A stretch of DNA of 64,000 nt, from positions 864,001-928,000 of the forward strand of contig NC_083675.1 of NCBI RefSeq assembly GCF_030384665.1, in the 5' to 3' direction. The DNA is from Lodderomyces elongisporus (lineage: Eukaryota > Ascomycota > Pichiomycetes > Serinales > Debaryomycetaceae). A program made the translations under genes and the position numbers. Shown here in pieces: positions 1-64,000 of this stretch; within the stretch, counting starts at the first letter, position 1; every line of letters begins with the position of its first letter. The notes beneath the pieces were generated by a model, which ran no database searches, was not told where the DNA came from, and saw only the letters and a program-made list of their open reading frames with translations.

Positions 1-655
1 AAAAAAACAAAGAAACAAGATGATTGAGTCATAAAGTTAACCTGTATTTACTTTAACATCTTTCTTTTTTTTTTTTTAGAACTGTGTACAAGTTGCTATT
101 GATCAATAGGCGGAGATAGAGACGGCTGATTGAGCCTGTTGAAAAGAAAAAATAAAAAAAAAAAGAGGAAAATGTGACGGAACTTAAAGCGTAGTGTAAA
201 AAAAATAAAAAAATAAAAAAAAATAAAAAAAATAAAAAAAATAAAAATTGTCCGACAGGGCAAAGTGCAGAGGAATTGTACAATTTTTTGTGACGGAAAG
301 GTTACAGCAGAAGTAAGGAGAGTTAGAGAGAGAGAGAGAGAAAGAGAGAGGGAAAGATTGAGAACAGCAATACAATAGCCAACCACCGTGTTGTGGTAGG
401 TAAGTGAGTAAGTAAATAATTAATTATTATTATTATTTTATTTTCTTTTCAAGGCAATTGACATGGACAAAACATAGTGGGCAAATTTCAAAACTGGTAT
501 GACTAGTAAGAACTAATTCCAAAGTCAGTGATTATTAGTGCTGCTGGATCAACTATTTGTTTGCACTTTGTACGTCTTTTTGGAGCCGTTCCATATATGT
601 GCCAAGTGGTATACAACTTATTCAGAATTCCGTGTACGCCCATATCTATATCTAG

Positions 656-657
<2 letters not shown>

Positions 658-719
<62 letters not shown>
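658..719. repeat. (AC)n-(TA)n compound microsatellite
   Basis: About 41 bases of perfect AC repeat (658-698) run directly into about 21 bases of TA repeat (699-719). The tract lies about 200 bases upstream of the ABC transporter start, in the likely promoter. Confidence 0.95.
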
Positions 720-851
720 CCAGTGAGATTCCCCTATCTTGTTTGCCACCATCATGAAATCAAAGTAGCTTTACTATTCAGTTTTCTTTTGAGCAGATCA
801 AGTTATTAAACAAACTATAAATTGACATTAGCTGCAACCAACCAAAGCAAG

Positions 852-854
<3 letters not shown>

Positions 855-911
<57 letters not shown>
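855..911 (+). repeat. (CAA)19 repeat in the likely 5' leader of the YOR1-like gene
   Basis: Nineteen perfect CAA units end 10 bases before the ATG at 922. The tract is probably transcribed as an unstructured leader. The reading frame does not run through it, so it is not polyglutamine here. Confidence 0.9.
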
Positions 912-913
<2 letters not shown>

Positions 914-921
914 CTTAAGCT

Positions 922-3900
922 ATGGATGCAGGTTTAGACACGAGCTCACTAGAGCTTGGTGACAACACATACAAGCCGCAGAGTAGAGTCTTGACTTTTC
1001 TCTTTAGGCACAAGGACTATCCCATACCCAAGGACGATGAAAGAACACTATACCCTGAAAAACAAAGCAACTGGCTATCAAGATTATTCTTTTGGTGGGT
1101 GAACCCACTACTAAATGTTGGTTACTATAGAACTTTGCAACCAAACGACCTATTTATCTTGACAGACGAAATGAAGGTTGAGCGTCAGCATGAGATTTTT
1201 CAATCATACTTTGAAGTTGAGTTGGCCAGAGCTATCCAACTGCACTTGGCCATGAAATGCGAAAAAAGACGCAACGAGACTTTGACAACGAGCTCCGTTT
1301 CAGAAGAACAAGACTTGGATGACTTCAAACTCTCGGCAAAAAGCATGTACATTGCATTGTTCTTAACCATGAAGAGAAGACTCATTGTTGCAACTGCATT
1401 GGCTACACTATGTTTGGCTGCAATTGCAGTATCGCCATTCCTAACAAAAAAACTAATAAACTTTGTTGAAGGACGCGCCTTGGGAATATACCCCACTGTG
1501 AACAAGGGTATAGGCTATGCAATTGGTTCTGTGCTATTGAGTTTGGTTAGCGGATTCTTATTCCAACATTATTTCTACCTCAGTGGAATACTGGGCGCCC
1601 AAGTCAAAGCCTTGTTGACTAAAGCCATTTTAAAAAAATCATTCAAGTTGGATGCACAATCAAGACACAAGTTCACCCAGGCCAAAATTACGAGTTTGAT
1701 CACCACGGACTTGGCAAGAATCGAGCTTGGCTACTTATTTCACCCACTATTGGTTTGTCTTCCTGTTCCCGTGGTGCTCACAATCATCATTTTGATCATC
1801 AATATTAGAGTCTCCGCTGTCATAGGTATTGTCATCTTTATCATCTTTTTGGGCATCATCTCTGTTGGTGCAGCAAAGATGTTTGCCTTGAGAGATGCCG
1901 TGAGTAAGGTTACCGACCGCAGAGTCAATATTATGAAGGAGATCTTGAACAATTTGAAAATGATCAAATACTACTCATGGGAACATCCATACTTGCAGAA
2001 AGTCACCAATGTGAGAAACGAAGAAGTTGACATGATTATGCAAATCCAAACATTAAGAAACATCATTTTCTCACTCGCAATGACATTGACTGGTATTTGT
2101 TCCATGATTGCATTTGTCATACTTTGGGCCATCAATGGCGAAACAAGCTCAGCAGCAAACATTTTCTCTTCGGTATCAGCATTTGAGATTTTGGGGTTGA
2201 TGGTTTTCTTTATTCCCCAAGCTCTTTCAACAACACTGGATATGCTCTTGGGATTCAGAAGAGTTGGCGCATTGCTTTCTGCACCCGAAGAAAAACATTA
2301 TCCAGGCTACAATGTCATTGAAGATTCCACCAAAGACGACCAGGCAATAGTTTTGAAAGATGCTTCCTTTATCTGGGCCACATTTGACGACAATGAGAGT
2401 AAGGGTAATGGTCATGAAAGTGACGATTATGAAAGTGACGATGATGATACACCAGCACAAAAGAAGGCAAAGAAGAAGCAAAGAAAGTTGAAGAAAAAAT
2501 TGGAAAAAAAGGAAACCAAAAGAAAAACCAAACTTGCAAAGAAACAAGGCATTACAGTTGAAGAGTTGGAAAAACGAGAAAACAATGATGAAAAAACTCT
2601 TGTCAAGAATGAAAAATCTGAAAAAAAGCAAATTACAGATCAAACCACATTTGCTGGTCTTCGAAATATCAATTTAGATATCAAAAAAGGCGAGTTTGTT
2701 GTCATTACAGGTGCTATTGGTTCAGGCAAATCCTCGCTATTAAACGCCATCTCCGGGTTTATGACTTGTGAGGGAGGGGAAATTGACATTTATGGATCTT
2801 TGCTTTTATGCGGTGCTCCCTGGATTCAAAACACCACTATTCGTGAAAATATTACTTTTGGATCACCCCTTGAACAAAAGACTTATGATGACGTCATTTA
2901 TGCGTGTGCTTTAAACATTGATTTGGATAACTTGGGAGGCGGTGATCTTACCGAAGTTGGTGAAAAGGGTATTACGCTATCAGGAGGCCAAAAGGCTAGA
3001 ATCAACTTGGCTCGTGCTGTTTATGCCGATAGAGATATATTGCTATTGGATGATGTTTTGAGTGCAGTGGATGCGCGTGTGGGTAAACACATCTTGAACA
3101 ATTGTCTTTTGGGCTACTTGAAGAATAAGACAAGGATATTGGCGACGCATCAACTATCCCTTATTGGCCAGGCTGATCGAATCATATTTTTGAATGGTGA
3201 CGGTACCATTGATGTGGGAACTCTAGAAGAGTTGACACTGAGAAATGCCAAGTTTGACAATCTTATGCAACATAGTAAGCTTGAAAATACTAATATTGAT
3301 GATTTCGATATTGAGAGTAACAATGGTATTGACAATGATTGTGTGAGAGAGAAAGATGAAAAGGGTGAGACTAAAAGAGAAAATGGACAATTTATTGGGG
3401 AAATTGATGAGGATACCAATACCTATCAAGAGCATGGAGTTGGTGATGACGAAATTGGTACCAAATACTCACATAGTTTACAAAATATTACTCGAGAACT
3501 AACCAATGGACACGGTGTTGGTAACAATACTAATTACAACCAGTTTGGTTCCAACCATGAATTGAATGAGGAGTATAGAGATTACAATTTGAACAAAGAT
3601 GCGGCAAAAGGTAAACTTATTGTTGCCGAAGAAAGAGCAGAAAACAGTTTGAAGTTTGAAGTTTACAAAAACTATATCAAGTTTGGTGCTGGTAAAATGG
3701 GTACTTTTCTTTTCATCACAATGTTTGTCTTTTTGTTGACTATTGCTACATTTTGCGACATCTTTACCAACACATGGTTGTCATTTTGGATTTCAAACAA
3801 ATTTCCTGGACGTTCAAGTGGATTCTACATTGGAATCTATGTGATGTTTACTTTGCTTTGGGTTATATTTCTTACGCTCACATTTTTATTGTTTATTAGG

Positions 3901-5571
3901 GGTACGACTACCTCATCAAAGATTATGAATATCAAGGCCATCAATAGAATCTTGTATGCACCGATGTCGTTTATGGATACTACTCCAATGGGAAGGATAT
4001 TGAATAGGTTTACAAAGGATGCCGATGCTCTTGATAATGAAATCAGTGACAATTTGCGTATCTTATTTCAAGCCATTGCTAAGTTGATTGGTGTATTGAT
4101 CTTGTTGATCATTTATATTCCCTGGTTTGCATGTGCGTTACCTGCGATTTTTATTGTGTTTTTTTTGATTGCAAACTACTATCAAGCTTCTAATCGAGAA
4201 ACAAAGAGGATTGAAGCTATATTGAGGTCGTTTGTTTACAATAATGTTAATGAGATGTTGAGTGGTATGAATACAATCAAGTCGTACAAGGATGTGTCTA
4301 GGTTTGACAAGAGAGGCGATGACTTGTTGAACACTGCGAATGAAGCAACATTTATTGTTTCCGCAAATCAAAGGTGGCTTGGAATTCATTTGGATTTGCT
4401 TGCTCAGGCTGTTTTTTTGCTTGTTTGTTTGCTTTGTGTCAATAGAGTATTTGATGTCTCTGCTGCTTCGACTGGTTTATTGATTACGTATACTACGCAA
4501 ATGGCGGGAGAGTTGAACAACTTGTTTAGATCATTTACCATGGCTGAAAACGATATGAATTCAGCCGAAAGAATTTGTCATTATGCATTGAAGTTGGATC
4601 AAGAGGCACCGTACAAAATTGATGCTAATGCTCCACCTTCCAATTGGCCTGAGTCTGGTGCTGTTGAGTTTGTTGATGCCAATATGAGGTATAGACCCGG
4701 CTTGCCCTTGGTGCTTAAGAATTTATCTGTTGAGATCAAGCCTAATGAAAAGATTGGAATTTGTGGTCGTACAGGTGCGGGTAAATCCTCGATTATGACT
4801 GCATTGTTTCGACTTGCAGAGTTGAGTTCAGGTAAGATTGTTATTGATGGTGTCGATATTTCCACCATTGGGCTTCAAGATTTGAGATCGAAATTGTCGA
4901 TTATTCCCCAGGATCCAGTTTTATTCAATGGTACAATTAGATCCAACTTGGATCCCTTTGACGAACACACCGATGAAGTGTTGTGGGAGTCTCTTCGTCG
5001 TGCGGGTATACTCACAGTTGAAGAGCTTAATGCTGCTAAAGCAATCACCAAAAATGGTAAAGACAAAAACAACGGTGAACATGGTAGTAAACCTAAAGGT
5101 AATGGTGCTGATGGCAAAAGTGAAAGTGAAGGTAATGGTGCTGGTGGCAAAAGTGAAAGTGAAAGTGATGGTGAAAGTGAGCTTCCAAAATTCCATTTAT
5201 ACCGACAGGTTGAGGATGAAGGAGAGAATTTTTCACTTGGTGAACGACAACTTATTTCTTTTGCACGTGCGCTTGTCCGTGATTCCAAGATTATTGTTTT
5301 GGATGAAGCTACATCCTCGGTGGACTACAAAACCGACTCGCGTATCCAACAAACCATTGCCACCGAGTTTCAGAATTGTACCATTTTGTGTATTGCCCAT
5401 AGGTTAAAGACCATTGTGGGTTACGACAAGATCATCGTTATGGATAAAGGTTCAATGCTTGAGTACGATACGCCATGGAATTTGTTCAATAAAGTTGGTG
5501 GAGCCAAAGTGTTTAGAGAGATGTGTGATAAGTCGAATATTGTGGAAGCAGATTTCGTAAATAGAGGTTGA
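922..5571 (+). CDS. YOR1: ABCC-family multidrug ABC transporter, Yor1-like
   Basis: A 1549-codon full-length ABC exporter (TMD-NBD-TMD-NBD), expected at the plasma membrane and effluxing organic anions and drugs such as oligomycin. NBD1 has a Walker A GAIGSGKS (597-604), signature LSGGQ (686-690) and Walker B ending D710-D711, where Asp replaces the catalytic Glu; this is the usual asymmetry of ABCC proteins. NBD2 has Walker A GRTGAGKS from 1282, a divergent signature FSLGERQ at 1437-1443, and Walker B D1461 with catalytic E1462. N-terminal residues such as SRLFFWWVNPLL match the Yor1 group, which lacks the extra TMD0. Two features are odd: a very Lys-rich segment before NBD1 (about 515-575) and a Gly/Ser/Glu/Lys repeat insertion inside NBD2 (about 1375-1425). 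Start: first ATG, directly after the CAA tract. Confidence 0.9.
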   Translation: MDAGLDTSSLELGDNTYKPQSRVLTFLFRHKDYPIPKDDERTLYPEKQSNWLSRLFFWWVNPLLNVGYYRTLQPNDLFILTDEMKVERQHEIFQSYFEVELARAIQLHLAMKCEKRRNETLTTSSVSEEQDLDDFKLSAKSMYIALFLTMKRRLIVATALATLCLAAIAVSPFLTKKLINFVEGRALGIYPTVNKGIGYAIGSVLLSLVSGFLFQHYFYLSGILGAQVKALLTKAILKKSFKLDAQSRHKFTQAKITSLITTDLARIELGYLFHPLLVCLPVPVVLTIIILIINIRVSAVIGIVIFIIFLGIISVGAAKMFALRDAVSKVTDRRVNIMKEILNNLKMIKYYSWEHPYLQKVTNVRNEEVDMIMQIQTLRNIIFSLAMTLTGICSMIAFVILWAINGETSSAANIFSSVSAFEILGLMVFFIPQALSTTLDMLLGFRRVGALLSAPEEKHYPGYNVIEDSTKDDQAIVLKDASFIWATFDDNESKGNGHESDDYESDDDDTPAQKKAKKKQRKLKKKLEKKETKRKTKLAKKQGITVEELEKRENNDEKTLVKNEKSEKKQITDQTTFAGLRNINLDIKKGEFVVITGAIGSGKSSLLNAISGFMTCEGGEIDIYGSLLLCGAPWIQNTTIRENITFGSPLEQKTYDDVIYACALNIDLDNLGGGDLTEVGEKGITLSGGQKARINLARAVYADRDILLLDDVLSAVDARVGKHILNNCLLGYLKNKTRILATHQLSLIGQADRIIFLNGDGTIDVGTLEELTLRNAKFDNLMQHSKLENTNIDDFDIESNNGIDNDCVREKDEKGETKRENGQFIGEIDEDTNTYQEHGVGDDEIGTKYSHSLQNITRELTNGHGVGNNTNYNQFGSNHELNEEYRDYNLNKDAAKGKLIVAEERAENSLKFEVYKNYIKFGAGKMGTFLFITMFVFLLTIATFCDIFTNTWLSFWISNKFPGRSSGFYIGIYVMFTLLWVIFLTLTFLLFIRGTTTSSKIMNIKAINRILYAPMSFMDTTPMGRILNRFTKDADALDNEISDNLRILFQAIAKLIGVLILLIIYIPWFACALPAIFIVFFLIANYYQASNRETKRIEAILRSFVYNNVNEMLSGMNTIKSYKDVSRFDKRGDDLLNTANEATFIVSANQRWLGIHLDLLAQAVFLLVCLLCVNRVFDVSAASTGLLITYTTQMAGELNNLFRSFTMAENDMNSAERICHYALKLDQEAPYKIDANAPPSNWPESGAVEFVDANMRYRPGLPLVLKNLSVEIKPNEKIGICGRTGAGKSSIMTALFRLAELSSGKIVIDGVDISTIGLQDLRSKLSIIPQDPVLFNGTIRSNLDPFDEHTDEVLWESLRRAGILTVEELNAAKAITKNGKDKNNGEHGSKPKGNGADGKSESEGNGAGGKSESESDGESELPKFHLYRQVEDEGENFSLGERQLISFARALVRDSKIIVLDEATSSVDYKTDSRIQQTIATEFQNCTILCIAHRLKTIVGYDKIIVMDKGSMLEYDTPWNLFNKVGGAKVFREMCDKSNIVEADFVNRG

Positions 5572-8531
5572 TGTATAAGCTATTGTATAAAGTAGTTACC
5601 AGAAGAAAAAAAAATGAAAAAAAAAATGAAAAAAAAAAATGAAATGAATAAATTAATATATAAACACATGAAATATTGCATATTGTATATTGTTCTTTGG
5701 AGTAGTAGTAATTAGACAATGTCAAAATAAAAGAAAAGTTGTCTTAACTTTTGCTGGCTAAGCGCTTATGCAAAACTACTTCGTATATATATATATATAT
5801 GTATGTAGTTAGGAGATGCGCATATTGTAGATAGATTCCTGTTTTAGGCAGTTTGCGCTTTTTATTATTTATTTTTTTATTTAATTTTTTTTTTTTCATT
5901 CTTCTCAATTTTATTCCGTGGGGCGAGTGAAAACAACTATCAAAATCTTCGAATACGATACTTGACATATTCTTCACCTGAAATGAATGCTGGAGAGACA
6001 AAGTTTTCAAATTTGTTTCAAAAACAAAAAAAAAAAAATAAAAGAAGAAAGTGCCCTATGTCTAATATATTGGTTGAAGCATATATACTGTCAAAATAAA
6101 AAAAAAAAAAAATTGCAAGACAGTGATAAGCATTAAATGGTGAGTGTTTCAAGTATATGTCTGCGACACTAATCTTATTTTCGACTTTTGTTTTTCTTTA
6201 TTCTAATACTTTAGTCTTTGCTCGACTGTAGTCACATGGTATAGTAAAAATTTATACAAGTCAGCACCTCTCTTGAAAGAAACCTAGCCACTTGTGTATA
6301 AATTCGAAGAGTTAGCATTTTCTGAAACTACTTTGGCTAATTTTATTTTTTTAGCCAGTGGTTCTTTTTGTTTTTCCTTTGCTTTGTTTGTTTCTGACGT
6401 TGAAGCTTGAACAGAAAACAATCTCCTGTTTCTGTTATTTGATTGGAAACATCTGTATCTTCCTATTGCAAAGTTTACTGAACCTATCATTTTATCTACT
6501 GATACACTCAGTAGTCCTTTTTTTGGTAGCTGTGTAAGTGAGTAACAAAAAAAAAAGGAAACAACAAGTTGTGAAAGGTTTCCGATATTGACTTGTTCAT
6601 CAAAATGTGTTGTTGAAGAAAAGAAAAACTTGTCAAAAAAATGAGTAAATATTAGAGTCAGGATATGCTTACAAGCTAGTTTTAGCTAATACCATTCGTT
6701 GAATATCTGATATTGCCTTATATGATCTTTCTTTCTCGTTCCTGAATACTCAATCCAGTCCCGACTACTACGTCTAATGAGGATAAACAGAAAAAAAAAT
6801 TTCTTCTACTAAACCAAAATCGAATTAGAAAATAAAAAAAGGTGGTTACTTGGTACTTGCTACGTGTAATTCATATACATCAATAAATTGATTTGTCTCT
6901 TCAAATGATTACTTGTAAAACTTTTAATTCATAGCTGGTGAACCCATCTCTCAAACTTAAAAGTTCACCTGCAAAGTCCAAAATATTAGCCGCGAGAAAA
7001 ATGGGAGAAAAAGCCCCCTTATTTATATATGAAGCATGTGTTGATGTTGATGTTGAGTTTGATGTTGAGTTTTATGTTGGGCAACAACAGACAATGAGTT
7101 AACGTAGTTGCAAAACACATAATATATTTCAAAAGAAGTTGCCATAGAGAAACTGGAATAAAGCCAAAACAAGAAGTAAAACATAAAAAAAGAAGAGAAA
7201 AAACAAAACAAAACACAAGTGAAAGATGTATGAATACAATAATACCAATTAGATTAAAAAAAGACAAAAGGAAATTTTGTAGCACCCTTTATCAATACAA
7301 ATTGTTGGTCATGTTTCAAGTCTTTCTATACATCACCAATAAATTGTGTTGAAAAAATACTTACAAAAATTTGGCAAAAGTACCTATTTGCAACAAGCAT
7401 TGCAACAAGCAAGCAAAACAAACAAGCAAAACAAAACAAAACAAAAAAAATATTCAAAGTTAACTTTATTCAGTTTTCTTTTCCCTTTTTTTTCTTTTCA
7501 TTCAATTTTTGAAGAAAACACAACACCAAATTGACGATGGCTTTATTCTTGCTGATTTTCCAATAAGTGTAAACTGGAATGCAATAGTTCTTGAATTGAA
7601 TAAATTCTGCCAAGAGTGACATGCTTACCATTACCCTTTTTATTTATCTACTTTATTTGGCTTCCTCTACAATTTCAAGGATTATTTCTGATGGTACAAA
7701 TGGACTTAATCAAACATTATATATATATGAAAACAGTAGTGATACTATCTTGAAAAATAGAAAGTTGCCACTTTCATTCATTATTCATAATGTAATGTCA
7801 ATAGCATTTAATTGCACCTTATTCCAAAAACCTCTTTGTTCTCAATTTAACCACAATTAATTTACAATTAATTTACAATTAATTCACATGATGTTTCACA
7901 AAAACCTCACTATAAACTCAAAACCAAGACTACGTGAAAGAAGCCAAACCTTTACAGAAATATAATATTGTAATTATTTTCATAGCCATGTAAACAAAGA
8001 ATCTTTGTTTACAAATCACATGTGTATCACTCGAACCGAAAGTATACTCTATTGAATTGTAAATAGAACCAAAAAAAAAAAAAAAAAGTAAGCAAAAGTA
8101 AAAAAGGAAATTAAAATTTCCCATCTTGTCCAATTGAGCCATCGTAGCTTCAATCATCTTCTTGCTATTTACTTCTGCGTTGGCCAACTAGGCTATAAAT
8201 AAGTACTGTCTTTTTCCAATTATCAAAGATTTTGCAAGACTTACTTTTCTTCAGTACTAAATAAACAACACCTCCAAGTCCCAAGGAAAGCTATTTGTCA
8301 AAGCCTGAACCAACGAACTAACGACTCAAAACTATTTTGCATTACCTTGCATAATAATACTCTCAATTTTGCCTCAAATTGAACCTTTGCTTAATTAATT
8401 ACAATAATAAATTGGAAATTTAGTAAACAAAAGATACCTTTAGCGAAGAAACAAAAAACAAAAACGAAAAACGAAAAACGAAAAGAAAAGAAAAATAGTG
8501 GAGGGGGGGGACTGAAAAAAAAAAGTACGGA
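5572..8531. other. Three-kilobase gene-poor block with short coding-like fragments
   Basis: No ORF of convincing length is present. Short stretches read like protein: minus strand near 5.85-5.97 kb, minus strand 6284-6490 (ATG, 68 codons, basic N-terminus) and minus strand 8.10-8.19 kb (a helical-looking start followed by low complexity). A plus-strand ORF at 7621-7860 has a hydrophobic start but A/T-driven composition. None has an identifiable family. They may be chance ORFs, small genes or decayed relics. Tracts of A with ATG-like interruptions lie at 5605-5640. Confidence 0.5.
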
Positions 8532-11500
8532 ATGAATAAGAAAGAATTGGATGGTAATAGTGCTGATCTTCTTGCAACATCAAATCACGTCTTTGAAAAT
8601 AAAGATGATGATCGTAAAGATGACAGCAATTGTAGAATTGATAAAGACAAAGACAAATCAGAGAATAAAATGAGTCAAGTATCTTCACCAATGCAATTCC
8701 CATTACAACCACAATTGCAATCGCATTCGCAACCTAATCTTCCCACAATAATCAGCAAACAAAGTGTCGTAACCAACAAAGAATACAATAGCCACCCAAA
8801 CCAAAGTCCAACTTGTTTGCCACCATATCTTAGCACACAACTGCAACAATACAAACAAAATCAAAAGCCAGACTCAAAACCAGAATCAAAACCAGAATCA
8901 AAATCAAAATCAAAATCAGAACCAGATTTATTAGAGTTGTCACAATCAAGCTCCAATTTTAACACTCCTCGCGGAACAAGTATTATCCATAAGGAGAACA
9001 CGCCATCGAATGATAAACAAAACCAGCAACATGGCAATGAACAAAAAATTGCCAATTTATCTTTACCGTTACCATTACCTCTACCTAGCACTGACAATGA
9101 AAGGTGGAGTCACAACAGGCGTCATAGTCGCACAACTATAGAAGAATCACTCTTGAGTAAATTTGATTCCGAAGTCCTAAGCAATAGCGAAGCAACAAAG
9201 ACTCTCAACAAACTTCGAGTCGAGACTAGGGAAAAATATTTGTACCAAATTCGTCGATATGTTAGATTCTGTGCAAATAAGGGCATGGACAATTTTTTTG
9301 TTACTTTAGAGTTGGCAAAGGAGCTCGTTGAACAGGAACTGCATAGAAAAGGGGGGATAAAAATTAATACTATAAAAAGTATAAGAAGCCCCATTGCCAA
9401 ACTTTATCAAATGAATAAAATTGTATATGGAGCTTTACAACCTGACACAATCCTAGGCGATCAGTTCATTAAAGAAACAATGACTACGCAAAATATCAAT
9501 GAGCAACTTGGCAAACATTCCCACCTGCAACCTAACACAATGGGATCAAACATTACACCCTCTTCAGCTTCTGGATCTTCTGGATCTTCTGGATCTTCTG
9601 GAACATCTGTAACATCAGGGGTGTCGGGAGCTTCTCGTAGCTCTGATGGATCCATTAGACCTACTGAAGCTACTGAAAAAGCTGTGGCTACTGGAGCTCT
9701 TGGAACTGGACAAATAAATTTAGGAGATGGTTGTGAACACAACACTACTACAACGACAAATACAACTACAACTACAACTCCTAGCACAAATAGTGGAAGT
9801 CTATTAAGTTTACAACAAGTAAGTCAAGCCAATATAAAGAAACTAGAACCCAATTCTTTGCAACGTATTAGTGGAGAAAAACCTCTGTCACAAGACACCT
9901 CTGTTTCACCACCAAAAAATCCCGTGTTTAGTCGCATCGGAGACACTATAATTTATTCAGGGGCTGGACAACTTAAATCATCATCTTCTTCCAGTATAGT
10001 CAACACCGGCACCAAATATTTTAGATTGAGCGAAAATTCAAAACATAGATTAACAGAAAATGAGGAAAAATTACTACGCAAGTTTGACGACGAGGTGTTG
10101 GAAAGTATCAAGACCCAAGATATATTACTAAACTTGACGGAAAACACTTTCAAGTCCTATGCAACTGATATCAAAAGATTCATCAAGTTTTGTGCCAAAA
10201 AGGGAAAAACAGACTTTCTTATAGATGAACAGATCCTTACCAGGTTTCTTGTTTTTGAAACAGGGAAAAATAAAAAAAATAGATTGAAGAATATTAGAAC
10301 CAGTTTGTTAAAATTGCACCAATTGAACTGTCTTGCTTACGATTTGGAATTCTCTGAAGGTAACATTGTTTTGGTGATGAATCGGTTTTTGGATAACAAT
10401 CAAACTCATGCTCACAACCAAAACTACTCTTATGGAAATCCTCATTTTCCTGCACCTCTTTCCACTCCACCACCAAAAACACTAAAACCACTACCGCCGC
10501 CACCGCCACCACAACTCCCACCTTCTTGTTCTTCTCATTACCTTCATCTTGCTCATCAAAACGCCTCATCAAATGAACTGCTGCTGCTTCAACAACTCCA
10601 AGATTTGTATGCAATGGAGGATTCTGATGATGATCAATTGGTTGTTAAGCTTAAAGGTTTTTACCAAACTTCAAATGTGTTAAGCGGCTTGTCTGAAACA
10701 AGCAAAAAATTGTATGCAAATGAGTTTAACCGCTATGCATTGTTTTGTTCTAAAATTGGTTTGGATCATTTCGACTTGACTGGGGGATTGATCAAACGAT
10801 TTTTTATTGAAGAAGTGATTGCAAGATCTCCAAAAATCACAAGCAAAAAGCTTCAAGAGATATTGAGTCGTCTTAACCGATTGCACGCATTAAATGTGGA
10901 ATTGAAAGTTTCTCAATCTGACACGATTGAAGGTATAGAGCAGGTAAAAAGTTTTCTCCGTGAATACAATGGAAAAGGAAATGAAAAAGAAAAAGGAAAA
11001 GGGGACGGAAATGAGAAAGAAAATGAAAATGAAGATGAAAATGAAAATGAAAATGAAAACGAAAATAAAGACAATGATAAAATCATTCAAAAACAAACCT
11101 TATTTCAAGAGTGTGATCCCGCTGTAAAGCCACAACCGCCAACTGAAGCAGCGGTAGCAAAAATTGGTGGTTCTCCGAAAAAGACAGCAAGTTCAACTTC
11201 ATCAATGATAACAGCATTGCCTTCCAATGTTGCTGCTACCACAGCGGATTCAACCTCCAGTGTAAAAGAAAAAGAAGGAAACGGAGGTGGAAAAGCAAGT
11301 AGCTCCAGCACAGATGGAAATGGTGCAGATACCCTTTCAGGTGCATCATCTTCTGGATCATCTGGCGCGGGATTGCCTCAATTGCATTTCACCAACGACA
11401 ATATTGGTGGTGGTGCTGTTGGCTCGCTGTCCTCGGAGCAAACAAGTGGTGCTGAAGCTCGAACCACCTTATCCAAGACACCCTCTTCGTCAAAAAAACA

Positions 11501-12629
11501 CCAACAAAAACACAACCAAAAAGTTCAAGCCAGCAGTGCCGATGGCGGTAATGCCGCTCGTAAAAGCAAATTTGCATTCCACTCGTATAGCTCAAGACCA
11601 GATGTGTTTGAGTCTTCAAGAGGAAGTGGTAGTAGTGGAGTACACACTGATGGAAATGAACAAGCAACAAATGAGCTAGGCCCAAAAGATAATATACTTG
11701 AAGGTGTTGAATTTCAACCGGTAGTAGGAAGTTCAAAGGACCATCTGCAAGTACATCAACACAATCAGCCACGTATATCCACAAAGAAAGCAATAAAAAA
11801 CTACAATGATGATATTGTGCAAGCAGGTGTACCAATGACTGCTATTTATGGCAACCAAATAGATCGAAGCCATGCTCATGGCTGTAAAGACTATCTGGAC
11901 AAAATTAGTAGAAACACCAACGACAGTAATAGTGACAAAGACGAGAGCAATAACAGCATAAATGACAGTAAACATAACAGTGATAATGACAGCGATAATG
12001 ACAACGACATTGATAAACCTCATGTTATCGCTACTACTAGAGCCAAAGAATCACAATATCTATCGCTGCCTTTAAAAGAAGGAGATAATTCACAACATGC
12101 CTCTTCATCATCAGCAAAACGACAAAAAGTTGGTGAGAGACTACCTGAAACCAATGACTCAATCCCCAAGTTCGTCATGAATAGACATTTGGATTCCATC
12201 ACGCAATTGGTTGAGGAATGGACCTTGATTGTGAAGCGTAAACAAAAGTACGACCTAGGCTGGATCAAAAGCTTGATTGATTATCAAATCTATAACAACC
12301 GAAAACTAATCATGGACTTGATTGTGGAGTTGTTACCGGTATTAGATGAAAGACATGTAGGGGTGAAATTGGATGAAATGAATTATTTCAGCGGAAACGG
12401 AAATGGCAATAGCACGGGCAGTAGTACTGGAAATAGTAATGAGAGCGCAAATAGTAACAGCTCAGAACTTCATGACGATGTGTTTGAAATAGCACAAATC
12501 TTTGACCAATACCTTGATAGAAAGAGATTGACGTTGGAGGGATTGGTGAAAAAGATTGAGACCTATCCCGTTTACATCAAACGGGAATTTTCCAGAATCT
12601 TGACCAGACGCAAAAGGAACATCAACTGA
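8532..12629 (+). CDS. Putative DNA-binding protein: three core-binding-like repeats plus GCR1_C-like C-terminus
   Basis: A 1365-codon protein with no ortholog that I recognise. Three diverged helical repeats lie at about 205-315, 510-620 and 700-815. Each follows the pattern leucine, a Lys/Glu-type helix, T..xY...I.R(Y/F)..FC...G...F, then a further helix ending in a LH.LN-like motif. This resembles the N-terminal SAM-like core-binding domain of tyrosine recombinases. No catalytic R-HxxR-Y domain is visible. The C-terminus from residue 1216 begins FVMNRHLDSITQLVEEW, matching the start of GCR1_C, a domain found in Gcr1, Hot1 and Msn1 and in Crypton transposons. Linkers are rich in Ser, Gly, Asn and Glu, with a polyproline patch near 655. 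A transcription-factor or chromatin role is inferred. Start: the ATG after a G-run; no good upstream alternative. Confidence 0.5.
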   Translation: MNKKELDGNSADLLATSNHVFENKDDDRKDDSNCRIDKDKDKSENKMSQVSSPMQFPLQPQLQSHSQPNLPTIISKQSVVTNKEYNSHPNQSPTCLPPYLSTQLQQYKQNQKPDSKPESKPESKSKSKSEPDLLELSQSSSNFNTPRGTSIIHKENTPSNDKQNQQHGNEQKIANLSLPLPLPLPSTDNERWSHNRRHSRTTIEESLLSKFDSEVLSNSEATKTLNKLRVETREKYLYQIRRYVRFCANKGMDNFFVTLELAKELVEQELHRKGGIKINTIKSIRSPIAKLYQMNKIVYGALQPDTILGDQFIKETMTTQNINEQLGKHSHLQPNTMGSNITPSSASGSSGSSGSSGTSVTSGVSGASRSSDGSIRPTEATEKAVATGALGTGQINLGDGCEHNTTTTTNTTTTTTPSTNSGSLLSLQQVSQANIKKLEPNSLQRISGEKPLSQDTSVSPPKNPVFSRIGDTIIYSGAGQLKSSSSSSIVNTGTKYFRLSENSKHRLTENEEKLLRKFDDEVLESIKTQDILLNLTENTFKSYATDIKRFIKFCAKKGKTDFLIDEQILTRFLVFETGKNKKNRLKNIRTSLLKLHQLNCLAYDLEFSEGNIVLVMNRFLDNNQTHAHNQNYSYGNPHFPAPLSTPPPKTLKPLPPPPPPQLPPSCSSHYLHLAHQNASSNELLLLQQLQDLYAMEDSDDDQLVVKLKGFYQTSNVLSGLSETSKKLYANEFNRYALFCSKIGLDHFDLTGGLIKRFFIEEVIARSPKITSKKLQEILSRLNRLHALNVELKVSQSDTIEGIEQVKSFLREYNGKGNEKEKGKGDGNEKENENEDENENENENENKDNDKIIQKQTLFQECDPAVKPQPPTEAAVAKIGGSPKKTASSTSSMITALPSNVAATTADSTSSVKEKEGNGGGKASSSSTDGNGADTLSGASSSGSSGAGLPQLHFTNDNIGGGAVGSLSSEQTSGAEARTTLSKTPSSSKKHQQKHNQKVQASSADGGNAARKSKFAFHSYSSRPDVFESSRGSGSSGVHTDGNEQATNELGPKDNILEGVEFQPVVGSSKDHLQVHQHNQPRISTKKAIKNYNDDIVQAGVPMTAIYGNQIDRSHAHGCKDYLDKISRNTNDSNSDKDESNNSINDSKHNSDNDSDNDNDIDKPHVIATTRAKESQYLSLPLKEGDNSQHASSSSAKRQKVGERLPETNDSIPKFVMNRHLDSITQLVEEWTLIVKRKQKYDLGWIKSLIDYQIYNNRKLIMDLIVELLPVLDERHVGVKLDEMNYFSGNGNGNSTGSSTGNSNESANSNSSELHDDVFEIAQIFDQYLDRKRLTLEGLVKKIETYPVYIKREFSRILTRRKRNIN

Positions 12630-13084
12630 AAAAGTTCTCCTGTATAACCTAATTTAGAAAATAGAAAACATTCGTGTAGCAAAAACTGAATAGCGTAAAT
12701 ACCTCTCTTCACCAAAAGAACTGTGGCTTATTCGATTTTGTTACTGCTGAATAATTGCATTAGTAATGACCATTGAGTGTTGAAATCAATTTATTTTTAT
12801 TTAATTTATTTATTTATTTCACATGTTGCAAATAAAGGTATGTATGTACGGGTGTACTTGGCTTATAAAAAAGAAGAAGCTCTTCAAAAATGTTTATCGA
12901 TTCCATCTGAGTGCGGGATATTTGCGCATCGGGAATATATTCAAAGAGAAATATATAAATAGGGTCTCTTTTCTTTTTACAATTGACTGTGTTTTAAGTC
13001 GTTTACAACATTTCTTTAGAGAATCAAAGCAAATCAAATCAAAGTAAAACATATCATAACATAGCATAGCATAGCAAAGCGAAG
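12630..13084. other. Intergenic, ATX1 promoter region
   Basis: Non-coding. It holds the 3' end of the preceding gene and the ATX1 promoter, including a copper-element-like octamer at 12921. Just before the ATX1 start is a short run of repeated CATAG/CAAAG-like pentamers (about 13045-13084). Confidence 0.6.
12921..12928 (+). promoter_or_regulatory. Mac1-type copper element candidate upstream of ATX1
   Basis: TTTGCGCA fits the Mac1 consensus TTTGC(T/G)CA and lies about 157 bases upstream of the ATX1 ATG. It is a single copy, whereas Mac1 targets in baker's yeast usually carry two. This is a motif match only. Confidence 0.3.
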
Positions 13085-13300
13085 ATGTCACACAATTACC
13101 TTTTTGATGTTACTATGTCTTGTTCAGGCTGCTCGGGTGCGATTGAAAGAGTTCTTACTAAGAACCCAAACATCTCAGAATTCAACGTTTCTTTAGAGAA
13201 ACAAACTGTTGATGTCAAGACTGATGACTCTTATGACAATGTTTACAATGTGATTGCAAAGACCGGTAAGAAGATCAATGGAGGAAAAGTTGTGAACTAG
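13085..13300 (+). CDS. ATX1: Cytosolic copper chaperone Atx1
   Basis: A 71-codon single heavy-metal-associated domain. The copper site MSCSGC sits at residues 11-16 with ligands C13 and C16. The KTGK loop lysine is K62. Length and sequence closely match Atx1 of baker's yeast, including the MxCSGCSGA context and an SLEKQ.VDV strand. Atx1 carries Cu(I) from the cytosol to the P-type ATPase Ccc2 in the trans-Golgi for loading of multicopper oxidases such as Fet3, and so supports iron uptake. It converges with DSL1. A Mac1-like element lies upstream. Confidence 0.93.
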   Translation: MSHNYLFDVTMSCSGCSGAIERVLTKNPNISEFNVSLEKQTVDVKTDDSYDNVYNVIAKTGKKINGGKVVN

Positions 13301-13623
13301 CCCTAAAGATTTATAAAGTTGAGGCATAACAAACAAAGTTTGAACTAAAACAATCGATGGTGACCAGAAAGTATAGTTCCAGTTGAGATGGCGTTGACCG
13401 CTAAGAATAACAAACAAAGATTACTTATTGAAGTTATTGAGGCTCGATATAGAGAAATATTGAAACTTTTTGTTTTTTTTTAAAAGTTTATGTATGTATA
13501 TGTATATATATGCATACGTGTGTATTTGAAGATGTATATAGAATAGAGTAAACAATTCAAGTATACAACCAATCCCTTTGACAGTTTACACAAAAACAAC
13601 GTATAAATATATTTAACCACCTA
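13301..13623. other. Convergent 3' region between ATX1 and DSL1
   Basis: AT-rich spacer shared by the two transcript ends, with a TATG/TATA-rich tract (about 13490-13515). It has no gene. Confidence 0.7.
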
Positions 13624-15882
13624 CTAGCTCATATTTCTAAACTCTTTTACTTCATCAATGTAACCATCCCGCAATTCACTGGGTAAAAATACACTTCGAA
13701 GCAACCCAATAATTTCCTCGGTATTGAGATCGAATAACTCGCCTTGGTAGAACCTCTCCATTATATCTTTCAAATGGTTGTTTAGTAAAAATTTGACATT
13801 ATCTAGCTTATTATACGACTCAATTGTCTTTTGTGGGATTCCGAGAGATGTAAGGTAAGGTACCGTGACATTGTTCAAGCTTTCCACAGTAAGTGAGATC
13901 ACCGTACACTGTGTTTCCCCTATATCTTCCATGCTGATAATTTTGCTCATAATTATATTGTTTATGAAATCGATCAGATCTGCCACAAAGAACTTGAATT
14001 TTCTCGGGTTTGTGGCTTGTAGTTCCGTCTCTTCGAACAAGGTTTGAAACCACTTGTACAACAAGCTGATTTGATTTAAATTGTAATCATCCAAAACACT
14101 CTCATCTTCAAGCTCAACATCCAAACTAAAATCCAACGAGTTGATGAGTTGCTTCAATTCCAGGTACACTTCCATTGTGACTTGGTTCCATGTATGTTCG
14201 GCAAATTGGGCAAATGAGTCGTGCGAAAGCTCCTGGGAAAGTAAAGTAAAATCATTATACAATAGAAATGATGTTTTGGGGTTGGGATAAAGCACCGTGG
14301 CCAATGCTTTAATCGTTGTCACAAGGTAATTTATTTCCTTGGGTGCAATGCCTAAGAATTCGTTAAATATGGGCTTGACTATTTCGGGTATGCTTGATAT
14401 AGAAACTTTTTCTATTCCTTCTTTTTTGTCGTCTTCTTTTTCTTCTTCTTCTTCTTCTTCTTTTTCTTTTTCTTCTTCATTCTCCCTATTAGCATGGTTC
14501 CTCGTCTCTTTATCTTTATCCTTTGATGCATCCCTGTGACTTGAATCTACATTTTTCGAGACCATATGTGCATTCACACCATCATTATCCTCTTCGTTAT
14601 CATTGTCATCAGCTACGTCCCAGCCATCATCCCAATTTTCGTCCCAACCTGCATCGTCATCAATGTCATCTTCAACAACAGCTTGTGCAGTCTGTTCAAG
14701 GCTCTCTTGTTTGTGCTGTGCAATCTCCTTCATGTGTGCTACATTCACAGTTTCCTTAACTGTGTCCTTCAGCAGTCTTTTAATATTAATCTTTGCAACA
14801 CTTTGTACAACTCCAGACAGGATAATTGCCACTTTTACTTTATTAACATACTCGTCAACCAACCAGTCCTGATGTAGGTAGTGCAACTTATCCTCAATTG
14901 TTTTGCCCAGGCCTTCCAATTTGCTTAATATATTCCAGCTTTGACTTTTTTCCTCGCACAATTTAACAAGTTGCTTCAATTGATCAATTTGGGCAGGGTC
15001 ATTGATAATGGAATCGATGTTTCTCGATAACTTGTCTATTATGAGCTTGGAGATTTTGGACTCTAAGAATTGTTTGATGGAAGGCACGTTAACTGCATTA
15101 ATGAATTTGATGAAATTCGACAAGCTGGAGAGAAAGCTTTTATTAGAGTCAAAAGCTTGTACAATCTTGATTTCAACTGAATCTTCATCCACGTCTTCCT
15201 CTCCAGCCTTTCTTTCAAGCAATTCAATCTTTATTTCATCACTTTTGTTATTTGCATTAAAGATTCGATCAACAATCAAATCCCATGAATCTCTGTATCT
15301 TCCCATTGTGTCCAAAACGTATCCATTCTTTATCACAAAATAATTGAAATCGTGTAAAATAGCGAGGTTTTGAATAGTACACTCATTAGGCATTACTAAT
15401 CGTAAATAATCATTCAAACGTGCCATAAAAGTCTGGTGCAAACTGGAGACTTTTTTGGCAACCTGCTTGCATATCACATAATCCAATGTGAGTTTATCCT
15501 TTATGCTTTTGAATAAAGTGTTTAAATGCTGCAAATCTAACAACGAGCTCATTGAAATGTTTAAATTGTCGATTGTGGATTCAATCTCATTGAGATTGAG
15601 TTGAATCTGCTGGAGTGTACGCAAATCGCGCAACTGTTGCTCTACTTCCTCATTCCTTTGATTCAATTGATTTAATGAAAGGTCTTTATACAGTTTCAGT
15701 TTTGACTTGTTTTGGGCGTCTTGGTCAGCCGTGGGAGATTTCAGCTGGTAGAATCGATCTTGTTTGCTCAATGCATCTGTAAGGTACTCTTTGGTGAGCT
15801 TTGATTGGAGTTGTTCTAAATAATTGTCTATCTTGCCAAGATTCGCTCGCTCATACTCGAGTCTTTCAGTTATAGTAGACAT
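13624..15882 (-). CDS. DSL1: Dsl1, ER tethering-complex subunit for COPI vesicles
   Basis: A 752-codon protein, close to the 754 residues of baker's yeast Dsl1. It is the ZW10-like subunit that tethers Golgi-derived COPI vesicles to the ER, together with Tip20, Sec39 and the ER SNAREs. The N-terminal half is helical. The diagnostic feature is an acidic central loop with tryptophans at 413, 417 and 421 (GWDENWDDGWD), the type of lasso that binds delta- and alpha-COP. A Glu/Lys-rich run follows (about 455-500). The C-terminal half is helical. An upstream in-frame extension would begin with TTG, so the ATG at 15882 (MSTITERL) is taken as the start. Confidence 0.85.
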   Translation of the reverse strand: MSTITERLEYERANLGKIDNYLEQLQSKLTKEYLTDALSKQDRFYQLKSPTADQDAQNKSKLKLYKDLSLNQLNQRNEEVEQQLRDLRTLQQIQLNLNEIESTIDNLNISMSSLLDLQHLNTLFKSIKDKLTLDYVICKQVAKKVSSLHQTFMARLNDYLRLVMPNECTIQNLAILHDFNYFVIKNGYVLDTMGRYRDSWDLIVDRIFNANNKSDEIKIELLERKAGEEDVDEDSVEIKIVQAFDSNKSFLSSLSNFIKFINAVNVPSIKQFLESKISKLIIDKLSRNIDSIINDPAQIDQLKQLVKLCEEKSQSWNILSKLEGLGKTIEDKLHYLHQDWLVDEYVNKVKVAIILSGVVQSVAKINIKRLLKDTVKETVNVAHMKEIAQHKQESLEQTAQAVVEDDIDDDAGWDENWDDGWDVADDNDNEEDNDGVNAHMVSKNVDSSHRDASKDKDKETRNHANRENEEEKEKEEEEEEEKEDDKKEGIEKVSISSIPEIVKPIFNEFLGIAPKEINYLVTTIKALATVLYPNPKTSFLLYNDFTLLSQELSHDSFAQFAEHTWNQVTMEVYLELKQLINSLDFSLDVELEDESVLDDYNLNQISLLYKWFQTLFEETELQATNPRKFKFFVADLIDFINNIIMSKIISMEDIGETQCTVISLTVESLNNVTVPYLTSLGIPQKTIESYNKLDNVKFLLNNHLKDIMERFYQGELFDLNTEEIIGLLRSVFLPSELRDGYIDEVKEFRNMS

Positions 15883-16369
15883 TAGTGCTATCAAGTATGT
15901 TTAGATACGGTGGAAAGGTTTTGCATATTTTATTTGCTCCAAATTCTTGCATCTGAAATTTGTTTCAAACTGGGCAGTTGGTGGAAGCTGGTGGGGGGGG
16001 GGGGGGGGGGGGGGGGACGCAAGAGAGCGCAAGGGAGAGGAATCGAGATTGAGAAAAACGACGGAAGCTACCAAACAGATTAGAATTTTTTGTTGTAAAC
16101 ATATCAGGTTCGCGTCATATAAATCTTTAAAGATGATTAAAAAAATTTAGTGTGAAACGAAACAAAAAAAGGAAGAGCCCACTTCTAGATTAGGTATCAT
16201 ACAAATTATCAAAAAATTTACTCAACTTTACACTATGTAGCCATATATCCAGTACATGTTGCTTTTCTAATTTAGTTCAATTGCCAAAATAGGTCTCCCT
16301 TTCATTCTCTTTTTCTTTCTTTCTCTCAAATTTTCTTTTTCCCTCTCCCTTTCTCCCACTAGGTCCAAG
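15883..16369. other. Intergenic between DSL1 and the PEX11-family gene
   Basis: Serves as the DSL1 promoter and the 3' region of the next minus-strand gene. It contains a long G-run (listed separately) and a pyrimidine-rich tract (about 16295-16360). No gene is seen. Confidence 0.7.
15993..16016 (+). repeat. Poly-G tract of 24 bases in the DSL1 promoter
   Basis: Twenty-four consecutive G residues on the plus strand (C on the DSL1 sense strand), about 110 bases upstream of the DSL1 start. G-runs of this length are rare in an AT-rich genome and could form a quadruplex. The exact length is prone to sequencing error. Confidence 0.9.
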
Positions 16370-17482
16370 TTAAATTAAATCGTCAGTGATATCATCGTCA
16401 ACATACTCATCGTCTTTGTTCATTCTATATACTGTCATGGCCATGCTTGCAAAATTCAAAGACGACATGATCCAATCTGGTAATACTATGCCATATAATT
16501 CAATCACATTAAATGACAAGTCCAAAAAGTTACCAATTAATTCAATTATAAGCATCATCTTGTCGAACTTCAAGTCTTTCAACACTTTATTGTATTTCTT
16601 GTTAATATCATCGTGGATAATCGATTTAGTGCCTTTCGATTTCAGGTTAAGTATCTCCTTTTCTGTATTGACTTTCCTGATCTTTCTAATCACATTCAAT
16701 AACTGCGATATAGTCTTACGTATAAGAAATATCAATATGAGCACCCACAACTTGTTTGTCTGTTTGAGTAACTTTGCCAACGCTTGTGGGAACATGGGTA
16801 AATTTGATAGTAAATGAAGATTGTCTAGTAAATTGGCTATGTTTTCAAGAAGGTTTACAAACATGTATTCCAACTGTTTAAATGAAAACTGTTTGGGTCG
16901 GAAATACTTGATTGGCTTTTTATTCCTTTTTCTTTCTTCAATCAGTTTGCTGTTATTGCTATTGTTATTGCTGTTGCTTCTGTTCTTGACTTTCTCTTGA
17001 GAAGCTGACTTGAATGGATCTGATTGTTTTGCTGCCTTGCTCAAATCAAACTTGTAATACAATGAAGGGTATTTTGGCTTTTCTAGTTCCGGCACTACGT
17101 TAAATGTCTCAAATTCTTTAGTAAGTTTGGAATTGGGTCTTGTTGGTCCTTTCTTGGGTATCTCTGGAACCTTTTGAAACTTGCTATACTTTGCGTTTAA
17201 TGTTTCCTTATCCTTCTTCTCTAAAATAGTCTGTAACTTTTCTAACTTATCAGATGTGATCGATGTGTTACCCTTGGCCTGTTCTTGTCTAGCTAGCTTA
17301 ATAAGATTATCAATAATGTCTTGCTTCGATTGATGAGAGGAATGCACTGCAGCTGTTTTCAAAGGCATAAAAGTATTCTTGCTTTCCAAACGAGAGGCAG
17401 TCTGTACAAGATTAGGTGTGCTGCTATGCTCAGTTATGGATGTATTATTAAAAATAGTAGTAGTAGTAGTAGTAGCAGTCAT
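16370..17482 (-). CDS. PEX11-family peroxisomal membrane protein, Pex25/Pex27-like
   Basis: A 370-codon protein. The N-terminal half is polar, with a short Thr run encoded by repeated ACT, a charged helix (about 50-95) and an Asn/Ser linker (about 170-185). The C-terminal half has an amphipathic and hydrophobic region (FSFKQLEYMFVNLLENIANLL, then KLWVLILIFLIRKTI). It ends with a hydrophobic block of the form IELIGNFLDLSFNVIELYG followed by LPDWIMSSLNFASMAM. That ending resembles the conserved C-terminal membrane region of PEX11-family proteins, and the length fits Pex25 and Pex27 (about 380-390). The expected role is peroxisome elongation and proliferation. The family assignment rests on this pattern alone, so other membrane proteins remain possible. 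Confidence 0.45.
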   Translation of the reverse strand: MTATTTTTTIFNNTSITEHSSTPNLVQTASRLESKNTFMPLKTAAVHSSHQSKQDIIDNLIKLARQEQAKGNTSITSDKLEKLQTILEKKDKETLNAKYSKFQKVPEIPKKGPTRPNSKLTKEFETFNVVPELEKPKYPSLYYKFDLSKAAKQSDPFKSASQEKVKNRSNSNNNSNNSKLIEERKRNKKPIKYFRPKQFSFKQLEYMFVNLLENIANLLDNLHLLSNLPMFPQALAKLLKQTNKLWVLILIFLIRKTISQLLNVIRKIRKVNTEKEILNLKSKGTKSIIHDDINKKYNKVLKDLKFDKMMLIIELIGNFLDLSFNVIELYGIVLPDWIMSSLNFASMAMTVYRMNKDDEYVDDDITDDLI

Positions 17483-18176
17483 AAGTTTCTATTGTTGTTA
17501 AATCTGAGGTATTTCAAGTTGGTGAAAGTAGGGCGTATGGTTGTGGGGAACAAGAGATCTTGTCTATTCATTTTTTTTTTTCCTTCTATTTTTTTTCCCT
17601 CTATTTTTTCTGTAGCTCTTGCATTTTTCCCGAGCTTAGAACTAAATTCATGTTCAATGTGATTATTGCAACTGATCAAATCAATCTTTATAGTGTTCAC
17701 ATATTCTACCAAAAAAAAAATATATATATATATAAATGAAATAACAAATTTGTACATTATTCAAAATGTAAGAGGAAACAACCAGATAGGTCTCTTGATG
17801 CAGTTAAGCCAAACAAACAAAGAAAAAGAAGGAGAAAGATAAATAACTGGAATAAATGGGGAAGGAAGAAAGGAATTTTAGTAGTCTATTTTTTTTCGAG
17901 CTTTTTTAACACCAATTTTGCAATTGGAAAGAGTAATAATAATAAAAAACAGGGCACAGTTTTGACACAGTTTGTAGTGTTATTCTTTTAAAAACACAAG
18001 CTTATAGATATGCATAGCTTTCCTGTCACCTGTGCTGTATATTATATGTTGTTCTTGTAAATCAGATTATTATTCATAAACGTGTTTTCAAACTTGAGCA
18101 CTAACTACACTAGAAGAAGTGACCGAAAAATTTGCCCAGAAACACCTAGCAATAGTACAATTGCTTGTTGTCAATT
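17483..18176. other. Intergenic, PEX11-like promoter to tRNA-Lys
   Basis: Contains T-runs and a short AT microsatellite (about 17718-17733). No gene is seen. Confidence 0.7.
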
Positions 18177-18250
18177 GCCTGGCTAGCTCAATCGGCTAGA
18201 GCGTGAGACTTTTAATCTCAAGGCTGCGGGTTCGAGTCCCGCGTCGGGCT
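18177..18250 (+). tRNA. tRNA-Lys (anticodon TTT)
   Basis: A 74-base intronless cloverleaf. The 7-bp acceptor stem (GCCTGGC with GTCGGGC) includes G-T pairs. The D arm is GCTC/GAGC. The anticodon stem TGAGA/TCTCA encloses loop CTTTTAA, giving anticodon TTT. The T arm is GCGGG/CCCGC with loop TTCGAGT, and the discriminator is T. It reads AAA and AAG lysine codons. Confidence 0.95.
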
Positions 18251-19825
18251 AACTTTTTTTACTCTCTTATTTTCTTGGTACAAGAATTTATTATCATATT
18301 ATTCTTTGTTGTTTTATTAAATTTTTTTTCCTTTTCTTTCTTTTTTTTTTATTTTTTTATTTCATCTAATACTCTGGTACATGTGAAGCAGTATTAACTT
18401 TTTTGTTCTTGGTGTTTAGCGAGAACAGATTGTGTATTAGTAGCTTTGAAATGTATGCTTCAACATGCAATTATGTACAGACAATGTGTATTGATAGAGC
18501 TTAAAATCCCGGAGATTTATGTTATGTACATTATTTGTAACCATTCATTTGTAGGTATAGATTATCTACGTTTAAGCAATTGAGTCATGGAACATTTCTG
18601 CTAAATTCAGAGGTGTCGTACTAGCCAAATATAGTTTGCTAGCTAGTAGTTGGTGTCCTTTGATATCCATTTCCATCGTAGTGATTGCAGTGTCATGACA
18701 CACCCTTATCCCGGCGGTGGTCACAAATAAACGATCTTTTAATGCTTTTTTTTTTTTTTACTTTTTACTTTTTACTTTTTGCAACCAACCAGCTAAGCTA
18801 TTATGCCCGGCGGTTGCATATAGTAAATTTTGAAAAGAAAAAGAACTACCTTCTGAAGGACCAAAAAAGAAAGAAAGAAAAGATGAGCCAACATAGTTCA
18901 TTTTTAATAAAAATTTTGCCATGCTATACCACTTCTCTAATACTGACTGAAAAGTTTGGCATCTTGAGTAGGTCATGTTTCATGTTTAGTTTAGTTTTTT
19001 TTCTCTATGTTCTTTGGATGATGAGTTGTTAAAGAAACCCGGAGAAACCATTACATATATGATCGGAGGTCGTGTCCATAACCATGTTCTTCTTTCAAAG
19101 CTAAGCTAAACAAAAGGATGCACGTGATACCACAATTTCCATTTCCACCTTTCCCACTTCCCCCCCTCCCCATCCCCTCAATAAACCAACCATCAAAACT
19201 GGGACACTTTATTTGTCGCTTGGCTAAATGCGAAAGTAGGTTTGCATGACTTGATGACAAATTGATAAATCAAACATATCGTTACACATTGCATCAACTT
19301 CTTACAACATCTATAGCTTCAACACAACTTATACTTGTATTGTAGAGTCACTATTCTTTGAGAATTGAAGTCAAAAAAAGAAATAAATTTTAAGAAAAAC
19401 AACACCAACTATTCTTCTACGGAGGTTTATCTCCATGCTCTGTGTCGCAGAATTTGTTTCCAAGCACCCATTAATTTTTTTTCTTCTTCTCATTTCGCCT
19501 ATCAAATGCGCGCGACACTCAGCAAGCCAACATAACTTTTTTTTTTTTTTTTCTTTTTTTTTCCTTTTAAAAACCGTTTCTCATTCTAATTCTCTCGTTC
19601 CGGACTTCTCTCAAAACTTAGAACTAGGAAATATATATATACTCCTACTTGTACTTATACTTGCAGTTACAAATACAAATATACATATATTGAAAGAGAG
19701 ATCATTGCAACTCAACTTGTTCATTAAGAGAAAAAAAAAACAGTCAATACTTTATACATACACTCTTACCTTTATCTTTCCATTTTTTTTTAAAAAACTT
19801 TTTATCCACATACACACTGGCAATA
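18251..19825. other. Long upstream region of LPD1
   Basis: About 1.5 kb without a convincing gene. It has T-rich runs and two copies of a CCCGGCGGT sequence (about 18711 and 18805). A C-rich block near 19150-19180 contains two CCCCT motifs (stress-element-like), and there is one GCACGTGA (about 19120). Long pyrimidine tracts come just before the gene. Confidence 0.6.
18254..18260 (+). terminator. Pol III terminator of tRNA-Lys
   Basis: A run of seven T residues starts four bases after the tRNA, as expected for RNA polymerase III termination. Confidence 0.8.
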
Positions 19826-21301
19826 ATGTTGAGATCATTTAAACCAGTCTCTGCAAGCCAGAGATTTTCACAATTTGTTAGATACGCATCAAACAAAAAG
19901 TACGATGTTGTCGTTATTGGTGGTGGACCAGGTGGTTACGTTGCTGCCATCAAAGCCGGTCAATTGGGATTGAACACCGCATGTATTGAGAAAAGAGGAT
20001 CATTGGGTGGTACCTGTCTTAATGTCGGTTGTATCCCATCCAAATCTCTTTTAAACAACACCCACTTGTTGCACCAAGTTCAACACGAAGCTAAAGAGAG
20101 AGGTATCAATATTGCTGGAGAAGTTACTCCTAACTTTACCACATTGATGCAAGCCAAGGAGAAATCAGTTAAGCAATTGACTGGTGGTGTTGAAATGTTG
20201 TTGAAAAAAAACAAAGTCGACTACTTGAAAGGTGCCGGTTCTTTTGTTAATGAGAAAACCATTAAAGTTGACCCAATCGAAGGTGGCGAACCATACGAGG
20301 TTGATGCTGAAAACATCATTGTTGCCACTGGTTCTGAGCCAACTCCATTCCCAGGAATCGAGGTTGACGAAGAAAGAATTGTTACTTCAACTGGTATCTT
20401 GTCATTGAAAGAGATCCCAAAGAGATTAGCCATCATTGGTGGTGGTATCATCGGTTTGGAAATGGCTTCAGTCTACTCAAGATTGGGCTCCAAGGTCACC
20501 GTGCTTGAATTCCAAAACGCTATTGGTGCTGGTATGGATGCTGAAGTTGCCAAGACCTCTCAAAAATTGTTGACCAAGCAAGGTTTGGAATTCAAATTGG
20601 GCGCCAAGGTCACCAAAGGTGAACGTAATGGAGACATTGTTAAGATTGAGGTTGAAGACGCCAAATCAGGTGAAAAGAGTGAATTGGAAGCCGATGTTTT
20701 GTTGGTTGCCGTTGGTAGAAGACCATACACAGAAGGCTTAAATATCGAAGCTGCCGGATTGGAGAAGGACAACAAGGGCAGATTAGTCATTGATGACCAA
20801 TTCAAGACCAAACACGACCACATCAGGGTTATTGGTGATGTCACATTTGGTCCAATGTTGGCACACAAGGCTGAAGAAGAAGGTATCGCTGCTGCCGAAT
20901 ACATCAAGAAGGGTCACGGACACGTTAACTATGCAAACATCCCATCCGTTATGTACACACACCCAGAAGTTGCTTGGGTTGGATTGAACGAAGAGCAATT
21001 GAAAGAAAAAGGAATCAAATACAAGGTTGGTAAGTTCCCATTCATTGCCAACTCAAGAGCCAAGACAAACTTGGACACCGATGGTTTCGTTAAAATCATT
21101 GCTGATGCTGAAACTGAACGTGTTTTGGGAGCCCACATCATTGGTCCAAACGCTGGTGAAATGATTGCTGAGGCAGGTTTGGCTTTGGAATACGGTGCTT
21201 CAACCGAGGACATTGCTAGAACATGTCATGCTCACCCAACCTTGTCAGAAGCTTTCAAGGAAGCTGCTTTGGCAACTTTTGACAAGCCAATCAACTTTTA
21301 A
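19826..21301 (+). CDS. LPD1: Dihydrolipoamide dehydrogenase (E3)
   Basis: A 491-codon mitochondrial flavoprotein that reoxidises dihydrolipoyl groups with NAD+ in the pyruvate, 2-oxoglutarate and glycine-cleavage complexes. The N-terminus ([22 protein letters not shown]) is a basic matrix-targeting presequence. The FAD-binding motif [10 protein letters not shown] follows. The redox-active disulfide is C64/C69 in CLNVGC. The NAD-binding motif is GGGIIGLE. The catalytic pair is H470/E475 in HPTLSE near the C-terminus. Length and all motifs are those of a normal active E3. Codon use is strongly biased, fitting high expression. Confidence 0.97.
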
Positions 21302-21527
21302 GTTTTAAGTAAGGTTATAAATTATAAATTTTTAAGTTATAAGCTATTAGTATAAAGATCGATTGCAAAAAGCTTAAGATAACAGTAGAATTACAAAATG
21401 AAAAAAAAAAATAATAAATTAAAAATAACAACAAAGAAAACTCATTAATGAAAATTTCTCTATACCTATCTATGTTTATCCTACAATTTTTTCATTCCTT
21501 TCTTTTTCTTTTTCTTTTTCACTACCA

Positions 21528-23366
21528 TCAAAATCCAATTGGTTTTTGCGCACCCTTAGGTAAAAGTGCCATAAATTTATAAACCTTTCCCATTTGATCA
21601 TCGTCAACCAAACGCCTATAAGCACCATATATTTTGTCTTGCATTTCTTCGTCATTAGCATTTTTCTTCAACAATTGATCAACACGATATCCGATACCGA
21701 TATTATGTAACCAATCGCCCTGCTGAATTGGTCCATAAACATTGCATACTGCTTCGGTCAAGTTTTTCAAATTTTGGAAATCAACATCAACTGATAAATC
21801 TACTTCGCCAGGTTTGTAAAAGGGTGAAACAAACTTGTGTTGGTATATTCCACGCAATGTGTTTTCAGGGATTTCGCTTGAAGGACCATAGTCAACAACC
21901 AAAGCAGCACCTTCATCTTGTCCACCAAAACTAGCAGCATCACCACCACCACCACTACCATCCACATTTCCAGAGACTAATTGCGCTATCTTCATTATGA
22001 AAAGCTCAGCATCAGGACAAATCTCAATCCTGGTACCAACAGGCAAATCTTTATATCTTTTGCTAATCTTTGGAATCATCGAAGATGGAGTTTCTTTTGG
22101 AGAAATACTCAAATGGAATTCGGTATCTAATTGTTCTTGTAGCTGTTCTTGTTCTTGTTCTTGTTCTTGTTTTTGTTTTTGTTTTTGTTCTTGTTCTTGT
22201 CTACTCAGGCCACCACTGGTTGAAATAAAATGTGTTTGAGGATCTTGGCGTGTTTCCAACTTCAATTGCGAGGAGGTGTCTACACTTGGGGTATGCTCAA
22301 CTACTAGTTCTCTCCATCCATCTTCTTGCCTTATAAATGATTTAATTGGTAAGGCATCAAAAAATTCATGTGCAATGATATAGTTCACCAGTCTGTTGTC
22401 ATCCTCAGCATTTATGTTGTTTCCATTACCGTCTTTTCCACTGCCTCCCTTGGGAATGCTCTTTTCTGTATCCACCCAAATGATATCATTTCCCCATTTC
22501 GTCACTGAAGTATCAAAGCCCGCATCATTCTTTTTGAATTCCTTTGTTGTATCGCAAAGTAGATTCTGTTGCTCTTTTCTTAAAAAGGGACTTGCTTCAA
22601 TCATGACTATTTCAATTTTGGGCTTTATGTCACTGACAGTAGTGACAAATTTGTTGAATGTATGAAGCACATCATGGATCAAGGTTCCCTTTCCAGGACC
22701 GAATTCTATAAATCTAATATTTTTAGGCGGTGTTTTCCCCTTGGAAGTTTGCCAGATGTTAAAGAACCATATTCCAATCATTTCTCCAAACACAGAAGAA
22801 ATTTCGGGACTGGTTATAAAATCTCCTGTCTTCAAATTGAGTGGGTCTCGTGTAGTATAATATCCAAAATCCGGGTGCGTCAAACACTGTCTCATGTATG
22901 CACTTAATGGAATCGGCCCAGTCAACCTAATTGTTTGACGGAAAAAATCTGACAAACTTTTGATATCTGTTGGAGAAGCACCCTCGGGGCTTCGTTGTGG
23001 GAATTGAGCAATTTTACCTAATTTTTCTCGAATATTGTGATCTCCTTTGATGTCATTCTCCAACTTTGCAATTTGTTCACGGATTGCTTTTGCTGCAGCT
23101 TCATATTCTTCTTTTGTAAACTGACCAAAGTACAATCCATCCTTGTGTGGTGGAACCTTTGATGTTGGTGATTTTGATGAAGAAGAAAAAGAGGAAGAAG
23201 TGGAGGAAGACGTGGCTTGATCCTTTTTGTTTCTCTTGTGTATGTCATTATTATTGGTATTATCATCGTCAGACAATGGTGGCCCCTTGTAGCTTGTAGC
23301 TAGGAGTCGTCTAAATGATGTCTGTGCATTGACGAGTGTAACGCGTCTTGCTACCGTGCTCAACAT
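21528..23366 (-). CDS. Mitochondrial NDUFAF7/MidA-like SAM-dependent methyltransferase
   Basis: A 612-codon member of the MidA/NDUFAF7 family. The human protein dimethylates an arginine of the NDUFS2 subunit during complex I assembly, a plausible role here if the host keeps complex I as CTG-clade yeasts do. The start MLSTVARRVTLVNAQTSFRRLL is a typical presequence. The family N-terminus (GPIPLSAYMRQCLTHPDFGYY) precedes the SAM-binding loop EFGPGKGT at 221-228. Later blocks include AHEFFDALP and LVVDYGPS. A Gln/Glu/Lys repeat (about 405-425) and Ser/Lys stretches near the N-terminus look like lineage-specific insertions. A longer reading to 23450 would begin with TTG, so the ATG at 23366 is used. 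Confidence 0.8.
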   Translation of the reverse strand: MLSTVARRVTLVNAQTSFRRLLATSYKGPPLSDDDNTNNNDIHKRNKKDQATSSSTSSSFSSSSKSPTSKVPPHKDGLYFGQFTKEEYEAAAKAIREQIAKLENDIKGDHNIREKLGKIAQFPQRSPEGASPTDIKSLSDFFRQTIRLTGPIPLSAYMRQCLTHPDFGYYTTRDPLNLKTGDFITSPEISSVFGEMIGIWFFNIWQTSKGKTPPKNIRFIEFGPGKGTLIHDVLHTFNKFVTTVSDIKPKIEIVMIEASPFLRKEQQNLLCDTTKEFKKNDAGFDTSVTKWGNDIIWVDTEKSIPKGGSGKDGNGNNINAEDDNRLVNYIIAHEFFDALPIKSFIRQEDGWRELVVEHTPSVDTSSQLKLETRQDPQTHFISTSGGLSRQEQEQKQKQKQEQEQEQEQLQEQLDTEFHLSISPKETPSSMIPKISKRYKDLPVGTRIEICPDAELFIMKIAQLVSGNVDGSGGGGDAASFGGQDEGAALVVDYGPSSEIPENTLRGIYQHKFVSPFYKPGEVDLSVDVDFQNLKNLTEAVCNVYGPIQQGDWLHNIGIGYRVDQLLKKNANDEEMQDKIYGAYRRLVDDDQMGKVYKFMALLPKGAQKPIGF

Positions 23367-24417
23367 TCTTATAGGGCTGGGAATTAATGTGTGGATGTGG
23401 TGGAAAGGATGGTTGGAAAGGCTTATTCCGAATTTCAATGTACTTGACAAATGTATTAGATCAGTGCAATCGATGAGTAAGAAATTGCGGAGGTTGGCTC
23501 GCTACCACTTGACCACACAGAAAGGCTTCCATAATTGTAAACTGTACAGTGCTTTCAAACATCCTATGAAACTGGATGCTTCTGTTCTCTTTATATTCTT
23601 CACTTCTCTTCACTTTTTGTCAATACTCAGTAGCTTATACTGTTATTCAGTTACAGCTTGTAAGTCAAAACAGGCTATTGAAGTTTTTCATTTTGTTTTT
23701 GCAAATTATAGTTAGTATATCCAAGCGTAATTAAAAGTGTATTGATCTCTCCATCCAAAAACAAACTATATACTAGATAGGACGAAAGGAAGAAGTAGAG
23801 CGCGTGGCAAACGTGAGTGAGTGTGTATGTGGCTGAAAATTTGAAACACAACACAAGGCCATTACTGATTGACGATGAAAAGTTTTGAATTTTTGCTATT
23901 GTTGTACACTTGCTAGCCTGCATTTAATTTGGATAAAAGAGGTATTGTTGATGTTTATCTATATATACTTTAGTCTATGGTTTGCTCTAAGCTATCATTT
24001 TAAATTGAGAGATTGCGTTTCCCCTTTAATCTATTTCCTTTTTTTTTTTCTTTCTTTCTTTCAATGGTTTGACTCAACTTCTTTCAACCCGTTTGGTCTA
24101 GATCTGCCTATACTCTGAGCCTCTTAGACCACAACTGAAATGGAAAATAAAAAAAATAAAAAATAAAATAAAATAAAAAAATAAAAAAAAATAAAAAAAA
24201 ATAAAAAATTGTAAACACGAAAAAAACATCCAAATCACTTTTTCTGACTACCACGCTACAAAAGAGGATCTGACGATTTCTTTATCCATATTTATAAACC
24301 TTGTTCTCAATTATACAGACTTACATATATACATAAAAATATATATACATACACTGTTCTATTTCTTTGAACTATACATTGCATTACTACCCGTTAGAGA
24401 GAGATTACCTATTCCAG
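23367..24417. other. Divergent promoter region, methyltransferase and RhoGAP genes
   Basis: About 1 kb shared by two divergent genes. It contains A-runs interrupted by T (about 24146-24207) and TATA-like sequence (about 24330-24352). The ORF at 23329-23715 on the plus strand is partly antisense to the methyltransferase start and looks fortuitous. Confidence 0.65.
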
Positions 24418-27093
24418 ATGTCATTTGCTGATAGTTTTTGGACCCCAGATTACATCCAGGGGTTTCAAACCCTCTTTACCCAATTGAACGAGGGTGTTCA
24501 GGAAAACGAAGACCACATTAAACTTTTTAGTAAAAGAATGGAGCTGGAACAACTTTATGGCTCGTCATTACAGGCTCTTGCCTCCGACACGAACTTGAAA
24601 CCTACAAGCAAACGATATTTCAATGACGATTATGTCTCCACTATCAAAAATTCATATGGAGAATTGAAAGAGAATTTTGCCAAGCAGGGCCAGTACCATC
24701 TTAATGTTGCAGAAACTATTGATGTTACAGTGCTTCAGCCATTTGAGAAATGGAGCGGCGAGCATGAAGAAAGAGTCGCCTACTCTGTCAGCACTGTTAA
24801 TGATGAATACAAGAAATTAAAGGCTCAGCAATTTCAAGTTGAAAAGATCCAAAAAAAGTATTTCAACAAGTGCAGAATGGTGGAGGAGTTTAAAAGCCAA
24901 TATCTGGAACAAGAATTGCAAGAAGAATTGAATGATGTAGCTTTCCAAAAGAAAATTTCGGAGAACAATGCATCTAACGGGGGTGCAGAAGAACAAGAAC
25001 AAAAACAAAAAGAGCCATTGTATGAGTTTGCACATGCCGAGATTGACCACCACAAAATTGAGCAGTTGTTATGTGCCATGTTGAACTCTGTACCACGAGT
25101 TTCCCACAAAGTTGCCATACTTGGTACGTACCACAATGTCTCTACTGGTAGTGCAATTACGCAATGGGCATTGGACAATGTTGCTGAACTTGACAAGAAT
25201 TTGGAAAAGGCTGAAAAATTTGGACAGGATTTGATAAAGAATGAGTTTATCCGAATAGTTGGCTCAATGGGCAAATCATTCATCAATTCATCTCAGTTTT
25301 ACTATCAATGGAAACCAAAAGCATTTGAAATAGCCAAAGTATCACCAGGTGTCGAGAATGAAGCTAGTGGTAATAATAATAACAAGTCTTTTTCAAGTTT
25401 TGGGCAGTTCAATCTCGATGATATGAAAGATGCCATTGGCGTTGGCGGAGTAGACTACAAGGACATTTCACAGTATCCGAAATTGGTCAAGGATGTAGAA
25501 CTCCTCAACAATCAATACTACGAGAAAGTAGCAGAGTTGGATGTCACAAGATGCAGGTTCGAGGAGTTGGTTATGGACCACCTCACGTTTATGCAAAAGT
25601 GCGAACTCGATAGATTAAGAGCCATAAAAAAAGTCACTTTTGATTTTATCGCTAGCTTCAAATACAAACACAATCACTTACAAACAGTTTTCCGCGACTT
25701 GGACTTGATTGAGGAGACTATTAATCCAATTAATGACTTGAAGTTTCTTGTTGAAAATTATGCCACTGGCCATTTCCGTCCACAGGTGACTTTATACGAC
25801 AACTATTATGAGTCCAACATCAAGCAAACATTTGGTGTTGACTTGAATGTGAAATCGAGACTTGATAAAAAGGTCGTTCCCATCTTGATCCAATGCATAT
25901 TGAGCCATTTGGACAATATATATCCAGATTTGAAAGATGACGAGGAAAGGATCAATATCTGGACGCAACCTATACATTTATCGGAAGTACACAAATTGAG
26001 ATTATTGCTTAATGGTGTCGATGACCCTGTTCAGATCAACAAGATACTCATGCAGACACCTCCCATTGTTGTAACAAATGTTCTCAAGTTGTACTTTATG
26101 GAATTACCCGACTCCATTATCCCAAGCAACTTTTACGATGTAATTAAACTTGTTTACATTAATAATCAAGATGACTCGCAGCGCGATTCTCGAATCAATG
26201 GTTTGCAAAATGTTTTGGCAGAGACATTTAAATCCAATTTGGCCACGTTAGATGCGTTGCTTACACATCTAAAAAGACTTATTCAAATTATTGGCTCAAA
26301 GGACAAGACAGCAGCAAAGAATTTACAAGGCGGACTATGCAACGAGTTTGGCAAATTGGTGATACGACCAAGACCTGCAACTGATCTTTTCCCAGATAGC
26401 AACCATCGTCAGAACATGAATGATAAGCATGCTGTTATGATCATACAGGATCTCTTTAGGTATAAGGATCAGATATTCAATGAGTTGAAACGAAAAAGCT
26501 CGAAAGCAAAAAGCAATGGCTCATCATCATCTTCTTCATCATCCTCATCGATATTGCACCGTGCCTCTAGTGGTAGTTCGTCTGCCAGTGCTAGTGTGAG
26601 TCGTGAGGCATCTGCTACATCTAGCAGACAGAGGACTGCAACTGGAGATCTTGCTTCTACAACAAGTGTACATGCACACCAGCCACTTACACCTGGGGAA
26701 AATCTTGCTGCAAAATCCAAGTCGAGGTTAGAATCTAGATTGAAGAATGCAGTGAAGCAAAGAGATCTAGCATCAAAACCATTAGAAAGCAAAGATGATG
26801 GTGATGTTGATCATAATAACAATAATAATGATAATGATGATGTTGAGAAGAAACCAAGAAAAGAGGAAGAAGAAGAAGAAGAAGAACAAAAGCAAGAAGT
26901 GAAGAAAAAGAAGGAAGACAATAAAAAAGACAAGCCATTGCCTGATCCTACTTATGTCGAGGCACCTTCAACCCCACCACAACCGGTATCTTCTATGTCG
27001 ACACCTTCCAAATCGCCAATTTCTTTAAAACGCTCAACTTCACCCAAAAAGAAAAGGTTAAGTAGTATGTTGCTCGATGAAATGGGAAACTAG
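24418..27093 (+). CDS. RGD2: F-BAR / DEP / RhoGAP protein, Rgd2-like
   Basis: An 891-codon protein. The N-terminus (MSFADSFWTPDYIQGFQTLF) starts an F-BAR domain. A DEP-like domain (about 215-300, with AEKFGQDLI and YQWKPKAF) is inserted, and the F-BAR helices resume to about 450. A RhoGAP domain follows (about 470-690). The order is that of Rgd2 or its Rgd3-type relative, which couple membrane curvature to inactivation of Rho/Cdc42 GTPases. Where the catalytic arginine finger normally sits (G-I-F-R) the sequence reads N-I-W-T with W515, so GAP activity is uncertain; the later KNL motif is kept. The tail is Ser-rich, then Glu/Lys-rich. The extension to 24367 would begin with TTG, so the ATG at 24418 is chosen. 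Confidence 0.75.
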   Translation: MSFADSFWTPDYIQGFQTLFTQLNEGVQENEDHIKLFSKRMELEQLYGSSLQALASDTNLKPTSKRYFNDDYVSTIKNSYGELKENFAKQGQYHLNVAETIDVTVLQPFEKWSGEHEERVAYSVSTVNDEYKKLKAQQFQVEKIQKKYFNKCRMVEEFKSQYLEQELQEELNDVAFQKKISENNASNGGAEEQEQKQKEPLYEFAHAEIDHHKIEQLLCAMLNSVPRVSHKVAILGTYHNVSTGSAITQWALDNVAELDKNLEKAEKFGQDLIKNEFIRIVGSMGKSFINSSQFYYQWKPKAFEIAKVSPGVENEASGNNNNKSFSSFGQFNLDDMKDAIGVGGVDYKDISQYPKLVKDVELLNNQYYEKVAELDVTRCRFEELVMDHLTFMQKCELDRLRAIKKVTFDFIASFKYKHNHLQTVFRDLDLIEETINPINDLKFLVENYATGHFRPQVTLYDNYYESNIKQTFGVDLNVKSRLDKKVVPILIQCILSHLDNIYPDLKDDEERINIWTQPIHLSEVHKLRLLLNGVDDPVQINKILMQTPPIVVTNVLKLYFMELPDSIIPSNFYDVIKLVYINNQDDSQRDSRINGLQNVLAETFKSNLATLDALLTHLKRLIQIIGSKDKTAAKNLQGGLCNEFGKLVIRPRPATDLFPDSNHRQNMNDKHAVMIIQDLFRYKDQIFNELKRKSSKAKSNGSSSSSSSSSSILHRASSGSSSASASVSREASATSSRQRTATGDLASTTSVHAHQPLTPGENLAAKSKSRLESRLKNAVKQRDLASKPLESKDDGDVDHNNNNNDNDDVEKKPRKEEEEEEEEQKQEVKKKKEDNKKDKPLPDPTYVEAPSTPPQPVSSMSTPSKSPISLKRSTSPKKKRLSSMLLDEMGN

Positions 27094-27112
27094 ACTGAGA
27101 CTCAATAGGTAG

Positions 27113-27144
<32 letters not shown>

Positions 27145-27962
27145 ATAAATGGGTTATACAAAAAACAGCATTATATGAATAAAAGACAACTTTATAAACA
27201 TAAGGTTACTTTATGAACAATAGTATTCTAATCTGTCAGATTCAAGGCTCAAAATGGTTCTTGATTTTACCGTAATCGTGACTGCTCTATTTAAATGTAT
27301 ATAAATATACATATATACATCAATACTGCCCCTCCCCCACAACCAATTGATAAAACTAAAGAAGGAACATTATCGATGTGGAGGTTCTTACTACTCTTTA
27401 AAAAGTCACCCCTTTTGAACTGTATACTTTTTAAAAGATACGATGGGCTTTATGCACAACTTTCTTTTCTCCAGTTTCTTTTTTCCAGTTTTTTTTTTCG
27501 TTTATCCTCCGTTGACAGTGTTGTTCTGCCGAAGAGTTGTATTACATAAGCAAAGTAGTATAAATTGAAGAAAAAAGAAATACTTCATCTCATAGTAGTC
27601 TACCTCGCTTTTGTGATTCCTGCATATCATATCACCCATATCAACTATCTATTCTTCCGAGTCTATTAATCCGCCAGCAACAAAGGACTATGATCAACGA
27701 TTTAATGATGATATCATTAGCTACTATGTTCTTTTCCTTTTCTTTTTCTTTTCCTTTTCTTTTTTATTTTGTACTATTTACACTTTTCTCTTATTCATTC
27801 CCAAAATGTATATAAATATCAGGATTTCTTTTTTGGATTGAAGAAAAATGGAAAACTCTTAAAGAAAAGGAGAATTGATAAAGTTAGAAAGCTATATATT
27901 GTTATATCTTCCATTCACTAACCAATTAATTTTTTTTTTAATTACTTTGATCATCACCAAAA
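27094..27962. other. Intergenic, promoter of the reductase gene
   Basis: Contains (AT)14 at 27113-27140 and a T-rich block with repeated CTTTTC units (about 27730-27765). No gene is seen. Confidence 0.65.
27113..27140. repeat. (AT)14 microsatellite
   Basis: A perfect AT dinucleotide run of 28 bases just after the RhoGAP gene stop codon, in its 3' region. Confidence 0.95.
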
Positions 27963-28811
27963 ATGCAATTTTTTTCACTTATCAAGCCAGAGACAGATGC
28001 CAACAGAGAGGTGCCTTCGCCTACATTCAACTTGTCCAAGAACATAATTGAGAGATTTTCACTCAAGGGTAAAGTCACTGTTGTTACTGGTGGTGCTGGT
28101 GCTATTGGCTCGTGCATTGCCGAGGGTTATGCACAAGCTGGTGGTGATGTTGTCATTTTGGACCACGCCCACAGTGATGAGGGACTCAGTGAACGTCTTG
28201 CTTCTACATACAAGGTTCGCTCGAAATTTTATCAAATCGATGTTACCAATGCTGAGCAAGTGAAGGAGGTCATCAGCAAAATTGTTGATGAATTTGGCCG
28301 CTTGGATGTATTTGTTGCTAATGCAGGTATTGCATGGTATACTGGCTCTATCTTGAACCCCGACTCAACCCCAGAGAACTGGAGACGTGTCTTTGACGTT
28401 AATGTCAATGGTGTATTTTATTGTGCAAAGTATGCTGGAGAGGTTTTTCAAAAGCAGGGCAGCGGTTCATTGATTATTACCGCATCTATCTCAGCACACA
28501 TCAATAACGTGCCCAACTATCAAACATGTTACAACTCAGCTAAAGCAGCTGCAATGCACATGGCCAAAGGTTTGGCCGTTGAGTTTGCAGGTTTTGCCAG
28601 AGTTAACTCGGTGAGTCCGGGATACACAAATACATTGTTGTCAGCACCAATACCTAAAGAGCAGAGGGCTAAATGGTGGGGCTTGACACCAATGGGTAGA
28701 GAGGCCGAGCCAGATGAGTTGGTTGGAGCATATTTGTACTTGGCTAGTGATGCATCGAGTTTTACAACAGGGTCAGATATCAGAGTTGATGGTGGCTACT
28801 GTAGTGTATAA
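27963..28811 (+). CDS. Short-chain dehydrogenase/reductase, sorbose/carbonyl reductase type
   Basis: A 282-codon classical SDR. The cofactor loop is TGGAGAIG (42-49), followed by NAG (120-122) and the catalytic triad S177, Y190 and K194 (YNSAK). The C-terminus DGGYCSV is typical. The roughly 36-residue N-terminal extension and the motifs SLIIT, PLGRE-like (PMGRE) and GAYLYLAS resemble Candida Sou1/Sou2 L-sorbose reductases and the NADPH carbonyl reductases of C. parapsilosis. Substrate preference cannot be fixed from the sequence: sorbose, fructose, xylulose or aromatic ketones are possible. Cofactor choice is also uncertain; no obvious acidic NAD-determining residue decides it beyond D67. 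Probably cytosolic. Confidence 0.8.
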   Translation: MQFFSLIKPETDANREVPSPTFNLSKNIIERFSLKGKVTVVTGGAGAIGSCIAEGYAQAGGDVVILDHAHSDEGLSERLASTYKVRSKFYQIDVTNAEQVKEVISKIVDEFGRLDVFVANAGIAWYTGSILNPDSTPENWRRVFDVNVNGVFYCAKYAGEVFQKQGSGSLIITASISAHINNVPNYQTCYNSAKAAAMHMAKGLAVEFAGFARVNSVSPGYTNTLLSAPIPKEQRAKWWGLTPMGREAEPDELVGAYLYLASDASSFTTGSDIRVDGGYCSV

Positions 28812-29423
28812 ACAAACTTTATCAGGTATACTTTCTTCATTTATAGACTAATAGAGAACAACACAATTGCATTTAGCTGTTTTAATCTTTCAATCTTTCT
28901 CTTTTTTCTTTTCTTCTCGTTTTTTGACTCTTCTTGTTCACTATTTTGTCAACAGTCGTAGAAAGCTTTTTCAAACTAGACGTTTAAAACCGTTTCTTTA
29001 TGACTGTTTTCCTATTTTTTTAATGGCAATAAATATATATTTTTTTTGGGCATGTGTATAATGTCGTCATTTTGTCTGTCAGTGCAAAGGCTGATTTTGT
29101 GTCACATTCTGCGTTGATGTTGTTCTCTTTCTATCTTTCTTTCTTTCATTTTTATTTTTTATTTTTTTTAAAGAAAAAAAAAGGAATCAAAAGAGAAAAT
29201 GCAAACATTCTCGACGACAACAACAACAGCAGCAGCAGCAGCAGCAACAACAACACCAACAATAAGTGAAATCAAACACTCACCAATATAACAAAACTCG
29301 ACTACCGAATACAAGTGTTTCATTCTAACCACTGTTTTTTTTATAAAATTTTCTTTCTTTCTTTCTTTCTTTAGTTTTTTTTTTGCATTGAAAAATTTCA
29401 TTGGAGATAATTGTGAAATTGTA
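28812..29423. other. Intergenic, promoter of the EMP46/47-type gene
   Basis: A T-rich region with a CAA/CAG tract (about 29216-29256) and a CTTT repeat (about 29352-29372). The tract is CAA-CAG-CAA and non-coding here. No gene is seen. Confidence 0.65.
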
Positions 29424-30959
29424 ATGCGGTTGAGTTCTTTATTCCTACTCAATGCGGTGATTGCTCCAATCACACTAGCTGCTCCTTCAAGTCAGCAACA
29501 ACCAAACCCCCCACCATCGCTTGACTTGTTGTCCTTGTCCGATTTGCTAAAAATTGACAAAGTGTCGGATGTGAAAAACTATGCTGTGTCAGATACAGTT
29601 TCTTTTGACCAAGGAAGGTTGTTGTTGGGCCAGCAAGGGTCGCTCTGGACCAAAAATAAATTGTCATTGCAAAAGTCCAATGAGTTCACTTACGAGGTTG
29701 TCTTTAGGTCCTCTGGTAAGTCGAATGATATACAATTCCGAGAGAATGGATTGAATGTATGGTTAGTAGACGATAGGTCACCCAAGACCGCTAAGTCTGG
29801 CCTTGGATCAGAAGTGTTTGATGGGTTCAAATTTGCAGTGAATAATCGAGATCAGCAAGGATTGAAGATATTTAATAATGATGGTAACCAAAGAGTACCG
29901 GCGGTGGATGATTCTTTGGAATTGAGTCTTGGTGACTGTCAGTTTAGATATTTGGAAAGTGATGTGCCGTTCACGTTGAGAATCTCATACTCTGCCAATA
30001 AGAATTGGTTCAAAGTGCAAGTGGATAACAACCTTTGTTTCAAGACGGATCAGATTCAGCTACCACCAAAGTCCGACTGGGTGTTTGGTATTACTAGTGT
30101 TGTTAATTCTGCATCGAAGGAATTGTTTGAGATCTTGGAGGTCAATGTGTGGGATAAGTTAACCGAGGATGCGGTGGACGATCATGGTTTGATGGATGGT
30201 GAAGAGCTCAAAGTGGATGTCGAGGAGAAAGTTGTAAATAATGAAGGTGGAGAGAAGGCAGGCGCTATACCCGAGCACGCTAGTCCTGCACAAATCAGAC
30301 AGTCGTTGATGGAAAGAGCTAGGCAACACAGAGAGGAAACAGCCAAGGCCAATGGTGGTAATAATAATAACAACAACAACAACAATGCACAAAAACAGAA
30401 TGAACCTAGAATATCCACTAAATTGGCACCTACTGGAGATTCGATTCAATTAGTATTGAACAAGCTTGATCAATTGGAGATTGCTCTTGCAGACTTGTCC
30501 GCATCGTCACCTAGGGGTGCGAATGAAAACTCTCAAGGGGGAGGAAGTGGCGGTGTTTCTGCACAAGTTCAAGAAACAAAAGATATTCTTGTTGAGTTGC
30601 GTCAAACTTTTATCACTCAATATGCCGAGCTTCTACAAGCTATCCAATTGCTCAATCAGAAGGTGATTGGCGAAGTTCGCGAGCAACATGTTGGAATGGA
30701 GGAAATCTCCAAGAAGGTTGATTTGTTAATGAACGAGCACAAGGAGGTCCAACACCAATACATTAATCATTATAAGCAACAAGAGAGACAAAAAGCAGAG
30801 GGCATTAGCATTCCTGGTGGTGAAAAAGAACGCAATAGTGACACTTTGGCAGACAAGTTGATCAAATGGGTGCTTATACCGCTCATGATTGTGCTTTTGG
30901 CATTGGTGGTATTTGTGTACCGATTGAGACATGATATCAAGCACTCAAAGCTTCTATGA
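29424..30959 (+). CDS. EMP47: L-type lectin cargo receptor, Emp46/Emp47-like
   Basis: A 511-codon type I membrane protein. The signal peptide MRLSSLFLLNAVIAPITLAA is followed by a leguminous-type lectin domain (about 35-250) and a Gln/Asn-rich spacer. A coiled-coil stem lies at about 350-470. One TM segment (482-499) precedes a short cytosolic tail, RLRHDIKHSKLL. The lysines and terminal LL resemble the KTKLL tail of baker's yeast Emp47, which recycles between Golgi and ER and sorts glycoproteins. Emp46 and Emp47 are close paralogs and either name could apply. An in-frame extension to 29388 begins with TTG and would spoil the signal peptide; 29424 is the better start. Confidence 0.75.
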   Translation: MRLSSLFLLNAVIAPITLAAPSSQQQPNPPPSLDLLSLSDLLKIDKVSDVKNYAVSDTVSFDQGRLLLGQQGSLWTKNKLSLQKSNEFTYEVVFRSSGKSNDIQFRENGLNVWLVDDRSPKTAKSGLGSEVFDGFKFAVNNRDQQGLKIFNNDGNQRVPAVDDSLELSLGDCQFRYLESDVPFTLRISYSANKNWFKVQVDNNLCFKTDQIQLPPKSDWVFGITSVVNSASKELFEILEVNVWDKLTEDAVDDHGLMDGEELKVDVEEKVVNNEGGEKAGAIPEHASPAQIRQSLMERARQHREETAKANGGNNNNNNNNNAQKQNEPRISTKLAPTGDSIQLVLNKLDQLEIALADLSASSPRGANENSQGGGSGGVSAQVQETKDILVELRQTFITQYAELLQAIQLLNQKVIGEVREQHVGMEEISKKVDLLMNEHKEVQHQYINHYKQQERQKAEGISIPGGEKERNSDTLADKLIKWVLIPLMIVLLALVVFVYRLRHDIKHSKLL

Positions 30960-31472
30960 GACGCTACTAGATATATATATATGTATATATATGTGTGTAT
31001 GTATATATTTATATATGTGTATATATGTATATATACAAATGAGACATTGGTTGTGAGTGGGTGTGTATGTGTGTATATTCATATAATTGTGTAGGTACAC
31101 CAAGTAACAATAGAGAAGATTAAGATACGTACTGTATCCATCTTCATGCTTTCTGTTTATCACGTGCCATTAATTTCTTATGAAGAAAAACCACAACAAA
31201 AAATAAAAAATAAAAAATAAAAAAATAAAAACTACTATGGTTGTTAACTTCCTAAACTAGTAATCTCTAAAAGTGTGAAGTTTAAGAGTGTAAATATTGG
31301 AGGTGTAAAGGTCGAAGAAACGTGGGGGAGCAATGGAAAATAAAAAGATATAAAAATAAAAGAAAAAATAGAATATCTAGAACAGCCCCTTTGTCGTAAA
31401 TGAATCACAAATTTACCAGGACACCCGGCTACTGCTAATGCTAGTGCTAATGTTAATACAAGAATATTGAAG

Positions 31473-31514
31473 TAGAGCTAGAGCTAGAGCTAGAGCTAGA
31501 GCTAGAGCTAGAGC
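31473..31514 (+). repeat. (TAGAGC)7 hexanucleotide repeat
   Basis: Seven perfect tandem TAGAGC units, intergenic between EMP47 and TPS1. Each unit boundary forms a GAGCTA/TAGCTC partial palindrome, so both strands can pair with themselves. Hexamer repeats this regular are otherwise absent from the window. Confidence 0.9.
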
Positions 31515-32011
31515 AACTCAAAGCAAATTCAATAAATACGCAAGACCTAAACTAATTTGTGAGACAAGATCTCCCAGAAAAAGAAGTGAAAGAAAAAATA
31601 AAATAATCATCCTTATAATCAAAAACTAAATGTACTATACCTCCTAAATCCTACTTCTTGTTCTTTATCTGTTTTCCTTTTTGGTCATTCCTTCAGCCTA
31701 TTAGCTCTGTGCTTCACAGCTAAGAGCTCTATAGTCTTGGATGGGAATGCTGGGTGATAATTCTTAGTTTTTCTTTTTCAATTCTAGTAAACTTGATCAA
31801 TCATTTTAACAAGAAGATACAGCCTTGTTGTTTAGATGTTGTCCCCCAACGACAGACTCAGCCAAAACAAAAAAAAAATTAAAATAGAACAACAAAACAA
31901 CAGACAGACAAACAAAGGAAAGAACAGAAAAGAATAGAAAAAAGAATTGGAAAATGAACTTTATACTTCCATTTGCCATATAACTCTTTATACATGTCTG
32001 AACAAAAAAAT

Positions 32012-32145
32012 AGGGGCAATAGTGAAAGGGAACAGACCATTGCTCTTTGAAAGGATACCAAAAAGCTGTTGGGTGCTTCCAGTGTGTCTATCTCTCCATC
32101 TCTCTGTGTCTCTCTCTCTGTGTCTTTTCTCTTCTTCTTCCCCTT
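32012..32145. promoter_or_regulatory. Stress-response-element candidates upstream of TPS1
   Basis: AGGGG at 32012-32016 and CCCCT near 32140 are the core of the STRE bound by Msn2/Msn4-type factors. They lie about 610 and 480 bases before the TPS1 start. TPS1 is a classic STRE target in baker's yeast. In CTG-clade species this wiring is less certain. Confidence 0.35.
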
Positions 32146-32620
32146 TTAGCGGAATCCAAATTTTTTTCTTTCCTTTTTGTGCAACCAAAGAAATATATAT
32201 ACTATACTACTGTGCCACATAACACACATCACACACATAGCACACATAACACATATAACACACAATATCAAATAAAAAATTAAAAAATAAAAAAATTTGT
32301 GAAAGGTTCAGCCGACTTATGATTGCTAAATCAATATTCTACTTTAAAGTGAAGAAAAGATTCTACAATTAAAGAAGAAAAAAAGAATCAAACAACAACA
32401 ACATCTGAAACCACGAAGCCTTTGAAATTCAAACTTGAATCGATATCACAATTTGAAAAAGAGAAAAAAAAAATTTTTTTAATAAGAAAGTTTATCATTT
32501 CCTCCTTTTACAAACTCAATTGCGTGTTTGTTTCCAATTTATTCATATATATACCTATATATATATAAATATTTAAATATTTGAACACAAGAAAAGATAG
32601 ACATAGATATAGACATAAAC

Positions 32621-34045
32621 ATGGTTGAGGGAAAAGTATTTGTTGTTTCTAATAGACTTCCAGTGACAATCAAACGTAAAGATGACGGGACATACGACTA
32701 CTCAATGTCCTCCGGTGGCTTGGTCACTGCATTGCAAGGCCTCAAAAAGTCCACAGAGTTTCAATGGCTAGGCTGGCCAGGTCTTGAGATACCTCAAGAT
32801 GAGCAAGAAAAAGTCAACAAGGACTTGGACTCCAAATTCAACTGTACTGCTATTTTCATTAGCGACACGATTGCGGACTTGCACTATAATGGCTTTAGTA
32901 ACTCTATTCTATGGCCATTGTTCCATTACCATCCGGGTGAGATGAACTTTGACGAGAATGCATGGGCAGCATACATCGAGGCCAACAAGAAATTCGCCCA
33001 AGTCTTGGTTGAACAGGTTGAAGATAACGATATGATTTGGGTGCATGACTACCACCTTATGCTCTTGCCAGAAATGCTCCGCGACTTGATTGGACAAAAG
33101 AAGAAGAATATCAGGATTGGGTTCTTCCTCCATACACCGTTCCCAAGTTCAGAGATTTACAGAATCTTGCCTGTTCGAAAAGAAATCTTGATTGGCGTAT
33201 TGAGTTGTGATTTGATAGGCTTCCACACATATGACTATGCAAGACATTTCCTAAGCTCAGTGCTGAGAATTGTCCCCGATGTCAAGACATTACCCAATGG
33301 CATCGAGTACAAGGCGCGCAAGATCCAAATTGGCGCGTTCCCCATTGGTATCGATGTCGATAAATTCACCGAGGGACTCACAAAACCCTCAGTACAAGAT
33401 AGAATTAAACAACTCAAGTCGAAATTTGACGGGGTCAAGGTCATTGTTGGTGTTGATCGATTGGACTATATCAAAGGTGTGCCACAGAAACTCCACGCAT
33501 TTGAAATCTTTCTTGAACAAAATCCTGAATGGATTGGAAAAGTTGTCCTTGTCCAAGTTGCTGTCCCTTCTCGTGGTGATGTAGAGGAGTATCAAAGCTT
33601 GCGTGCCACAGTGAATGAGCTTGTGGGAAGAATTAATGGTCAATTTGGTACTGTTGAATTTGTTCCTATCCATTTCATGCACCGCTCGATCCCATTTGAT
33701 GAATTGATATCACTTTACGACGTGAGCGATGTATGTCTTGTTAGCTCAACACGAGATGGAATGAACTTGGTGAGTTATGAATATATCGCATGCCAAGAAG
33801 ACAGGAAAGGAAGCTTGATTCTTTCTGAGTTTGCCGGTGCCGCACAGAGTCTAAATGGCGCAATCATTGTCAACCCATGGAACACCGAGGATTTGTGTGA
33901 TGCTATTAAGGAGAGTTTAACATTGCCTAGTGAAAAGAGGGAGTTTAATTTCAAAAAGATGTTTTCGTACATCTCAAAGTACACATCAGGGTACTGGGGT
34001 GAATCTTTTGTCAATGAATTATACAAGTGTCAAGAAGGCGTCTAA
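32621..34045 (+). CDS. TPS1: Trehalose-6-phosphate synthase (UDP-glucose forming)
   Basis: A 474-codon GT20 enzyme that makes trehalose-6-phosphate from UDP-glucose and glucose-6-phosphate. This is the first step of trehalose synthesis, important for heat, oxidative and starvation tolerance and for restraining hexokinase. Diagnostic features: VVSNRLPV at the N-terminus, SSGGLVTAL, the active-site block HDYHL at 142-146, a GVDRLDYIKG nucleotide-binding block, and RDGMNLVSYEY from 378. Length matches Candida Tps1 (about 478). The catalytic domain stands alone, without the Tps2-type phosphatase. It converges with the next gene. Confidence 0.97.
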   Translation: MVEGKVFVVSNRLPVTIKRKDDGTYDYSMSSGGLVTALQGLKKSTEFQWLGWPGLEIPQDEQEKVNKDLDSKFNCTAIFISDTIADLHYNGFSNSILWPLFHYHPGEMNFDENAWAAYIEANKKFAQVLVEQVEDNDMIWVHDYHLMLLPEMLRDLIGQKKKNIRIGFFLHTPFPSSEIYRILPVRKEILIGVLSCDLIGFHTYDYARHFLSSVLRIVPDVKTLPNGIEYKARKIQIGAFPIGIDVDKFTEGLTKPSVQDRIKQLKSKFDGVKVIVGVDRLDYIKGVPQKLHAFEIFLEQNPEWIGKVVLVQVAVPSRGDVEEYQSLRATVNELVGRINGQFGTVEFVPIHFMHRSIPFDELISLYDVSDVCLVSSTRDGMNLVSYEYIACQEDRKGSLILSEFAGAAQSLNGAIIVNPWNTEDLCDAIKESLTLPSEKREFNFKKMFSYISKYTSGYWGESFVNELYKCQEGV

Positions 34046-34540
34046 GCTTCTTTTTTTTTTTTTACTTTGCCGTTAATCAATTGGTGACACCAAACAGGTT
34101 TCATGCCAAACAAAAGAAAAGAAATTAAAAGAAGAGAAAAGACAAGGATATGTATATTTATATATACAGTGGTTATAGCTATAGAGAGGCAAAATAGCCT
34201 ATTGAAAAAAAAAAAAGAAAGCAAAGAAGGAAGAGAATAAGTACTAAAGTGGGAATAAAACTTTACTGATTGTTTGCAACTTGTAGCTGATATTCTTTAT
34301 TTGTTTGTATACATATAATATATATATATACCCAACGTCATCTACAATAAAGTACTTGTATAATAAATATATGGATTAAAGAGTCAATGAAATGTGCTGG
34401 AGTAGCATTTGACTTTCCACTTTGAACAGAATATTATATATTGAAACATCCACGCATATCCACATCACAGAGTTCCCTTTTTTGCAAGCACCTTTATTTT
34501 AATGTATATCATTATTGTTATGATTATTATTGATCAACCC
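34046..34540. other. Convergent 3' region
   Basis: AT-rich spacer between two transcript ends. It holds a T-run just after the TPS1 stop (34052-34063) and TATA-like tracts (34315-34332). No gene is seen. Confidence 0.7.
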
Positions 34541-36319
34541 TCAATCAATAACTTCCTTGTTCAAGTATCCGATATTTTCCTCTGTCAAAAGTAACTTGCG
34601 TTTCGTGGCAACATGTCCATCTTTAATCACTTTCAAGTCGGGTCTCAGGTCTTTTCTCGGACTGCTCCTCCTCTGCATCTCTCTGTCTTCTTCTTTCCTC
34701 ACTGATTCTTCAGGAACACTAATCACTTGTGGTCTTATACCTAGTGTCCTCAATAAAGAGTTACCCATGAGAGGATTCATCATTGGCTGTTGATTTTGGT
34801 ACTGATATTGCTGCTGGGAACGAACAAAGTTAGTTTCTGAGTATAGCGAGGAATTAGGGAGGTTCAGTGCTTTATGGAAAAATGGTCTTTTTTGGAATGG
34901 TTTTTCCTCTACGGTTTCCTCCTTTCTTGGCTCCTTTGATTTAATCCTTTTTTCTGCTTTAGTTTTGTTTTCTTTTTCTGAATCATATTGCTCTTCCTCT
35001 TGTTTATAATGACTAACATCTTCCTTGAAATTCTTGGCTGAACTGAATGCTGTCATCAAATATGGCAACTCCTCCGAAATGGTAGATTTGTAAAGACTGT
35101 GTGATCCATAGCTGTATACGGAATCGGCTCTTGAACGCTGCTGCTGCTGCTGCTGCTGATGGTTATTATTTTTGTGGTTGGTATTGGTGATTGAACGGAC
35201 CATGGGTAGTTGAATCGATGACGAGAGAGAGTACTCTGAAAATGTGTCCTCGGGGATATGTGAGCCTGATGACGATGATGAAGAAGATGACGGCGACGCT
35301 CCGTCATTGTCCATGTCAAATATTGAGTGTGGGTCTGTTGCAGTTGTAGCAGTTGTAGCGGCAGATTCTAAATTATCGTGGGGGTCAAGGTGCTCTGGAC
35401 TATTATGATGTTGGTGGTGGTGGTTATGATGGCGTTGATGGCCTGGCTGGCTACCATGATTGTGCTGTCGTGTGTCGCCTCTCTTTCCATATGTGTTCAA
35501 CTCTCGCAGATGTGCTTCCTCTTGTTGCTGATACTCGTGCTCTTCAATAGACTTATCAATCATCCTCTCCATTTTATACTTTTCAAACATCTTTTCCAAA
35601 TCGTTAATCACTGCTAAGCATTCGTATTTTGCATCAAAATCATTGGCCAATATGGCATCGTTCAACTGTCGTAATAGTTCAACAATAAATGTCTTGTAAT
35701 AATTAATTGTATCTTTCTCCTCGTCGTAATCTGCTTCCCCTTCATTATAGTCGCTTTCACTGCCTCCTCTGGCTCCTACACCTACACCTTCATTTAATAT
35801 CTCCAAATCTCTTCCAATCAAGATCAATTTTGCTTTGGAGTAAAAGATTGACAATTCTTCAATTATTTCATTTTTTGACTTGATTATTCGTAGCAAAAGG
35901 CTCGTAAGTATTGTTCCCTCGTCGGACATCAAATCCTTCACGGATAGTAGTTTTGACAGTTTGCTCACCAAATCAATGTCAGATGAGATTTTCACCATTT
36001 TGATATTGAGCTCGGTGCATGCGACGATAACCTTGTCCGCAACACCAGTGTTGAAGATTTTGATCTTATCATCATTATTGACAAAGTGTGTATCTGAGTT
36101 GTAATCTAGCGAGAGAAACTCCCAACTTTTGAATTTGAGTTGGATCTTATCTAGTGTTTGCAAAATAACAAAACATGTGGAGCAGAGCTTATTTAGTTTC
36201 CGTTCACTAATTTCTCGTATCAACTTGATGAGCTGTGATGACTTGGCATGGTCTCTATTAAGATTTGAGTCCTGCACAAGCGTGAGTATGGGGTCTTGAT
36301 ACGGTTCCACATCTGCCAT
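34541..36319 (-). CDS. Unrecognised protein, helical N-terminus and low-complexity middle
   Basis: A 592-codon protein whose family I cannot name with confidence. Residues 1-175 are predicted to form a bundle of long helices (for example LIKLIREISERKLNKLCSTC and LLLRIIKSKNEIIEELSIF), and another helical segment lies near 210-265. The middle has His-rich (about 285-315), Ser-rich and Gln-rich runs. The C-terminal third is charged and includes short blocks that look conserved (FFHKALNLPNSS and NSLLRTLGIRP) and a basic tail. A weak resemblance to Mdm36-type mitochondrial distribution proteins came to mind but is not established. There is no signal peptide and no membrane segment. The start is the first ATG (MADVEPYQDPI). 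Confidence 0.75.
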   Translation of the reverse strand: MADVEPYQDPILTLVQDSNLNRDHAKSSQLIKLIREISERKLNKLCSTCFVILQTLDKIQLKFKSWEFLSLDYNSDTHFVNNDDKIKIFNTGVADKVIVACTELNIKMVKISSDIDLVSKLSKLLSVKDLMSDEGTILTSLLLRIIKSKNEIIEELSIFYSKAKLILIGRDLEILNEGVGVGARGGSESDYNEGEADYDEEKDTINYYKTFIVELLRQLNDAILANDFDAKYECLAVINDLEKMFEKYKMERMIDKSIEEHEYQQQEEAHLRELNTYGKRGDTRQHNHGSQPGHQRHHNHHHQHHNSPEHLDPHDNLESAATTATTATDPHSIFDMDNDGASPSSSSSSSSGSHIPEDTFSEYSLSSSIQLPMVRSITNTNHKNNNHQQQQQQQRSRADSVYSYGSHSLYKSTISEELPYLMTAFSSAKNFKEDVSHYKQEEEQYDSEKENKTKAEKRIKSKEPRKEETVEEKPFQKRPFFHKALNLPNSSLYSETNFVRSQQQYQYQNQQPMMNPLMGNSLLRTLGIRPQVISVPEESVRKEEDREMQRRSSPRKDLRPDLKVIKDGHVATKRKLLLTEENIGYLNKEVID

Positions 36320-37407
36320 TTTGATACGTTGGTGTCAAATACTTGTTTTTATGCCTTGGGTCCCTAATGCTTAAATGCTATGATGCTGTAGTGCTATGAT
36401 GTTTAGACTTCTAAGGTCTAGAAGCTAATAATGTACAATATGTTTATGTTTATGTCCTTGTGAAAATATATAATCTGGGAGTAATGCGTTGATGCCAATA
36501 TTCCTAATCCTTAGTTTATATAAAATTTCTATGACACGGTAGGTGTATATTAAGTGATCTTTTCGAATAGTCACAGTTCAATATATAGGATATGATAAAT
36601 ACAAACTCTATCAGTCTCCCTCTCTTACTCTCTTACTCTCTTACTCTCTCACCCTCTTTCTTGTTCTCTGTTTCTCTCCTTCATGAACGGAGAAAAAAAA
36701 ATTAAAAATTAAAATAAAAAAATTAAAATAAAAAAATAAAAAAAGCAAAACTGCCCCGATGTGAATCTTCTGTCTCCTGTTTTCCAATGTTGTTTTCTGG
36801 CCATGTTTTTGTGTTCTTTTTTTTTTTTTACTTCTTCTTAAAATTGTCTTATATGCTTGTAGATTATCTTTTATTCTGAACTTTACTTTTATAAAAGAAA
36901 CAAAAAAATTAACCCAAAGAGAGTAACCCCACAAGCTTGCAAGTCTTCCGTTTCCTACCATTCTCCTTCAACCAGCCTAAACGGAGTATTTGTTGTTATA
37001 CATTTATTTTCTAGTCTAAAGAACAATTCAGACATGTTGGGAGGAAAAAAAAAAAAACAAAAGGAAAAACCCTTCCCATATTTCCCCCCCCCTAAAAAAA
37101 TAGAAGAAAGTTGAACATGTTCGTTAACGCTTTATCCTCTTACACATGATAGCATACACATGTACATACAAAGGATGCAAATAAAGAGCTCTAGATTTCA
37201 TTCATACTGCGATTCAAAAGTGGGTTAACACACATACAATTTAAGTTCATAGTAGAATTGAAAAAATATAAAATAAAGAATATAAAATAAAATAAAAAAA
37301 TAAAAAAATAATAAAAAAAAAAAATCAGTCGATAATTTTGATTTTGTCACGTGATTTGACAACCAGCACTTTCTTTATTGATGATGATGATGATAATGAT
37401 ATTGTTC

Positions 37408-37445
<38 letters not shown>

Positions 37446-38016
37446 AATATAGGCGTAATAAACCCTTATTCTTATGTCAGCTTTTTAACCAAATTTCTGG
37501 ACCTTGATAATAAAGTGTGTTTGACACCAAATTCAAAGTGTCATATATCATCAACTCTCAAATGACGGCAATCTCAACAACCTTAAACTACAGTTCTTTA
37601 TTAAACGTTGTCAGTCGCATACTTTTTGCTAGATATTATTCCTAAACATTATTCCTGAAGATTATTCCTAGATTCTTTTTTACAATTTTCTTTTTTCAAA
37701 TTCACATTACATCACATATCATTATAAACATTATCTCAATAACATCTCTACGCTATATTCTTTGCTTAACTCTTTTCTTCTTTTTTTTTTGTTTACTTTT
37801 GTTTAACATAAAAGGATCTCATACTCCTGTTTCTTGTCTTTCGTCCCATTTTCTTTTATTCCTCGTTTCCTCATCTAATTCACCTATTTTAATTTGCTTG
37901 AATCTTCTCTTTATTATTATTGTTTTTTTGTTTCATTATTCTTATTCTTGCTTTTGGATTCTTTTTCTTTTCCTTTTTTTTTTCTTTATTGAAATGTTTT
38001 CTGCTGAAACAATACT
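36320..38016. other. Long intergenic before PTC4
   Basis: About 1.7 kb without a supported gene. It contains CTCTTA repeats (about 36620-36650), A/T-run blocks (36690-36740, 37262-37323), a C-run (37085-37092), one full TCACGTGA (37347-37354) and a TTG repeat. It is the promoter side of the 34.5-36.3 kb gene and the 3' side of PTC4. Confidence 0.6.
37408..37446 (+). repeat. (TTG)13 trinucleotide repeat
   Basis: Thirteen TTG units in intergenic DNA. The polyvaline reading in one frame belongs to a short spurious ORF. Confidence 0.9.
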
Positions 38017-39312
38017 TCACCTGAGACCCTTCTCTTTCTCAATCTTTTCAATCATATGGGCATACCACTCATCGATATTCTCTGCAACTCTCCCATCCAG
38101 GTGCAATGCAATGATTATCAACGTCATATTGTCAAATCCTATTCCGGTATAATTATTTGCCATGGTAAGACTATCATTAAGGATATACTCAACAATCTTG
38201 TTCAATTTCCACCCGAGCACTAGCTTATCTCGAATTAACTTGACTAATTGGTCATTTTTGAAACAGTCCCAGATCCCATCGCATGCCATAACAATGAATT
38301 CTGGTGTGGGCTGCTCATTCATATCAAAGATAAGTATATCAGGTTCAACAGTGACTTGGAATGATTCTGGTGGAATATGAATGTATTCATGACTTCCTAA
38401 ACTCTGTCTATCCTTCTGCACCTTGTGCTTGCTCAATGACGACGATGTAGATGAACCCTGTGGTTGCGGATCGTTTCGACCTTCTTCTTCTTCTTCTTGT
38501 TGTTGTTGTTGTGCTTTCTTATTGCTGCGCTCCTTGTCTCTTTCCTCTACTTGTCTTTTGATGTTATCTATTATATAGTTGTTATTGGTAGCAGTGAGGT
38601 ATGGAATCTTGAATTTGAAATCTCCAAACGCCCTACTCAACGCCAAAATCTCATTTATCCGGCCATTAACAATATACCCATTGCTATTCTCAATTCTCAC
38701 CCTTTCACCCATAATGTTGGGTTTTTGGTCATACGAGAGCGACTTGGCTGCACCTGCCGAGGTGGAAATAATACATCGCGAGTCTCCCGTATTTGCCACA
38801 TATAATTTGTTATCTATAATAACAAGTATAGTCCCTGTTGAACCGCAATTGATAAAGTTATCATAGTTGGAAAGTTCGTGGTCAGTCTTGAAAAAAGAAT
38901 GCTTCAACAACCGCAAAACCTCGCCATTCAGGAGCTGTGCTCTTTGTTGACTATTTGAGTTACTATTATTGTGTTGTTGCTGGTGCTGGTGCTGGTGCAG
39001 ATGCTGGTGCTTGTGGCTGTGGGTGTAATCATTATTGTGACTCCTGTTTCGAGATTTACTTCGCTTGCGAATCAATTGTCTAAAAATATATTTGGGCAAG
39101 TGTTCGGCAAGGTACTCGGCGCATTGTTTGCCTCCGTGTCCATCAAACACTCCAAACACGGCAATGGTTTCGTCTTCGTTGATTCTGACATTGTGGGCAT
39201 CTTCCATTGACATCCTATACCCTTGCATGGCGCCAACGCTATAGGAGAGCTTGGCATGGGTCTTGTAGTCCAATTGTTTCTCTTCAATTGGATGCGAAAG
39301 CAATTGTCCCAT
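38017..39312 (-). CDS. PTC4: PP2C-type protein phosphatase Ptc4
   Basis: A 431-codon Mg/Mn-dependent Ser/Thr phosphatase. The N-terminus MGQLLSHP is shared with baker's yeast Ptc4, and Gly2 offers a possible myristoylation site. Metal-binding motifs are E37-D38 in SMEDAH, D57 in FDGHGG, D345 in CDGIWD and D394 in GFDNM; all are present, so it should be active. Two low-complexity insertions break the fold: His/Asn/Gln-rich (about 85-125) and Gln/Glu-rich followed by Ser (about 258-300). Ptc4-type enzymes have been linked to mitochondrial and stress MAP-kinase control. Divergent to the GH130-like gene. Confidence 0.9.
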   Translation of the reverse strand: MGQLLSHPIEEKQLDYKTHAKLSYSVGAMQGYRMSMEDAHNVRINEDETIAVFGVFDGHGGKQCAEYLAEHLPKYIFRQLIRKRSKSRNRSHNNDYTHSHKHQHLHQHQHQQQHNNSNSNSQQRAQLLNGEVLRLLKHSFFKTDHELSNYDNFINCGSTGTILVIIDNKLYVANTGDSRCIISTSAGAAKSLSYDQKPNIMGERVRIENSNGYIVNGRINEILALSRAFGDFKFKIPYLTATNNNYIIDNIKRQVEERDKERSNKKAQQQQQEEEEEGRNDPQPQGSSTSSSLSKHKVQKDRQSLGSHEYIHIPPESFQVTVEPDILIFDMNEQPTPEFIVMACDGIWDCFKNDQLVKLIRDKLVLGWKLNKIVEYILNDSLTMANNYTGIGFDNMTLIIIALHLDGRVAENIDEWYAHMIEKIEKEKGLR

Positions 39313-40351
39313 GGTGAAGATTCCAAATAAATTATTTTATTTCTTCCAATTCGTTAAGAAAAAAAAGGGGGAGGGGGGCAGGGCAGGACAGGGGGGAAAA
39401 CAAACTTGTTTGTAATAGTGTTTATTTTTTTTGTCAAGAGAGTGTAGATTAGACTAAAGAAATGAGTTTTGTTTCCATCTACAAGTATATTGCAATGATA
39501 CTTATTTCCTCTTATCTGAACAGATGATGGAGTTGGAAGGAGAGGTTTTTGTACCCAATAATTACCGAGACAATTAAATTTTCTGTCTTTTTGTTGTTTT
39601 TTTTTCTTTGTCTCTCTCTCTCTCTCTCTATCCGTTTGCTTTTTAGGTCAAAAGGGGTTTTTTTTTTGGTTTTTTTTTTGAGTTTATTTCGGAATGGGTG
39701 GGGCGAAGGGGAAAGGTAAGAAAAGAACGTACCGGGGTGCTCTGAAACTATGAAGAGTAACATTGGAAATAGCGAGTGGAGAAAGAACACGACAATCTTT
39801 TCAGCACAAACATTGTCGCAAACACTGTCGCAAAATGCTATTGCGAATATATTACTCTCAGTCTCTTTTTTATTTCTTCTATTTAAGCTACGGTCATATG
39901 AAACGACATTACATCACATGACATGAACAATGTCTCCTTTTATTTGTTTGTTTCTTTTTTATTATTATTATTACGACATTTGACTTATAGTACACTACCA
40001 TACACAATATGAGATTTATTAACGACTTTTGGTTGCAAAGTATGGGGTAACACAGTAACAATTAGTGCAGCTACTGTGTTTCATTCTCTCTTTCTTAACT
40101 TTCTCTACTCTCTCTTTCCTTTCCTTTCCTTCCCTTTCTTCTCCCACTAACTCGTGCACACGCACACGCTCACCGTATTCAGTCGAGAGCAAGAAAATGA
40201 ACAATGTCAATAACACGAGAGAGTTTCAAGTATTTATTTATTTTTTTTTGGGGGAAAATAGTCTCTGAAATACAATTATAGAAGTATATATCGGACCTTG
40301 TATCAAATTATTGTTCCGTCTTTTTAAGAGAAGTAGATTAGTTGGCGCAAA
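39313..40351. other. Divergent promoter, PTC4 and GH130-like genes
   Basis: A non-coding spacer of about 1 kb with G-runs (39367-39400), T-runs (39597-39605, 39659-39680), a CT microsatellite (39612-39628) and a TTCCTTTCC-like pyrimidine tract (about 40112-40143). Confidence 0.65.
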
Positions 40352-41398
40352 ATGATGCTTCCTTTGAACATAAACAGGGACACGCCAGATGGCAAGAACT
40401 ACCAGCCACCAAAGACATTCCCAATTGGTCCATTTAAAAAGTACAAGCACAACCCTATATTGAAGCCCGACCCCGACGTTGAATGGGAATCCGCCTACTT
40501 GTACAATGCAACAGCCATTGTTGTTGACGTCCATGTTATTATGCTATATAGAGCACAGAACAAGGCCAAACTATCTTCTGTTGGGCTCGCATGGTCAATT
40601 GACGGTATTAATTTCAAAAAACACAAAAGACCAGTGATCACGGCGACCGAATCGTATGAACAAGGAGGAGGAATCGAGGACCCGCGTATCATTCGCGACC
40701 CAAAGTCCAAATTGTTTGTTGTCACATATACAGCTTTTGACTTGCACACGGCTCGCTTATGTGTTGCCACAAGCGAAGATTTATTCCACTGGCACAAACA
40801 TGGTCCTATTGTTCCACCTTATTGGAACGATATAGCAATCACGGCCAATGGCAACAGAATCATCCGTCATAACTGGTCCAAGAGTGGTGCCATTTTCAAT
40901 GAAAAAAACAAAGATGGCAAATATTACATGATTTGGGGTGATTGTCAACTTCACTTGGCCGAGTCCGAGGATTTGAAGCACTGGAAGTTGACCAGTGACA
41001 ATATAAACTCCAACATTTGGGCGAAACAGATATTACATAGAGAAAATAAGCTAATTGAAAGTGGGCCAGCACCAATAAAGATGGATGCAGGCAAAGGCAA
41101 AGGCAAAGACAAAAACCAATGGATATTTATATACAATGCTGCAACTACAGGCGGCGAAGACTTGGCAAAGGGAACATACACAATAAACCAAGCGCTCGTA
41201 GATTATGACGATATCAAACTGGGGCCAGTTGCAAGAGTCGAAAGACCAACATTGAGACCCGAGCTGGCTAACGAAGTAAAGGGACAAGTTGACCAGGTGG
41301 TCTTTTGTGAAGGAATTGTTCAGTTTAACGGCCAATGGTTCTTGTACTATGGCCAAGGCGATTCCGAGTTGGGAGTTGCCATTGCTCCTGTTAATTGA
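40352..41398 (+). CDS. GH130-like glycoside phosphorylase/hydrolase (beta-mannoside type)
   Basis: A 348-codon single-domain protein with a five-bladed beta-propeller pattern. The GH130 signature GGGIEDPRI lies around 105-113, with D110 as the likely general acid. Other blocks are P(I/F)GPFKKYKHNPIL at the start, WNDIAI and SGPAPIK. The family includes bacterial mannosyl-oligosaccharide phosphorylases and beta-1,2-mannosidases. There is no signal peptide, so it is probably cytosolic. A Lys/Gly-rich run (about 249-257) looks like an insertion. GH130 is mainly bacterial. In a yeast that makes beta-1,2-mannosides this enzyme could recycle them, but that is inference, and a GH32/GH43-like function cannot be ruled out. 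Confidence 0.65.
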   Translation: MMLPLNINRDTPDGKNYQPPKTFPIGPFKKYKHNPILKPDPDVEWESAYLYNATAIVVDVHVIMLYRAQNKAKLSSVGLAWSIDGINFKKHKRPVITATESYEQGGGIEDPRIIRDPKSKLFVVTYTAFDLHTARLCVATSEDLFHWHKHGPIVPPYWNDIAITANGNRIIRHNWSKSGAIFNEKNKDGKYYMIWGDCQLHLAESEDLKHWKLTSDNINSNIWAKQILHRENKLIESGPAPIKMDAGKGKGKDKNQWIFIYNAATTGGEDLAKGTYTINQALVDYDDIKLGPVARVERPTLRPELANEVKGQVDQVVFCEGIVQFNGQWFLYYGQGDSELGVAIAPVN

Positions 41399-41924
41399 GA
41401 ATGGGTGGTAGTGAAGAGGAATTTGGTGAAGAAAAAAGAGGGGCGGGGAAAAGCAGAAAAGCAAAAAAGCAGAAAAGCAGAAAAGCTTTAGAAGAAAGAA
41501 AATATAATACAAGAAAAGAGAAGAAGAAGATGAAGAAGATGATGATTAAAAAAACCGTGTAAACGATTTAATTCTTTAGCCTCTTTTAACAAATTCTCAT
41601 TTGATCTCTAATACAACTACATCTACTATTGTTATCATTTTAGTATTTCTCGAAAATTAACGCTTATCACCAAAATTATAAAAGCCGAGAATAAAGTAGT
41701 GCAAAATTGTCCTCTTTTTTTAATTATAAAGATTACCAGAGCCAGCCCGTTTTTTAATCTGATAACAAACAATTGCGATTACAACAACCGCCACAAGAGC
41801 AAGTGCAAGAGCCACAACGCAAAGCACCCTTTTACCCGGGGAAAACAAAATAATAATAGAACAAGTCAATTGCTTATTACGAGCTGTCCAACAAACATAT
41901 GCTAACGAGTGAGTCGCAGATGTT
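41399..41924. other. Intergenic, upstream of the ATG14-like gene
   Basis: Contains a tandem array of an AGCAGAAA(A)-type unit (41452-41486) and GAAGAAGAT repeats (41520-41547). A short ORF at 41699-41905 contains several Cys and His residues; it is not in frame with the next gene and its status is open. Confidence 0.55.
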
Positions 41925-43736
41925 ATGCATCATCCAAGCAACGACACTACTCGTAAATCCAATGGTACTGCTGCTCGGATAGATGATCAAATCACTCATT
42001 TGCAGAACTTGCAACTACAAGCAAAATCGGAAGATGAACTTTTGTCGAAGTATGAATCACAGATTGGGTTAATTCTAGAGATTGCTGATTTATTGCAAAC
42101 CAATGACAGGAATACGGACAAAAGTAGCATTGGCTATAACGATGTGAAAGAGATTGTGCATCAAATGTACAGACATTTGAACAATGGTTTACCCATACCG
42201 TCAATGGCATCGATCACTTCCTTGGCAATTCAACTATTAAAACTTCGCCTCCTTGAAGCTAAACTACGATGTGATTGCATAGCTAAAGCAAAAGAACTGA
42301 CGGCGTTTAGAGTTACTCGACTCCAGGAGAAACAAATGGAAAAGGAAAGAAATGTGGATTCTTTGCGAATGCATTTACTCAAGCTGGAGACACTGTTGAT
42401 AAGTAACTATGAAAGCCAGATGCTAACTCTAGAAAGTAAGATATTAGATTTTGGGAAAACAAAGATCAATCAAGTAAAAATGCAAGCCAGCAAAGCTCAA
42501 ATGAAAAATTTAAAGATCCTTTTGGATACAACTTTCCAGTTCAAAGTGCAGCCCCAACTTGACTCTCAGTCTCGCGCTCCATCCCAGTCTCACAAGCAGT
42601 CCAAAGAAAATCGAAAAAACGTCAAGTTGACTTTTAATCATCAACCGATACTTCTTATCAATGAGTTTCTTGGGTATTCATTACCCATGATAAACCAATT
42701 TATTGAGCAATTGATTACGTTACAAAAACAATTATGCGTGGTATTGGATATCAAATTACCTTATATAGATGCATTAAGCAAATACATTCCAAGCACAAAG
42801 TTCTACGATCTATTGAAAAAAAAAGAATTAATAAGTACCGGTCAACAAGGCCTAAGAGAGCTAAGTCTCAGTGGTAATATATACGGTGATGGTGATGGTG
42901 ATAATGATATTGATATGGATAATAATAATGATAGTCGTGGTAAAGATGTTGGTGGTAATAATGTTAATGGGGAGTTTAACCCAGTAAAGATTGAAAACAC
43001 AGCAGAGAAGGTAGTGAAGCTAGGAAATGCGTACCAACTTCCGCTTTCATCAAAAACACTCAATTTTCAGCGACGAGTAGCCAGATCGAACTCGATTGAG
43101 CCTGGTGAGTTGGATCAAATTCCAACCATTTTCAAGGAATATAGCTCGACACCAACATCGTCACCAGATTCGGTGCCACTACTGAAAAAAATTACCATTC
43201 CACATAGAATCATAAATAAACCATTTAACAAACTATCCATTAAAGACTTTTTTGAGTTTTTAGTAATCATCGTTAAAGTTGTCATCAATTTTGAAGTCCT
43301 TTTACGGCTTGCTAATGCATGCGAAGGATATAGTGAGGAAATTAACATTATAAACAGTTGCGACTTTACAAAGATATTAATGCAAGTTTCAAAGCTTGAT
43401 TCCAGATGGCCGTGGCATCACAGAGTTATGAAAGCTGCAACTGCACCACAAGAACCAACAAACCCGACAAAACCAACAGAATTAACAAAACTAACTACAG
43501 AGAGTGAGGAAAAAGAAAAGTCTCCAAATGTACCAGTCAAGGATATCTACGATCAGCATCGGTTCCAAGATTGGTTAGAACATATTTATAATTCAATCAT
43601 TTACTCCCTGTTTGCCAAGAAGCACCACAATAAACCAGTTGCGTTGCACAATTTGAACTTTAAAAACTTGTTTATTAACCAGCCGAAACCTGATCAACAA
43701 CGCGACGACTGGGACATAATTAGTGAAATGTTGTGA
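41925..43736 (+). CDS. Atg14/Vps38 (UVRAG)-family PI3-kinase complex subunit, probably Atg14
   Basis: A 603-codon protein. Residues 95-190 form a coiled coil (for example LLEAKLRCDCIAKAKEL). A conserved-looking block around HQPILLINEFLGYSLPM leads to VLDIKLPYIDALSKYIP. It parallels the region of baker's yeast Atg14 with FQP...ILMIKLPY. A later helix (KDFFEFLVIIVKVVINFEVLL) and a C-terminal DDWDIISEML also fit this family. Such proteins direct the Vps34-Vps15-Vps30 lipid kinase, Atg14 to autophagosome formation and Vps38 to endosomes. The usual N-terminal cysteine repeats are not evident from this start. An Asp/Asn/Gly run (about 322-345) and a Pro/Thr repeat (about 508-525) are insertions. 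The assignment is tentative. Confidence 0.45.
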   Translation: MHHPSNDTTRKSNGTAARIDDQITHLQNLQLQAKSEDELLSKYESQIGLILEIADLLQTNDRNTDKSSIGYNDVKEIVHQMYRHLNNGLPIPSMASITSLAIQLLKLRLLEAKLRCDCIAKAKELTAFRVTRLQEKQMEKERNVDSLRMHLLKLETLLISNYESQMLTLESKILDFGKTKINQVKMQASKAQMKNLKILLDTTFQFKVQPQLDSQSRAPSQSHKQSKENRKNVKLTFNHQPILLINEFLGYSLPMINQFIEQLITLQKQLCVVLDIKLPYIDALSKYIPSTKFYDLLKKKELISTGQQGLRELSLSGNIYGDGDGDNDIDMDNNNDSRGKDVGGNNVNGEFNPVKIENTAEKVVKLGNAYQLPLSSKTLNFQRRVARSNSIEPGELDQIPTIFKEYSSTPTSSPDSVPLLKKITIPHRIINKPFNKLSIKDFFEFLVIIVKVVINFEVLLRLANACEGYSEEINIINSCDFTKILMQVSKLDSRWPWHHRVMKAATAPQEPTNPTKPTELTKLTTESEEKEKSPNVPVKDIYDQHRFQDWLEHIYNSIIYSLFAKKHHNKPVALHNLNFKNLFINQPKPDQQRDDWDIISEML

Positions 43737-44289
43737 ATGCTTGTAAATGTGTATCTATATTTATATTTAAATTTATATTTGATTTTATATGCGTAAATAA
43801 AGACGGAAATGTTTTTTCATATGTGTGGATGTATAGTAAGAGACGAGTACATGGCGAATGTATAATTTTCTGTTGTTATATATATTAAGTCACGTGTGTT
43901 TAATTTTGTTTCGAATTTCCAACGAGCAACGGAGAGCGAACGAAAAAGTCGACCATGGCTGGGTGGACACGGCCTTATCTACTGGTGCACATATTTGTAT
44001 ACTCCAACAACTAATCTTACTTAACCATCCACCTCTTTACCCAACTTTCTTTCCCCGCCCCCCTTTCCCCGCTCAATCACCTACATTAAAGCTTTGTCTA
44101 AAAACTGATTGACACGAATATAGAAACAAGAGTTTGATAGATATACAAGTAATCTAAATATATCTTTTGTTTAATAAAGGAAAGAAAAAAAAAACAGCTA
44201 AAAATAAAGAAGAACAAGAAGAAAAGCAAAAAAGCAGAAAAGCAAAAAAGCAAATTAGCAAATAAGAATAGCAAATCAAGAACATTACA
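43737..44289. other. VMA2 promoter region
   Basis: Holds a TCACGTG box (43890-43896), a C-rich block (about 44052-44070) and a purine-rich array of AGCAAAAA/AGCAGAAA units (about 44224-44262) just before the start codon. No gene is seen. Confidence 0.65.
43890..43896 (+). promoter_or_regulatory. TCACGTG E-box upstream of VMA2
   Basis: A core CACGTG with 5' T, about 395 bases upstream of the VMA2 ATG. It fits the site of Cbf1 or other bHLH factors (for example Tye7). Motif match only. Confidence 0.35.
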
Positions 44290-45849
44290 ATGTCATTATC
44301 AGATAAGGAGCTTTACGAATTGAACAAGAAGGCTGTGACTGAAGGTTTCAAAATCAAACCTAGAATCCAATACAATACTGTTGGAGGAGTCAATGGTCCT
44401 TTAGTTATCTTGGACAATGTCAAGTTCCCGCGTTACAACGAGATTGTCAACTTGACACTTCCAGATGGGAGTGTTAGACAAGGACAAGTCTTGGAAGTGC
44501 GTGGTTCAAAAGCTATTGTGCAAGTGTTTGAAGGTACTTCAGGTATTGATGTCAAGAAGACCAAGGTTGAGTTCACAGGAGAGAACTTGAAAATTCCCGT
44601 TAGTGAAGATATGCTTGGACGTATTTTTGATGGTTCTGGTAGACCTATTGATAAAGGCCCCAAAATTTTTGCTGAAGAATATTTGGATATCAACGGGTCA
44701 CCAATCAATCCATATGCAAGAATTTATCCAGAAGAAATGATCAGTACTGGTATTTCTGCCATTGATACAATGAACTCGATTGCACGTGGTCAAAAAATTC
44801 CAATTTTCTCGGCCTCTGGTTTGCCACACAATGAAATTGCTGCTCAAATTTGTAGACAAGCAGGCTTGGTTCGTCCAACAAAGGATGTTCACGATGGTCA
44901 TGAGGAGAATTTCTCTATAGTGTTTGCTGCAATGGGTGTGAACTTGGAGACTTCGAGGTTTTTCAAGCAAGATTTCGAAGAGAATGGTTCTTTGGAACGT
45001 ACAAGTTTGTTTTTGAACTTGGCCAACGATCCAACTATTGAAAGAATTATTACACCACGTTTAGCGTTGACCACTGCTGAATACTTGGCATACCAAACCG
45101 AGAGACACGTGTTGACTATTTTGACTGATATGTCTTCGTACGCCGATGCATTGAGAGAAGTGAGTGCGGCCAGAGAAGAAGTTCCTGGTAGAAGAGGATA
45201 CCCTGGTTATATGTATACCGATTTGTCAACAATCTACGAAAGAGCTGGTAGAGTTGAAGGAAGAAACGGATCCATTACCCAAGTTCCTATCTTGACTATG
45301 CCTAACGATGATATCACACATCCAATTCCGGATTTGACAGGTTATATTACCGAGGGACAAATCTTTGTTGATAGACAATTGCACAATAGAGCAATCTACC
45401 CACCTATCAATGTTTTGCCATCCCTTTCTAGATTGATGAAGTCAGCTATCGGTGAAGGTATGACCAGAAAGGACCATGGTGACGTCTCAAATCAATTGTA
45501 TGCCAAGTATGCTATTGGTAAAGATGCCGCTGCTATGAAGGCTGTTGTTGGTGAAGAGGCATTGAGTACCGAAGATAAATTGTCGTTAGAGTTTTTGGAC
45601 AAGTTTGAAAAGAATTTCATTAGTCAAGGTGCATATGAAAACAGAACAATTTTTGAATCCTTGGACCTTGCATGGTCATTGTTAAGAATCTACCCAAGAG
45701 AAATGTTGAATAGAATTAGTCCAAAGATTTTGGATGAGTTTTATGGAAGGGACAGAACCCAAGATGATGATGATGATGACGAAGATGAAGATGACGAAGA
45801 TGAAGGGGATGATGACGATCGTAAGAAAAAAGACTTGATTGATGCTTGA
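44290..45849 (+). CDS. VMA2: V-type H+-ATPase subunit B (V1 sector)
   Basis: A 519-codon regulatory (non-catalytic) nucleotide-binding subunit of the V1 ring, which alternates with subunit A (Vma1) in the enzyme that acidifies the vacuole. The N-terminus ([16 protein letters not shown]), the [17 protein letters not shown] strand and [13 protein letters not shown] in place of a true P-loop are typical of B subunits, as is the [14 protein letters not shown] block. The extreme C-terminus is a very acidic Asp/Glu tail (about 487-510) ending KKKDLIDA, longer than in most homologs. Codon bias is strong, as expected for an abundant protein. Confidence 0.97.
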
Positions 45850-46124
45850 TTTATATTTCAGCTTCATTTATCTTTTAGTTTTAGATTACTATATTTTTTT
45901 TTACACTTCATTTCCTCCAACATTTTTGAATCATCAAGACTTTGTCTGCGGATGTTCGAAAACATATCAGTTATCAAATTTGAATTATTATCTTTTTTTA
46001 ATATAAAGTTTGAATTAAAAATAAATTAAATCATTACATATTCTATGTATCAAGTAGTTTTCTTGTTTTGTTTTCTTCTTCTTCCATTTTGTCTTTTCCC
46101 CCCTTTCTCTTTCTCCTCTGATGC

Positions 46125-48536
46125 TTATGCTTGTTCTTCGGCTTTCTTTAAATTACCAATGTGGTTGATTGCTGAGCCTGCCTTGAAGAAATCCACTTGG
46201 TCCTTGGACATCGTGTGTTTAGCAGTAATTTCAAAAGCCTTTTCAGCACCACCATCTTTAGGCGTGACTCTCAATTTCAATTCACCGCCATTGTTTCCAT
46301 CCTTGGCAACCATATCCTTCAAGTCCACGGTTTCGATCAAATCACCAGCCTTGATCTTATCGTAGTCTGCTTCATTGGCAAATGTCAATGGCAACATACC
46401 TTGTTTCTTCAAATTGGTTTCGTGAATTCTTGCAAAGGACTTGACCAACACAATAGATCCACCGAGGAATCTTGGTGATAATGCAGCGTGTTCTCTAGCA
46501 GAACCTTCACCGTAATTGTGCTCTGCCACAACGATCCATGGTCTATTGTCAGCCTTCCACTTCATCATAAGTTCAGGAATACCGAATTGATCACCATTCA
46601 AGTCGTATGCTTTATTCACCTCACCAGTCTCCTTATTGACAGCACCAATCAAAGTATTGTATGAAATGTTTTCAAGGTGACCTTTGTATTTCAACCATGC
46701 ACCAGCTGCTGAGATATGATCAGTGGTACATTTACCTTCGACTTTCAAAAGAACATTAGTTTTAAGTTCCTCGCCTGACCACGGCTGGAATGGCTCTAAT
46801 AATTGCAATCTATCGGACTCGGGGCTAACATTTATAGGAACTTCTGGTTTTGGTTGTGGATTTGCCTCGGGGTAAAATTCAGAACGACCCTTTATAAATC
46901 CTTGTTGTGGCAAATCTTCACCTTTTGGTGGCTGGAATTTGAAACTTTCACCGTTGGGTAATTTAATCGAGTCAGTTACAGGGTTAAAGCTGGCATCTCC
47001 AGAGTAAATCATTGCGGTGACCATATCTGGTGAGGTCAAAAAGTTCATTGTGTTTCTGTTTCCATCATTTCTTGCACGGAAATTTCTGTTAAATGAGGTA
47101 AAGATGGCGTTGGACTCGGTAGAAGTCTTTGGAACATCAGAACGGTCCCATTGTCCAATACATGGCCCACATGCATTTGCGAGCACAATGGCACCATTGG
47201 CTTCAAAAGTGTTGATAAGTCCATCACGTTCAATTGTGGCACGGATCTGCTCTGAACCTGGAGTGACAAAGAAGGGAATCTTGGGCTTGAGACCAACAGC
47301 TTCTGCCTGCTTAATGATGGAAACCGCTCGTGACATATCTTGGTATGAGGAGTTGGTACATGATCCAATAAGACCAGCAGAAACAGTTTCTGGCCAACCT
47401 TCCTTCTTTGCAGTTTCGCCAAACTTGGATATTGGTGTGGACAAGTCTGGAGTGAATGGGCCATTGACGTGTGGCTCAAGTTCAGACAAGTTTATCTCAA
47501 CAACTTTGTCGTATTCTGCACCTTCGTCAGCTTGTAAGAATTTGAATTGCTTATTGACAGCATCGGCAGCTTGTGCAATAGGCTCTCTATTAGTTTGCGC
47601 GAGATAGCGCTTGTGGGCCTCTTGGTATGGGAACAAGGACGTAGTAGCACCGATTTCGGCACCCATATTGGTGATTGTTGCCATACCTGTACAGGACAAG
47701 TTTGAAACACCGTCTCCGAAATATTCAACAATGAATCCAGTACCACCTCTCACGGTCAAGATACCAGCCAATTTGGTGATCACATCCTTTGGAGATGTCC
47801 ATCCGGATAATTGACCGGTCAACTTAACACCCATGACTTTTGGAGCTTTCAATTCCCATGGGGTACCTGTTAATGCGTCAACTGCATCGGCACCACCTAC
47901 ACCAATTGCAATGGCGCCCAAACCACCGGCATTTGGAGTATGGGAATCAGTACCCAACATCATCAAACCGGGAGCGGAAAAGTTTTCCAACACAATTTGG
48001 TGGATGATACCAGAGCCAGGGCCCCAGAATTGGATACCGTATTTCTCTCCACAACTTTGTAGGAAATCAAACACCTCTTTGTTTGTGGCAATGGATTTTG
48101 TCAAATCTGAGTCTGCTCCATCCTTACCAACAATCAAGTGGTCGCAATGGATCGATGCAGGGACTGCGGTTGAGCTCATACCGCATGTCATAAATTGGAG
48201 CAAGGCCATTTGTGCCGAGGCATCTTGCATAGCGACTCTATCGGGATTTAACTTCAAGTACTGTTGTCCACGTACATCTGATAGTTTGGAACCAGGAGTG
48301 AATGTGTCCTCTGGATTGCAAAGATGCGAGTACAAGATCTTCTCAGCAAGTGTCAATGGTTGATCATTGAGAAGCTTTTTAACGGTAGAGAGTTTGTTGA
48401 CTAGCTTTGCATATGGCGGGGTCCTCGATTCAAACTCTTGAGGTACCTGGTAAGTAAAACCTTGAGTAGCAAGAGTTCTCTTGGCTATACTGGAAACACT
48501 GTTGGTTGCAACGATGCTTCTTCTAACCCTCAACAT
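46125..48536 (-). CDS. ACO2: Mitochondrial aconitase-family enzyme, Aco2 type
   Basis: An 803-codon mitochondrial aconitate hydratase family member. The presequence MLRVRRSIVATNSVSSIAKRTLAT is basic. The three [4Fe-4S] ligands are C393 in GSCTNSS and C456/C459 in ACGPCIG. The sequence follows baker's yeast Aco2 rather than Aco1: TPPYAKLV, PLTLAEKILYSHLC, NRNTMNFLTSP and the C-terminal SKDQVDFFKAGSAIN. Aco2 has been implicated in the homoaconitase step of lysine biosynthesis as well as citrate-isocitrate conversion. A longer reading to 48707 would begin with TTG and a poly-Phe stretch, so the ATG at 48536 is used. Confidence 0.93.
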   Translation of the reverse strand: MLRVRRSIVATNSVSSIAKRTLATQGFTYQVPQEFESRTPPYAKLVNKLSTVKKLLNDQPLTLAEKILYSHLCNPEDTFTPGSKLSDVRGQQYLKLNPDRVAMQDASAQMALLQFMTCGMSSTAVPASIHCDHLIVGKDGADSDLTKSIATNKEVFDFLQSCGEKYGIQFWGPGSGIIHQIVLENFSAPGLMMLGTDSHTPNAGGLGAIAIGVGGADAVDALTGTPWELKAPKVMGVKLTGQLSGWTSPKDVITKLAGILTVRGGTGFIVEYFGDGVSNLSCTGMATITNMGAEIGATTSLFPYQEAHKRYLAQTNREPIAQAADAVNKQFKFLQADEGAEYDKVVEINLSELEPHVNGPFTPDLSTPISKFGETAKKEGWPETVSAGLIGSCTNSSYQDMSRAVSIIKQAEAVGLKPKIPFFVTPGSEQIRATIERDGLINTFEANGAIVLANACGPCIGQWDRSDVPKTSTESNAIFTSFNRNFRARNDGNRNTMNFLTSPDMVTAMIYSGDASFNPVTDSIKLPNGESFKFQPPKGEDLPQQGFIKGRSEFYPEANPQPKPEVPINVSPESDRLQLLEPFQPWSGEELKTNVLLKVEGKCTTDHISAAGAWLKYKGHLENISYNTLIGAVNKETGEVNKAYDLNGDQFGIPELMMKWKADNRPWIVVAEHNYGEGSAREHAALSPRFLGGSIVLVKSFARIHETNLKKQGMLPLTFANEADYDKIKAGDLIETVDLKDMVAKDGNNGGELKLRVTPKDGGAEKAFEITAKHTMSKDQVDFFKAGSAINHIGNLKKAEEQA

Positions 48537-48720
48537 TCTTGTCCGATTTGAATAAGGAAATTTAGGAAAAAGATATTCTGTATATCGATGGTATACCTTG
48601 TACAAAATATGAAAAAACTGTAAACAAAAGAGGGAATAAAAAAAAGCAAAAAAAAAAAAGGTAAGAAGAAAGAAAATATTTAAAAAAAAGGAAGAATACT
48701 CTTTCAAAATGTGTTGGTAG

Positions 48721-48725
48721 CCAAT
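48721..48725 (+). promoter_or_regulatory. CCAAT box upstream of ACO2
   Basis: CCAAT (context AGCCAATCG) lies about 185 bases upstream of the ACO2 start. It is the core bound by the Hap2/3/5 complex, which controls respiratory and iron-sulfur genes in yeasts. Motif match only. Confidence 0.3.
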
Positions 48726-49008
48726 CGATTACAGATTAGTTTTGATTACTCCACGCTAAAAGTTACAAAAAAAAAAAAAAAATTAAAAAGAATTGAAAGA
48801 AAGAATGAAAAAAAAAAACGACTGAAAAATTTCTGATTATGTAATGGATCATTAGCGCCTTGTATTCTTCTTATCACTCACAGTACAAAAAAAAAAAGGA
48901 ATAAAAACCCCAAAAAAATTATGACTCAACACCAAAACTTTTCTTCCATTTTGCCGCGATATACAAATTATCATATAGAAAAAAGCTATAGTGAGGGAAT
49001 ATACTGGG

Positions 49009-49048
49009 TCACGTGGTATATATTATATCTATATATAATGTCACGTGA
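49009..49048. promoter_or_regulatory. Two TCACGTG boxes 32 bases apart
   Basis: TCACGTG at 49009-49015 and the full palindrome TCACGTGA at 49041-49048 lie 475-510 bases upstream of ACO2. The paired spacing, about three helical turns, suggests Cbf1/bHLH binding. ACO2 is the more likely target, because LCL2 ends at 49256 and its promoter lies on the other side. Confidence 0.4.
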
Positions 49049-49089
49049 TTCTTTAGCTATCAAAGAGTATCATTAGTACACACACACAT

Positions 49090-49125
<36 letters not shown>

Positions 49126-49255
49126 GTATATGAATCTACTTTGAAGTAATTACAAAAGTAGACAAAAAAGAAGTGAGAGATGAGAAAGTACAGGTTTGTA
49201 TTTGTACATGTAATTACACATGTATTTGTACATGTATTTGTATATAATAATGGAT

Positions 49256-49690
49256 CTACTTTTTGAGTTTTTCATTCCTCCAAGCTCTGTTGACCCATCC
49301 ACAATCTCGTATATTGTCGTCTTTGGCATCAATCTTGAAATTTGTTTGTGGATCATTGTACTTGTCTGCAATGCCGTAACCAGCAGGCTTGGAAATACAT
49401 ACATATCGACCATCTGGCAAGAAACACCTCAACTGAGATGAAGGGTAAGGGCAAGGGCAGAATTTAGGTGCATCGACGCAGATTCCAGTGTCTGGACATA
49501 AATAAGTGTTGCAGTTGGCATTGAGCATTGCCTCCTCGTGCTGTTGCGGACTCTTGGAACCTCCATTTTGATGTCTTCCGCCGCCGCCGCCGCCATTACC
49601 ACCTTGAAACTGATTGTTCAAAAAGTCAAATAGATTGGCCGAAGCAAGGGTGAATATTAGCGACAAACAAATTAAAAACTTTTGCAACAT
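49256..49690 (-). CDS. LCL2: Lcl2-type secretory-pathway protein
   Basis: A 144-codon secreted or ER-lumenal protein. It has a signal peptide ([18 protein letters not shown]), a Gly-rich spacer (about 30-40) and a conserved cysteine domain: [19 protein letters not shown], then [26 protein letters not shown] and [15 protein letters not shown]. This is the Lcl2 (long chronological lifespan 2) family, whose yeast members have a probable role in ER-associated degradation. About eight cysteines probably form disulfides. Length fits the family (about 120-145). Start: the first ATG, immediately giving the signal peptide. Confidence 0.92.
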
Positions 49691-50267
49691 GGTATCGAGT
49701 GTATTTGCAATTTTATATGAAGTTTTGCTCCTCCAGGGGGGATGACTGTAATGATTAAGTAGTTGGGGAAATGGGAAAGGTGTAATACAAGTTGTCTATC
49801 AGCTTTTTTCAAAAATAAAAAAAGATGAAGAGAAAGACAAAGAAAGAAATGATAAATGCAAGCGCAATCCTTGTTTTGTTTGACGTGTTTCTTTTTTTTT
49901 TTCCTTCTTTTTTTTTTCCTTTTGTCTAATGACGCGCGATTTGCGGAAAAAGTACCTTGAGCTACCAATCCTGGGTGGGGGGCGGGTTCTTCCAACCATT
50001 ATTTATAATGAGAGGTAGGAAAAAGTAAACTGAAGGAGACTCGTGTTTCGTATGTAATACGTTAAGATTAAGTAAAAGTGGTGGGATGGAAAGCAATTGT
50101 TAATACACCTTCTGCCTAAAAATGCTAACGCACCAACATCTAAGTTGCAAAATCTAAAAAGAAAAAGAAAACTAAAAAGAGAATGGCATTTAATTTCATG
50201 TTCATTTGGCAATGTGATTAGACAGTTGGAAAAAAAAATTTTGGAAATAAACTCCAAAAAAAAGATT
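49691..50267. other. LCL2 promoter and tRNA-Pro 3' flank
   Basis: Contains T-runs (49891-49919) and a G-rich patch (49973-49985). No gene is seen; short ORFs here are not supported. Confidence 0.65.
50256..50263 (-). terminator. Pol III terminator of tRNA-Pro
   Basis: Eight A residues on the plus strand give a T8 run on the tRNA strand, four bases beyond the 3' end of the gene. Confidence 0.75.
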
Positions 50268-50366
50268 GGGGCGAACTGGGAATCGAACCCAGGGCCTCTT
50301 CGAAATTTACTGCTCAGGTTGTTGAGAATACCCAAACGAAGAATCATACCACTAGACCATTCGCCC
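50268..50366 (-). tRNA. tRNA-Pro (anticodon TGG) with intron
   Basis: A cloverleaf on the minus strand. The acceptor stem is GGGCGAA paired with TTCGCCC, the anticodon stem is CTTCG/CGAAG, and the T arm is CTGGG/CCCAG with loop TTCGATT; the discriminator is C. Anticodon TGG is followed one base later by an intron of about 27 bases, so the mature molecule is about 72 bases. Baker's yeast tRNA-Pro(TGG) genes also carry an intron at this position, and the two sequences are very similar. Confidence 0.95.
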
Positions 50367-50623
50367 AATTTCTTGTTAGAGTAAACCATGTGGTTCTACA
50401 TGTTTTGTACATATTCTGATATATTATTCTATATGTATATATTACTTTTTTTGTAAATAAACATTGTTTGTCAATGTATCCACAAATAATTCTGTTTCTT
50501 CATTAAATGGTAAAGTTACCTTTAGATTCATACTCAATCAATATCTGTCAAATCACTATATCATGTCAGGTTAGTAGAATTATAATTAGTCAGAGTTAAA
50601 AATTCATATGATCTTTTGATGTT

Positions 50624-50663
<40 letters not shown>

Positions 50664-51205
50664 TTGCACCAAATTGAAATAAATTTAACTTGCAAAATTT
50701 TATAATTGAGACAAATTTTGCATAAAATCTATGACAAATTATTCGCTTATGCACTTTCAAAATATATTATGAAGATACACATACACTTACATAAACATAT
50801 ATATATATATATATGTTCCACGATGCAAGAGAGTAAAGAAATCAAAGACTATTACTACCACTATTAAATTCACTACTACTACTACTACTACATTTTACCC
50901 TCAATTTCACCATTTTGAATGGTTGATAAATTCACTATTAATGTTTTCTATTTCCATTCTGAGCACAATATGCGCGCTCCGCACTCAATTTTTCTTTTTG
51001 GTATTTTTCTCTCTCTCTTTTACTATTTTTTTTATTTTATTCTTTTCAAGTCCAGAAACCAAAAAAGAGAAAAGAAAAAAACAAATAAAGACAGAACGAC
51101 ATATATTCCATTAAAATTAAAGCGAAGTAATTACATCAAATTTGGAATCAAATACTCAACTATCTACAATCAATCATTGATTATTAACAATACGTTGTCA
51201 CGAGG
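50367..51205. other. TAF5 upstream region
   Basis: AT-rich with a TTG repeat (50625-50660), a TA run (about 50797-50814) and a TAC repeat (about 50870-50890). No gene is seen. Confidence 0.65.
50625..50660 (+). repeat. (TTG)12 trinucleotide repeat
   Basis: Twelve TTG units in intergenic DNA upstream of TAF5. Confidence 0.9.
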
Positions 51206-53815
51206 ATGAGTAATGTCAATAAGGAACAAGGGAGTCCACCACAGGGCGGAACAAATGTCCAGCAGTCGCTGCCTCAACAAACACCATCACAAGCGACTTC
51301 ACGTCCGCCACAACAAGCTCAAGCACCACCACAATCACAAGCACCACCACAATCACAATCACAATCACAAGCACCACCCCCACAACAACAACAACAACAA
51401 CAACAGCAGCAGCAGCAGCAGGTGCGAGCCAACCAACCGCAATACTCACAAGCTGATTTAAACCGAATAGTGTTGGAATATTTGAATAAGAAAGGGTATC
51501 ATAGAACCGAATCGATGTTAAGATTAGAGAGCACAAATACACCTACACCAGCCGTAGAGCCAGCAACTCCAGGAAATACAACACTAGCACCACCTGGAGA
51601 AATCACTGGTGGTAGTGCCAGTAATAGCAATAACAGGAGCACTAATACTAATACTAATACTAATACCACCAATACCACCAGCACCACCAGCACCACCAGC
51701 ACCACCAACACTAATGTCCCTGCCAATTCCACGGCCAGTACCACCACCAACTCTACTGCCAACTCTACTACCAGTACCGCGAACAATAGCAACCAATTAG
51801 CACAAGATAAAGCCGCTAAATACGAAAAAGAATTACGCGAGTTGAGGGAAAAACAAGCGAAAATTGAAAAAGAGTTGCAAGAGACGAAAGATCGTGAATT
51901 GAAGATGGCTAAGGAAGCAGATTTAAAGGAATTGAAATTGATAGAGGCAAAAACAAGAGTTGAAAATGACCCAGAAACTTATTTTACTGCGTATTCCATG
52001 TTGCGCAAATGGGTTGAATCGTCATTGGACTTGTATAAACCAGAGCTTTCACGTGTATTATACCCGCTATTTATCCACTGCTTCTTGGAGTTAATTACCA
52101 AGGGGTTCAATGCCAAGTCAAAGGAATTTTTTGACAAATACAAGTCAGATCATATGATCTTGCATGGAATGGAAGTAAAAAAATTTGCTGGTTTATCCTT
52201 ACCCGAACATCTTAAGGAAGACGACACCGCTGTGGCTTATAGGAAATACAGGTATAGGATATTGGTATCCAAGACTTCGCTCAATTTGCTATTATACTTT
52301 CTTCATGAAAACGAAGCCGTTGGTGGGTCTATCTTGATCCGTATAATCAACCAGTATTTAGACCCAGTGATTTCAAAGAATAAACCCGATAAGATTGATC
52401 AAGAGGGAGAAGCAAACCCGGAAGAGGGTATTTCAGAGTATATTGCTAATACCAATGAGTTGGAGCAGTTCAATAGTGAAAAGGAGGTTAAGTTGGGCAA
52501 AGCTCAGTTGGATCCAGAGGTTGTTAAAGAAGTTGAAGCAGAATTAAAAGTCAAGGATGAGAAATTGGAACCAGTCAATGGCAAAACACTTAACGAGGAG
52601 TTTAAAGAAATGACGAAACCAGATGCTGATTCACCAAATAAGGATACTTTACCTTTTCCAATGAAGGATTCTGCAGATATCAAAAAGTTGATTATGCAAG
52701 TGGAGGATTCGCGTTCCAAGATCAAGTTGGGTGCGATTCAAGCCAGCTACCCATCTGTGTGCATGTATACTTTCCATAATACAAACAACGACATGACATG
52801 TATTGCATTTAATGACGATTCTACATTGGTTGCTGCAGGATTCCAAGGAAGCTATATCAAGATATGGAGTCTTGATGGTAAGCCATTGCAATCGCAATCA
52901 TCATCACAAAGTAAAAAGGATAGAAAGAACCACCACTTACCAGACAATTGTAGAAAACTTATTGGACACAGTGGACCAGTTTACGGTATTTCGTTTTCTC
53001 CAGATAACAAGTTTCTCATCACTTGTTCCGAGGACAAGACGATCCGTCTTTGGTCATTGGACACTTTCACTGCGCTTGTTTCGTACAAGGGCCACAATCA
53101 GCCAGTATGGGATGTGAAATTTTCACCATTGGGCCACTATTTTGTCACATCATCGCACGATCAAACCGCACGGTTATGGGCGACTGACCATATTTACCCA
53201 TTGAGGATATTTGCAGGCCACATTAACGATGTTGACTGTGTCGAGTTTCACCCCAACTCGCATTATGTGTTTACTGGTTCTAGCGATAAGACATGCAGAA
53301 TGTGGGATGTGCAGACTGGTCATTGTGTACGTGTTTTCATGGGGCATACAAATGCAATCAACACGATTGCTGCAAGTCCCGATGGTCGATGGCTTGCGAG
53401 TGCGGGCGATGATAATGTGATTAATATCTGGGACATTGGCACGGGAAGAAGATTGAAGACGATGAAGGGCCATGGCCGTTCATCGATATACTCATTGGCA
53501 TTTTCCCGCGATGGAACTGTTTTGGTTAGTGGATCTGGCGATTGTAGTGTGAGAGTTTGGGATGTGAAAAAGAATACAAATGATGCTGGACCTGAACCTG
53601 AGGCATTGTTGAATGCCACGGGGTCTGCTAATGCAAGCGAAGCGACGGCCGAGGAGGGTGGAAAAACACAGCAACAACAACAGCAACTGAGTAGAAGAGA
53701 TGTTATTGCCAGTAGTGATCATATGGCTGCTTTTTTTACAAAAAAGACTCCTGTTTTCAAGGTGCATTTCACAAGAAGAAACCTTTGTTTCGCAGCTGGT
53801 GCATTTCAGCCATGA
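51206..53815 (+). CDS. TAF5: TFIID/SAGA subunit Taf5 (WD40)
   Basis: An 869-codon subunit shared by TFIID and SAGA, acting in nuclear RNA polymerase II transcription. Order: Gln/Pro-rich start with polyQ (about 55-72); LisH-type motif (about 80-112, YSQADLNRIVLEYLNKKGY); Thr/Asn/Ser repeat (about 140-195); charged coiled segment (200-250); TAF5 NTD2 domain (about 252-395, DPETYFTAYSMLRKWVESS); acidic linker; C-terminal WD40 propeller (about 513-869) with clear repeats such as GHSGPVYGISFSPDN, GHNQPVWDVKFSP, GHINDVDCVEFHP and GHTNAINTIAASPDG. Length is near that of baker's yeast Taf5 (798) once the repeats are discounted. The ATG at 51206 is the first in frame. Confidence 0.95.
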   Translation: MSNVNKEQGSPPQGGTNVQQSLPQQTPSQATSRPPQQAQAPPQSQAPPQSQSQSQAPPPQQQQQQQQQQQQQVRANQPQYSQADLNRIVLEYLNKKGYHRTESMLRLESTNTPTPAVEPATPGNTTLAPPGEITGGSASNSNNRSTNTNTNTNTTNTTSTTSTTSTTNTNVPANSTASTTTNSTANSTTSTANNSNQLAQDKAAKYEKELRELREKQAKIEKELQETKDRELKMAKEADLKELKLIEAKTRVENDPETYFTAYSMLRKWVESSLDLYKPELSRVLYPLFIHCFLELITKGFNAKSKEFFDKYKSDHMILHGMEVKKFAGLSLPEHLKEDDTAVAYRKYRYRILVSKTSLNLLLYFLHENEAVGGSILIRIINQYLDPVISKNKPDKIDQEGEANPEEGISEYIANTNELEQFNSEKEVKLGKAQLDPEVVKEVEAELKVKDEKLEPVNGKTLNEEFKEMTKPDADSPNKDTLPFPMKDSADIKKLIMQVEDSRSKIKLGAIQASYPSVCMYTFHNTNNDMTCIAFNDDSTLVAAGFQGSYIKIWSLDGKPLQSQSSSQSKKDRKNHHLPDNCRKLIGHSGPVYGISFSPDNKFLITCSEDKTIRLWSLDTFTALVSYKGHNQPVWDVKFSPLGHYFVTSSHDQTARLWATDHIYPLRIFAGHINDVDCVEFHPNSHYVFTGSSDKTCRMWDVQTGHCVRVFMGHTNAINTIAASPDGRWLASAGDDNVINIWDIGTGRRLKTMKGHGRSSIYSLAFSRDGTVLVSGSGDCSVRVWDVKKNTNDAGPEPEALLNATGSANASEATAEEGGKTQQQQQQLSRRDVIASSDHMAAFFTKKTPVFKVHFTRRNLCFAAGAFQP

Positions 53816-55863
53816 CTACAATAATTTGTAATATATAGAATGATTAGAAATAATGTTTGTCATATTTAGTTTTAAAACCAAAAAGGTTTATTATAGCACG
53901 AAATGTGTATTTTTTTTTTTGTCTACAGCATCGTTTTCCAGTAACATCTCATAAATGCAATGATACTATTCTTTTCACACAGCTAGAGAGTATCAAGATA
54001 CAAGTATTCACCACTCCTCATTTTCACCTTTTTCACTTTTGTGACTTTTACCATATTTACCACCTTTACCATCTTTGTCTTATTTATATATAAAAAAGCT
54101 TCTCGAATATCCGTGACTGAGTATTAAATCCAAAATGTTCTCCTCCCATCACCTCCTATTCTTTTCCCTTTTTTTTTACAGCTCATAATACCCTTTGCTT
54201 GCTACCTTGTGATGCATGTGACGGAATTAAGTACATCTGCTAATACTTGCGAATATACATCTATATTTGTTGGTGATATTATATGACCTTACGCTATATG
54301 GATAGTATGCTACCATAAATTGGTTTTCCCACGAGGTATACAAAGGCATCGAGAATTAGAGAAGTGAAAAGTTTTTTCATCTCTTCACTTACTTGTTGAA
54401 GTAGGGTTTAGTAGTTCAAATTTCTATATACATGTAGTACAATAAAGGATTATATATGTTTATCTTAAAACCACTCTTGTTTGCAGTACTCACTTATAAA
54501 ACACACACACAATCTTTGTGTTGCAAGAGTAAAGAAGGAATTATACTTTCAATATCTCTATATAATTGAAGGTCCACAAAAAAAAAAACAACGCTACCAA
54601 ATGTGCTTCGGAAAGCAATGTAAACATGAAATTTGTGATTTGTTAATGTTTCACACACATTTTCATTAGCTTGAGCAATTCCTTTTTGTGCAGAAAAGCA
54701 ATCATGAAGAAGAAGAAGATGTTATTGTTATTGTTATTATTGGTAATTTTTGGTATTGATATTGATATAGATATAGATATAGATATTGTTAGGACAATTG
54801 CGATTTAATAGATTGCTAAAAAAATGAAAAAAATTGGGATCAGGAGAATAGTAGGTGATGAGAAATTTTGTACAGTAGCAATGATAGCTTAAACCTTCCT
54901 TTTCATTATGACATAGTTGATGATTTTATTGTAATTGCGAGAGATAGAGAGCAATAAAATAATTTGCTCCATGGTTCAAGTGTTTTTTTAAATTTTTAAA
55001 AACACTTCACATCAGTTATGGAAAACCTGCCAAGCAAAAAGAACTACATCTCGCCGTATTTTGGTCTCTTGCGAGATTCAGCCGTAGAGGCTGAACAATT
55101 TGTCTCTAATAAATTTTAGAATAGTAAACACAGCAAAACCACGTATAGCTTGAAAAGATAAAGCCATTGAATATGTATATTGGAGGTTCAAAGTTTCCAA
55201 ACAGCAACAATCTTTTTTTTTTTTAATTTTTTTTTTTGCTTTTTGTTTCTTCTCTCTGTTCTCTGACGACAACCAAAGTGGAAATCAATTGGAGCCAAAG
55301 AGAGGGAGAGAGAGAGAAAGAGGGAGAGGAAAAGAAATAGACAGCAACGGCAACGGTTGTAGGAACAATCACAAAGACGATGCACACGATCTTAAACAGT
55401 ATTGAGATTCTCCATAGCCACTTATAATGAATCACATATTGACGTACCAACCTGAAATTCGTGTACCAACTCTTTCAATCACATCTTCTAATTTTTGTGC
55501 CTCTCCCCCACATTCAAAATTTAAAAAAAAAGTGATAGGAGACCACAAACTTGCTGTTTGTACGATAGCAATATAGTTGTACTCTAGAAAGGTTGGAATG
55601 GGTGAAGTGGCCAATCTTGCTTTCTTGAACCTTTTTCGACATTATTTTCTCTCTCTACAAAAGACTAAAGAGCAACCAGCTCCATCGATATATAAATAGC
55701 CTGTAAGATACTCCATATTTCACATCAAAACTTGTAGAATAAATATATTTTGTATTTACCTTTTTATTACATTCAAAAAGAAAACAAAAAACACAAGACA
55801 CATTAATACTAATCTTTTCTTTTTTTTTTAAAAACAAAATCAAAAATAATCCATAAAACGAAA
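53816..55863. other. Two-kilobase intergenic after TAF5
   Basis: No supported gene of length. A GATATAGATA-type repeat lies near 54753-54785. Near 55500-55642 (minus strand) a 42-codon ORF beginning MSKKVQESKIGHF is interrupted at a T9 run; a second frame then continues with coding-like residues (see findings). T-rich tracts occur at about 55208-55240. Confidence 0.55.
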
Positions 55864-56151
55864 ATGAAATTCACAACTATCTTTGTCGCTTCATCAGCTA
55901 TTTTCGCTTCAACTAATGCAATTAGTGCCGTCTCCAGCGCTATTGGTCAAGTCGAATCAAAAGCCGGCTCAGCAACTTCATCAGCTGCTTCTTCAGTGAA
56001 ATCTTCAGCTACAGGAAAAGCTAGTTCGTATACTTCAAGTTTGGCTTCCAGTGCCACATCGAAGGCCAAGTCTGCCACAGGTGGTGCTGCAGTTGATGCC
56101 GTTGCTCCAGTCGGTGCAGCTTTGGGAGCATTGGCCCTTGCTTTGTTATAA
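55864..56151 (+). CDS. Very small Ser/Ala-rich GPI-anchored protein
   Basis: A 95-codon protein with a signal peptide (MKFTTIFVASSAIFASTNA), a body of Ser, Ala, Thr and Lys with repeated SS(A)/KS units, and a C-terminal hydrophobic tail (VAPVGAALGALALALL) preceded by small residues suitable as a GPI attachment site. This is the layout of a GPI-anchored cell-wall or plasma-membrane protein, whose Ser/Thr would be O-mannosylated. There is no known domain. It shares plan and signal-peptide start with the gene at 58588. Long flanking regions suggest elaborate regulation. Specific function unknown. Confidence 0.75.
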   Translation: MKFTTIFVASSAIFASTNAISAVSSAIGQVESKAGSATSSAASSVKSSATGKASSYTSSLASSATSKAKSATGGAAVDAVAPVGAALGALALALL

Positions 56152-58587
56152 TTCTTTTATATAAATGAATATCAAACTGGAAGAGAAGCAGAAAAAGTTT
56201 TCCTTCATGATTTTCCAAGTTTTAATGAATACGCCATTTGAGAATGTCTTTTTTATTTGTCACTATTTCTTTTGTATTTAATATCTCTTACTTTGTTTGA
56301 TTATTTATTAATTTTTCTTTTTCTTTTTGCAGAACAAAACAATAAAATTAATCAAGTTTCATTGGACTTGATACTTCAAAAATTTCATGCAAATATCTCA
56401 TGGCTTTGTTTTGTTTTCATGGACTGTGTTTGTTGTAGCCTTAACTATCGTTCTGTTAAGGTACAGTGAGACCAAATTATGATGTGAGGAAGAAGCAAGA
56501 GGAAGAATGATGGAAAGAAGGAAGAAAAAGAATCCTCCAATTTTTGCAACCATTCTCCTTTTGTCCCCCCCCCCTCACAAAGAAAAATAAGAAGGGTCGT
56601 CTCCAGATGGTAGCACAGCAAAGTACTATATATCGGATGCTGAAATGTTGAAATGTTGACTTTGAACTTCAAACTTCAAACTTTTACCTTGTTATCTCAT
56701 TTGAATGAATGGATGATAGGTTGATACAATGTAATTTTTCAATTTTAAAAGAACTAGTTATTTTGAACAAGGATCTGAACGGTTTTCTCTTTCTGAAGTT
56801 GATGGATTTATCTAATTATTATTGTTTTTATACTTAATTTTTTAATTTTTTATTTTATTTTATTTTATTTTGGTATAAATGATTTGAGGGGCAATTGTGG
56901 CTCAATCCTCAGCTCATAAAGTTGTTTAATATTCAGTCAAGTAATTATCAACAATGCAATTGTATGGAACTTCTAGTAATTTGAACTAGAACCTAAACTT
57001 GTATAAACTTCCCTTGTTATATTAATATTACGCCTTTCAACCGCCTTAGTTGGGATTGGTTCCGCAAATCATCAAGTGAATAAATGTAATAGACAAACAA
57101 ACAGACAAATAGGCAGACAGACAAATAATTGCAATAATAAGACAAAAAAAAAAGAAAGAAAAAAGTAAAAAAAAAAGCCACTTTTCCCATTGGTTTAACT
57201 GTGTATAAGAAATGGAACTTTTTATTTCTTTACTCTAAAACCTTTCCCCACGTGTGTCGCATTTGGAAGGAAGAGGGGGAGTTGAGACGAATAGAAACAA
57301 CCAAAAGCCACTTTTGCTGCTTTCACATTAAAATTTTTTTTTACTAGTACACAGCCCTATTCTTTTTTAAAATAGGGAGTTCCTATCAAGCAATCCAGGT
57401 GAGTTTATGAGAAAGACTGGTTTCTATTCTTTACTGGATATTTCGATATTCTCAAACTTTTTATTTATTTTATATTTACTTTATATTTTGTATTTGGTTT
57501 TGAACCAAGTGCGAGAAAGGAAAATATAGATGTGCAAGCTAAAACGCGAGAAAGACGAAAGGATGGATACAAAGAGGTGGGTGGGGGAAGGGGAAGAGTT
57601 TGAACAGGAATAGACACAAATTAATAGGAAATAAAGATAGAGAAATGACAAACCGTACTTGTACACATAAGCTGGTAATGTACACATTCATTGCTACTTA
57701 TACATCGACGACACGTATTTACGCAAGAATCTTGATGGTAATGCAAATTTGTGGTTTTGGATACAAAGCCACCTAAAAGGAAGTACTAAAAATAGGAGAC
57801 AGTATAATATGGTTAGTAGCTATATTAATAGTTACTACTGTAAAAGTAACCAAGACTTTGTAACTGTAACTGTAACTGTAATAGCAGTAGCAATAGTTGT
57901 AAAGATTATAATACTGACTTGCTGGCTTGTTGACTGACGGACCGGTTAGCAAGGAAGGATTTGGAAGGTAAAAGAGGAGGAGGAGGAGGAGAAGAAGAAG
58001 GAAAAGGAGGGAACGATTTGGTGGAGGCGTTGTCATTGTTGGTTTTTCAGCTATTTGTTTTAGCATTTATTTAAGCAACACGAAACATGTGGCAGAGCTT
58101 AAACGACCAAGTTTTTTGTATTATACAAACCATTTGAGCTAAAAATAAATTGTGGAGAGCTACACAAATATCTTTTTTACAAAGTTAGAATGAATCTAAC
58201 AATCAACAGAGATTTATCATAGTCTACAAATATTCCCGCACACGTTCAAATTACTATGCTACTGAAAAAACCAAAAAAATGAAAACAACAAATATACGGA
58301 AGGTATGGCCCAATGAGGCGTAGGAGAATGAGTGATTGTGTGGGTGTGATGACAAAAAAAGGGCAAGGAAAAAGGGCAAGTTAGAAAAGAATAATAGGGG
58401 CAAGAGGATTATAAAAAGGGAACCATTTGTCTATATAATCCAATTTCAAACTCTTCTTCTTCTTCTTCTTCTTCTTCTTGCTCCTTCTTTCTTTTCTTTT
58501 TTTTTGTTCTTGTTTCTTATCACATCTTCCATTACCTTCTTACTACTCTTCTAAGAAACTACAATCACAATTTTTAAGATAATTATA
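56152..58587. other. Intergenic between the two small GPI-protein genes
   Basis: About 2.4 kb. No supported gene is seen. It contains C-runs (56566-56574), repeated CAGACAAA-like units (about 57100-57126), TAACTG repeats (about 57858-57882), an AGGAGG run on the plus strand (about 57973-57995) and a CTT repeat (58453-58479). One CCACGTGTG lies near 57250. Confidence 0.55.
58453..58479 (+). repeat. (CTT)9 repeat in the leader of the second GPI-protein gene
   Basis: Nine CTT units within a longer pyrimidine stretch, about 110 bases upstream of the start codon at 58588. Confidence 0.85.
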
Positions 58588-58971
58588 ATGAAATTCACAT
58601 CCACTGCTATATTTTCCCTTGCTGTTATGGCTGTCAATGCTGCCGACAGTTCATCTGCTGCAAGTGGTGGTGCTGTTTCCTCAGCTGTTTCAAGAGCTTC
58701 ATCAGCAGTTGCTGGTGGCTCATCAGCCTCTGATGCGTCACACGCTTCTTCAGCCTCTGAATCCAAAGCTTCAGGCTCATCATCAGCATCAGGCTCATCA
58801 GCTGCCGCTGCAGGTTCATCAGGCTCATCAAAGGCTTCCTCCACCGCATCATCCTCCTCAAAAGCTTCTTCTTCAAGTGCCGGATCATCATCCAAAGGTG
58901 ATGCTAATTATGCTGGAACCGCCGGTGCTGCCGGTGTGTTGGGTGCCATTGCAGGTGTTCTTTTGTTGTAA
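58588..58971 (+). CDS. Small Ser/Ala/Gly-rich GPI-anchored protein
   Basis: A 127-codon protein with a signal peptide (MKFTSTAIFSLAVMAVNAA), a body that is about half Ser with Ala and Gly (short SSAS and GSS units), and a hydrophobic GPI-addition tail (GTAGAAGVLGAIAGVLLL) behind a Gly/Asp/Ala/Asn cluster. It is probably an O-mannosylated cell-surface protein. It resembles the 95-codon neighbour at 55864 in plan (MKFT-type signal, Ser/Ala body, similar tail), so the two may be diverged tandem paralogs. No catalytic or adhesin domain is visible. The open frames on other strands here are by-products of the repeat composition. Confidence 0.75.
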   Translation: MKFTSTAIFSLAVMAVNAADSSSAASGGAVSSAVSRASSAVAGGSSASDASHASSASESKASGSSSASGSSAAAAGSSGSSKASSTASSSSKASSSSAGSSSKGDANYAGTAGAAGVLGAIAGVLLL

Positions 58972-59263
58972 GAGATGGTAACATTTACTCTTCTACATAT
59001 ATTGCTATATTATATTTTGACCAATTAAATAAACTAACAAAAAAAATTTGATTTAAGTTAGATTTGAGATTACCTTTTTTAAATTGTAGGTTTTTGTTCT
59101 TTTCTACCCGTTGTGTATGTGAAAACAAAGTTGGTATTGCTCATAATTTGCAACCATAAAGGTTATGGACCATCAACATTTCACACTCTCCGCACCCCCT
59201 TCTCTTTTCTCTTTTGCTCTCCCTCACCAACGCATAAAACGAAAATTTACGAGCAGTCACAAA

Positions 59264-59295
<32 letters not shown>

Positions 59296-61009
59296 AAGAA
59301 GGAATTGTATTTTTCTTGGCAACGGTTCATATCCCAAATCTACCGCATTCAATCATGATACTATTTGATAAGTACAATCAGAACTCATATTTCTTGACAC
59401 GAGATCATTTTCCTAATAGAACAGATGTCCTTGAAATATACCTAACTGAGGTTGAGCTGGCACCATCTGTTCTGCCTACAAGGTTTCCAAAAGGTTAATT
59501 TAACAGTGTTTATTAAAAAAGGCAGAGATACCTTTTCTCGTCTCCTATTTTGAGTCTAAAAATTGTTCTATTTTTGGGATATTTCTATATGTATATATAA
59601 ATTCTATTTCTAATTTTTTCAATGCCTTTTTTTTTGGGTGGGTGGGTGTAATTGTGAATACCAAGCCTCGTTTCTATTAACCAGCAGAAAAATATCGTGT
59701 TTTGATAGAGTACAAATCACTATTTTCAAATACACAGCTCTTTTATATTTCTAATTATATCCATTTTGATGTAGAAGGTCTCTACAGGTGTTGCGTACAC
59801 ACTATAAATGGTGGAGTGAGGTGCAGAAGGGGGGGGGATGGTGAATGGAAGGTGTAAAAAAAGACGACAACAACAAAGCAGGAGAACTTGAAGAAAAGGT
59901 GACAGCATGTAGGGGCAGAAAAAAAAAAGTGGAAGCAGACTGCTCGCCTAACATTCAAAAGACGAATGTGTACTGAAGAACACAAGCAAAGGAATATAGC
60001 AATGTCACTTTTTAATCATTTTCTAAATTTATTCAAAACTCTATTTTTAGTTTCTCTTCTCCCGAATATAGGAGGCGTAGTATTTTGTTAAAAAAAAAGA
60101 AATAGAGAGAAACCAAAAGACAAAAAACAGGGATGTCAGTGTGTTGCTCTACTATTTATTAGATCAAAGAAATTCCACGACTTTATGGTTTATTGACATT
60201 TAACTTGTTTTGCACTTTGGTTATCTTTGGCATACAAATTTGTTACACCTAGAAAATATAATAGACAAGGTAGTGAACATAAAGTTGTTTACTTTTAAAT
60301 GTTTGCCATACTCATTTGTTTCATTGTTCCAAAACAGTGTTGTAACAAATTTCTTAAATGTGAAGGGTAAAGATGGGGTTTCAACGTAGCTTCTATTCAC
60401 TTGATTCTTTTTTTTTTTTTTTTGGGAAAAGAAAGAGTTGTGTTTTTTCTTTATGTCAAAAATATTTAAATAACAATTTAAAGTCTGGCATTTTTATGAT
60501 TCTATATAATTGTGATAAGTTTATTTTACCACTTTTGGTTCCTATTTATATAAACCGGATTCCATTTGAAGTTTCCAATTTCCTATGTCGTATATTATTT
60601 GCCATGTTACTACTTGATAGGAGCGCGGGTACAAGGCGTCAAGTGTGTATTACACTGTGACAAAATTACTATGTTTTGCTCTGTTTTGCTCTGTTTTGAT
60701 TTGATTTGATTTATTTTGTTTTTAGATTCCAACATGCGTGGTCGATATCACCATCTTATACAAAGAAAGTAGTTCTCGTAAACTGTTAGATGGCCAACCA
60801 AGATTTGCAGCCAAAAGAACAATAATTGTATGAAAGATTGCCCCCCCTCCCAACTCCACCCCACTTTGTTGATACAAGTTATTCAACTGTCAAGCACAAG
60901 ACTTAAGTCTTGTGTCTGTGTGTAATAGACTAAATGGGCTGAGTCATCAATTGAGTAAACTACACTTGGCAAAGCTTCCATTTAACAAATTGTACCAAAA
61001 GCGGATATA
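58972..61009. other. Intergenic left of the LTR element
   Basis: About 2 kb. No supported gene is seen. It has an AG repeat (59264-59290), a G-run (59829-59838), a C-run (60841-60848), T-runs (60408-60423) and GTTTTGCTCT/GATTT repeats (about 60672-60712). Confidence 0.6.
59264..59290 (+). repeat. (AG)13 microsatellite
   Basis: A perfect AG dinucleotide run of about 27 bases in intergenic DNA. Confidence 0.95.
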
Positions 61010-61365
61010 TGTCACATACAGGGCATCTACGAGGTGATTAAGCTCGCTACCAACCCATAGGTAGCTCCTTTACTAACCTCTTGTAGAACACCTGAAGGAC
61101 CGTACCATCTTGTCATCCCGAGTTTATCCGCCTCTGGGCATCAGACTAGCGATCTGCATATACGCTAGCCAATTAGAGAGCCGGTACTTTCCCGAGATAG
61201 ACATTGTGCTACGTCTTCTGAGGTTGTTGAGAAGAGCTTAAATAGCCACCAAGATCCCAGTTAGATAGACCTCCTCGATATATACTTCTAGAGGACAACT
61301 TTAGAGTAGATAGCTTTAGATCAACTAACTCTCAGTATAATAACGTTCTAATGTTATATCTTTAG
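61010..61365 (+). repeat. 5' LTR (minimum extent)
   Basis: The direct repeat starts with TGT. The matched part ends at 61365 only because the window ends in the other copy; the true end is probably a few bases further on, near a CACACA (61368-61374). It contains a GCTACC...GGTAGC hairpin within a longer GAGGT...ACCTC pairing near its start, and a TTAAATAG TATA-like box (61238-61245) for transcription toward the ORF. Confidence 0.9.
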
Positions 61366-61438
61366 TTCACACACAAAACTAAGTAATATCACTATTACTG
61401 TTCAGACATAAGCATACCGAACACTACTTATCTCTGAC

Positions 61439-63508
61439 ATGGAGGTCCTAACCAGATACACATCGTCCGTAGCTACACTACGCCAACTCGCAGACAGCTT
61501 CACTATCATTATCTGCCTTATTATTGGAGTCATCACTATGGTCAGCGCCAACGCTAACACCCGACCATTGCTCCAACCTCTTTTAAACATTCTGCCATCT
61601 CTTGGCCCACAAGTTCTCCACATATTTATCAATCACTTGCCATTCGAATGGTTTCTCAATTCTAATATCACTTTTACAGTCCCACTTAACGACCCAAGTA
61701 AAATATTAGCTAATCAAATTAGTCAAACCTTGACACCTAAACACTTCACTACGACGTTCCGTAACTTAGACGTAAGTATTCTATCCGAATTTTCAATTTT
61801 AGACCTCGTTTCTGGAATCCAATTAAGCGACACTGCCCCTTCCTGGATCGCACTCCTTTGGCACGCAATTACGAAAGTCGTTCTTATTTCAATCAATTGG
61901 TATAACATTTTCCACTACTGGTCGCTTCTCACCTTTATCTTCACACTGTTCGCCGTGTTGAATACAATCTATAACCTTCTTTCTTCTATTGTCAAAAGGC
62001 ATTTCAACAGGAGAACCAAGAAACCAAGCAAAAACAACCAACACCAAGTCTACAATTTCCACAGTCGCGGACTCTCAAACCTCATCTTCTACACGAATGA
62101 ACGAGTCCAGGCTAAGCCTGTAAAATCAAAGACTACCTTATTTGGTTGGATCTGGCGAACCCTCAAGTTTCCTTTTCGTTTTTGCTTTTCAACGCTTTTG
62201 CGTTATTTACGAATTTCTCAGTCAAATACTAAGCCAATAGGTACCATCAGTTACACAAGGTATCGCCTTCGTAATTTGGACTTTACAACTAGGGAAACAC
62301 TTCTTAAAACCCTCATTCCACAGATACGGTATGTCCAATTTAATGCCGCTCATCTTTATCAAGCTATTGTCGACGCAGGCAACCGTGCCGACTGGTCAGA
62401 ATTAGCTGAATTTCGCTCTGCTCGCTCAAAAATTACACGCAGAAAACATTTATGGAGCTTCTTAAGTTTCATGTTACGTTGGAACGTACCAGACACGGTG
62501 TACGACAAATACTGCCAACGCTCATATGACAAAGCTCTTACTTTAACAACTCCGGTTAAAACTTATCATGAGTTGCTCCAACTCCTTCGCGAACTTGACG
62601 CCTTACCTTACTTGAGACCTAATTTTGATACGGTCATAGTACAACTCTTAAGAACCGCGTTCCTGCACAAACCAATCCATAAAGTTATCAAACAAATCCA
62701 CAAAGAAACCACATCTTATTGGGATTTCTGTTACGTTTTCGATTCAAGCTTTTATGAATTGGTTCCACCTAACATTAAAGGTAAACCATGTCGCCGTCCT
62801 CCTGTCCATCACTTTTTAAGGAATGGTTTACCACGTTGTTATCGGGACTTACCCACCACTCCCACACCAATTGCCGCCACTGCGCTTAAACCCATTACAC
62901 ATATTCCTGATACAAATCATCAACTTATCGTTAGTACTCTGGACTTAGAAACAACTCCTGACACAGCTCCAGAAACACTCAAAGACATTATTGATGAAAA
63001 CAAAGCACAGAAACTTGAAATCACATCTTCACCTGCACGTCCAGATAAGCACAGAGTCAATATCAACCGGACTGCTCCTTTTCCACCAAATCGGCCTCTT
63101 TCTAAAACCGCTATGGCCGCTGAATTAGCTATCACCAACAGCACAACGGGATTGCTGGGACTTGGTACGATGGCACTCACTACTAGTCATCGCCACAGTC
63201 CACCTTGTGTTGTCTTTAAGAAACCCGACCCCCGGGGTATCGTGTATAACTCTCGTGACATCAATTACAGACACGTTAGAGAGTATTACCGGGAATCACC
63301 GACTTTGCAGCCTTTAAGTCACGAATTATCCAGCGCTTACAATCAATTGCGCATTTACTTTGCCACATATAAATGGCCTACTACTTTTTTTGACACCAGT
63401 TGGGCATTATTCATTCCAAAAAATTGTCCATTGAAATTACATACATTATCAAATTTTTTTTCAGTGGGGTGCGGAGAGGGTACCGCCTTATCACAAGGCA
63501 CCTTTTAA
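61439..63508 (+). CDS. 689-codon ORF of the LTR element, membrane-type protein of unknown family
   Basis: An intact ORF starting about 70 bases after the LTR. Predicted membrane segments lie at about 18-38 (TIIICLIIGVITMV) and at about 138-187 (two hydrophobic stretches around WSLLTFIFTLFAVLNTI). A Lys/Arg/Asn-rich stretch (about 188-205) follows, then a long soluble, basic region. Cys/His residues occur at about 440-475 (PCRRPPVHHF...PRC), but the spacing is not a standard zinc knuckle. No YxDD, DDE, or DTG/DSG motif in the right context is seen, so Pol functions are absent. It could be an unusual Gag, an envelope-like product or a captured gene. Codon choice (more C-ending codons) differs from the host genes. 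Several CTG codons fall at hydrophobic positions, which matters if CUG is read as serine. Confidence 0.75.
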   Translation: MEVLTRYTSSVATLRQLADSFTIIICLIIGVITMVSANANTRPLLQPLLNILPSLGPQVLHIFINHLPFEWFLNSNITFTVPLNDPSKILANQISQTLTPKHFTTTFRNLDVSILSEFSILDLVSGIQLSDTAPSWIALLWHAITKVVLISINWYNIFHYWSLLTFIFTLFAVLNTIYNLLSSIVKRHFNRRTKKPSKNNQHQVYNFHSRGLSNLIFYTNERVQAKPVKSKTTLFGWIWRTLKFPFRFCFSTLLRYLRISQSNTKPIGTISYTRYRLRNLDFTTRETLLKTLIPQIRYVQFNAAHLYQAIVDAGNRADWSELAEFRSARSKITRRKHLWSFLSFMLRWNVPDTVYDKYCQRSYDKALTLTTPVKTYHELLQLLRELDALPYLRPNFDTVIVQLLRTAFLHKPIHKVIKQIHKETTSYWDFCYVFDSSFYELVPPNIKGKPCRRPPVHHFLRNGLPRCYRDLPTTPTPIAATALKPITHIPDTNHQLIVSTLDLETTPDTAPETLKDIIDENKAQKLEITSSPARPDKHRVNINRTAPFPPNRPLSKTAMAAELAITNSTTGLLGLGTMALTTSHRHSPPCVVFKKPDPRGIVYNSRDINYRHVREYYRESPTLQPLSHELSSAYNQLRIYFATYKWPTTFFDTSWALFIPKNCPLKLHTLSNFFSVGCGEGTALSQGTF

Positions 63509-63644
63509 CGAACAGCCCCCAATTTTAAGTCCTGGGCTACACCCAAATTTATAACTTACTTATGCTGGCGAAAAGTCCATGCCTTCCCTTGTGGCAACCA
63601 AGGACCGTCATTTAGTAACTCCTCCTCAAGCAACCTAGGGGGGA
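63509..63644 (+). other. 3' internal region and polypurine tract of the LTR element
   Basis: A short non-coding segment between the ORF stop and the 3' LTR, ending in the purine tract AGGGGGGA (63637-63644) that abuts the LTR. A second purine-rich block (GGGGTGCGGAGAGGG, about 63466-63480) lies at the end of the ORF, directly after a TTTTTTTTCAG that mimics a splice acceptor. Confidence 0.75.
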
Positions 63645-64000
63645 TGTCACATACAGGGCATCTACGAGGTGATTAAGCTCGCTACCAACCCATAGGTAGC
63701 TCCTTTACTAACCTCTTGTAGAACACCTGAAGGACCGTACCATCTTGTCATCCCGAGTTTATCCGCCTCTGGGCATCAGACTAGCGATCTGCATATACGC
63801 TAGCCAATTAGAGAGCCGGTACTTTCCCGAGATAGACATTGTGCTACGTCTTCTGAGGTTGTTGAGAAGAGCTTAAATAGCCACCAAGATCCCAGTTAGA
63901 TAGACCTCCTCGATATATACTTCTAGAGGACAACTTTAGAGTAGATAGCTTTAGATCAACTAACTCTCAGTATAATAACGTTCTAATGTTATATCTTTAG
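63645..64000 (+). repeat. 3' LTR, truncated by the window end
   Basis: Identical to 61010-61365 at every base I compared. Identity of the two LTRs indicates a recent insertion or recent gene conversion. Confidence 0.92.

Follow-up and report, generated by a model that had tools for sequence, protein, structure and literature searches.

TR-GAG elements are LTR elements with gag as their only ORF; the literature that we found on them concerns plants, and we found no fungal case. In wheat, RLG_Quinta is described as a non-autonomous Ty3/Gypsy element whose ORF encodes Gag plus a domain of unknown function, without reverse transcriptase (RT) or integrase (IN) (PMC11302176). Its predicted primer site is identical to that of its autonomous partner, RLG_Cereba, and the LTR termini are conserved between the two; Gag is conserved in protein but barely in DNA, and an exchange by template switching has been proposed (PMC11302176). 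The wheat elements RLG_Sabrina_SA and RLG_WHAM, described together with RLG_Wilma, are called 'semi-autonomous' and are said to give Gag to a cooperative complex with an autonomous element, and wheat Gag-only partner families reach thousands of copies (PMC9744471). We found no mention there of a membrane-like Gag.

Non-autonomous elements are described from yeasts as well. The LARD elements of Scheffersomyces stipitis are noncoding and occur beside complete elements (PMC8546629), and Tca1 of Candida albicans is a non-autonomous LTR retrotransposon that is still transcribed and is said to have no ORF (PMC7175516). Lodderomyces elongisporus is said to carry Ylt1-like elements (PMC3248453; PMC5014426). 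In the openly licensed literature we found neither a fungal Gag-only partner element nor a membrane-spanning Gag in yeast retrotransposons, which is no proof of absence.

The window, a 64,000-nucleotide stretch of DNA from the 16-Mb genome of L. elongisporus, ends within an LTR element, here called A, which extends from 61010 to 64074, with its last 74 bases beyond the window end (Table 1). We put the probability at about 0.8 that A is a Gag-only ('semi-autonomous') LTR retrotransposon of the Ty3/Gypsy group that has moved recently, takes its Pol from the complete elements F and G and gained its F-type 3′ end via a template switch. It probably works like the Gag-only partner elements of wheat. 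Like RLG_Quinta, A is a Gag-bearing, non-autonomous Ty3/Gypsy element with a primer site and LTR termini in common with a partner, but RLG_Quinta is a centromere-specific element of wheat, whereas A is a yeast element with four full-length copies. Unlike in RLG_Quinta, the part of the ORF beyond Gag can be recognised as an RT relic, we found no sister Gag-Pol in this genome, and a more distant helper appears to have supplied the block of U3 and purine tract. RLG_Sabrina_SA is said to give Gag and protease, whereas A is without protease. A resembles the S. stipitis LARDs in being non-autonomous in a CTG-clade yeast, and Tca1 in being non-autonomous in a related yeast; unlike the former it retains a coding gag, and unlike A, Tca1 is said to have no ORF. 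Full-length Ylt1 measures 9,453 bp, against 5,741 bp for F (PMC3248453; PMC5014426).

Table 1. Features of element A in window coordinates.
Feature	Position	Strand	Remark
5′ target site duplication (TSD), ATATA	61005..61009	.	3′ copy at 64075-64079, outside window
5′ LTR, 430 bp, TG...CA	61010..61439	+	Same as 3′ LTR, 430/430 bp
U3, F type (LTR 1-267)	61010..61276	+	89% identity to F/G LTR 1-266
TATA-like TTAAATAG in U3	61238-61245		
R/U5, O type (LTR 288-430)	61297..61439	+	93.75% identity to copy O LTR 273-416
Upstream ORF in leader, four codons (MLYL, stop)	61351..61365	+	Common to copies A and O
Primer binding site, 18 nt	61440..61457	+	Complementary to tRNA-Gln(TTG) 3′ end plus CCA
Sole long ORF, 689 codons	61439..63508	+	Gag in frame with decayed Pol start
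Gag part, residues 1-484	61439..62890	+	Comparison with P0004 and F
Membrane-like N-terminal part	61466..61993	+	Hydrophobic residues 10-42 and 134-185, then basic 186-200 (net +7)
Gag core, residues 271-470	62249..62848	+	Predicted structure; dN/dS vs copy O
Pol relic, residues 489-672	62903..63454	+	N-terminal RT
F-type 3′ module	63554..63644	+	Outside ORF in A; collinear with F Pol C-terminus
Polypurine tract AGGGGGGA	63637..63644	+	Adjoins 3′ LTR; identical in F
3′ LTR	63645..64000	+	Continues to 64074 outside window

The first-pass annotation had described LTRs identical over 356 bases, a purine tract abutting the 3′ LTR and a single intact ORF. The identity holds and extends to the full LTR, the tract is present, the ORF is open under both the standard code and the CTG=Ser code of the yeast clade (it has five CTG codons), and reading past 64000 located the LTR end with ATATA on both sides. 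The cis signals of A are in place: both LTRs, the primer site for tRNA-Gln, the purine tract and the 5-bp target duplications. Its gag is intact too, but protease, RNase H, integrase and the active site of RT are gone. The genome contains four full-length copies of this type (A, B, C and D) plus four LTR-only sites. A and B are identical across 3,065 bp; C and D differ at 1 base. Since the four sites have four different perfect 5-bp duplications, the copies are not due to chance. Together with a diverged Gag-only relative (O) and the complete elements F and G, perfect 5-bp duplications occur at 7/7 full-length loci examined, and the LTR pairs are identical at six of these, the pair of C differing at 1 base. 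No tRNA genes were found near the insertions at the seven loci scanned.

The ORF, first reported as unknown, is collinear with the Gag-Pol of the database elements P0004, P0005 and P0006 and with that of F. By this comparison, the ORF opens with the Gag part (residues 1-484) of a Ty3/Gypsy Gag-Pol of the kind encoded in a single ORF. A decayed start of reverse transcriptase follows at residues 489-650, on the same kind of evidence, and the protease is deleted. The closest complete relative is P0004 (ENA contig), at 74% identity in Gag (A 1-492) and 43% in the relic. Gag residues 115-466 are 31% identical to F, and residues 489-646 are 35% identical to the RT start of a full-length element in the same genome. 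In the relic the first catalytic Asp has become Glu (HELSSAYNQL against TIDLSSAYHQL), nine residues are deleted internally, and the protease is missing upstream; residues 651-672 match the LPFGL motif weakly, as judged by eye. The earlier statement that the ORF lacks RT, integrase and protease motifs is right for protease, YLDD and integrase motifs, none of which occurs in it, but an in-frame RT relic is present. A complete Pol is thus absent from A, which has the N-terminal RT relic only. Pfam gave nothing above its cut-offs for the ORF, a zinc knuckle (CX2CX4HX4C) is absent from A and from F, and neither has a second long ORF of the kind of env after pol. The probable assignment of A to Ty3/Gypsy rests on Gag, the relic and the cis signals. 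Of the roles first guessed for the ORF, a Gag riding on a partner's Pol fits, the ORF being collinear with the Gag region of Gag-Pol polyproteins both from this genome and from other sources; on that collinearity we rejected an envelope-like protein and a captured host gene.

The membrane segments noted earlier are present as hydrophobic stretches (19-residue Kyte-Doolittle maxima 2.42 and 1.64). The six long clade members that were measured (A, O, F, P0004, P0005 and P0006) all have such stretches at the N-terminus, with maxima of 1.9 to 2.8, and a 169-aa clade fragment reaches 1.54. Four other Ty3/Gypsy loci in the genome have separate Gag-side ORFs without such segments (0.78 to 1.37). In F, P0004, P0005 and P0006 the membrane-like part lies inside Gag, upstream of Pol. 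The Gag core is modelled as all-helical, with ten helices (mean pLDDT 88, pTM 0.83); a capsid fold was looked for, but this confident model gave no structural match, the core has no match in Pfam, and its profile reached a best E of 1.3 against PDB sequences. The whole-ORF model is of low confidence (pLDDT 48) and had no match at E 0.001 in a viral library or the PDB, with weak rows upon realignment. As a separate observation, the arrangement of a transmembrane segment followed by a basic stretch may be likened to that of the FAST-like proteins described for insect elements (PMC11952523).

F and G each have an open Gag-Pol of 1,676 codons in 5,741 bp, which is above Pfam cut-offs for RVT_1, two RNase H models, Integrase_H2C2, rve and SH3_Tf2-1, with RVP_2 just under. 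The Pol of F follows the order PR-RT-RH-IN (protease-like motif at 553, RVT_1 at 757-913, then RNase H, Integrase_H2C2, rve and SH3_Tf2-1), and F is Ty3/Gypsy by Pfam and by a PDB match to Ty3 (7q5b). A genome search for copies and for a full-length partner with the same LTR, as suggested in the first-pass annotation, found the four copies and, in F and G, an autonomous partner that matches A in primer site, purine tract and LTR termini, but whose U3 is only 89% alike (89.1% over 267 bp between A and F). The 3′ end plus U3 of A and F are 89.8% identical over 353 bp, the primer-site junction is a 21-nt exact match, and the LTRs of A and F/G start with TGTCACATACAGGGC and TGTCGCATACAGGGC and end with GACA and CACA. 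Because the primer site and purine tract are the same and the LTR starts nearly identical, F and G are the candidate Pol source and probably copy A in trans. RNA of A would be made from its own LTR, its Gag would enter virus-like particles, and Pol would be supplied in trans by the intact F/G elements.

The 3′ end of A appears to have a different history from its body. Positions 288-2566 of A match copy O at 93.2% and positions 2550-2902 match F. BLASTN of the U3 against copy O gave no match, and identity to the F LTR drops off beyond about LTR position 280. The 3′ module translates as TYAGEKSMPSLVATKDRHLVTPPQAT against AYACEKSLPALVAPKDRHLVTPPQTT at the F Pol C-terminus, and the C-terminus of O (LTDDSEKASKV) resembles that of P0004. 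A thus appears to be a chimera of an older, Gag-only body and a 3′ end of the F type, its control sequences seemingly acquired from a complete element of this genome. An older Gag-only element of the copy O type and an F-type RNA would have been packaged together, and reverse transcriptase would have switched template near 63554-63572, the inferred switch point. The product would have R, U5 and gag of the O type, and a purine tract and U3 of the F type. The same single switch would also account for the second junction, inside the LTR at about 61277-61297, because R and U5 are copied from the RNA 5′ end. Such a switch, between RNAs packaged together, would explain the chimera and makes F/G the likely helper today. 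Copy O is without the F-type U3 and keeps only the first 15 nt of the primer site, yet has identical LTRs, so the F-type U3 may be unneeded or another helper may have served O. With P0004 known here as protein alone, the proposed direction of the U3 exchange depends on short stretches of resemblance at the C-termini.

A simple deletion of F or G was rejected, as Gag is only 31% identical while U3 is 89%. The first-pass annotation had itself set out the case of an ordinary Gag fused to Pol from which this copy derives by simple deletion. Full-length relatives do exist, but the copies are not simple deletions of any element found here, since in Gag they share 31% identity with F/G, and the complete element with which they share 74% was found elsewhere but not in this genome. 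No complete P0004-type element was found in this genome among the 29 of 68 first-look candidates scored, the best complete matches being F and G at 50%. The P0004 query had no relatives in viral contigs, the ORF of A none in bacterial and archaeal genomes, and a protein search with F residues 1-500 had no match.

A passive deletion derivative, with the ORF a Gag-Pol fossil without present role and a helper giving both Gag and Pol so that only cis signals are needed, is the strongest alternative, though an unlikely one. The protease and remaining Pol are plainly deleted, and the ORF end varies (689 codons in A-D, 665 in O). The open frame alone is limited evidence: a neutral simulation with substitutions only leaves Gag open with a probability of 0.07 at A-O divergence and 0.02 at A-P0002 divergence, and permits the relic, which has no stop codon, at 0.13 to 0.56. 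Against a fossil, dN/dS over the Gag part lies below 1, as the suggested comparison between copies had been meant to find out. In the one pair of subfamilies available (A vs O) it is 0.45 for Gag 1-484 (bootstrap 0.29-0.77; 29 synonymous and 50 nonsynonymous changes, Fisher p 0.002) and 0.23 for residues 271-484 (0.09-0.58; Fisher p for the Gag core 0.004), compared with 0.72 for the relic, 485-650 (0.34-1.66; Fisher p 0.29), and 0.76 for the membrane-like stretch, 111-200 (0.20-3.30, from only 12 changes). The direct contrast between Gag core and relic is not significant (Fisher p 0.15), which favours the fossil. Conservation across elements speaks against it: among columns identical in P0004, F and P0006, A keeps 43/46 in the Gag core (271-466) and 23/46 in the relic (505-650; Fisher p 5e-6). 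P0004 vs F gives the reverse order, 0.43 and 0.62, and of the 91 relic columns common to P0004 and F, the distant but functional P0006 keeps 46 and A keeps 41, so the loss in the relic reads as decay only because the Gag of A is so close to that of P0004. Taken together, Gag looks constrained and the relic much less so.

Slightly less probable again is that the Gag of A mainly inhibits the F/G helper, as a competitor spoiling particles, instead of being a useful particle protein. In Saccharomyces, a truncated Ty1 Gag is described as restricting Ty1 by spoiling particle assembly (PMC7175516). The Gag of A and F is so dissimilar that mixed particles might be poor, and two intact F-type copies stand against the four full-length copies and four LTR-only sites of the A type; however, blocking its sole helper would limit the element's own spread. 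A domesticated or captured host gene (e.g., for a membrane protein) lying by chance between LTRs is very improbable in spite of the membrane-like segments and of two copies, P0001 and P0003, annotated as hypothetical host proteins, given the collinearity with Gag-Pol, the first ORF codons inside the primer site, and 12 of 15 genome matches to the ORF in LTR-flanked elements (A-D, O, F, G and a palindromic F-type insertion), the other three being in two subtelomeric fragments where no LTR of the A, O or F types was found.

For the Gag-only partner element that we favour, a bolder version, against which we would put the odds, is that it outlived its own Pol donor and switched helper by taking over purine tract and U3 from a distant element (31% identical in Gag) through template switching in shared particles, and that the whole clade builds particles from a membrane-spanning Gag, assembling on or in a membrane. 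The yeast system is small: besides four full-length Gag-only copies and a single diverged relative, it has two intact helpers and solo LTRs. Pol loss, Gag retention, exchange of U3 and purine tract, and renewed spread can each be read from single loci. Two questions can thereby be put to the test in a yeast: whether a non-autonomous element is able to change helpers via a 3′-end swap, and whether it has to provide Gag itself. Where particles form is a separate question, raised by the clade's membrane-like Gag.

The primer-site bases of A double as codons for the first Gag residues. An S. cerevisiae-like tRNA-Gln end had no match as primer, and the corrected pattern, TTCGAATCTGGTTAGGACCT, matched. 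tRNA genes with this ending are found at four places in the genome; ARAGORN identifies two as tRNA-Gln(TTG) and the other two as tRNA-Lys, and we read the latter as the same tRNA with an intron-like insert.

The element in the window (A) is a real, young, Gag-only Ty3/Gypsy element (see table). Mobilisation of A by F and G, two intact complete elements of the same genome, is the most likely reading; mobilisation in trans and particle assembly are both inferred. A would work like the RLG_Quinta/RLG_Cereba pair of wheat (PMC11302176) and like the semi-autonomous wheat elements (PMC9744471). Within the searches made, new features are a yeast as the setting, a parent that is absent, a 3′ end captured from the helper and a Gag of membrane-like character.

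Features of element A, its copies and related solo LTRs (window positions for A, genome positions for other loci)
Feature	Position	Strand	Remarks
Element A	61010-64074		final 74 bases past window end; window is G000:C3:864001-928000
LTRs of A			430 bp each; pair identical; TG...CA ends
Target duplication of A			ATATA in both flanks
Primer site of A			18 nt complementary to tRNA-Gln(TTG) 3′ end plus CCA
ORF of A	61439-63508		689 codons; sole ORF noted between LTRs
Purine tract of A			AGGGGGGA; between LTRs
TATA-like site of A	61238
Copy B	C1:965476		identical to A across 3,065 bp
Copy C	C3:1319351		one base apart from D
Copy D	C2:1297880		one base apart from C
Copy O	C3:1363326-1366246 + flanks	minus	fifth full-length copy, diverged
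Solo LTR L023	G000:C7:1009094		O-type R/U5, third kind of U3
Solo LTR L024	C1:606062		O-type R/U5, third kind of U3
Solo LTR L025	C4:15182		O-type R/U5, third kind of U3

The last LTR base is the first base of the ORF's ATG, so the primer site encodes the first residues (MEVLT). The MEVL start recurs in three Gag-Pol relatives from the database (P0004, P0005, P0006); the ORF of F starts within its LTR, in a different frame. A's ORF was translated with code 12 (CTG=Ser), which affects five CTG codons. The leaders of A and O have a common four-codon upstream ORF (MLYL, window 61351-61365).

A DNA search with the visible LTR resulted in 25 genome matches, including four full-length Gag-only copies (A, B, C and D). 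A and C are 99.05% identical. Four A-type LTR-only sites (99.1, 98.1, 97.0 and 94.8% identity) were also found; the 5-bp duplication is visible at three, and the match at the fourth lacks its first bases. The two 416-bp LTRs of O are identical, its duplication is GTTTG and its ORF has 665 codons. When seven full-length loci (A-D, O, F and G) were examined, all seven had perfect 5-bp duplications. In the annotation, one C3 copy of this retrotransposon ORF (PVL30_002666, P0003) appears as a 385-aa hypothetical host protein that departs from the plain ORF.

Residues 115-466 of A are a 31% match to the 1,676-aa ORF of F, and residues 489-646 a 35% match to the start of its RT; with F as reference, the protease region between them is absent from A. 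G is a near copy of F: both are 5,741 bp long and 33 bases set them apart. In each the two LTRs are identical and the frame is open. Pfam domains in F above the cut-off are RVT_1, RNase H, Integrase_H2C2, rve and SH3_Tf2-1, with RVP_2 just under it; among solved structures, Ty3 (7q5b) is the nearest in sequence.

A protein search with A's ORF found three proteins, the closest being LELG_00354 of Lodderomyces elongisporus NRRL YB-4239 (99%, 689 aa); PVL30_002666, from the same species, was another. P0002, a fragment of 603 aa with 77% identity, comes from a contig of 2,094 bases that is deposited under Acetobacter pasteurianus; it is a yeast-type Gag-only element and most likely a contaminant of that bacterial assembly. 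It has the same two internal deletions as the window ORF, which suggests that the Gag-only state predates the split of A, O and P0002. Residues 1-500 of F gave zero protein matches. Its Pol gave 882, and among the best 120 of these the top three were P0004 (1,630 aa), P0005 (1,640 aa) and P0006 (1,331 aa). P0004 carries PR-RT-RH-IN and is the closest complete relative of A among the matches listed, with 74% identity in Gag (A 1-492) and 43% in the relic (A 484-650), the decayed start of RT. We found no P0004-type complete element in this genome among the 29/68 candidates scored; the best hits in that set were F/G (50%), A-D and O in their Gag (76-77%) and a decayed subtelomeric Pol (60-62%).

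A is a chimera. In BLASTN, A matches O over 288-2566 (93.2%) and F over 2550-2902, the 3′ end plus U3 (89.8%); O and F do not match each other. Sliding identity places the junctions at ~267-288 in the LTR and ~2545-2563 internally (window 63554-63572), where CGAAAAG is common to A, O and F. The 3′ stretch of A, which is untranslated, is collinear with the terminal part of the F ORF; that of O reads LTDDSEKASKV before a stop, against NKESKV at the P0004 C-terminus. We take this to mean that O retains the P0004-type end and that A gained an F-type end.

During reverse transcription of the retroviral type, the 5′ end of the RNA supplies R and U5, and its 3′ end supplies U3. A single template switch at ~63554-63572 would thus yield both junctions, and predicts an RNA start near 61277-61297, ~40-60 bases past the TATA-like site. 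Switching requires both RNAs within one particle, so the chimera speaks indirectly for joint packaging of A's lineage with F-type RNA. All A-type LTR-only sites, diverged by ≤5%, have the chimeric LTR, which would make the switch older than the present copies. The R/U5 of the three solo LTRs is 95-96% identical over O 197-416; their combination with a third U3 suggests that U3 exchange is recurrent in this genome.

Selection was compared between the Gag part (residues 1-484) and the relic. For A and O (synonymous divergence ~0.10; bootstrap ranges in brackets), dN/dS is 0.45 (0.29-0.77) in Gag, with 29 synonymous and 50 nonsynonymous changes, 0.23 (0.09-0.58) in residues 271-484 (10.5 and 9.5), and 0.72 (0.34-1.66) in the relic, residues 485-650 (9.5 and 24.5). 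Fisher tests against equal rates gave p 0.002, 0.004 and 0.29, respectively; the direct contrast of core and relic is not significant (p 0.15). Values within Gag are 0.38 (0.16-0.85) for residues 1-110, 0.76 (0.20-3.30; 12 changes) for the membrane-like residues 111-200 and 0.61 (0.28-1.54) for 201-300. A and C have 6 ORF differences, too few for dN/dS.

A second test used columns invariant across P0004, F and P0006. A keeps 43/46 in the Gag core (271-466) and 23/46 in the relic (505-650; p 5e-6), or 19/21 and 19/39 with P0005 added. As controls, F keeps 46/55 relic columns common to P0004 and P0006 (A 27/55), and P0004 keeps 46/58 in a further set (A 25/58). At relic columns common to P0004 and F, the distant, functional P0006 keeps 46/91, A 41/91 and P0005 53/91, so the relic has drifted to the same extent as a distant Pol that still functions, though A's Gag is close to P0004. 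Against P0004, A has an identity of 0.72 for the Gag core and only 0.40 for the relic; for P0004 and F the order is reversed (0.43 and 0.62). Recombination that brought in Gag and relic from different lineages could also widen this contrast. The relic has no stop codon, which neutral simulation gives a probability of 0.13 to 0.56; for Gag staying open it is 0.07 and 0.02.

The membrane-like character of Gag was assessed by hydropathy (19-residue Kyte-Doolittle maxima, first 280 residues). A reaches 2.42, O 2.21, F 1.90, P0004 2.63, P0005 2.54, P0006 2.81 and a 169-aa subtelomeric Gag fragment 1.54. Separate ORFs of 506, 295, 552 and 290 aa at four other Ty3/Gypsy loci of this genome, called Gag only by their position beside Pol and with two loci apparently related, reach only 1.21, 1.37, 0.82 and 0.78; the Pol-side ORFs there, scored over their first 500 residues, have a single segment above 1.6, in one of the four (1.81, L042). 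In A, residues 186-200 form a basic stretch (net +7) behind the second hydrophobic region. The hydrophobic segments are predicted, from hydropathy only, to span a membrane. The Gag core modelled alone is confident (pLDDT 88, pTM 0.83, ten helices) and matches no solved structure, so the protein is called Gag by its position and homology rather than by a recognised capsid fold. A zinc knuckle is absent.

The genome holds other retrotransposon loci. L018 1001-5483 (G000:C1:3118396-3122878) is a palindromic F-type insertion: F 1-3144, in forward orientation, runs into F 1403-1 in inverted orientation, which leaves a U3 end (TGTC) at either extremity. ATATT flanks the insertion on both sides, and it resembles a hairpin from aberrant reverse transcription that became integrated. 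L034 ~4546-7651 (G000:C5 subtelomere, 1758-1761.5 kb) is a decayed Gag-Pol with stops from a further lineage of the clade, its Pol ~60% identical to F and P0004. L035 7218-7727 (minus strand; G000:C3:2327085-2327582) is a fragment (169 codons) from the N-terminal part of a diverged Gag, close to subtelomeric repeats. Other Ty3/Gypsy families have many near-identical copies (e.g., C1:22997-24256, C2:478373-480832), with a 1,529-codon frame at at least 15 loci, a 1,531-codon frame at at least one and a 1,422-codon frame at at least four.
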